Source of the DNA: Elusimicrobia bacterium HGW-Elusimicrobia-2
GTDB taxonomy: Bacteria > CG03
Length of the DNA: 30,601 bases
Direction of reading: 5' to 3'
Assembly: GCA_002841685.1 (NCBI GenBank)
Contig: PHAM01000019.1
Span: 1-30,601, forward strand
Shown here: positions 1-30,601 of the stretch, piece after piece
Position numbering within the stretch: position 1 is the stretch's first letter
Layout of the letters: the number at the start of each line of letters is the position of its first letter
The notes under the pieces: model-generated
Database searches by the model: none
Told to the model about the DNA's origin: nothing
What the model saw: the letters and a program-made list of their open reading frames with translations, nothing else
Made by a program: the position numbers and the translations under genes

Positions 1-1094
1 CCGCCTGACGGGCCGGGTCCCGCCACACCCGTTGTCGCTACTCCGTAATATGATCCCGACAATTTCAAGAGCGCTTCGGCCATCATAACCGCCGTTTCTT
101 CGCTGACAACTCCCGCTTTTTTAAGACTCTCTTCCGGGATACCCAGAAGAACGCTCTTGGATTTTTCCGTGTATGTCACCAGCCCCATATCAAAAAAAGC
201 GGACGCTCCTTTTACATTCGTTATCTGATTCGCGATTTCTCCGCCCGTGCATGATTCGGCCGACGAGAGAGACCTGCGTTTTTTACTGAGGAGCTTCACC
301 ACCGCCTGCGAAATGCTGTGCGAATCCTGGCCGTATATACTGTCGCCGAAAATATCCCTGAACTCTTTTTCAAGTCGCCGGGCACTCTCTTCCACCAGGA
401 GCTCGTTGCCTCCCTTGAGCGTGAATTCCACAGCGACCGACGCTATTGACGGCGCAAGCTCAAAGTGCAGATCAAGGCCGGAAAAATGCTCGATATCCCG
501 GATAGCTTTGATTTTTTTCTCTATCTCAGTGGCTTCCATGCCCGTTATATGAAGTTTTTTTCTTCTGAGAAATAAAGGCGTGAATTTTTTTGACAGATAC
601 GGATGAACGCTCCGGGCGAAGACGTTTCTGAGCTCCGCGTGCTTCCCCGGAAGCATTATTATTATTTTCTCTCTATGCTTTATCATCTGCGGAACGGATA
701 TGCCCTCAGGGTTAGGATAAATTGTCGCCCCGTCCAGCACATAAGCCGCCCTGTCGGCCGACTTGGGCATATCCTGCCCCTTGTTTATAAAAATTTCCGC
801 TTTCGCCCTGAGCGCTTCCCTGCTGAGAGTCAGCTTTTTGCCCGTAAAAGAACTCAGGGCGGAAGCTGTTTTATCATCCGGCTCAGCGCCTAAACCCCCA
901 ACACTTATTATCAGATCCGCGCGGGGAAAAATAAATTCCAGCAGATCTTTTATCCCATCTTCGCCGCTTTCCGCGGTGTGGAATTCCGCCTCAAAACCCA
1001 GATCGTTTAATTCAGCGTCCAGATAGGAAACATCTTTGCCTGAGCGGGCGCGGACAAGCTCGCTGCCTGTCAATATAACTGCCGCTTTTTTCAT
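1..1094 (-). CDS. cinA: CinA family protein (NMN amidohydrolase / competence-damage-inducible), 3' end cut by window
   Basis: The visible part is 364 codons and runs off the left edge without a stop. Residues 1-170 are a MoaB/MogA-like (COG1058) domain with GGLGAEPDD near 66-74 and MLPGKHAEL near 147-155; both differ from the usual GGLGPTxDD and LPGPPxEM. From about residue 255 follows the C-terminal amidase domain, with SAESCTGG (278-285), the VKGAS segment (294-298), GVVSEE (328-333) and TTGVAGPG (354-361). In characterised CinA/PncC proteins this domain deamidates nicotinamide mononucleotide to nicotinate mononucleotide for pyridine nucleotide salvage, with the Ser of the SxES region catalytic. 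The ATG at 1094 has a GGAG 9 nt upstream. The gene follows the AsmA-like gene by 41 nt and probably belongs to the same transcript. The assignment is firm; activity of the degenerate-looking N-terminal domain is not. Confidence 0.93.
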   Translation of the reverse strand, partial: MKKAAVILTGSELVRARSGKDVSYLDAELNDLGFEAEFHTAESGEDGIKDLLEFIFPRADLIISVGGLGAEPDDKTASALSSFTGKKLTLSREALRAKAEIFINKGQDMPKSADRAAYVLDGATIYPNPEGISVPQMIKHREKIIIMLPGKHAELRNVFARSVHPYLSKKFTPLFLRRKKLHITGMEATEIEKKIKAIRDIEHFSGLDLHFELAPSIASVAVEFTLKGGNELLVEESARRLEKEFRDIFGDSIYGQDSHSISQAVVKLLSKKRRSLSSAESCTGGEIANQITNVKGASAFFDMGLVTYTEKSKSVLLGIPEESLKKAGVVSEETAVMMAEALLKLSGSYYGVATTGVAGPGPSG

Positions 1095-1135
1095 ATTATC
1101 TTTCTCCTTTCGGGGCGGAACGGATCCGGTCCCGG

Positions 1136-2713
1136 TCAATTATCTTTTTTACTTTCAACAAAAACGCGAAAAGGTATTTTAAAAATCCTCTCCACAATAC
1201 CGGTCAGCGGTCCCGTTATCGTCTTGGCCGGCATCGCGCTGGTGCGCGGCGAGGAAAGAGGGCCTTTCACTTTTACAAAGACCGGCAGAAGCGACTTTTT
1301 CTCGCCCAGCAGCACATAACCCACAAGAGGTATTTTTGAGATCACATCGTTAACGAACTTCTGCGCCTGAAAACCGACAACAATATCAATCGTATTTTTG
1401 TCTATATCCACATCGCCGTAAACACTGGTGCGGGAATGTTCGTTTTCTATGAGCACATCGTTGGCGTGTATAACAGGGCCCTTCTTCACTATTTCGCCGC
1501 GTACGGATTTCACCGGAAAACTCCCCGAATACGAGGGAAAACGGCCGGTCAGATACTTAAAGACATCCATTGTCTGAAGAATATTGTAAAGCATTGAGAG
1601 TTTGGAGAATTCACCGCTGCCTTCTGTCAGCAGAACCCGCGCGTTGCAGGATTTGAGACGACTGAATTCGCCGTCACATTCGACATTTCCCGCGAGAACG
1701 CCCTTAAACAGCTTTTCATTTATCCTGAAACCCGCGACCTGGCCTTTCATCCGGAAATCCCTGAGTGTCAGGCGCCCGGAGGCTTCAACCGAAACAGCGG
1801 GATGTTCTACAAACATGTTTTCCAGCGTCAGCGCCCCCCCATCGAGTGAGCCGGCGGCGGAGAAGCGCGTATTTTGCCCTTTGATTTCGGCGAAAAACCT
1901 GTTCCCGTCAAAATATATCTGCCCCGTGCCGCCAAAACCGCCGTAAAACGCATCACGCAGAAAGAGATTCCCCCGCAGGCTGTTCCTGTCGGCGAAATTT
2001 CCCTCATACACGATATCAGAACCGAAGTATCCGCCAGCCTCTCCTTTCACGCCAAAAATACTCAAAACATCCCCCGCGGGAAGTTCGCTGTTTTTAGCGG
2101 CGATTTTCCAGCCGTTCAGATAACGCGCGTGAGCCGTAAAAGGATGCGCGCCAAAACCCGAGATCAGAGTTATTGCCGTGCCTTCTCCGCTTAAATTTAT
2201 CACGATCGAGGCGTTGGAAAACCGGAACATTCTCCCTGAATCTTCATCAAAGAAAGACGCCTTGCCGTAATTGAAACCTATATGGCCGACGGAAAATTTA
2301 TATCTGTCCTTGGCCGGGGCGTGGGGCGCGGTCACGGATTTTATCAGCGCGCTTATGTTAAAACCTTTCTTACCCCGGGCGATCCTGATATCGGGGTCGT
2401 TGAAGATGATTTCGCTGAAAAAAATCCTCTTGTCCCGTATTCGCGAAACATCGCATTTGATGACAGCTTTATCGGCGCTGAGAAATTCCCCTGACTCAGA
2501 TGAAGCGCTCGGCGCGATACAGACTATTCTGCCAGCCGGAGTTATATAAATGAACGCTGTTTTCACAACACTGCCCAGATATGCGGAAAGCGCGCGCAGA
2601 ACATAAGGCTTTAAAGTCAGATTCAGCAGAACCATCGCCAGTGATAAAAAAAGCACGGCGGCGCCTATGAGTGTGACCATGAAATCAAGTAGTCTTTTAA
2701 AAATGATTTTCAA
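1136..2713 (-). CDS. AsmA-like (YhdP/DUF3971-type) envelope protein
   Basis: This is a 525-residue protein with one N-terminal membrane helix (about 10-32) and a long periplasmic part rich in alternating beta strands, as in the AsmA/TamB/YhdP group. The best-conserved part is the C-terminal third (about 370-500): a YNILQTMDVF segment, repeated strand-forming stretches such as GDVDIDKNTIDIVVGF, and IPLVGYVLLGEKKSLLPVFVKVKG, typical of the AsmA-like C-terminal domain. Family members span the periplasm and are implicated in moving phospholipid to the outer membrane. That role is known for the E. coli paralogues and only inferred here. The start overlaps the rnfB stop as ATGA, so the gene is translationally coupled to the Rnf genes. 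No functional link to Rnf is evident. Confidence 0.78.
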   Translation of the reverse strand: MKIIFKRLLDFMVTLIGAAVLFLSLAMVLLNLTLKPYVLRALSAYLGSVVKTAFIYITPAGRIVCIAPSASSESGEFLSADKAVIKCDVSRIRDKRIFFSEIIFNDPDIRIARGKKGFNISALIKSVTAPHAPAKDRYKFSVGHIGFNYGKASFFDEDSGRMFRFSNASIVINLSGEGTAITLISGFGAHPFTAHARYLNGWKIAAKNSELPAGDVLSIFGVKGEAGGYFGSDIVYEGNFADRNSLRGNLFLRDAFYGGFGGTGQIYFDGNRFFAEIKGQNTRFSAAGSLDGGALTLENMFVEHPAVSVEASGRLTLRDFRMKGQVAGFRINEKLFKGVLAGNVECDGEFSRLKSCNARVLLTEGSGEFSKLSMLYNILQTMDVFKYLTGRFPSYSGSFPVKSVRGEIVKKGPVIHANDVLIENEHSRTSVYGDVDIDKNTIDIVVGFQAQKFVNDVISKIPLVGYVLLGEKKSLLPVFVKVKGPLSSPRTSAMPAKTITGPLTGIVERIFKIPFRVFVESKKDN

Positions 2714-3513
2714 AAATTTATTTCTTTCCAGGCTTTAACCGGGCACTTGCTTCCGGCGGTTAAAAGCTGAGCGGGATCTTTCAGCTTATCCTCTATCACC
2801 ACCGGCAGATTGTCTTTTATTTCCACAACACCGTCGGGATTGAATTTTTTAGCCGCGCAGATGCCGCAGGCGAAACAGCCGTTTTTACAGTAATTCCGCA
2901 CTTCTGCTTTGTCGGTGCTGAGGCATGCCACATAATATCTGCGGGCGGCCGGGATCAGCTCGATCACTCCTCTGGGGCAGGCTTCAATGCAGAGGCCGCA
3001 GCCCGTGCATTTTGAATGATCCACCTCGGCAATACCCTTTGAGCCGACCTTGATCGCCCCCTGTGGACAAGCCTTTTCGCAATCGCCCAAGCCGAGGCAG
3101 CCCCATGAACATTCCAGAAAACCCTCTGTCACAAGCGCGGCGGCTTCGCAGGTGGGCACCCCTTTATACGGGAATTTAACAGCGCTGCCGCCGGCGCATC
3201 TTATGACAGCTACTTTTTTCTCAGGAGACGAGGCAGATGAAAAAATAGTCTTCAAAAATTTTATGCTCTCTTCATCCGCCGAGGTGCATTTGCCTATGGG
3301 AGCTGCGCCTTCCACAACCGCCTTAGCGTAGGCGGCGCAGGAAGAAAATCCGCAGGCGCCGCAATTCAATCCCGGCAGGGCCTTTTCCACCAGCGCGACT
3401 TTAGGATCCTCTTTCACCTCGAGCAGCATATCGGAAACGGCTAAAAACAAAGCGAATGCGAAGCCTGCGGCGCCGAGTAAAACAGGCGCCGTAAAAATTC
3501 CCTCAATAATCAT
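2710..3513 (-). CDS. rnfB: Rnf electron transport complex subunit B
   Basis: This is a 267-residue iron-sulfur subunit that passes electrons from ferredoxin into the Rnf ion-pumping complex. A membrane helix lies at about 8-27. It is followed by the four-Cys [4Fe-4S] domain (C51, C54, C59, C76; CX2CX4CX16C). Ferredoxin-type clusters come next: CX3CX5CX3C (C135, C139, C145, C149) and CX2CX2CX3CP (C169, C172, C175, C179). A further Cys set (C209, C213, C216, C219, and a late CP at C257) resembles the additional ferredoxin modules of long clostridial/Thermotoga RnfB, but lacks a regular fourth ligand. The ATG at 3513 is chosen because it makes an ATGA overlap with the rnfA stop; an in-frame ATG 42 nt further upstream lies inside rnfA. 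The downstream AsmA-like gene is also joined by ATGA. Confidence 0.95.
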   Translation of the reverse strand: MIIEGIFTAPVLLGAAGFAFALFLAVSDMLLEVKEDPKVALVEKALPGLNCGACGFSSCAAYAKAVVEGAAPIGKCTSADEESIKFLKTIFSSASSPEKKVAVIRCAGGSAVKFPYKGVPTCEAAALVTEGFLECSWGCLGLGDCEKACPQGAIKVGSKGIAEVDHSKCTGCGLCIEACPRGVIELIPAARRYYVACLSTDKAEVRNYCKNGCFACGICAAKKFNPDGVVEIKDNLPVVIEDKLKDPAQLLTAGSKCPVKAWKEINF

Positions 3514-4085
3514 TTCATCATTCCCGAAAACCCCATAAAGATAAGAGCCAGGCACCCGGCGGTTATAAGCGCTATGCCGGCCCCCCTAAATGGCACCGGT
3601 ATATCGGCGCTGTCCAGCCGCACCCTGATCCCCGCCATTATCAGAAGGGCCATCAAAAATCCGCTGCCCGCGCCAACGGCGTAAAAAATGCTTTCTATGA
3701 AATCATAATCTTTTATCACCATGAACAGCGTCAACCCGAGGATGGCGCAGTTGGTCGTGATCAGCGGAAGATAAATACCAAGCCCCTTATGGAGAGGAGG
3801 AATGAATTTCTTCAGGAACATTTCAACAAACTGCACAAGGCTGGCTATAACGAGTATAAAGGCCACATTCTGAAGATATTGCAGATTGTAGGGCATAAGT
3901 ATTTTATGGTAGATCCCCCATGTCGCCGCCGAGGCCAGGACCATAACGAAAATCACGGCGAAACCCATTCCCGAAGCTTTTTTCAGATCCGTCGAAACGC
4001 CGAGGAAAGGGCATATACCGAGAAAATAACTGAGGATAAAATTGTTGACTATCGCCGCGCCGAGGAAGATCAGTATGTAATTCAT
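3510..4085 (-). CDS. rnfA: Rnf electron transport complex subunit A
   Basis: This 191-residue integral membrane subunit has about six helices. It aligns by eye along its whole length with RnfA/NqrE: VNNFILSYFLGICPFLGVS near the N-terminus, LPLITTNCAILG near 107-118, and DIPVPFRGAGIALITAGC near the end. Cys25 and the Cys in TTNCAIL are the positions that, with the RnfE counterparts, are known to hold a [2Fe-2S] cluster inside the membrane in Rnf/Nqr. The start is the only reasonable ATG, but no Shine-Dalgarno sequence is visible. The gene is separated from rnfE by 90 nt, the only real gap among these rnf genes. The stop overlaps the rnfB start. Confidence 0.96.
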   Translation of the reverse strand: MNYILIFLGAAIVNNFILSYFLGICPFLGVSTDLKKASGMGFAVIFVMVLASAATWGIYHKILMPYNLQYLQNVAFILVIASLVQFVEMFLKKFIPPLHKGLGIYLPLITTNCAILGLTLFMVIKDYDFIESIFYAVGAGSGFLMALLIMAGIRVRLDSADIPVPFRGAGIALITAGCLALIFMGFSGMMK

Positions 4086-4124
4086 TGTAAAATGGTGCCA
4101 GGGGTTGACTTTCGATACTTATCG

Positions 4125-4159
4125 CGCCTGAGCGATTTATCAGATGACATATTCAGGCG
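4125..4159. repeat. Inverted repeat in the rnfE-rnfA gap
   Basis: Arms CGCCTGA (4125-4131) and TCAGGCG (4153-4159) are perfectly complementary across a 21-nt spacer. Two competing small dyads lie in or beside it: CGATA/TATCG at 4113-4124 and ATCGC/GCGAT at 4121-4136. In the rnf transcript they could form alternative hairpins before rnfA. Whether they terminate, process or protect the mRNA is unknown. Confidence 0.45.
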
Positions 4160-4175
4160 GAACAACTTCTTTTTT

Positions 4176-4769
4176 TTATCGTTTTTCATTTTTTGCTGTT
4201 TTAATGGCCTGATGCGCTCCGACCAGAAGGCCCAGTGTTATAAAAGCTCCCGCCGGCAGTATCATAACAAGAAACTGCGGGAAAAATCCGGGTACGGCCT
4301 TGACCCCTAAAAAAGTGCCGGAACCCAGGATCTCCCTGATCGCGCCCATGACGCACAGCACCAGAGTAAAACCCGTTCCCATACCCAGCGCGTCCAGCAT
4401 GGACCGGACAAGGCCGTGACGCGAAGCAAAAGCTTCGGCGCGGCCGAGTATTATGCAGTTGACCACGATGAGGGGAATGAAGGGACCGAGCTCGCGGCTC
4501 ATTTCAAAGAAATTGGCTTTGAGGAAAATATCGGCGATGGTAACGAATGTCGCGATCACCACTATGTAAGAGGCTATCCGCACCTGATGGGGCACGGCTT
4601 TTCTTATGATTGAGATTATGACATTACTGAAGAAAAGCACAAATATAACGCTCAAACCCATGGTGAGGGCATTGATAACATTCGTCGTCACCGCGAGCGT
4701 CGGGCACAAACCGAGCAGATAACAGAGTATCGGGTTTTTCTCGAATATGCCTTTTAAAAAATCTTTCAT
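4176..4769 (-). CDS. rnfE: Rnf electron transport complex subunit E
   Basis: This 197-residue membrane protein is paralogous to RnfA, with inverted topology in the known complexes. Hallmarks are NPILCYLLGLCPTLAVTTN near 12-30, with C22 as the expected [2Fe-2S] ligand, GPFIPLIVVNCIILGRAEAF near the middle, and the C-terminal ILPAGAFITLGLLVGA helix. The basic tail KTAKNEKR lies at the end. Start and upstream rnfG stop overlap by one base (TGATG), so the two are coupled. Downstream there is a 90-nt gap to rnfA. Confidence 0.96.
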   Translation of the reverse strand: MKDFLKGIFEKNPILCYLLGLCPTLAVTTNVINALTMGLSVIFVLFFSNVIISIIRKAVPHQVRIASYIVVIATFVTIADIFLKANFFEMSRELGPFIPLIVVNCIILGRAEAFASRHGLVRSMLDALGMGTGFTLVLCVMGAIREILGSGTFLGVKAVPGFFPQFLVMILPAGAFITLGLLVGAHQAIKTAKNEKR

Positions 4770-5293
4770 CAGCGGATCACCGCCTTCATTTTCATCATCT
4801 TTTCATTTATCATTTTCACAACAGCGCGGGAAGATATGGTCGCTCCGGTGACGGCCTGTATGTCGTATTTTTCGCGCGGAGCCGTCTTTACAATGCTGAA
4901 CGGGGCATTTTTCCCGTTAAACTGTTTTAAGAATTTATCTTTTGTCACTTCAGCGCCGAGCCCCGGGGTCTCCAGGCATTTCAGTATTATTATCCCCTTG
5001 ATGCGATCCATGTTTTTGTCCACGCCCACGACGGCCCTGATCTCGTCCTGAAAACCCATGATGGACGCCTCAAAGGCATATCCGGCCGAGCCGGCCTGCC
5101 AATATTCTTCGCCGTCGAGCGAAAGAGCGCTTATCTCTTCTCCCGGAAAAAGCTCTTCAACGGCTTCTGTTTTAGCGCGTTTTTCATTTTCGTCAATCTT
5201 TTTTGACGATTTTTCCCAGACGAATGAGAGGATGAGGCCGCTGGCGAAACACAGGCAGAGAAGGAACAAACTTATTTTTACGATTTTTTTCAT
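4769..5293 (-). CDS. rnfG: Rnf electron transport complex subunit G (FMN-binding)
   Basis: This 174-residue protein has one N-terminal membrane helix (about 5-25) and a periplasmic FMN-binding domain. The covalent flavin site is the TGAT motif at 149-152 (VTGATISS), with FMN phosphodiester-linked to T152 in characterised homologues. The second family motif, LETPGLGAE, lies at about 107-115. It relays electrons between the membrane subunits of the Rnf complex. It overlaps rnfD (ATGA) upstream and rnfE by one base downstream. It is somewhat short for the family but has all key motifs. Confidence 0.96.
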   Translation of the reverse strand: MKKIVKISLFLLCLCFASGLILSFVWEKSSKKIDENEKRAKTEAVEELFPGEEISALSLDGEEYWQAGSAGYAFEASIMGFQDEIRAVVGVDKNMDRIKGIIILKCLETPGLGAEVTKDKFLKQFNGKNAPFSIVKTAPREKYDIQAVTGATISSRAVVKMINEKMMKMKAVIR

Positions 5294-6246
5294 CTATTCC
5301 TCTCCCTCTTCACGGAATTATTTTCACCGAAGGATTCTTTCGCCGGAATTTTTTCAAGCAGCGGCGCGAGCGCGTTCATAATGAGCACGGAAAACATAAC
5401 GCCTTCGGGGAAACCGCTGAAATATCTCAGGAGCATCGTGAAAAATCCGCAGCCGGCGCCGAAAATAACCCTCCCCCTGAAATTTGCCGGAAGAGTCACC
5501 GGATCAGTCGCCATGAAAAAAGCCCCCAGCATCAGGCCTCCCGAAAATAAATGAAAAACGGGACTGCCGTAGGATTCACCGGCGAAAAAATAAAACAAAG
5601 AGGAAATAAATCCCACCGCCGCAAGGTAAAACAGCGGCACCCTGTAATCAATGATTTTTCGGATAAGAAGATATGCTCCTCCCAGCAGCAGAAGGACAGC
5701 GGAGGTTTCTCCCACACTGCCCGGGCAGTTCCCCATAAGGATCTTTCCGGTCTCCCATATTTCTCCCGAAAATTTCCACGCGCTCAGAGGCGTCGCCGTC
5801 GTGAGAGCGTCCAGCGGGGATATCCAGGAGGTCATGGCGGCGGGGAAAGCGGCCATGAGAAAGGCCCTGCCGAGAAGCGCGGGATTGAAAATGTTCTGGC
5901 CAAGGCCGCCATAAAAATGTTTGCCGAACACCATGCCGAAGATAATGCCGTAAGCGGCGTAGGAAAGAGGCAGCGACGGGGGCAAAGTCATGGCAAAAAG
6001 AAGGCCTGACACAAGGGCGCTTCCGTCGTTTACAAAAGTTTTTTTGCGTATTTTAATAAAGGCATATTCCGACGCGTAGGCGAAAAAAACGCAGACGCTA
6101 TAAAGAAAAGCGGCTCTTTTGCCCCAAAGATAGAAGGAGTAGGCCATGGCCGGGGCGAGGGCGATAACAACATTCCGCATAACGGCCGGCACATCAGTAG
6201 CGGAAAAATCATGCGGCGAGAGCGATATTTTAAATTCTCTTTTCAT
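5290..6246 (-). CDS. rnfD: Rnf electron transport complex subunit D
   Basis: This 318-residue membrane protein belongs to the RnfD/NqrB family and has about nine to ten helices. It contains GGLGQNIFNPALLGRAFL (113-130) and the flavinylation motif DALTTATPL (146-154), with T152 the expected covalent FMN site. Late in the protein is GAFFMATDPVT. With RnfG it carries the flavins of the complex, and in known complexes it forms much of the ion path. It starts 17 nt inside the end of lgt with a plausible AAAAGG ribosome site. rnfC, which normally lies immediately upstream, is not here. Confidence 0.95.
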   Translation of the reverse strand: MKREFKISLSPHDFSATDVPAVMRNVVIALAPAMAYSFYLWGKRAAFLYSVCVFFAYASEYAFIKIRKKTFVNDGSALVSGLLFAMTLPPSLPLSYAAYGIIFGMVFGKHFYGGLGQNIFNPALLGRAFLMAAFPAAMTSWISPLDALTTATPLSAWKFSGEIWETGKILMGNCPGSVGETSAVLLLLGGAYLLIRKIIDYRVPLFYLAAVGFISSLFYFFAGESYGSPVFHLFSGGLMLGAFFMATDPVTLPANFRGRVIFGAGCGFFTMLLRYFSGFPEGVMFSVLIMNALAPLLEKIPAKESFGENNSVKRERNR

Positions 6247-6994
6247 TTTTTGCCTTTTGAGACACAGCGGTCAGATAAAGCCCGGCTGATATCACGAGGA
6301 TGATAGCAATAACCTGCATTATTGTTAAACCCGAAAAAGCGGTGACCGAGTCCCCTCTGATGAATTCCATGAAAAATCTTGTTATACCGTAACCCGCCAG
6401 ATAGGCCGCGCCGCGCAGGCCTGTTTTCGGGAGCGGCAGTCTGATTATAAGGAGAAAGAGCGGGAAATTGAGCAAACTCTCATAGATCTGGACGGGATGA
6501 AGGCCCGCGCCCAGCGGCGCCAGTGACGCGGGATCTGTGAAAGTAACGCCCGGCAGAGTCCCGCAGGAACTGCCGTAACAGCATCCGGCCAGAAAACAGC
6601 CAATCCTGCCTATGGCCTGGCCCAGGATCATGGGCGCGGCGAAATAATCGCAGAACTCGGCAAAAGGGATTTTTTCTTTCCGCGAAAAATAAAAGAGCGC
6701 CAGAAAACCGCCGATGATCCCGCCCCCCACGGCGAGCCCCCCGTGCCAGACATAAAAAAATTCAAGGGGATTGTCCGTCAGCGCCCCGAAATCCCAAAAA
6801 ACAAAATGAAACAAGCGCGCCATGACAAAACCGCAAAGCAGCGAATAAAAAACAATATCCTCAAGACGCCGCGCGGCAATACGGCCGGCGAATTCTTTTT
6901 TGAGCACGAACCACGCCGCCACAACTGCGATAAAAACCATCAGCCCGTAAGAATGCAGCGTAACGGGACCTATGCTCAGTATGCGGGGAAACAC
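6230..6994 (-). CDS. lgt: Prolipoprotein diacylglyceryl transferase
   Basis: This 254-residue, roughly seven-helix inner-membrane enzyme transfers a diacylglyceryl group from phosphatidylglycerol to the lipobox Cys of prolipoproteins. Recognised segments are SYGLM (15-19), HGGLAVGGGIIGG (84-96), GRIGCFLAGCCYG (129-141), LHPVQIYES (165-173) and the FIRGD arginine near 213. The signature has Cys where E. coli has N146 and E151. The RIGCFxxGCCYG form is, from memory, a large subfamily, so activity is still likely. The start is GTG at 6994 with GGAG 5 nt upstream. The gene ends 17 nt inside rnfD, so lgt leads the rnf transcript. The window contains a plausible Lgt substrate, the LysM lipoprotein. 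Confidence 0.93.
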   Translation of the reverse strand: MFPRILSIGPVTLHSYGLMVFIAVVAAWFVLKKEFAGRIAARRLEDIVFYSLLCGFVMARLFHFVFWDFGALTDNPLEFFYVWHGGLAVGGGIIGGFLALFYFSRKEKIPFAEFCDYFAAPMILGQAIGRIGCFLAGCCYGSSCGTLPGVTFTDPASLAPLGAGLHPVQIYESLLNFPLFLLIIRLPLPKTGLRGAAYLAGYGITRFFMEFIRGDSVTAFSGLTIMQVIAIILVISAGLYLTAVSQKAKNEKRI

Positions 6995-7026
6995 AGGATC
7001 TCCGGAAAAGACTTTTTCATGAATTT

Positions 7027-7055
7027 AATATAACATATTCCCGCGCAAAAAATAA
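7027..7055 (-). promoter_or_regulatory. Possible promoter upstream of lgt
   Basis: On the minus strand TTATTT (7055-7050), a 17-nt spacer and TATATT (7032-7027) precede lgt. The -10 matches five of six consensus bases; the -35 is poor. The predicted start of transcription falls at the ATG at 7020 of a 14-codon reading frame that ends inside lgt. Confidence 0.35.
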
Positions 7056-7089
7056 AGACTTCGCGTTTTAGATACTGATGATCCCTGTT

Positions 7090-7110
7090 AAAAGCGACAG
7101 ATGTTATCTG
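7090..7110 (-). terminator. Weak terminator candidate after trxA
   Basis: In the minus-strand transcript a 5-bp stem (CAGAT/ATCTG, 3-nt loop, 7098-7110) lies just after the trxA stop and is followed by TCGCTTTT. The stem is short, so termination would be partial at best. Confidence 0.3.
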
Positions 7111-7121
7111 GGCAGACTAAT

Positions 7122-7436
7122 TTACAGGAGCGAATCTATTTTTGCCGTCAGCGCTTGTTTGGAGACAGCCCCTATAAGTTGGTCAACCAGTTCGCCGTTT
7201 TTGAAAAAACCTATAAACGGTATGCTGCTGACACGGTATTTCGCGGCCGTCTGGCCGGCTTCGTCAACATTGAGTTTACAGACCTTGGCCCTGCCCTCAT
7301 ATTCACCCGAGATCTCTTCAACAACCGGCGCTATCATCTTGCACGGACCGCACCAGTCGGCGTAAAAATCCACCATAACCGGTATATCCGCTTTGACAAC
7401 TTCCTGCTCAAAATTAGAATCATTCACAATAATCAT
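7122..7436 (-). CDS. trxA: Thioredoxin
   Basis: This is a 104-residue thioredoxin, the normal length of the family. The active site is WCGPC (C29 and C32), within DFYADWCGPCKMIAP. The cis-proline is P73 in SSIPFIGF, where the usual Thr after the Pro is Phe. The FFKNGE turn follows. It reduces disulfides of cytoplasmic proteins. The start at 7436 is chosen because an AGGAGGT sequence sits exactly 7 nt before it. A longer reading frame with an ATG at 7442 would place that site only 1 nt from the start, and further upstream codons show no family similarity. The gene stands alone between recR and lgt with about 125 nt on each side. Confidence 0.96.
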   Translation of the reverse strand: MIIVNDSNFEQEVVKADIPVMVDFYADWCGPCKMIAPVVEEISGEYEGRAKVCKLNVDEAGQTAAKYRVSSIPFIGFFKNGELVDQLIGAVSKQALTAKIDSLL

Positions 7437-7443
7437 AACCATT

Positions 7444-7450
7444 ACCTCCT
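7444..7450 (-). promoter_or_regulatory. Ribosome binding site that fixes the trxA start
   Basis: AGGAGGT on the minus strand, with 7-nt spacing to ATG 7436. This is the strongest Shine-Dalgarno sequence in the window. Confidence 0.85.
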
Positions 7451-7561
7451 GATAAAATTCCTCAACCACATTATTTAACCCGATGCTGGTTTTGATGCTC
7501 TCTGAACACAAAAGGATCCCGCCGTTCAAGAACAGGGCGCGCGAGGAAACTCAAAACAGCC

Positions 7562-8167
7562 TCACTCAAAAGAGCGGCGGCCCTCCAGCGCTTCTTTCAG
7601 CGTGTGGGCATTAACATAGATTATCTCCGAGCCCTCCGACAGGCCGTGGGCGGGATGACTGATCTTGATATCTCCAAAACGCCGGGCGATCTCGTTGTAT
7701 ATGTACCGGGCTGTGGCAATGCCTTTCCTGTTGAGATTTGTCGCCAGTATCACTTCTTTTACCGCGCCCGATTCCAGTCTTTTAAAAAGAGACTCTATGT
7801 TTAAATTTTCCGGAAGAATTTTGTTGAGAGGATCTATTCTGCCCCCGAGTATGTGATACGTTCCGTTAAAACCGGCGTCTTCAACCACAGACACATCCAT
7901 CACTTCCTCAACAACGCAAACAATGGAAGAGTCCCTTTCCTTATCCGCGCATATATCGCAGACATCTTCAGATGAATAGTTGCCGCAGACAGAACAGACC
8001 CTGATCGATCCTTCGGCTTCCCTGAGTTCGTCAAGCAGTTTTTTTCTTGATTCGGGGGGAAGTTTTATAAAATCCGAGGCTAATTTGGCCGCAAATTTAG
8101 GAGTGACCGACGGGAGCGTATAAAAGGCCTCCTTAAGCCTTTCCACACAGAAATAAAAATTACTCAT
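7562..8167 (-). CDS. recR: Recombination mediator RecR
   Basis: This 201-residue protein loads RecA at gaps together with RecO (encoded in this window) and RecF. It has an N-terminal helix-hairpin-helix region (LPSVTPKFAAKLA, 18-30), a C4 zinc finger (C58, C61, C70, C73) and a Toprim domain starting IVCVVEE (82-88) with YHILGGRIDPL (104-114). The C-terminal segment HPAHGLSEGSEIIYVNAHTL replaces the usual RLAxGLPVGxELEYxDExTL, so the Walker B-like tail is diverged. ATG 8167 is chosen over the in-frame ATG at 8191 because it starts at the conserved N-terminus. It overlaps the dnaX stop by 8 bp. A ybaB gene, often found between dnaX and recR, is absent. Confidence 0.94.
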   Translation of the reverse strand: MSNFYFCVERLKEAFYTLPSVTPKFAAKLASDFIKLPPESRKKLLDELREAEGSIRVCSVCGNYSSEDVCDICADKERDSSIVCVVEEVMDVSVVEDAGFNGTYHILGGRIDPLNKILPENLNIESLFKRLESGAVKEVILATNLNRKGIATARYIYNEIARRFGDIKISHPAHGLSEGSEIIYVNAHTLKEALEGRRSFE

Positions 8168-9686
8168 CCTCCCGGCCTTCCAGCTCGCCACCGGCCAGCG
8201 TGTGCAGCTTGGCTATGATAGGCTCCTCTATTTCAAGCTGCTTGGCCTCTGTGATCTTTTCTTCGGGGGTGGCAGGATCTTTCTTTTCGTTCATGACAAT
8301 GGTCACGTCTATGCTCATCCCCTTGTGCCCCTGCGCGGCGAGCGCCTCTTCCATAACTTCGCTGTTGGCCAGCAGGCGTTTCGCATGCACCTCATTTTCG
8401 CCGGAAAAACGACAGCAGAGTTTTCTGCCGTCAACTATGATTTCCTCGGCAAAATCAAATATCTTTCCCGCCGGGGCGCACTCGCCCTTCAGTAGCTTGA
8501 CCAGATCCGCGGCGCTCTTGTCAGACGGGGGGATGGAGACCGCCGGTTTAGCGGCAGCCGACGGTGTTTTTACGCTCGTTACCGCGGGAGATTCAGAATC
8601 CCCGCCGGAAGAGGCTGCCAGCTCTATGACTTTGCCTATGGGCACAAAATCCGAGGTTATTTTATAAAAAGCCAGCTCCAGCAGAATTTTCGGATACTCT
8701 GACCATTTCATTTTTTGCTCGGCGGAACACAGGCTTTCAAGCATCCAGTAAACACGGTCCGGATCTTTAAAGCCGTCAACGGCCCGGCCGCTCAAAAGCT
8801 CCGCCAGAACCCTACGTAGGGCCATTATGAGTTGCCTTGTAAACTGCTGAAGGCTGAAACCTTTGCTGTAAATATCGCCTACCCGCGCGAAAGCCGCCTT
8901 AGTGTCGCAGGAAGCTATAGCCGAAAGCGTTTCTTTTATTTTCGCGCTTTCCACAAGACCGAGAATGAATTCCACATCTTCCCTTTCTATTGTTTTTCCT
9001 GAAGCGGAGGATATAACCTGTTCAAGAATACTCTCGGCGTCTCTTATGGAGCCGCCCGCCTCCTCGCATATGGCTTCCAGAGCGCCGTCGGAAACCGGCA
9101 CTTTTTCGCTGACGCATATTTTTTTGAGGACATCCATCACCTCGGCCTGATTCACGAGAACGAATTTAAAATGCTGGCATCTCGAAAGAATCGTCACGGG
9201 AAGTTTTTCCGGCTCGGTTGTGGCAAGAACGAAAATGATATAGGGCGGCGGCTCTTCCAGCGTTTTCAGGAACGCGTTAAAAGCGTCTTTTGTTATCTGA
9301 TGTGCCTCGTCGATAACATAAACTTTGTAGCGCGATGATGACGGGGCGAAAGCGGCGTTCTCGCGGAGCTCCCTTATATTCTCAATGCCCCTGTTGGAAG
9401 CCGCGTCGATCTCTATGATATCCATTGAATTCCCGGCCTGAATCGCTTTGCATGAAACGCATTTATTGCAGGGTTCGGCCGAGGGATAGTCCGCGCAGTT
9501 AACCGCCTTGACGAGAATCCGCGCGGCAGTTGTCTTCCCCACGCCGCGTGGGCCGGAAAAAACATAGGCGTGCGCCAGCTTTTCTTTGACGATGGCGTTT
9601 CCGAGCGTCACCGTCACCTGCCCCTGGCCTATGATCTCAGAGAATTTTGCCGGACGGTATTTTCTCGCGATAACTAAATGTGCCAT
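8160..9686 (-). CDS. dnaX: DNA polymerase III subunit gamma/tau
   Basis: This 508-residue clamp-loader ATPase shows the full AAA+ set. Walker A is GPRGVGKT (45-52). A zinc module uses C64, C73, C76 and C79. Walker B is VIDEAH (124-129), and the SRC sensor is at 168-170. Residues 220-370 form the usual oligomerisation region. An alanine/serine/proline-rich linker (about 365-400) leads to a small C-terminal domain. No slippery sequence at the position used for the gamma frameshift in E. coli was seen. The first ATG (9686) starts MAHLVIARKYRP, matching the family N-terminus. The gene has its own promoter with the -10 only 5 nt from the ATG and no Shine-Dalgarno sequence. recR overlaps its 3' end. 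Confidence 0.96.
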   Translation of the reverse strand: MAHLVIARKYRPAKFSEIIGQGQVTVTLGNAIVKEKLAHAYVFSGPRGVGKTTAARILVKAVNCADYPSAEPCNKCVSCKAIQAGNSMDIIEIDAASNRGIENIRELRENAAFAPSSSRYKVYVIDEAHQITKDAFNAFLKTLEEPPPYIIFVLATTEPEKLPVTILSRCQHFKFVLVNQAEVMDVLKKICVSEKVPVSDGALEAICEEAGGSIRDAESILEQVISSASGKTIEREDVEFILGLVESAKIKETLSAIASCDTKAAFARVGDIYSKGFSLQQFTRQLIMALRRVLAELLSGRAVDGFKDPDRVYWMLESLCSAEQKMKWSEYPKILLELAFYKITSDFVPIGKVIELAASSGGDSESPAVTSVKTPSAAAKPAVSIPPSDKSAADLVKLLKGECAPAGKIFDFAEEIIVDGRKLCCRFSGENEVHAKRLLANSEVMEEALAAQGHKGMSIDVTIVMNEKKDPATPEEKITEAKQLEIEEPIIAKLHTLAGGELEGREDE

Positions 9687-9691
9687 GATGT

Positions 9692-9720
9692 ATTCTAATT
9701 TAATTGAAAAACGATGTCAA
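9692..9720 (-). promoter_or_regulatory. dnaX promoter, predicted leaderless start
   Basis: Consensus TTGACA (9720-9715), a 17-nt spacer and TAGAAT (9697-9692) lie on the minus strand. Only 5 nt separate the -10 from the dnaX ATG, so transcription should begin at or within the start codon. The element lies just after the stop codon of the thioesterase gene. Confidence 0.75.
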
Positions 9721-9722
9721 AA

Positions 9723-10103
9723 TCATCTTTCTATTTTCCTCATTTCCTCCGGCAAACGCATAGGCTTCATATCCTTACCGACGCACACGAGTAGCGTTTT
9801 GCCTTTGACAATGCTTCTGAGCGACGCTTTTTCCTTTATTTCATATAACAGCTCTATTGACGCGCCCGTCGATTTACCGGCTTGCACTTCAACAATGACA
9901 GTCTCTCCGTAGCGCGCGGGGCTTATGTAATCTATCTCGGCGCGGCCCACGAGAAAAAAGATACCGCGCTCCATGAGTTCACTGATGTCGGCTCCGAGCT
10001 CCCGCAGAAACTCGGTGCGCGCTCGCTCAAAGTAAGTGAGATAATTCGCGTAGTAAACAACCCCGCCGCAGTCCGTATCCTGATAATAGATCTTAATTTC
10101 CAT
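9723..10103 (-). CDS. YbgC-type acyl-CoA thioesterase (hotdog fold)
   Basis: This is a 126-residue protein of the 4-hydroxybenzoyl-CoA thioesterase/YbgC family. The N-terminal YYQDTDCGGVVYYANYLTYF (6-25) holds the catalytic Asp region, followed by ERARTEFLRELG. The hotdog helix and strands continue through the ISPARYGETVIVEV region. Relatives hydrolyse short-chain or aromatic acyl-CoA, and in proteobacteria they sit next to tol-pal. Here no tol-pal genes are present, so the substrate is unknown. It lies between the TonB receptor and dnaX with its own promoter. A GGAGA sequence 7 nt before the ATG at 10103 fits, although the predicted transcript start is very close to it. Confidence 0.88.
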   Translation of the reverse strand: MEIKIYYQDTDCGGVVYYANYLTYFERARTEFLRELGADISELMERGIFFLVGRAEIDYISPARYGETVIVEVQAGKSTGASIELLYEIKEKASLRSIVKGKTLLVCVGKDMKPMRLPEEMRKIER

Positions 10104-10116
10104 AAATGCTCTCCAA

Positions 10117-10145
10117 AGTATAAAAAATAGCCCGTGAAATTACAA
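10117..10145 (-). promoter_or_regulatory. Promoter of the thioesterase gene
   Basis: TTGTAA (10145-10140), a 17-nt spacer and TATACT (10122-10117) lie on the minus strand. The -35 overlaps the stop codon of the TonB receptor gene. The leader would be very short. Confidence 0.6.
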
Positions 10146-11936
10146 ACCGGCGGTGATGCCCATTCCCGCCCATCTGCCGGGAGCGGGCACATCCGGCAGA
10201 GACTGGAATTTCCTGTTAAACAAATTAGACGCTTCCAGAAACAGGCTGCAATTGCCGAATTTCTTTTCTATTCTGGCGTCCATCACAAAATACCCCGCCT
10301 CAGAGCGTCTCTTCAAATAAGAGCCCAACACCGCGGCTGAAAGTCCGCCGTGGCGGGCTGAAAGTCCGCCGGCGCGTGATGAAGCTCTTGGAAACAGACG
10401 CCCTTTGAGCCGAAGAGAAAATTTATGAGCGGGATACCTTAACGCGTATTTCGAGTCATAAATACCTCCGGGCGCGGATGCCTTGAGAAAAGTGTAGCCG
10501 GCCTGGCCGCCTATCGCGCGGGAAGAGAAAAAATATTTCAAACGCGCGCCCGCCGTGTCAAATTCAGAGATATTCCACGCATGAAAAGTGTCCGTTGAAT
10601 TGAATTTCACCCAGTCTATGATATCTCTGCCGGAACGCAGAAAAACCGCCGCTGAAAAAGAACCGGCCGTCATGCCCGTTTCGTAATATCTGCTTTTTTC
10701 AAGATGAAGAGCCGTGTCGCCCTCATTCGCCGGATCCCAATAATGCAATTCCGTATAAGAGGGCGGCCTGAAAGCCGAAGCGTAAAGAATATGTACGCGC
10801 CAGCGATTTAGCGTGATTTCTTCTCCCATGGAAATCGATTTTATTTTATCCCAGCGGCCGCTGCGGTCAGTCCTAAAATTAAGATTGAATTCGGATATCC
10901 CTTTTTTACGGCGGAAGCGCTCAAAAAATGACACCGCGCGCGAATTCTCGTTTTTCAGGACATTACTTGTTATTTCTTCCCGCGAATACTCCGCCCCGCA
11001 CGAAAAAGAGTTAGAACCTGAAACTAAATGCAAAACAGCTTCATTCTCCCTCCTTATATTTTGATGGCTGTTGCCGTAAAGATTACCGCCCCACAAATAT
11101 TCGAATTTATCCCCGTGCCGTCTGACAAATGTTTTATTGTTCAGAAAAAAAACCCTGCTGAACGGAACCCTGAATTCAATATTGGCGAATTCAAGACAGG
11201 TCTTCTCCCTTTCGCCATCCGTGCCGGTGCCGTAAAAATGATACGCCCCAAAATCCTTGTCCTGCCTTCCGGCGCTCAGGCGCACGCTGTTTTTCCCGGG
11301 TAAAAACACCCTGCCGAAATAGTCGTTCACGGCAAAATCCCTCCCGGGGAAATAGCCGGGCGAGCTCTTTCTTGATGCCGAAAACAGCATATTCCCGCCC
11401 TTCATCGGAGGCGAAAAACTTATCCTGCCGCTGAAAGTGTTTTTTTCATAAAAAGACAGCTCGGCGCCCACGGATTTTTTGTGTGATTTTTTGGTGATGA
11501 TATTGACCGCTCCCGAAAAAGCCCCGGCGCCGTAAACGGATGAGGCGGGTGCGGAAATTATCTCGATTCTCTCAATATCGTTTTTGGATACCGGTATATT
11601 CATCTGGTGATGTCCAGTCTGCAGATCGCTCATACTTACCCCGTCAAGGAGCACCAGAACCTGCTCAAAAGAACCGCCTGAAACGGAAAGGTCGTTCTGA
11701 ACGCCGAAGCCTCCACGCCCCCTGACGTCTATTCCGGCGGATAATCTCAAAATATCCTCCAGCGAATCGGCCGGTAGTAGCGCAAGATCATCGGCTGTTA
11801 TTACCTCACTGCCCGGGGAAAAAACCCTTTCACCGTAAACGATTATTTCGTCAAGGTTTTCGCTGCCGGCGGAAGAACTGTTCAAAAAACACAGCGCGGC
11901 GGCAATCAAAATCACCGAAGCGGAAATTTTAAACAT
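10140..11936 (-). CDS. TonB-dependent outer-membrane receptor (BtuB/CirA-like)
   Basis: This 598-residue protein has a signal peptide (first ~23 residues, ending near NSSSAG). A TonB-box-like stretch, DEIIVYGERV, follows. The plug domain contains LEDILRLSAGIDVRGRGGFG, VLVLLDGVSM and IERIEIISAPASSVYGAGAFSGAVNIITK. The remaining ~450 residues are a strand-rich barrel ending FNRKFQSLPDVPAPGRWAGMG. Length and plug resemble vitamin B12/siderophore receptors, but the ligand cannot be read from the sequence. ATG 11936 is chosen because it starts a clean signal peptide and has GGAGGT 9 nt upstream; the longer frame to 11975 has neither. It lies 39 nt after recO and may be co-transcribed. No TonB, ExbB/D or ABC transporter gene is in the window. 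Confidence 0.92.
   Translation of the reverse strand: MFKISASVILIAAALCFLNSSSAGSENLDEIIVYGERVFSPGSEVITADDLALLPADSLEDILRLSAGIDVRGRGGFGVQNDLSVSGGSFEQVLVLLDGVSMSDLQTGHHQMNIPVSKNDIERIEIISAPASSVYGAGAFSGAVNIITKKSHKKSVGAELSFYEKNTFSGRISFSPPMKGGNMLFSASRKSSPGYFPGRDFAVNDYFGRVFLPGKNSVRLSAGRQDKDFGAYHFYGTGTDGEREKTCLEFANIEFRVPFSRVFFLNNKTFVRRHGDKFEYLWGGNLYGNSHQNIRRENEAVLHLVSGSNSFSCGAEYSREEITSNVLKNENSRAVSFFERFRRKKGISEFNLNFRTDRSGRWDKIKSISMGEEITLNRWRVHILYASAFRPPSYTELHYWDPANEGDTALHLEKSRYYETGMTAGSFSAAVFLRSGRDIIDWVKFNSTDTFHAWNISEFDTAGARLKYFFSSRAIGGQAGYTFLKASAPGGIYDSKYALRYPAHKFSLRLKGRLFPRASSRAGGLSARHGGLSAAVLGSYLKRRSEAGYFVMDARIEKKFGNCSLFLEASNLFNRKFQSLPDVPAPGRWAGMGITAGL
10335..10376. repeat. 21-bp tandem direct repeat in the receptor gene
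   Basis: The 16-mer GGCTGAAAGTCCGCCG occurs at 10335-10350 and again at 10356-10371, giving a 21-bp period. In the protein this is a seven-residue duplication, GGLSARH-GGLSAAV, close to the C-terminus and in frame. Confidence 0.8.
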
Positions 11937-11975
11937 CCGGCATGCACCTCCGGCGCGAAACAACATTATGCACAC

Positions 11976-12578
11976 CTATTGCGCCGGAGAAAGGAAGGCT
12001 TTCTTGAAGAAATCATAACTTATGAGAGGGTATCCTGTAAAATTCTGTATAAAATCCACTTCTCTTTTCAGCAATCTCGCCAGCTCTTCCGGCGAGCTTT
12101 TTTCAAGATTTTTCTCAAAATTGTTCTCCAGCGCCGAAATGATCATTTTGTCAGAAAAATCCAGAAAACCGCCCTGATAGATAAGCCGCGCCAGATAGGC
12201 ATACATCTTCCTTATCCTGAACGGCCTGAGGCACCAGACGAGCCACTTGAAGAGCCCCTGCTCGGGATCGTTCACCGGCACGATCTCATTGGTGGCATCA
12301 AGGATCAGCTCTCTGGCGGCAAAATCCATAACGCTTGACTCCTGCGGCGAATAGATCATTTCCCAGCCGGTGATCGTGTAAAAAGAGCTCTTTTTCAGAA
12401 AACTCAATTCAAGGATATTGCCGCCCTCAAAAGCTCCGCCCCAGTGATTAACCGGCTTTCCGTACCCGGCCACCGCCGTGATAAGCTTCCCATATTGTTC
12501 GGTAAAAACCACCACTCTGTTTTTGTTATCGCAGACACGCCGGTTATCCAGGATCACGGCTTTTGTCTTAGCCGTCAT
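11976..12578 (-). CDS. recO: DNA repair protein RecO
   Basis: This is a 200-residue protein with the RecO N-terminal OB-fold. Visible features are KAVILDNRRVCDNKNRVVVF, the EQYGKLITAVAGYGKP stretch typical of RecO, and a helical C-terminal half. RecO anneals DNA strands and works with RecR (also in this window) to load RecA on SSB-coated DNA. It is about 40 residues shorter than common RecO proteins and has no CxxC...CxxC zinc motif. It starts by ATGA overlap with the upstream CNNM gene, part of the common phoH-ybeY-corC-recO arrangement. Confidence 0.87.
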   Translation of the reverse strand: MTAKTKAVILDNRRVCDNKNRVVVFTEQYGKLITAVAGYGKPVNHWGGAFEGGNILELSFLKKSSFYTITGWEMIYSPQESSVMDFAARELILDATNEIVPVNDPEQGLFKWLVWCLRPFRIRKMYAYLARLIYQGGFLDFSDKMIISALENNFEKNLEKSSPEELARLLKREVDFIQNFTGYPLISYDFFKKAFLSPAQ

Positions 12579-13822
12579 AGTTCCGGGATATGAATGCGGA
12601 CGCTCGTAATCTTCTGCCGGTCGGCGCTGTGCACCTCGATCACGACACCGTCTATTTCCACCGCTTCGCCCTTGCGGGGTACATAATCGAGCTGCTCAAG
12701 TATCAGCCCCCCTATGGATGCCGCGGGATGCTCCGGCAGAGAAAGAGAAAGTTTGCTGTTGACCCTGTCCACATCCTCCGAAGCCGGAACGATATAGGAA
12801 CCGTCTTTCTCTTTTTTATACACCACCTCTTTATCAAATTCATCAAAAATATCCCCTGTTATCTCCTCAAGCACATCTTCCAGCGTTATGAGCCCCGTCA
12901 CTTTGCCGTATTCGTCCACAACCATAGAAAGATGCTGGCGGCCGTTGCTGAAATTCTTAAGGAGGGTTTTCACCGGAGCTGTCTCGGGCACGAATGTTGG
13001 CGACCTCATGATATCCTGAACTATCAGAAGAGTTCCCATATTAAGTACGCCTAAAATATCCTTGGTGTATATCACGCCCACAATATTATCCAGCGAAGCC
13101 GAATAAACAGGGATGCGCGAATGACCGGACAGCGCCAGCTCCCTGAAAATCCGGGCTTTCCCCCAGTTTATATCCACAGCCTTTATATCAACCTCCGGCA
13201 CCATTACCTGGCGCGCCTCTTTCTCCGGGAATTCCAGAATACCCTTGAGCATTGTTTTTTCCTCATGGCTTATTTTCCCTGACACATAAGCCAGCTCCGA
13301 AGCCTCCGAAAGATCCTGAGAGCTCGTCCGCGGCAGAGTTTTGGAAAGTTTTACTCCCAGCAATTCAGATAAAAACCTGCTCATCGCAAAGAGCAATCTT
13401 GCCAGGGGGCTGAGAAAAAAAACCACTTTTGGCAGAAGAAGCAAAGACACGCTCGAAAAATTTTTGGGATTTTTTTTCGCGAGTGTCTTTGGAAGTATCT
13501 CGCCGAACATGACAACAGCGGTGAAAAGTATGGCGCTCGCGAAAAAGGCAGTGCGCTCGATGTGCGTACTGAAACGCGAAGAAATATCCCGCGCGAGGAG
13601 CTGAGTCAGGACGCTGGATGCGACAACGGACAGCGCATTACCTATAAGTATGGAGGTCAGTATCCTGTGTGGGGTGTTCAGAAATTTCCTCAAGGCCGAG
13701 GAGGCCGACGACGGCCCGGCCAGGATTGACTGCTTCTGAAAAGGAGAAAGAGAGCATATCGCCGTCTCGGTGCCGGCAAAGTAAAACATAAACAGAAAAC
13801 TGATTATCAAAAGGAATATCAT
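12575..13822 (-). CDS. CNNM/CorC-type transporter with CBS pair and CorC_HlyC domain
   Basis: This is a 415-residue protein. An N-terminal DUF21/CNNM membrane domain (about 1-175) includes FAGTETAICSLSPFQK and LIGNALSVVASSVL. A CBS pair (about 195-315) contains VMVPEVDIKAVD, HSRIPVYSASLDNIVG and DEYGKVTGLITLEDVLEEITGDIFDE. The C-terminal CorC_HlyC domain (about 330-412) contains ASIGGLILEQLDYVPRKGEAVEIDG. Relatives export or balance Mg2+/Co2+; older annotations call them hemolysins. It overlaps the preceding paralogue and recO by ATGA at both ends. Confidence 0.9.
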   Translation of the reverse strand: MIFLLIISFLFMFYFAGTETAICSLSPFQKQSILAGPSSASSALRKFLNTPHRILTSILIGNALSVVASSVLTQLLARDISSRFSTHIERTAFFASAILFTAVVMFGEILPKTLAKKNPKNFSSVSLLLLPKVVFFLSPLARLLFAMSRFLSELLGVKLSKTLPRTSSQDLSEASELAYVSGKISHEEKTMLKGILEFPEKEARQVMVPEVDIKAVDINWGKARIFRELALSGHSRIPVYSASLDNIVGVIYTKDILGVLNMGTLLIVQDIMRSPTFVPETAPVKTLLKNFSNGRQHLSMVVDEYGKVTGLITLEDVLEEITGDIFDEFDKEVVYKKEKDGSYIVPASEDVDRVNSKLSLSLPEHPAASIGGLILEQLDYVPRKGEAVEIDGVVIEVHSADRQKITSVRIHIPEL

Positions 13823-14811
13823 TTCTCCGCACCGCTCCTCTTCAGGTCATATTCGTCAAGGATATTCCCGAATATCTCCTCCAGAAGGTCCTCCATTGTG
13901 ACGATTCCCGTTATCGTTCCCGAGGAATCCGTAACAAGCGCTATGTGCACCCTCTTGTTGACAAGCTGTCTGTAAGCTCCCAGCACCGTGACGGCCTCGT
14001 CTATAAAAAGAGGCCGGCGCGCATATTGCCTGATATCGATCTTCCCTTCCAGAATACGCGCTTTGACAATTTCCCTCGCATAGACAATGCCCGCTATCCT
14101 GTCCAGGGAACCGTAATAAACAGGGAGGCGCGATATCCCCGAATCTATTATCAGCTCCTCCACGGATTCTTCGGACAAATTAAGATCTATCCCCACTATT
14201 TTTTCGCGCGGGGTCATCACCTCAAAAAGCTTTTTCTGGTTGAGCGACAGCACCTTGGATATTATCTTGGAAAAACTCTCCCTGTCCTCGAGATTTTCCG
14301 ATACCTCACCTATGTCCCCTCTGCTTACGTGCAAATCCGAGGATGTCGCTGCGCTCCCGGCGATCAGTTCGGAAAAATAAGTGGTAAAATTACTGAGCGG
14401 CCTGAAAACATAAGACACAAAATTGAGAAAACTCCCGAACGCGCCGCTGACTTTTTGCGGATAAGTGGTGGCTATGTTCTTCGGTATTATCTCGCCGAAA
14501 AAAAGAAGAAGCGCCGAGGTGACAAACAAAGCCCCGGCCGACGACGCGCCGGCCGTAAAGCCGCGGGATAAGGCCTCGCCGATTATGACATATGACAGAA
14601 TAGAGCTGAAAGCGATATTAACAAAATTATTCCCTATGAGTATTGTGGAGAGCACCGACCCCGGCCTCAACAGCCAGTCGCTGAAGATCCGCAGTTTCGT
14701 CTGATTGAAAAGCGCCTTTACCCGGGCGCGGTTAAGCGTCGCCAGGGATGTTTCCATTGATGAGAAAACTCCCGAAAAAACAAGAAGAGCCGCAAGAAAT
14801 ATAAAAATCAT
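13819..14811 (-). CDS. CNNM/CorC-type protein lacking the CorC_HlyC domain
   Basis: This 330-residue paralogue of the next gene has the same DUF21/CNNM membrane part (FSSMETSLATLNRARVKA, ILIGNNFVNIAFSSIL, FFGEIIPKNIA) and a CBS pair (VMTPREKIVGIDL, ISRLPVYYGSLDRIAGIVY, TGIVTMEDLLEEIFGNILDEYD). It stops directly after the CBS pair, so the C-terminal CorC_HlyC domain is missing. Both stop and start are in ATGA overlaps (ybeY upstream, paralogue downstream), so it is an intact gene and not a truncation at a broken end. A hetero-oligomer with its neighbour is a reasonable inference because homologues are dimers. Confidence 0.88.
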   Translation of the reverse strand: MIFIFLAALLVFSGVFSSMETSLATLNRARVKALFNQTKLRIFSDWLLRPGSVLSTILIGNNFVNIAFSSILSYVIIGEALSRGFTAGASSAGALFVTSALLLFFGEIIPKNIATTYPQKVSGAFGSFLNFVSYVFRPLSNFTTYFSELIAGSAATSSDLHVSRGDIGEVSENLEDRESFSKIISKVLSLNQKKLFEVMTPREKIVGIDLNLSEESVEELIIDSGISRLPVYYGSLDRIAGIVYAREIVKARILEGKIDIRQYARRPLFIDEAVTVLGAYRQLVNKRVHIALVTDSSGTITGIVTMEDLLEEIFGNILDEYDLKRSGAEK

Positions 14812-15236
14812 CTGTCCAGTTTATTCACCAGCTCATCCCCCGCTTTCAGCATTTTCTTTTTAGCCGACGGCGAGAGATCATCCATTCCGGATAAATGCAG
14901 CAGGCCGTGGACGATTAAAATCCGCAATTCTTTTCCTATGCCGTGCCCTAAACGCAAAGCGGCTTTCCGCGCCTCGGAGAGGCACACATAGATTTCGCAG
15001 AATTTCCCGCCGGTAGGCGTCGGGGTCCGGCCAAGATCGAAAGCCATAACATCCGTCACCCCGGTTTTTGAAAAAAAACGGCGGTTCAGCTTTTTTATTC
15101 CCTGTGATCCGGTCAGCACGACATTGACGGGGCATTGAAGAGCGAGCTCTCCGGCGGCGCGGGATGTAAAATTTCTCAGTTTTCTGATATTCAGCCCCCG
15201 CGCAGGCTCTTCGCTGAAAAACTCCACGCAGGGCAT
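14808..15236 (-). CDS. ybeY: Endoribonuclease YbeY (rRNA maturation)
   Basis: This 142-residue UPF0054 metalloprotein is known to act in 16S rRNA 3'-end maturation and ribosome quality control. The active-site signature is HGLLHLSGMDD (110-120). H110 and H114 are the first two zinc ligands; the third, normally His in HGxLHLxGYDH, is Asp120. The upstream FFSKTGVTDVMAFDLG matches the family TDVLSF region. The start abuts the pgpH stop (TAAATG) and the end overlaps the next gene by ATGA. This fits the conserved phoH-pgpH-ybeY order. Confidence 0.93.
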   Translation of the reverse strand: MPCVEFFSEEPARGLNIRKLRNFTSRAAGELALQCPVNVVLTGSQGIKKLNRRFFSKTGVTDVMAFDLGRTPTPTGGKFCEIYVCLSEARKAALRLGHGIGKELRILIVHGLLHLSGMDDLSPSAKKKMLKAGDELVNKLDR

Positions 15237-16685
15237 TTACTGCTGTTTTTCCGCGGACGGCTTATCCGCGTCGGAATAATCAAGCCTTATGTGATGTATG
15301 GAAATTAGAGTTTTTGTAAAAACATCGCCTATCTTCTGTATATTTTTGAGCGTTATGGGACATTCATTGAGCTGGCCGGAGGCGAAATAATTGTTGATTA
15401 TCTTATGGACGGTGTCTTTGATATTCTCGAAACTCGGATCCTCTATGGAGCGGCAGGCGGCCTCTACGCTGTCGGCGAGCATAACTATGGCCGTCTCTCT
15501 GGTCTGGGGCAGGGGCCCGGGATACCTGTAAATGGTTTCGTCGCTGGCTCCTCCGGAAACAGCGGCTTTCCTGAAAAAATACTGCACTATGGTGGTGCCG
15601 TGATGCTGCGCTATAAAATCAAGCACGCACTCATCCACCCCGGCTTCGGCGGCGAGCTTGACGCCCTCTTTAACATGGGAAAGGATCACAAGGGCGCTCA
15701 TTTCCGGTTTCAGCGTTTCATGCGCATTTCCCTCAAGCTGGTTCTCGATGAAATACTGCGCCTTGCCTATTTTTCCGACATCGTGATAATAGGCCCCCAC
15801 ACGCGCCAGCAGGCTGTTGCAGTTTATGGACACGGCCGCGGCCTCGGCCAGAGCCGCTACCATAAGGCTGTGGTGATATGTCCCGGGGGCTTCTATCATA
15901 AGTTTTTTCAGAAGTGGGTGGTTGAAATCCCCGAGCTCTATCAGCCTCACATCCGAGGTCAGATTGAAAACCCACTCAAAAAGAGGAAAAAAGCTGATGA
16001 TAAAAATAAAAGTTAGCGCCGAGACAAGAAAAGGCGCTCTGATGCCATCATAGATAAGATTGCTGCTGTGTATACCCAGCAGCTGCAGCGCGAAATTCGC
16101 CGCGAGGAGAAACACGAATATGGACAGAGCGTTTAAAAAAATATCAGAGCGTTTTATAATTCTCCTGGGGAAAGCCATTGCCCCCAGGCCGCCGACGAAA
16201 GAAATAAAAAAGACCTCAAAATTGCCGAGATATATGAACGACACTATCAAACTTATCAGCAACGCCGCGCTCTCCGCCACCCTGCGCGAGACAAGAAAAT
16301 TAAGAAGGCTGGCCGCCGCCGGGGTAAAGACGAAATACATGCTGATCTCTCTGGATTTCGCGAACTGTGTCATAAGCACCGCCGAGACAATAACAAGCCC
16401 TGACAAAAGGATCTTTGACGGGTTCATTTCTTTTTCAGTTTTAATAAACGAAAACGCGGCGTATATCCATATAATCACAAAGAGCCCGGACCCGGCGATG
16501 AAATTTTTTTCAAAACCGAATTCCGCCACCAGCGCCGTCAGCACGCTCAATGAGATCAGGACACCGAGCATCCATGCCGGAAAAGGAATGTCTTTTTTCA
16601 GGACATTTTTATTCTTTGAGGGCTTCTCCAGCGCCGCGGCCCAGCTTTTGAAAATACGCGAAAAAAAACTTTTTACTCTGCCCAT
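15237..16685 (-). CDS. PgpH-type membrane HD phosphohydrolase (putative c-di-AMP phosphodiesterase)
   Basis: This is a 482-residue protein. About seven membrane helices (residues ~37-240) precede a cytoplasmic HD domain. HD residues are H271/H272 in GTYHHSL, H301-D302 in YYHDVGKIGK, H337, H361/H362 in AQHHGT, and D405 in MLADSVEA. Listeria PgpH, with the same 7TM-HD architecture, cleaves the second messenger c-di-AMP. Unlike PgpH it lacks the large N-terminal extracellular 7TMR-HDED domain, having only ~36 residues before the first helix. A good AAAGGA site precedes ATG 16685. Neighbours phoH and ybeY are the classical partners. Confidence 0.9.
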   Translation of the reverse strand: MGRVKSFFSRIFKSWAAALEKPSKNKNVLKKDIPFPAWMLGVLISLSVLTALVAEFGFEKNFIAGSGLFVIIWIYAAFSFIKTEKEMNPSKILLSGLVIVSAVLMTQFAKSREISMYFVFTPAAASLLNFLVSRRVAESAALLISLIVSFIYLGNFEVFFISFVGGLGAMAFPRRIIKRSDIFLNALSIFVFLLAANFALQLLGIHSSNLIYDGIRAPFLVSALTFIFIISFFPLFEWVFNLTSDVRLIELGDFNHPLLKKLMIEAPGTYHHSLMVAALAEAAAVSINCNSLLARVGAYYHDVGKIGKAQYFIENQLEGNAHETLKPEMSALVILSHVKEGVKLAAEAGVDECVLDFIAQHHGTTIVQYFFRKAAVSGGASDETIYRYPGPLPQTRETAIVMLADSVEAACRSIEDPSFENIKDTVHKIINNYFASGQLNECPITLKNIQKIGDVFTKTLISIHHIRLDYSDADKPSAEKQQ

Positions 16686-16694
16686 GTTTATCCT

Positions 16695-17597
16695 TTACTT
16701 TTTAACGGCTCCGTACGCCGCCACTATTTTCTTAACGAGAGGATGCCTGACAACATCCCTCTTACTGAACTTAATGAACTTGATGCCCCTGATGCCCGCA
16801 AGAACCTCCTGCGCGTTGACAAGGCCTGACTTCACCCCTCTTTCAAGATCTATCTGTGTTTCATCGCCGTTGATACATATCGCCCCTTTGGGCCCCAGTC
16901 TGGTCAGGATCATTTTCATCTGAAGGGCCGTTGTGTTCTGAGCCTCATCAAGAATGACAAAGGCGTCGTCCAAAGTCCTTCCTCTCATATAGGCCAGGGG
17001 AACGATCTCTATAACGCCGGAGGCTTTCTGCCTCCCGTAATATCTTTCGCCAGCCAGCGTTATAAAAGCGCTGTTGAGCGGAGCAAGATAAGGATTCACT
17101 TTTTCCTCAAAGTCCCCGGGAAGATAGCCCAGCCGCTCGCCGGCCTCGACGATAGGCCGGGAAAGTATAATTTTGGAAAATCTCCCTTCTTCAAGAAACC
17201 TGAGGGCGCACAAAACTGCCAGAAAGGTTTTCCCCGTCCCCGCCGGGCCCGTGGCAATCGTAACGGGGTTTTTCAGCATTGATTCTATATACTTTTTCTG
17301 CGCGGGCGAAGACGGAGATATCTTACTGCCGCTGCGGAATGTAAAAGGCGGCTGAGCGGAACAAACAATATCCGCCTCGGTTCGCTTCGCCGTAAGAACG
17401 CCCCCTCTGCGGAGACTCTCAATTTCTTTGGCGGCCTCGTCCAGATCGCGCGCTTTTCCGCGCAGGACAAGGCTGTTCGCCCTGACGCTCACGCCCACAT
17501 CAAACATTTGTCTGATCTTTTTGATGTTGCTGTCGTAGGGGCCGAATATATCGGACAATTCGCCCTGATTTCTGATATGGATAATTTTTGTTATCAA
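16695..17597 (-). CDS. phoH: PhoH-family ATPase (YbeZ-like)
   Basis: This 300-residue protein has an N-terminal KH-like region (about 8-65). An ATPase domain follows, with Walker A GPAGTGKT (117-124), the ILSRPIVEAGERLGYLPGD motif (144-162) and Walker B FVILDEAQN (213-221), then LGPKGAICINGDETQIDL. Family members are RNA-binding ATPases or helicase-like proteins functionally tied to YbeY. The start is TTG at 17597, 3 nt after the lipoprotein stop and without a clear Shine-Dalgarno sequence. No ATG upstream is available, and the conserved N-terminal segment begins within the first ten codons, so TTG is the best choice. Confidence 0.94.
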   Translation of the reverse strand: MITKIIHIRNQGELSDIFGPYDSNIKKIRQMFDVGVSVRANSLVLRGKARDLDEAAKEIESLRRGGVLTAKRTEADIVCSAQPPFTFRSGSKISPSSPAQKKYIESMLKNPVTIATGPAGTGKTFLAVLCALRFLEEGRFSKIILSRPIVEAGERLGYLPGDFEEKVNPYLAPLNSAFITLAGERYYGRQKASGVIEIVPLAYMRGRTLDDAFVILDEAQNTTALQMKMILTRLGPKGAICINGDETQIDLERGVKSGLVNAQEVLAGIRGIKFIKFSKRDVVRHPLVKKIVAAYGAVKK

Positions 17598-17600
17598 ATT

Positions 17601-18116
17601 TTAACGCGGAATTTTAAAAATCTGGCCTTTGTATATGATGTCGGGATCTTTTATCTGATCCTTGTTAGCCATGTATATTTTTTTCCACTGCCATGGATCA
17701 TTGTATATCCGGCTCTGTTTGGCTATGTTCCAAAGGCAATCCCGCGTTTCAGCCCAGCTCCTGACAGTATAAGAATCAGCCCTTTCGGCGTCAAACTCTT
17801 TCCGCGCCTCTCTAAGCGCCGTTTCCCTTGCCTCGCGCGCATCATCCAGCGCTTTTTTGGCCAGAGAATATGAAGCGTCCGCCTTTTCCTTCGCGGGGAG
17901 ATAATCGCTGTCATCAAGGGCCCGCTTCGCCTCGTTCAGAAGTTTTTCCGCGTCAGGCACGGGCACTTCCTCCTGGGCGCACACAGTTATAATTTTTTCG
18001 GCTCTGACGATGGCGTCCCTCGCGTTCAAGCGGGCTTCTTGTTCGGCCGTCATCGCTTTCTTGCCGCCGCAGGCGGCCAAAAAACCGCAAAGAACAACCA
18101 CCATAATTTTTTTCAT
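17601..18116 (-). CDS. LysM-domain lipoprotein with coiled-coil/helical middle
   Basis: This 171-residue protein has a lipoprotein signal peptide with lipobox LAAC (C16), so it is expected to be lipidated by Lgt. Residues ~25-110 are helical and rich in Ala, Glu, Lys and Asp (AEKLLNEAKRALDDSD and similar), resembling DUF4398-type segments. The C-terminal ~50 residues are a LysM peptidoglycan-binding repeat: YTVRSWAETRDCLWNIAKQS, then the WQWKKIYMANKDQIKDPDIIYKGQ region, ending FKIPR. It probably anchors an outer or inner membrane leaflet to the cell wall. ATG 18116 is chosen over the longer frame (18170) because it starts the signal peptide and has AAGGAG upstream. It leads the phoH operon from a clear promoter. 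Confidence 0.88.
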   Translation of the reverse strand: MKKIMVVVLCGFLAACGGKKAMTAEQEARLNARDAIVRAEKIITVCAQEEVPVPDAEKLLNEAKRALDDSDYLPAKEKADASYSLAKKALDDAREARETALREARKEFDAERADSYTVRSWAETRDCLWNIAKQSRIYNDPWQWKKIYMANKDQIKDPDIIYKGQIFKIPR

Positions 18117-18160
18117 ACCTTTAAATTCTCCTTGATCTCTAACACTTCTACCACCGTTGA

Positions 18161-18190
18161 ATTTTACCAATAAGGCCGCTTTAAGGTCAA
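18161..18190 (-). promoter_or_regulatory. Promoter of the lysM-phoH-ybeY operon
   Basis: TTGACC (18190-18185), an 18-nt spacer and TAAAAT (18166-18161) lie on the minus strand, about 45 nt before the lipoprotein ATG. This fits a normal SD-led leader. Confidence 0.7.
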
Positions 18191-18205
18191 TAGCTAATAA
18201 ATAAC

Positions 18206-18218
18206 GGGGACAGTCCCC
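18206..18218. repeat. Short perfect palindrome between divergent promoters
   Basis: GGGGACAGTCCCC has two 6-bp arms around a central A and lies between the -35 boxes of the two divergent transcripts. It could be an operator. It also resembles the GGGGACAGTCCCC sequences that are dispersed in some environmental genomes as REP-like repeats (from memory). Only one copy was noticed in this window. Confidence 0.5.
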
Positions 18219-18220
18219 CT

Positions 18221-18249
18221 TTATTCAGACGCGGAAAATTTGGTAGAAT
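18221..18249 (+). promoter_or_regulatory. Possible promoter of the CCA-enzyme gene
   Basis: TTATTC (18221-18226), a 17-nt spacer and TAGAAT (18244-18249). The -35 is weak, the -10 is good. It ends 10 nt before ATG 18260, so almost no leader would be left. Confidence 0.45.
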
Positions 18250-18259
18250 CACTTTGCAA

Positions 18260-19546
18260 ATGGCGATAAAAATAAAATCGGGTTTTCCGCTCCTGCTGTC
18301 AGCCTTGACATCGGCGGAGCGGAATATAATAAAAGGCATCTCGGCTCTCGCGGCAAGACGGGGAGAGCGCGCTTACATCGTGGGCGGCTTCGCGCGCGAT
18401 ATACTGCTGGGCTTTCCCAACCTTGATATAGACTGCGCCGTGGAGGGCGACGCCTGCTCTCTGGCCGAAGAACTTGTCTCTGAACTCGGCGGCGAAGTCT
18501 CCCTGAACAGAAAATTCAACACAGCCAAAATAAAAGCAGAAGATCTGACAATTGACATCGCCTCCGCCAGAGAGGAACAATACGCCGCCGCGGGGGAACT
18601 TCCCGTCATCAGGCTCTCAACAATAAAACAGGATGCCCTGAGAAGAGATTTCACCGTCAACGCTCTTTATATTTCCATTAACCCTCATGATTTCGGCAAA
18701 CTCTGCTCGGCGGAATCGCACCTCACTGATCTGAAAAAAGGCGTTATCCGCGTTTTTCATGACGGCAGCTTTGAGGACGATCCCACACGCATATTCAGAG
18801 CCGTGCGCTTCGCCGCCCGGTTCGGCTTCCGCATAGAACCCCGCACAAAAGGCCTGATACTAAAGGCGCTAAAAGACGGTATGCTCAAAAACATCTCGCC
18901 TTTCCGCGCTAAAAGAGAGTTAATGCTGCTTATGACCGAAATCAACGCCCCTGAAGCCATGCAAACGGCTCTTTCGCTGGGACTGGCGGGAAAAATCCTG
19001 CCGGACGTGAAAAAAAACGCTGTGCGGGATTTAAAAACAGGCCGGCTAATATGGCTGGATTTTTTTATTTACCTCGGCGGGCAATTCAGTCTTCCGCTTT
19101 ACATGCTCCTCATACTGCTAAAAGATGTTTCCCCCGGGCGGCAAAAAACATTCGTTCAAAATCTTAATTTCGGAAAAAAAGACACCGCGGCTATTTTGTT
19201 CCCCAGAAAAAACATAAATAAAATACTGCGTGAAATAATCAAAAACGATCCGGCATGGCGCGTCGAGGCTGATGCCTTGCGTGACGAACAGCTTTTATTT
19301 ATAGTCCTGATAGCCGCCGCGGATAATCCCGCGAATTTCCAGAAAACGGAAAAACGGGTCATGGATTATCTTCTGCACCTGAAAAGAAAAAAACCCTTTC
19401 ACAGCAGCGCGGAACTGATAAGGATGGGCTTTCCCGCCGAAACGCTGGGAACGCTCGCGAAAGAAATCACCCGGGGCAGGAGGGGCGGGGAAATTCTCTC
19501 AAAATCACAGGAATACAGTTTCCTTGTAAGAAAGCTGAAAAAGTGA
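18260..19546 (+). CDS. CCA-adding enzyme / poly(A) polymerase family tRNA nucleotidyltransferase
   Basis: This is a 428-residue class II nucleotidyltransferase. The catalytic head contains YIVGGFARDILLG (39-51) and the metal-binding pair LDID (D56, D58). The RRDFTVNAL motif follows, then EDDPTRIFRAVRFAARFGF, the hallmark of the family RNA-binding head/neck. The C-terminal half is helical and poorly conserved. It adds CCA to tRNA 3' ends or, in some lineages, only the A or a poly(A) tail; the specificity cannot be read here. An in-frame TTG at 18254 is an alternative start. No Shine-Dalgarno sequence is visible for either, in line with the close -10 box. Confidence 0.92.
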   Translation: MAIKIKSGFPLLLSALTSAERNIIKGISALAARRGERAYIVGGFARDILLGFPNLDIDCAVEGDACSLAEELVSELGGEVSLNRKFNTAKIKAEDLTIDIASAREEQYAAAGELPVIRLSTIKQDALRRDFTVNALYISINPHDFGKLCSAESHLTDLKKGVIRVFHDGSFEDDPTRIFRAVRFAARFGFRIEPRTKGLILKALKDGMLKNISPFRAKRELMLLMTEINAPEAMQTALSLGLAGKILPDVKKNAVRDLKTGRLIWLDFFIYLGGQFSLPLYMLLILLKDVSPGRQKTFVQNLNFGKKDTAAILFPRKNINKILREIIKNDPAWRVEADALRDEQLLFIVLIAAADNPANFQKTEKRVMDYLLHLKRKKPFHSSAELIRMGFPAETLGTLAKEITRGRRGGEILSKSQEYSFLVRKLKK

Positions 19547-19552
19547 TAAAAT
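19524..19552 (+). promoter_or_regulatory. Promoter of the FecR/barrel operon
   Basis: TTGTAA (19524-19529), a 17-nt spacer and TAAAAT (19547-19552). The -10 starts directly after the stop codon of the CCA-enzyme gene, giving a leader of about 75 nt. Confidence 0.55.
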
Positions 19553-19635
19553 TTTCCGGTGGTGGCGGCACGCACGCGGGCAATGCGAAAGAAAAACCGG
19601 GACCCTGCGGCGTTTGTATTTGGAGGAAAAGAAAA

Positions 19636-21564
19636 ATGAAAAAAATACTTTTGGTCATGGCCTTCTGCTCTTCTGTTTTTGCCCAGGAAGCTTTCGTTCT
19701 GAAAATTTCCGGTAGAGCTCACCTCAACAGCGGGGGGACATGGGAAATCCTGAAAAAAGACATGCTCGTAGCGGCCGGCGATTCAATAACAACCGAAGCT
19801 GGGGCCGAGGTCAGCCTCAGGTTATCAGACGGACACAGCGTGGATATCATGGGGGATTCCATATTCTCGCTCAGAGAAAACAGTGAAGACCTGAAGGAAA
19901 TGGACATCTGGCTCGGAAGGATCTACACGAAAGTAGATAAACTCCTCCCCTCCAAAAAATTCACCGTCAGGACGCCGGCGGCCGTTTGCGCCGTCAGAGG
20001 CACAAAATTCACGGTTGATGTGGACGAGAGCAAAAAAACCGATGTCTATGTTGACGAGGGTATTGTCGGTGTGATGGATTCATCCGGAGCCGGTGAAGAG
20101 GTTTTCGTGGAAAAAGGCATGATGTCTTCGGTGAAAGAAGGCGAAGCGGCCTCAAAGCCTTTGAAGGCCAAAACCCCGCCTCAAAAAGTCGAGGAGAAAG
20201 CGGAGAAAGCAAAAAAAAGCGCCGCTCCCAAAAGCGCGCCCGTTGCGAGCGCTCAGGCCCAGGCATCACGCGAGCAGGGCGCCGAAAGCGGCCGGACCGC
20301 GGCCGCGTCAGGGAATGTTGCCATGAACGGCTCCATCGGAGCTGTCTCCCTCACCCGCGACGGAGAGACAAAAGTTTATTACGAATTCAGCATGTATCCC
20401 GAACTGACCTTCGGCAAACTCGGCATAGGCCTTGAGCTTGTCGTGCATTTTGATGAAAACAACCAGATACTGAAAGATGAGTGGACTAAAGAGCGCTACC
20501 CTGAGAAAATAGATTACATAAGATGGGGCCGCAAACACCAGGATCCTTTTTATTTTCTCATCGGCAGGTTCAGAAGGCCGGTCTCTCTCGGGCACGGTTT
20601 CATCGTGAACAATTACTCCAACATGGCCCGCTATCCCAATATCAAGAAAATAGGCCTTGAATTCGATCTGGACAGGAACAAATGGGGCATAGAGGCCATG
20701 ACGGACGATGTGACAAGAGCGGATATCATAGGCGGCAGATTCTATGCGCGGCCGCTCTTGGAAACAGGCATTCCGCTACTGAGAAATTTGAAGATAGCGG
20801 CGTCGGCCGGCACAGATAAGGACCCCGACTCCGATTCCGAAACCAAAAACGACGCCGTCACGATAATAGGCGCCGATGCGGAACTGCCTCTGCTCAACTT
20901 CAAATATTTCAATGCGTCAATTTACGGCGATATAGCAAAAATGCAGATGAGTGACACTTATGATTCCTTCAACACCTCTTCTACAACCAATCTTGTAGAC
21001 GGAGGAATAGGCAAGAGTGCCGGCGTAAGCGGCAAGATGTTTTTCCTCAATTTCCGGGGCGAATACAGGATCGTGGAGGACAATTTTATCCCGGGCTACT
21101 TTGACGGCCATTACGATATTGACCGCTGGACACAATACAGCGCCGTGAGCGGAACAAACACGAAAGCCGTGGGAATGCTCTGGGGTAAAACAAAAGACCC
21201 CGTAAAAGTCGGCCCTTACATAGAGGCATGGTTCTCGTTTTTCAGGATAATAGATTTCCGCGCGTCTTATGAAAATTATAACAACGTCAGGCACGATGAC
21301 CCCTTTTATCCGCACCTCATAGCCTCGGCTTCAATGGCGCAACTGCCGTTCCTGGCCAACTACACGCTGGAAGCCGATTACGATAAAAAAGGCGCGCACA
21401 CATGGGACGATATAAAAAAAGTGGATGAAAACGCCATACTGGCGCTGAAAGTGGGATACCGCGTCGCGCCGAATGTCACCATGCTCATCGTCACCAGACG
21501 CAATTATGACAGTGAGGGGACTCCCACAAAAACGACGACGGCCGAAACACGCATACGTTTCTGA
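19636..21564 (+). CDS. FecR-domain protein fused to a predicted outer-membrane beta-barrel
   Basis: This is a 642-residue protein. A signal peptide (MKKILLVMAFCSSVFAQ) is followed by a FecR domain (about 20-170) with LVAAGDSITTEAGAEVSLRL and the hallmark FTVRTPAAVCAVRGTKF (109-125). Next comes a 60-residue Lys/Ala/Pro/Glu linker (about 170-230). The last ~410 residues are rich in aromatic-flanked amphipathic strands and end in TRIRF, a C-terminal Phe as recognised by the BAM machinery. The barrel includes the unusual IRWGRKHQDPFYFLIGRFRRP segment. FecR domains of this kind bind in the periplasm; a porin-like or export role for the barrel is inference. ATG 19636 has GGAGG 9 nt upstream; the longer frame from 19543 overlaps the previous gene and lacks a signal peptide. 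Confidence 0.75.
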   Translation: MKKILLVMAFCSSVFAQEAFVLKISGRAHLNSGGTWEILKKDMLVAAGDSITTEAGAEVSLRLSDGHSVDIMGDSIFSLRENSEDLKEMDIWLGRIYTKVDKLLPSKKFTVRTPAAVCAVRGTKFTVDVDESKKTDVYVDEGIVGVMDSSGAGEEVFVEKGMMSSVKEGEAASKPLKAKTPPQKVEEKAEKAKKSAAPKSAPVASAQAQASREQGAESGRTAAASGNVAMNGSIGAVSLTRDGETKVYYEFSMYPELTFGKLGIGLELVVHFDENNQILKDEWTKERYPEKIDYIRWGRKHQDPFYFLIGRFRRPVSLGHGFIVNNYSNMARYPNIKKIGLEFDLDRNKWGIEAMTDDVTRADIIGGRFYARPLLETGIPLLRNLKIAASAGTDKDPDSDSETKNDAVTIIGADAELPLLNFKYFNASIYGDIAKMQMSDTYDSFNTSSTTNLVDGGIGKSAGVSGKMFFLNFRGEYRIVEDNFIPGYFDGHYDIDRWTQYSAVSGTNTKAVGMLWGKTKDPVKVGPYIEAWFSFFRIIDFRASYENYNNVRHDDPFYPHLIASASMAQLPFLANYTLEADYDKKGAHTWDDIKKVDENAILALKVGYRVAPNVTMLIVTRRNYDSEGTPTKTTTAETRIRF

Positions 21565-21586
21565 TAAAAATCAGCGGAGGTAAATC

Positions 21587-24085
21587 ATGCAGTCAATAAT
21601 TCTCGCGGGCGGCTTCGGCACGAGGCTCCGCCCCCTTACCATCGCCAAACCGAAACCCATGATAGATGTCGCCAACGCTCCCATAATGGAGCATGTTGTC
21701 AATCTGCTGAAAAAAAACGACTTCACCGACATAACATCCCTGCTCTACTATCAGCCCGACATAATAAAGAATTATTTCGCCGATGGAAGGAAATTCGGCG
21801 TCAACATGAGCTATGTCAAAACCGGCGCTGACCTCGGCACAGCGGGGGCCACCGGGACATGCCGCGACAAAATGAAAGGCACTTTCCTGGTGATAAGCGG
21901 CGATGTCATCTGCGATTTTGACCTCAAAAAAGCCGTGGCCTTCCATAAAAAAAGAAAAGCCCTCGCCACCATCATCCTCACGCGCGTCCCGGATCCTCTT
22001 GAGTACGGGATCGTGATAACAAAAAAAGACGGCAGGATATCCAGTTTTCTCGAAAAACCGACATGGGGAGAAGTGTTTTCCGACACCATCAACACCGGCA
22101 CCTATATTTTTGAGCCCGAGATCTTCAAATACCTTCCCGAGGGCCGTGAAATGGATTTTTCCAAAAATCTGTTCCCCCTGCTCCTTGAAAATAAAGAACG
22201 ATTTTTCGGCCACATCTGCCCCGGCTACTGGAAAGACGTGGGGAATCTCGACGAATACCTCAACAGCCATTACGACGCGATGACCGGAAAAATCAAACTC
22301 AGCATTAAATCGCGTAGGATTGTCAGAGACGGTTTCCCCGTCTGGGCGGGTAAAAACACCGTGATACCAGAAAATATCAGATTTGACGGACCCGCCATCT
22401 TCGGAGATAATGTCACGATTGAAGACGGTGCCACTATAGGCGACTCCTGTTTCGGCGACGGCTGCCGCATAGGCAAACACTCCAAAATATCCCGGAGCGT
22501 CATGCAGGCAGGTTCCGGCTGCGGCCATCACTGCGACATAAAAGAAACGATAGTGGGTTTCGGGACGAATATCTCGGAGAATGTAAAGAGCGCGCCGGGA
22601 GCGGTCATAGGCAATGACTGCGAAATAGGCGCGGGAGCGACGCTGAAAGCCCACATAAAAGTCTGGCCGCAAAAAACAGTGGAGTCGGGAGCTTTTGTGA
22701 ACAGCTCGGTGATCTGGTCCGACAGGTTTTCCAGGAATCTTTTCGGCAGCCACGGCATAAACGGCCTCGCGAACATAGAGATCACTCCCGAATTCGCCAC
22801 ACGCCTCGGAGCGGCGCTGGGCGATAAAATAGGCAAAGGCAATTATGTCCTGACCTCCCGCGACGCCAACCAGAATTCAAGGATGATAAAAAGATCCATC
22901 ATAGCGGGATTGATATCCACAGGCGTAAAAGTCGGCGACCTCAGGACCATGCCTATTCCCGTGGTGAGATACGAGAGCGGAAAGGAGGGCGAAGCCGGCG
23001 GTATTCATGTGCGAATGTCGCCCTTTGACCCGCGCATAATAGACATACTCTTCTTTGACGAGAGCGGCTGCGAAATATCCCCCGCGAAACAAAAAGCCAT
23101 AGAGCAGACTTTTTTTAAAGACGACATAAGCCGCGCCGGAACTGATGAGGTGGGTGAGATAATGCTGCCTCCGCGGGCATCCGAATATTATAGGGAAGGT
23201 TTTCTGAATAACCTCAACGAGAGCGCTATCCGGAAGAAAAGCGTTAAAATAATCTGTGACTATGCATTCTCGCCCGCCTCGCTCATTTTCCCATCTATAC
23301 TCGGACGGCTAAAAATAGAAACAATCTCCTTAAACGGCGTTCTCCATCCGCAGCGCACGAGCAAAACCCACGAGGAATTCGTGCAATCCATAGACACCGT
23401 GGCCAATGTCGTAAAATCGGTCAAAGCGGACCTGGGCGTGATGTTTGATGTGGGAGGAGAAAAAATATTTCTTGTGGACGGAAAAGGAAGGCGTATCCAT
23501 TCCCAGAAAGCCCTCCTCATCGTCCTATCTCTCGTCGGAATGTCAAAAAAGAAAGGAACAATATGCCTGCCGGTCAACTGTACCATAGAGGCAAAAAAAA
23601 TAGCAGGAAAATACGGCCTTGAAGCCCTGTCCTCAGGAGCCACGCCCCAGAGGCTGATGAGCGCCTGCAAGCAAAAAGACATAATTTTCGGCGCCGACGG
23701 CAAAGGCGGTTTTATTTTCCCGGAATTCCAGCCGAGTTTTGACGGGATGTTCAGCGTCTGCAAGATCATTGAGCTCTGCTCGGAGCTCGGCGTGAGCCTT
23801 GCCGAAATCGCGTCAAAAATAAAAGACCCCGAAATATCCGGGCGGTCCGTTTACTGCCCCTGGGAGAAAAAGGGCCTTCTGATGAGGAAACTCTCGGAAG
23901 CTTTTCCCGCGGCAAAAACCGAACTGGTGGACGGAATCAAGCTGATAGAAAAAAACTCATGGCTTCTTTTTATGCCCAACGCGGAAAAAGCCAGCTTTAA
24001 TCTCTCCTGCGAAGCTCCGTCAAAAAAAGAAGCTCTGAAAATTATAAACAAATACGCGGCCATGATTAAACAGTGGCTTAAATAA
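21587..24085 (+). CDS. Mannose-1-phosphate guanylyltransferase-type nucleotidyltransferase fused to a degenerate phosphomannomutase domain
   Basis: This is an 832-residue protein. Residues 1-235 are a sugar-1-phosphate nucleotidyltransferase with LAGGFGTRLRPLT (6-18) and KPKPM (21-25), followed by VISGDVICDFDL and NTGTYIFEPE. A left-handed beta-helix of hexapeptide repeats (about 255-365) follows, then a phosphohexomutase-like region (about 380-832). The mutase sites are altered. The Ser loop reads GGIHVRMSPFDP (471-482) instead of TASHNP. The metal loop reads FDVGGEK (620-626) instead of DxDGDR. The sugar loop reads GADGKGGF (702-709) instead of GGEESGH. The first domain should make GDP-mannose or a similar NDP-sugar. 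GGAGG stands 6 nt before ATG 21587. Confidence 0.88.
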   Translation: MQSIILAGGFGTRLRPLTIAKPKPMIDVANAPIMEHVVNLLKKNDFTDITSLLYYQPDIIKNYFADGRKFGVNMSYVKTGADLGTAGATGTCRDKMKGTFLVISGDVICDFDLKKAVAFHKKRKALATIILTRVPDPLEYGIVITKKDGRISSFLEKPTWGEVFSDTINTGTYIFEPEIFKYLPEGREMDFSKNLFPLLLENKERFFGHICPGYWKDVGNLDEYLNSHYDAMTGKIKLSIKSRRIVRDGFPVWAGKNTVIPENIRFDGPAIFGDNVTIEDGATIGDSCFGDGCRIGKHSKISRSVMQAGSGCGHHCDIKETIVGFGTNISENVKSAPGAVIGNDCEIGAGATLKAHIKVWPQKTVESGAFVNSSVIWSDRFSRNLFGSHGINGLANIEITPEFATRLGAALGDKIGKGNYVLTSRDANQNSRMIKRSIIAGLISTGVKVGDLRTMPIPVVRYESGKEGEAGGIHVRMSPFDPRIIDILFFDESGCEISPAKQKAIEQTFFKDDISRAGTDEVGEIMLPPRASEYYREGFLNNLNESAIRKKSVKIICDYAFSPASLIFPSILGRLKIETISLNGVLHPQRTSKTHEEFVQSIDTVANVVKSVKADLGVMFDVGGEKIFLVDGKGRRIHSQKALLIVLSLVGMSKKKGTICLPVNCTIEAKKIAGKYGLEALSSGATPQRLMSACKQKDIIFGADGKGGFIFPEFQPSFDGMFSVCKIIELCSELGVSLAEIASKIKDPEISGRSVYCPWEKKGLLMRKLSEAFPAAKTELVDGIKLIEKNSWLLFMPNAEKASFNLSCEAPSKKEALKIINKYAAMIKQWLK

Positions 24086-24088
24086 ATT

Positions 24089-25636
24089 TTGGCGGCGTTC
24101 CTTTTTCTGCTCATCCCGCTTGCCGTCAATCCTTTCGGGCAGGACCCCTATCTTATAAAAACAGTTTTATCAGTCGCCCTCATAAGCGCTGCGGCAGCGC
24201 AAACATTATTTCAACGAAAAAAACTGTATGCGGGAAATCTCTCACCTGTTCTTGTCATTTTTGTTCTCAGCACTTTTTTATCTCTTACGGCCGCCTCAAA
24301 CATTGATGTGGCGCTTTTAAAATTATCCGCGACAACGCCTCTTCTGCTGCTTTATTTTTTTCTTGATTCCTCCGCGCGGAACAAGGCTCTGAATTTCACA
24401 GCTTACGCCGTTATCATTGTGTGCGCGGTGGGCATAATTCAAAAAACCACTTTTCTGCTATCGGGTTCGGCGGGAGCTTTTTCCGGAAGAATATATTCAA
24501 CTCTGGGGAACCCAAATTTTCTCGCCAGCTTTCTTCTTATAAGTTTTCCGTTTTTCGCCTCGTGGGCGGATAAAAAAAATCACGGGAGTCTCGCTCTTCT
24601 GCCTTACGCATGCATACTTCTCACCCAAACCGCGGGAAGCATTCTGTCTCTTCTCGTTATTCTTGGGCTCTTCTTCGCGCGTGACAGAAAAAAAGCGAAG
24701 CTTTCATTTCCCGGCGTTCTTTTCCCTGTTCATCTGCTCATTATAATTTGCGCGCTCTTTTTATTCGGACTTTCTTCCAAGAAAATGTCAGTTCAAGAAC
24801 GGCTTTTTAAGTGGCGCTCAGGTATTGAAATTGTAAAAGAGAATCCTCTTCTGGGAGTCGGTTGGGGAGGAGTAAAAACTAATTTCGCTCTTTATCAGCA
24901 GCGGGTCAAAAGAGATTTCGCTCTCAAATCAACCTCCGAAAGTAAAATACACAACGACTATATACAAATAGCGGCGGAAAGCGGGATAATAGGTTTCCTC
25001 GCGTATGGGGCGCTTTTATTCTCAGCCCTTGCGTTCCTGAGAAAAAATAATTTTTACGCTTTTGCCGGGCTTACCGCCTTTATGCTTGATTCGGTCACGA
25101 ATTTTCCCGTTGAGCTTCCCGCTTCGCTTATGCTTCTTGCCCTGATTCTCTCTTTTGACGGCGAAAAAAATAATGTGAAAATTTCAAAAGCCGTCCCTGC
25201 GACTGCATCCGATAATGCCATTTTACACATGGCGCTTGCAATTGTCTGTTTATTTTTTTTGTTTATCAGCGTTAAAGATTTTGTCGCGGATATTTCAAGA
25301 AAAAAAGGCTATGACAGCTATGCGGTTAACGATTTCAAAAACGCAGAATCTTCCTGGCTTCTAGCCCACAGGCTCTCTCCCACGTCGGGGAAAACAGCCT
25401 ACGCCCTCGGAATGCTTTATATAAACACCAAACGTTATCCCGAAGCGATAAACATGTTTAAGAAATCAATAAAAATACGCAATTACGGCGAAGTTTACAA
25501 CAACCTCGGCAACGCTTTCTATCTCAACGACAATAATGCCGAAGCTCTCCCCGCATGGGAAAAGGCCGTTGAACTCGGATGCCCCGGAAAAGAAAATATT
25601 CAAAAAAATATAAACTCGCTCAAAAAAGAACCCTGA
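24089..25636 (+). CDS. O-antigen ligase/polymerase-like membrane protein with C-terminal TPRs
   Basis: This is a 515-residue protein with about ten membrane helices. It has the Wzy_C (PF04932) pattern: GNPNFLASFLL, then the periplasmic loop RLFKWRSGIEIVKENPLLGVG, GWGGVKTNF, and HNDYIQIAAESGIIGFLAYG. The last ~110 residues hold two to three TPR-like repeats (AYALGMLYINTKRYPEAINM, EVYNNLGNAFYLNDNNAEAL). Relatives ligate or polymerise surface glycans, or glycosylate proteins. The start is TTG (or ATT) just after the TAA of the guanylyltransferase gene, in the same reading frame and with no Shine-Dalgarno sequence. It is probably translated by coupling. It converges with the winged-helix gene; the two stop codons are 3 nt apart. 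Confidence 0.85.
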   Translation: MAAFLFLLIPLAVNPFGQDPYLIKTVLSVALISAAAAQTLFQRKKLYAGNLSPVLVIFVLSTFLSLTAASNIDVALLKLSATTPLLLLYFFLDSSARNKALNFTAYAVIIVCAVGIIQKTTFLLSGSAGAFSGRIYSTLGNPNFLASFLLISFPFFASWADKKNHGSLALLPYACILLTQTAGSILSLLVILGLFFARDRKKAKLSFPGVLFPVHLLIIICALFLFGLSSKKMSVQERLFKWRSGIEIVKENPLLGVGWGGVKTNFALYQQRVKRDFALKSTSESKIHNDYIQIAAESGIIGFLAYGALLFSALAFLRKNNFYAFAGLTAFMLDSVTNFPVELPASLMLLALILSFDGEKNNVKISKAVPATASDNAILHMALAIVCLFFLFISVKDFVADISRKKGYDSYAVNDFKNAESSWLLAHRLSPTSGKTAYALGMLYINTKRYPEAINMFKKSIKIRNYGEVYNNLGNAFYLNDNNAEALPAWEKAVELGCPGKENIQKNINSLKKEP

Positions 25637-25639
25637 TAT

Positions 25640-26659
25640 TTATTGCAGATTTGTAATCAGTTTTTTCATGTCGGATTTAAAAACCGGCATCCAGAACTCT
25701 CCTAAATACAATTTGTCGTCTGAAAGAACTCCGGGAAAACCCGCTTTTTCAATTTTCGGCCGGATTCCCCTCATCAGTTCCCGAAGTTCCGAAGACTGCA
25801 TTTCTGAATCGAGATTAAGAAAGCTCTTCTGATTTAATTTCAACCATAATTCCTCTAATGCGTTAAAAAACAAAGGCCGGTTCATCCATCCCTCTAATTT
25901 TCCGTCCAACATTAAAAATTCAGACCATTTTTTATTGTCAAGCCAGTAATGCTTTTCCCTGCCCGATGCGGTAAGCCTAACCAGACCCGACCGCTCCATA
26001 GCTACCAGTGTGTCCTGCACAGTTTTTTGGGAATAATAAGTTTCTCCCGCGATTTTGCTGGGATGCGATTCCCCTTTTGCGAGAAGATACAGTATTATCT
26101 CACTGCGCGCGTTAATGCCAAAAAGAAACCGGAGCTTCACGGTTAAACAATTATTGCTTCCTGTTTTTATGGGATCTAATTTCTTTCTTATTTCCACTTT
26201 ACCTCTAAGATAACCCTGCTTAAAAAAAACAGGGTCGTTCTTCCCGAACTGTTTCATCGTTCTGCCGTCTTTTAGAAAAAATAAACTTTCCCGCGAACCG
26301 GCTTCCGGAGATCGTGTTAAACCCTCCCATTTTAAGAATTTGTGTCTCCGCGCCATAAAAGACGCGACCGCCGAAAGAACGCTTGCACCGCTAAAATTAT
26401 AACTATTCATTATTTTCTTCAAGCGCTGGACATTAATCAGGTTGCCATTTGCGCAAAGCCAGTTTATAATCTCATCAAAAAGACGAGGGTCATACCGCGC
26501 GGCCGTGCAGCTAAAAAGAAGCAGCGCTTCCGGATCGACAATGCGGCATTCTTTATCACCCCCGTAACCGGAAACGCCGAGAACAGACCATTGCCTCCAC
26601 AGAAAAGTTAATAAGCTTTCCAGGTAAAATCCCTTAATTTTATTCAGCGATTGATTCAT
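25640..26659 (-). CDS. Winged-helix protein, partner of the nucleotidyltransferase
   Basis: This 339-residue protein has no recognised enzymatic motif. The N-terminus has an aromatic-rich helix (FYLESLLTFLWRQWSVLGVSG, about 11-31) followed by a helical region (about 35-115). A clear winged helix-turn-helix lies at about 178-240: NARSEIILYLLAKGESHPSK, then IAGETYYSQKTVQDTLVAME, a recognition helix, and the wing SGLVRLTASGREKHYWL. The C-terminus is helical. The gene is second in a two-gene unit, overlapping the nucleotidyltransferase gene by 20 bp, with GAGGA about 10 nt before its ATG. The most likely roles are repressor of the unit at the inverted repeat upstream and/or antitoxin-like partner. 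Both are inference. Confidence 0.72.
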   Translation of the reverse strand: MNQSLNKIKGFYLESLLTFLWRQWSVLGVSGYGGDKECRIVDPEALLLFSCTAARYDPRLFDEIINWLCANGNLINVQRLKKIMNSYNFSGASVLSAVASFMARRHKFLKWEGLTRSPEAGSRESLFFLKDGRTMKQFGKNDPVFFKQGYLRGKVEIRKKLDPIKTGSNNCLTVKLRFLFGINARSEIILYLLAKGESHPSKIAGETYYSQKTVQDTLVAMERSGLVRLTASGREKHYWLDNKKWSEFLMLDGKLEGWMNRPLFFNALEELWLKLNQKSFLNLDSEMQSSELRELMRGIRPKIEKAGFPGVLSDDKLYLGEFWMPVFKSDMKKLITNLQ

Positions 26660-27230
26660 AACCCAGCTTCCTCAACATATCTTTCAAAACACAGCGGAAA
26701 CCTTCTGAAGAATCATGCTTAAGCGCCCAGGCCGAGGCCTCTTTGATTTCCTCTTCCGCGGGATTCAACGCAAGTAAATCATCAACATGACGGCCGGGGC
26801 CCTGGTCAGCCGCTGCAAATAATTTTAAATGTACCTGATCATATCTGCCCAAAAAATATACTGTCAGCTTCCTGCCGTAAATGCGTTGATTCGCTCTTTG
26901 AATAAACCCTTCGGGGAGGCCCTCTTTCATGATATCTCCGGGTCCGGAATTCAGCCACTCCTCATTCATACCTAAATCATGCGCAACTTCGCATGCGGCT
27001 TTGAGAACTATTTCCGGCAAAGGGGATGATTTTCTAAAACTAAGAACGCCTTTTTTATCCGCGTTTCCCACCGCCACAACATCCACATCTTTCGTAACGC
27101 GTGATAGCAATTCTGAAATGATTAACGATGAGCCTCCGCAGACAACAAGAATTATGTGAGAAGATTTTTTTAATTCCAGCTTCTTCCCCATCAGCATTAA
27201 CGCTTTTTCTAATTGTTCTTTGCTATACAT
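26640..27230 (-). CDS. Small nucleotidyltransferase, DUF6036-like
   Basis: This is a 196-residue protein with the nucleotidyltransferase core CGGSSL (31-36) and the DVD pair (D48, D50), as in MNT/AbiEii-type enzymes. A family-typical segment near 135-155 (HLKLFAAADQGPGRHVDDLL) supplies K136, D142 and D150/D151. Related families include toxins that add nucleotides to tRNA and antitoxin MNTs that add AMP to HEPN toxins; which applies here cannot be told. Order is nucleotidyltransferase first, winged-helix second, opposite to AbiEi-AbiEii. There is no Shine-Dalgarno sequence. The start codon's first two bases lie inside the inverted repeat, so a leader hairpin sits about 12 nt before the AUG. 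Confidence 0.8.
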   Translation of the reverse strand: MYSKEQLEKALMLMGKKLELKKSSHIILVVCGGSSLIISELLSRVTKDVDVVAVGNADKKGVLSFRKSSPLPEIVLKAACEVAHDLGMNEEWLNSGPGDIMKEGLPEGFIQRANQRIYGRKLTVYFLGRYDQVHLKLFAAADQGPGRHVDDLLALNPAEEEIKEASAWALKHDSSEGFRCVLKDMLRKLGYESIAE

Positions 27231-27275
27231 AATATAAGCGATACCACTTCTGACAAGTGGTATCGCTTATATTAT
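27229..27275. repeat. Perfect 21-bp inverted repeat with 5-bp spacer (candidate operator)
   Basis: The left arm 27229-27249 and right arm 27255-27275 are perfect reverse complements around CTGAC. The arms include ATACCACTT and AAGTGGTAT. The right arm covers five of six bases of the -10 box of the nucleotidyltransferase promoter, and the left arm reaches the first two bases of its ATG. A dimer or tetramer binding here would block the promoter. Confidence 0.9.
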
Positions 27276-27298
27276 ACGCTTATTCTGATAAATGTCAA
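27271..27298 (-). promoter_or_regulatory. Consensus promoter of the nucleotidyltransferase/winged-helix unit
   Basis: TTGACA (27298-27293), a 16-nt spacer and TATAAT (27276-27271), both full consensus hexamers, lie on the minus strand. Transcription should start near 27264 inside the right arm, so the RNA would begin with a 10-bp hairpin and then the AUG. Confidence 0.85.
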
Positions 27299-27343
27299 GC
27301 GAATGAATTACATTGCAGACCCGACGCCTGGTCCGTTAAGCTC

Positions 27344-27372
27344 TTGTTTTATGTTTTTCCTTATTGTAAAAT
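27344..27372 (+). promoter_or_regulatory. trkH/ktrB promoter, predicted leaderless
   Basis: TTGTTT (27344-27349), a 17-nt spacer and TAAAAT (27367-27372). The -10 ends 6 nt before the ATG at 27379, so transcription should start at the start codon. Confidence 0.55.
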
Positions 27373-27378
27373 CCAATT

Positions 27379-28701
27379 ATGATATTTTTCGCAAAAAGGC
27401 CTGCTCTTGCCCTGATAATGAGTTTCGTCACCGCGATAGCTATCGGGACACTTCTGCTTATGCTTCCCGCCTCTACACCCAGGGGATGCGGTATCTCTTT
27501 TGTTGACGCTCTTTTCACGTCCGCTTCCGCAACCTGTGTGACAGGCCTTATAGTGCGAAGCACAGCGACGGGCTTTACCCTTTTCGGCAAAACCGTCATT
27601 CTCCTGCTGATACAGCTCGGCGGCCTCGGGCTTATGACATTTTCCGTGTCGCTTTTTCTGGCTTTCGGAAAAAAAATATCAAAAACACAGGAAGTGCTGC
27701 TTAAAGACTCCCTCAACGAAGACAGTATCCGCAGCGCCAGGGAAATACTCAATTTCCTGCTTCTCGTCACTTTCGGATCCGAAATAATAGGCGCGGTGTT
27801 TCTTTTTTTCAGTTTTCGGCAATTTTACGCCGCGGGAGAAGCCGTCAAAATGGCGGTGTTCCATTCGGTGTCGGCTTTCTGCAACGCCGGATTTTCGCTT
27901 ATTGATTCAAGCATAAGCATCTTTGCCAAAAGCCCCGGTGCCGTTATTGTGTTCTCAGCGCTGATTATAGTGGGAGGCATAGGTTTTGTTGTGCTGCTCG
28001 ACATATTTAATAACTTTACCGGAAAGGAAAAAAGATTTAAGCTGCACACACGGCTCGCCATCGTAGTCACGGCGGCGCTTCTCTTAGGCGGAACGCTGCT
28101 TTTTTATGCCTCTGAAAAAAATAACATTTTAAAAGACATGAGCTCCGGGAACAAGTGGCTGAATTCTTTTTTTCTTTCCGTCACCTCAAGAACCGCCGGA
28201 TTTAATTCCGTTGACACTGCCCTTCTTAAACCGTTCAGCAAATTCACGGCAATCGGCCTCATGTTTGTAGGCGCCTCGCCCGGCGGCACCGGAGGCGGCG
28301 TTAAGACTGTCACCTTCGCGATTATACTGCTTATAGCCGTCGGCCACATCAGGCGCCGAAGCGAAATAACCGTCGCCGGACGCACCATCCCGCCTTTTTT
28401 CGAACATCGGGCGGTCGCTATACTTGTTTATGCTTTTATAATAATTATGGCCGCCGGCGGAATTCTGCTTTATGCGGAAAATCTTCCATTTGAAGATATT
28501 ATTTTTGAAGTGGTATCGGCTTTCGGCACTGTGGGGCTGTCGGCGGGAATAACCGCCAAACTTTCTGACGCTTCAAAATACACGCTGATTGTTGTTATGT
28601 TTATGGGACGGCTGGGGCCTCTTACCATAGCTCTGGCGACAATGGGGCACAAACAGCATCTTGATATCTCTTACGCGAGCGAGCGGGTGCTGCTGGGCTG
28701 A
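27379..28701 (+). CDS. KtrB/TrkH-type potassium uptake membrane subunit
   Basis: This 440-residue protein has the fourfold membrane-pore-membrane plan of the Trk/Ktr/HKT family. The four pore-loop sequences, each with the filter Gly, are TSASATCVTGLIV (47-59), FHSVSAFCNAGFSL (about 161-174), VTSRTAGFNSVD and VSAFGTVGLSAG. The length and short N-terminus favour KtrB over TrkH. It takes up K+ in partnership with the RCK protein encoded next. No Shine-Dalgarno sequence precedes ATG 27379; the promoter position suggests a leaderless mRNA. The gene diverges from the nucleotidyltransferase unit across ~150 bp. Confidence 0.92.
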   Translation: MIFFAKRPALALIMSFVTAIAIGTLLLMLPASTPRGCGISFVDALFTSASATCVTGLIVRSTATGFTLFGKTVILLLIQLGGLGLMTFSVSLFLAFGKKISKTQEVLLKDSLNEDSIRSAREILNFLLLVTFGSEIIGAVFLFFSFRQFYAAGEAVKMAVFHSVSAFCNAGFSLIDSSISIFAKSPGAVIVFSALIIVGGIGFVVLLDIFNNFTGKEKRFKLHTRLAIVVTAALLLGGTLLFYASEKNNILKDMSSGNKWLNSFFLSVTSRTAGFNSVDTALLKPFSKFTAIGLMFVGASPGGTGGGVKTVTFAIILLIAVGHIRRRSEITVAGRTIPPFFEHRAVAILVYAFIIIMAAGGILLYAENLPFEDIIFEVVSAFGTVGLSAGITAKLSDASKYTLIVVMFMGRLGPLTIALATMGHKQHLDISYASERVLLG

Positions 28702-28724
28702 ATGGAAAAAACAGATTTTTTGTA

Positions 28725-28753
28725 TTGGCAATTATCAATTTGATTTATAGAAT
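28725..28753 (+). promoter_or_regulatory. Separate promoter of the ktrA/trkA gene
   Basis: TTGGCA (28725-28730), a 17-nt spacer and TAGAAT (28748-28753), 26 nt before the ATG. The GGGGG at 28767-28771 could serve as the ribosome site. Confidence 0.6.
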
Positions 28754-28779
28754 ATAGCCTTGAGAAGGGGGAAATAAAA

Positions 28780-29460
28780 ATGAGACAGATAGCGATTATA
28801 GGACTCGGGAGTTTCGGAAACGCTCTCGCCAAGGCGCTGGCGTCAAGCGGCGTTGAGGTCATAGCCATTGACCGCGATAAAGACCGCATAGAAGAGCTGA
28901 AGGAATATGTCACTCTCGCCGTTGCCTGCGACGCCACCGATGAAAAAACGCTGAAAAATATAGGCCTTGGCGATGTGGATCTCGCATGTGTGGCCATAGG
29001 CGAAGACGTTGAAGCCTGCCTTCTGACGTCCATACTGCTTAAGAAACTCGGCGTCCCCGCAATTTTCAGCAGGGCTGTCACTCCGATGCAGAAAGAAATA
29101 CTGAAAGCCATAGGCGTTACCCGGATTATTGAAATTGAAAATGAAATGGGCAAAGAAATCGCAAACGCCATAATCGCTCCGCGTATCCTCAAAAGAGTAT
29201 CGCTTGGTGAAAACCATTCCATGGCCGAGATAAAAGTTCCTCCGTCTTTTGTGGGAAAAAGAATTTCGGAACTGAATCTGCGTCAGAAAAACAGAATAAA
29301 CATAGTCGCCATAAAAAGAAACGTTCCTGATATTGACAAGGCAACCGGCAGCAAAACAACCAAGGAAGAAATCAACACCGTGCCAGACCCCGATACTTAT
29401 TTTGACGAGAATGACATAATTATCGTAGCCGGAACAGACAAAGATATTAAAAACATCTGA
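28780..29460 (+). CDS. KtrA/TrkA-type RCK regulatory subunit
   Basis: This is a 226-residue cytoplasmic gating ring protein. The RCK_N Rossmann domain starts IAIIGLGSFGNALAKAL (GxGxxG) with the acidic residue after the second strand in AIDRDKD, and continues to about residue 135. RCK_C (about 142-226) contains MAEIKVPPSFVGKRISEL and ends DIIIVAGTDKDIKNI. It binds nucleotides (ATP/ADP or NAD(H) in homologues) and opens the KtrB pore. It has one RCK pair, as in KtrA, whereas TrkA has two. It lies 78 nt after ktrB with its own promoter. Confidence 0.93.
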   Translation: MRQIAIIGLGSFGNALAKALASSGVEVIAIDRDKDRIEELKEYVTLAVACDATDEKTLKNIGLGDVDLACVAIGEDVEACLLTSILLKKLGVPAIFSRAVTPMQKEILKAIGVTRIIEIENEMGKEIANAIIAPRILKRVSLGENHSMAEIKVPPSFVGKRISELNLRQKNRINIVAIKRNVPDIDKATGSKTTKEEINTVPDPDTYFDENDIIIVAGTDKDIKNI

Positions 29461-29467
29461 CGCGAAA

Positions 29468-30160
29468 ATGAAAAATCTCTACCGCAACACACTGCTCGTT
29501 CTTATATTTATCTGCTTTTTATCCGTGACAGGAAGCGTCTTTTTTTCAAACGAAACAGCCGTACGTATCTTTGTGACATTCGCTGACACGCTAATCGCGG
29601 CCGGGCTGATTTTTCTGGTTCTCTCATTTTCAAAAAAACTTTCAAAAATAAACAATCAGCTTCAGATAGTGGCATCCGGCTCCTTCACGACGGATTTTCC
29701 CGAAAAAATAAATAACGAACTGGATATGCTGACATTCAAACTCAGCAAATTGTTCAACAATCTGAATAATTACGACAGGCTGCGGGCAAAAAATGTGGCG
29801 AAATCCGCGAAAGCGTATATGGCTCTCACTATGAATATATCAGAACCCGTTATAATGGCCGACTTTGAGGAAAACACAGCTTCGCTCAATCCCGCCGCGC
29901 AAAAAATATGGAACCTTGAAACCCGCGTCTTTCCGCTGGATGTTGTCACAAAACACGCCCAGAATATTGAATTTAGAAAATTTCTTGAAAAAGTCGTATC
30001 CTCCAACGAGGAAAAGGCCGATGTTTCAATATATTTTCCGTCCGCGTCACGCAGAGAAGTCTCTGTCAAAGCCGTACCCATAAAAACAATTGACGAAAAA
30101 ATAATGCTCATTCTGCTTTTTATCACAACCGGTGACGATAAAAAGGAAAACGGTCAATAA
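29468..30160 (+). CDS. Membrane HAMP-PAS protein without output domain
   Basis: This is a 230-residue protein. Two membrane helices (about 8-27 and 36-54) have only a few residues between them. A HAMP-like linker (about 55-100) contains FSKKLSKINNQLQIVASGSF and LFNNLNNYDRLRAKN. A PAS domain (about 115-225) starts MALTMNISEPVIMADFEEN with LNPAAQKIWNLE. This is the front half of a sensor kinase, but the frame ends with an ordinary stop (GDDKKENGQ) and no HisKA or ATPase domain follows in the next 440 nt. It begins 7 nt after the ktrA stop, so it is probably co-transcribed and may sense a signal for K+ uptake (inference). Confidence 0.65.
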   Translation: MKNLYRNTLLVLIFICFLSVTGSVFFSNETAVRIFVTFADTLIAAGLIFLVLSFSKKLSKINNQLQIVASGSFTTDFPEKINNELDMLTFKLSKLFNNLNNYDRLRAKNVAKSAKAYMALTMNISEPVIMADFEENTASLNPAAQKIWNLETRVFPLDVVTKHAQNIEFRKFLEKVVSSNEEKADVSIYFPSASRREVSVKAVPIKTIDEKIMLILLFITTGDDKKENGQ

Positions 30161-30267
30161 TTCAGCAACTATAAATTATCCTCCCCCAGGGTTTGGCAAG
30201 TATTCTGTTGAAAACCGCAATAATAATTTCACCATCAAAAAGCTAACATTCGTGTAGAATACTGGTA

Positions 30268-30298
30268 AATCTCCGCTCATTTTTCAAGGGGAGTTTTT
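30268..30298 (+). terminator. Weak terminator candidate after the K+ uptake genes
   Basis: CTCC (30271-30274) pairs with GGAG (30290-30293), extended by AAA/TTT across a T-T mismatch, and is followed by TTTTT. The stem is short and the loop long, so this is a tentative call. Confidence 0.3.
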
Positions 30299-30347
30299 AG
30301 GAGTCATAAGACCAGAAAAATAATAGTAAACAGCGGAATGATATATT

Positions 30348-30450
30348 TTAAAAGAAAAAGTTTTGGGTGCTGGCGCTAACGAGTAGGCACTCGTGATCAC
30401 CGTTCCCACCAGCTAGATACGATGAATAGACCACCTACTATTATGTTAGT
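30348..30450 (-). ncRNA. Possible small structured RNA
   Basis: A transcript starting near 30450 from the promoter at 30484-30457 would contain the hairpin ACGAGT/ACTCGT (30379-30394, 4-nt loop). A surrounding GCTGG/CCAGC pairing joins 30369-30373 to 30409-30413. It would run into a U-rich stretch (CUUUUUCUUUU, about 30348-30358). No known RNA family was recognised. Confidence 0.3.
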
Positions 30451-30456
30451 AGCGCA

Positions 30457-30484
30457 ATTTTAACTTATGTATAAGTTTTGTCAA
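30457..30484 (-). promoter_or_regulatory. Minus-strand promoter in the end region
   Basis: TTGACA (30484-30479), a 16-nt spacer and TAAAAT (30462-30457). No open reading frame lies downstream on this strand before the stem-loop region. Confidence 0.55.
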
Positions 30485-30601
30485 GAGCCAGATGGTATGT
30501 ACTGTGGGAATAGGAAGGGACATCGTGACCCCCCTGGGAAGAAATATAGGTTTATCAGGTTGATTTGTTTTGGGGAAGAATATGAAAAGAAGATAAGGAT
30601 T

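What the first reader, a model, noticed from the sequence alone, without database searches (positions are those of the whole stretch)
25640..27230. Two-gene nucleotidyltransferase + winged-helix unit, possible undescribed toxin-antitoxin or defence module
Seen: a 196-aa nucleotidyltransferase (CGGSSL...DVD core, DUF6036-like) and a 339-aa winged-helix protein overlap by 20 bp, are driven by a full-consensus promoter, and sit between unrelated envelope and K+ uptake genes. Known: MNT and AbiEii-type nucleotidyltransferases pair with HEPN or winged-helix partners in toxin-antitoxin and phage-defence systems. Here the order is reversed relative to AbiEi-AbiEii, and the winged-helix protein is much larger than a plain antitoxin, with a conserved-looking FLWRQW helix at its N-terminus. 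Inference: a self-regulated toxin-antitoxin or RNA-modifying unit.
Basis: partly seen in the sequence, partly recalled or inferred. Interest (0 to 1): 0.72.

Follow-up and report, generated by a model that had tools for sequence, protein, structure and literature searches.

The report
Mobile toxin-like gene pair, self-repressed
This is a portable two-gene unit, a nucleotide-transferring enzyme that looks like a growth-stopping toxin plus a DNA-binding partner that probably restrains and switches it; it is scattered across many bacterial phyla and in several of them is wired into the cell's restriction-modification immune system, so it is probably an undescribed defence module.

Summary
The pair is a 196-aa DUF6036 nucleotidyltransferase (NTase) and a 339-aa protein with a central winged helix that matches no curated family. 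In the window it is a ~1.7-kb insertion: two congeneric genomes have the same flanking genes joined with nothing between. Across 80 relatives the gene order and a 20- or 26-bp overlap are almost invariant, and a palindrome centred 22 bp before the NTase start recurs (30/48 loci against 6.5% expected). In 386 genomes all 18 winged-helix genes have the NTase or its remnant directly upstream. The NTase is broken in 5 of 18, the partner in none. All four active-site residues mutated in MenT1, including its phospho-acceptor threonine, are conserved. In 20 of 80 loci the pair lies exactly between hsdM and hsdS of a Type I restriction system; in one clade its operator has moved to the hsdM promoter. 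Best reading: an autoregulated NTase toxin/antitoxin-repressor module, mobile, repeatedly wired into Type I restriction-modification. Toxicity, substrate and trigger are untested. It fails defining features of AbiE. New variant of a known kind.

The parts
26640..27230 (-). DUF6036 nucleotidyltransferase, 196 aa (proposed toxin); active-site residues T46, D48, D50, K136, D151
25640..26659 (-). 339-aa protein with central winged helix (residues ~183-241), conserved helical N-terminal domain (proposed antitoxin and repressor)
26640..26659 (-). 20-bp overlap of NTase 3' end with winged-helix 5' end; 26 or 20 bp in 62 of 65 relatives (23 or 32 bp in the other three), always the same reading phase
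27271..27298 (-). sigma-70 promoter TTGACA-N16-TATAAT, 12/12; transcription start inferred near 27264
   Evidence: start site inferred
27229..27275 (.). perfect 47-bp palindrome (21-bp arms, 5-bp centre) from the -10 box to the start codon: proposed operator, centre 22 bp before the start codon
25620..27327 (.). approximate limits of the inserted cassette, absent at the same site in congeneric genomes G002 and G003

Best explanation
The pair is a mobile, autoregulated toxin-antitoxin-like defence module. The first gene makes a MenT/AbiEii-like polymerase-beta-fold nucleotidyltransferase that, when free, would modify an essential molecule (most likely tRNA 3' ends) and stop growth. The second gene, translated from an overlapping start, makes a winged-helix protein that does two jobs: its conserved N-terminal part holds or inactivates the NTase (possibly by inducing phosphorylation of the invariant Thr46, as MenA1 does to MenT1), and its winged helix, alone or as NTase complex, binds a ~47-bp palindrome over the promoter and represses the operon. 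In some lineages the same module sits inside Type I restriction-modification operons, where it would act as a second line of defence and, in one clade, control the promoter of the whole operon. Shown by sequence: strict linkage, the operator palindromes and their positions, active-site conservation, restriction-modification embedding, cassette insertion, one-sided decay of the NTase. Inferred: toxicity, antitoxicity, substrate, repression, trigger.
For: Linkage: 18/18 winged-helix genes in 386 genomes have the NTase or its remnant directly upstream; the two genes co-diverge (Mantel r 0.83, best of 999 permutations 0.13). Decay: NTase broken in 5 of 18 (G002, G130, G163, G182, G254) with winged-helix gene intact, never the reverse; no strong NTase hit (E below 1e-40) lacks the partner. 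Active site: profile alignment to MenT1 matches T39, D41, K137, D152 to T46, D48, K136, D151, conserved in 69, 68, 69 and 69 of 69; mutating D41, K137 or D152 kills MenT1, and T39 is its phospho-acceptor (PMC11375011). MenT1 and MenT3 are among the top fold matches. Autoregulation: palindrome centred at -22 in 30/48 loci against 6.5% at control positions (p ~ 5e-24). Defence context: directly between hsdM and hsdS in 20 of 80 loci, also in G182 and G320; several independent placements on the tree. Mobility: clean empty sites and one viral contig.
Against: No toxicity, binding or enzymatic data exist. Fold similarity to MenT1 (Z 7.7) is no better than to the aminoglycoside adenylyltransferase ANT(2'') (Z 8.0), so the substrate is open. 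Sequence similarity to MenT1 is weak (E 0.087). Most Type II toxin-antitoxin operons put the antitoxin first; here the presumed toxin is first. Most loci (about three quarters) are not beside restriction-modification genes. The decay asymmetry is small (5 to 0).
Confidence: 0.6

Rival explanations
1. Dedicated control module for restriction-modification operons: the winged-helix protein is mainly a transcription factor that times hsd expression, and the NTase is its sensor or modifying enzyme, not a toxin.
For: In one clade a 39-bp palindrome (TTATAGTTTA-N19-TAAACTATAA) lies just upstream of the hsdM promoter, mostly centred at -68 to -71 from the inferred transcription start, a position typical of activators; 13/15 embedded loci against 0/5 hsd operons without the pair. 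Repressor RptR does this for other Type I systems (PMC12255303).
Against: Most pairs, including this one, stand alone, and here the operator is found nowhere else in the genome, so there is nothing else to control. The active site is invariant also in stand-alone copies.
Confidence: 0.2
2. The NTase is the antitoxin and the winged-helix protein the toxin, as in HEPN-MNT (type VII) systems where the NTase modifies and silences its partner.
For: NTase gene first, as in MNT-HEPN operons (PMC3710099); NTase catalytic residues invariant.
Against: The NTase is lost or broken while the partner persists in 5 of 18 genomes, never the reverse, opposite to expectation if the partner were toxic. No HEPN match in Pfam scans of 77 partners.
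Confidence: 0.1
3. The perfect palindrome is an RNA hairpin in the leader that controls translation or stability rather than a DNA operator.
For: The predicted leader folds into a 10-bp hairpin (-19.7 kcal/mol, z -3.4).
Against: About 12 bp of the left arm lie upstream of the inferred transcription start; complementarity across 48 loci stays raised out to 23 bp from the centre and drops to background at 24, so the symmetry extends into untranscribed DNA.
Confidence: 0.06
4. A resistance-type small-molecule nucleotidyltransferase with its local regulator (ANT/Lnu-like).
For: ANT(2'')-Ia is the top structural match by a hair.
Against: Repeated placement inside Type I restriction-modification operons, a long conserved partner and one-sided decay are not expected; the TxDxD...K...D set matches MenT1.
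Confidence: 0.05

Closest known systems
MenAT (MenT1/MenT3 nucleotidyltransferase toxin systems)
   Same: Polymerase-beta-fold small NTase; active-site T/S, D, K, D set conserved at aligned positions; paired with a partner gene
   Different: Partner is an unrelated 339-aa winged-helix protein; sequence similarity very low; tRNA modification not shown; NTase gene first with a nearly fixed 20/26-bp overlap
AbiE (AbiEi-AbiEii, type IV toxin-antitoxin)
   Same: NTase plus winged-helix DNA-binding partner; promoter inverted repeats suggest negative autoregulation
   Different: No AbiEi-family match; winged helix central, not N-terminal; gene order reversed; motif IV (+DxxD) is HxxD and the motif III arginine is missing
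RptR-DarTG2-Type I restriction-modification island (PMC12255303)
   Same: Toxin-antitoxin pair embedded in hsd operon with a dedicated regulator acting on the hsd promoter
   Different: RptR is a separate 79-aa helical repressor binding TAGCTA; DarTG2 lies between hsdS and hsdR; here one pair may supply both regulator and effector and lies between hsdM and hsdS
PrrC anticodon nuclease in EcoprrI
   Same: Growth-stopping effector gene embedded in a Type I restriction-modification locus
   Different: PrrC is a nuclease activated by phage Stp; no NTase, no winged-helix partner

Membership tests
DUF6036 (PF19502) | Match above Pfam gathering score | tested here: met
   32.7 bits against 23.6
AbiE type IV toxin-antitoxin | AbiEii family match (PF08843) | tested here: not met
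   E 0.21, 11.9 bits against cut-off 22.5; PADLOC AbiEii E 0.014 over 45 residues
AbiE type IV toxin-antitoxin | NTase motifs I and II with the extra arginine (G-G, R-x3-D-h-D) | tested here: met
   G32, G33, R44, D48, D50 (motifs as in PMC3985639)
AbiE type IV toxin-antitoxin | Motif III KLxAaxxR | tested here: inconclusive
   K136, L137 and A139 conserved; arginine replaced
AbiE type IV toxin-antitoxin | Motif IV +DxxD | tested here: not met
   H148-x-x-D151 in 68 of 69
AbiE type IV toxin-antitoxin | AbiEi-family partner encoded first | tested here: not met
   no AbiEi match in 77 partners; NTase first in all pairs
MenAT | Active-site T39, D41, K137, D152 of MenT1 | tested here: met
   aligned; conserved 68-69 of 69
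MenAT | Partner homologous to a known MenA antitoxin | tested here: inconclusive
   no match found in the searched libraries
MenAT | tRNA acceptor-end extension, growth arrest | not testable with these tools
   needs bench assay
HEPN-MNT (type VII) | HEPN-domain partner | tested here: inconclusive
   no HEPN match in Pfam scans of 77 partners; helical N- and C-terminal parts not searched alone
RptR-type restriction-modification regulators | ~79-aa helical repressor, TAGCTA sites | tested here: not met
   339-aa winged-helix protein; different operator

The most novel reading that the evidence does not exclude
[quoted passage not shown] One protein would thus be antitoxin, autorepressor and restriction-modification controller, in a module that also moves about on its own as a 1.7-kb cassette.
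Probability: 0.25. Interest if true: 0.8.

Novelty: new variant of a known kind. Interest (0 to 1): 0.64.

Why it matters
It adds a widespread candidate NTase toxin system with a partner family that matches no Pfam, NCBIfam or PADLOC family beyond a generic winged helix, a nearly fixed gene overlap and a predictable operator, so that its members can be found and tested at once. The restriction-modification-embedded form suggests a direct regulatory wiring between a Type I restriction system and a backup growth-arrest enzyme, a question (how restriction-modification and abortive systems are co-ordinated) that has few tested examples (PrrC, RptR-DarTG2).

Tried and rejected
Single-sequence scan of genome contigs found nothing; the alignment scan found 116 relatives, 80 kept. 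No winged-helix relatives in viral contigs, plasmids or phages with the window protein, none on plasmids with a restriction-clade pair, no PHROGs family for the NTase. Bulk Pfam/PADLOC scan of the non-restriction neighbours showed no common partner. RNA-hairpin reading of the palindrome rejected as main role. A first fold of 27200-27255 left out half the hairpin and was redone. First search for operators next to the NTase in embedded loci found none at -22; they lie upstream of hsdM instead. Operator pattern search in 386 genomes: 6 sites, two beside pairs (G010, G130), one convincing palindrome without a pair (G101, before a DNA methylase gene), three chance-like. Embedded loci L092 and G320 lack the exact site. 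Literature: DUF6036 in no paper held; no description of the pair found; a 2024 preprint on defences embedded in immune systems, cited in PMC12255303, is not held and could list it.

Full report
WHAT IS THERE. On the minus strand a consensus promoter (TTGACA-16-TATAAT) reads into a 196-aa nucleotidyltransferase (26640-27230) and, overlapping it by 20 bp, a 339-aa protein (25640-26659). The first passes the Pfam cut-off for DUF6036; the second has only weak ArsR/MarR-like helix-turn-helix hits near residues 185-245, and neither is covered by PADLOC. Models from deep alignments are confident (pLDDT 93 for the partner, 96 for the NTase): a polymerase-beta-type NTase fold and a protein with a central winged helix between helical N- and C-terminal parts.

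IT IS AN INSERTED CASSETTE. In two congeneric genomes (G002, G003) the O-antigen ligase gene and trkH are neighbours with about 48 bp between the matches. Alignment shows the same sequence on both sides of the window's pair, interrupted by about 1.7 kb from ~25620 to ~27327, with the ligase's last codons and stop supplied by the insert. G002 carries its own copy elsewhere, beside an lpxK-type gene. No transposase or integrase gene was seen in the insert.

A WIDESPREAD, STRICTLY LINKED PAIR. A profile scan brought 80 loci from Elusimicrobiota, Verrucomicrobiota, Thermodesulfobacteriota, Spirochaetota, Lentisphaerota, Nitrospirota, Omnitrophota, Hydrogenedentes and others. The NTase is directly upstream in nearly all, with an overlap of 26 bp (48 loci), 20 (14), 23 (2) or 32 (1), always in the same phase. 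In an unbiased set of 386 genomes, 18 have the winged-helix protein and all 18 have the NTase or its remnant immediately upstream. The two proteins co-diverge (Mantel r 0.83). The tree shows phyla intermixed in places, which with the empty site indicates horizontal movement, though bins and paralogues limit that inference. Neither plasmids nor named phages gave a match, one viral contig did.

ONE-SIDED DECAY. Of the 18, five have a damaged NTase with the partner intact: an internal deletion (G002, residues 23-160 missing; it lies near a contig end, so mis-assembly is not excluded), a missing N-terminus (G254), a deletion (G163), a frameshift (G182) and a stop near codon 167 (G130). None has a damaged partner with an intact NTase. 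Among the 80 loci there are further internal in-frame deletions (L028, L081, L085). This fits an NTase that is the harmful component and a partner that must not be lost first, but numbers are small (one-sided sign test 0.03) and the 80-locus set was collected through the partner.

ACTIVE SITE. All 69 aligned NTases keep G33, T46, D50, W92, N94, D131, K136 and D151; D48 is kept in 68. The profile's best match among solved structures is MenT1 (E 0.087), and the alignment places T46, D48, K136, D151 on MenT1 T39, D41, K137, D152, the residues shown to matter for nucleotide transfer and, for T39, antitoxin-induced autophosphorylation (PMC11375011). Structural comparison ranks ANT(2'')-Ia, MenT1 and 5uvd level (Z 7.6-8.0), MenT3 a little lower. 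So the fold and catalytic set are MenT-like, the substrate is open.

OPERATOR. Averaged over 54 loci whose NTase start does not abut hsdM, self-complementarity peaks at a centre 22.0 bp before the NTase start codon (z 6.3). With near-duplicates removed, 30 of 48 loci have at least 11 of 21 complementary positions there against 6.5% at control positions, and the excess ends sharply at 23 bp from the centre. Because part of the left arm lies upstream of the inferred transcription start, this is a DNA site rather than only an RNA hairpin, although the leader can fold. Sequences of the site differ between clades while the position is fixed, as expected for a regulator that evolves with its own operator. 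The N-terminal domain of the partner is its most conserved part and the wing and C-terminus much less so, consistent with a conserved protein contact and a drifting DNA contact; this last point is inference.

WIRED INTO TYPE I RESTRICTION-MODIFICATION. In 20 of the 80 loci the pair lies directly between hsdM and hsdS (families confirmed on examples; positions), and three of the 18 unbiased genomes have this layout (G130, G182, G320). On the tree these form one large clade plus separate cases among Verrucomicrobiota and Lentisphaerota, so the association arose more than once. In the large clade the NTase start follows the hsdM stop within a few bases and has no palindrome of its own. Instead a 39-bp palindrome, TTATAGTTTA-N19-TAAACTATAA, stands upstream of the hsdM promoter, usually 12-15 bp before the -35 box. 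It is also upstream of the NTase in two relatives outside that layout (L073, G010). Thirteen of 15 sites examined at pairs have it or a close form, none of five hsdM loci without the pair does (p 0.001); five controls are few, and they belong to somewhat more distant hsdM. One genome without a pair (G101) has such a palindrome before a DNA methylase gene. The position upstream of -35 could mean activation; this is not decided.

HOW IT MOST LIKELY WORKS. Sequence-supported: co-transcription, overlapping genes that suggest coupled translation, autoregulation through a palindrome, a catalytically complete NTase, mobility, repeated union with Type I restriction. Inferred: the NTase stops growth by nucleotide transfer to an essential RNA; the winged-helix protein neutralises it and represses the operon; infection or loss of the partner releases it. 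I put 0.6 on this reading, 0.2 on a mainly regulatory role for restriction operons, and small weights on inverted roles, an RNA-level role and a small-molecule substrate.

RELATION TO KNOWN SYSTEMS. It works like AbiE or MenAT but is not AbiE: partner family, gene order and motif IV fail. It shares the MenT1 catalytic set, but no MenA-type partner was found. Embedding of growth-stopping modules in Type I loci is known for PrrC (PMC3710099; PMC12707154) and DarTG2 with the regulator RptR (PMC12255303). No held paper describes the present pair; an unheld 2024 preprint on embedded defences may.

Noticed in passing
G000:C47 ~26.2-31 kb (L167:6257-10889): The window's own genome has a Type I restriction locus with a helix-turn-helix-fused hsdM followed by RhuM-like, GIY-YIG-like and hsdS-like genes and a large ATPase-like gene; the NTase/winged-helix pair is not in it. 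Names other than hsdM are read from sequence, not scanned.
   Followed up: partly
L011:2291-5917: In G010 the pair stands directly beside what look like AbiEi and AbiEii genes, so two different NTase/winged-helix systems are neighbours.
   Followed up: partly
L143:1501-1537 (G101:C78:2038-2074): A convincing copy of the hsd-type palindrome lies before an 858-aa DNA methylase-like gene with a PIN-like gene behind it, in a genome where no pair was found.
   Followed up: partly
L030:5085-8496: One Verrucomicrobiia contig carries two convergent copies of the pair, one with a truncated NTase.
   Followed up: no
L174:4977-6540: An IMG/VR contig carries the pair near ParB-like and helicase-like genes, the only viral-collection hit.
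   Followed up: partly
G000:C32:1114-1578, C2:70997-71377, C6:9100-9480: Three other DUF6036 genes in the same genome; the two read (C32, C2) have other or no clear partners. DUF6036 is broader than this paired family.
   Followed up: partly
L157:3378-3980 (G195:C76): A more distant DUF6036 NTase (E 1e-19) stands without the winged-helix partner.
   Followed up: no
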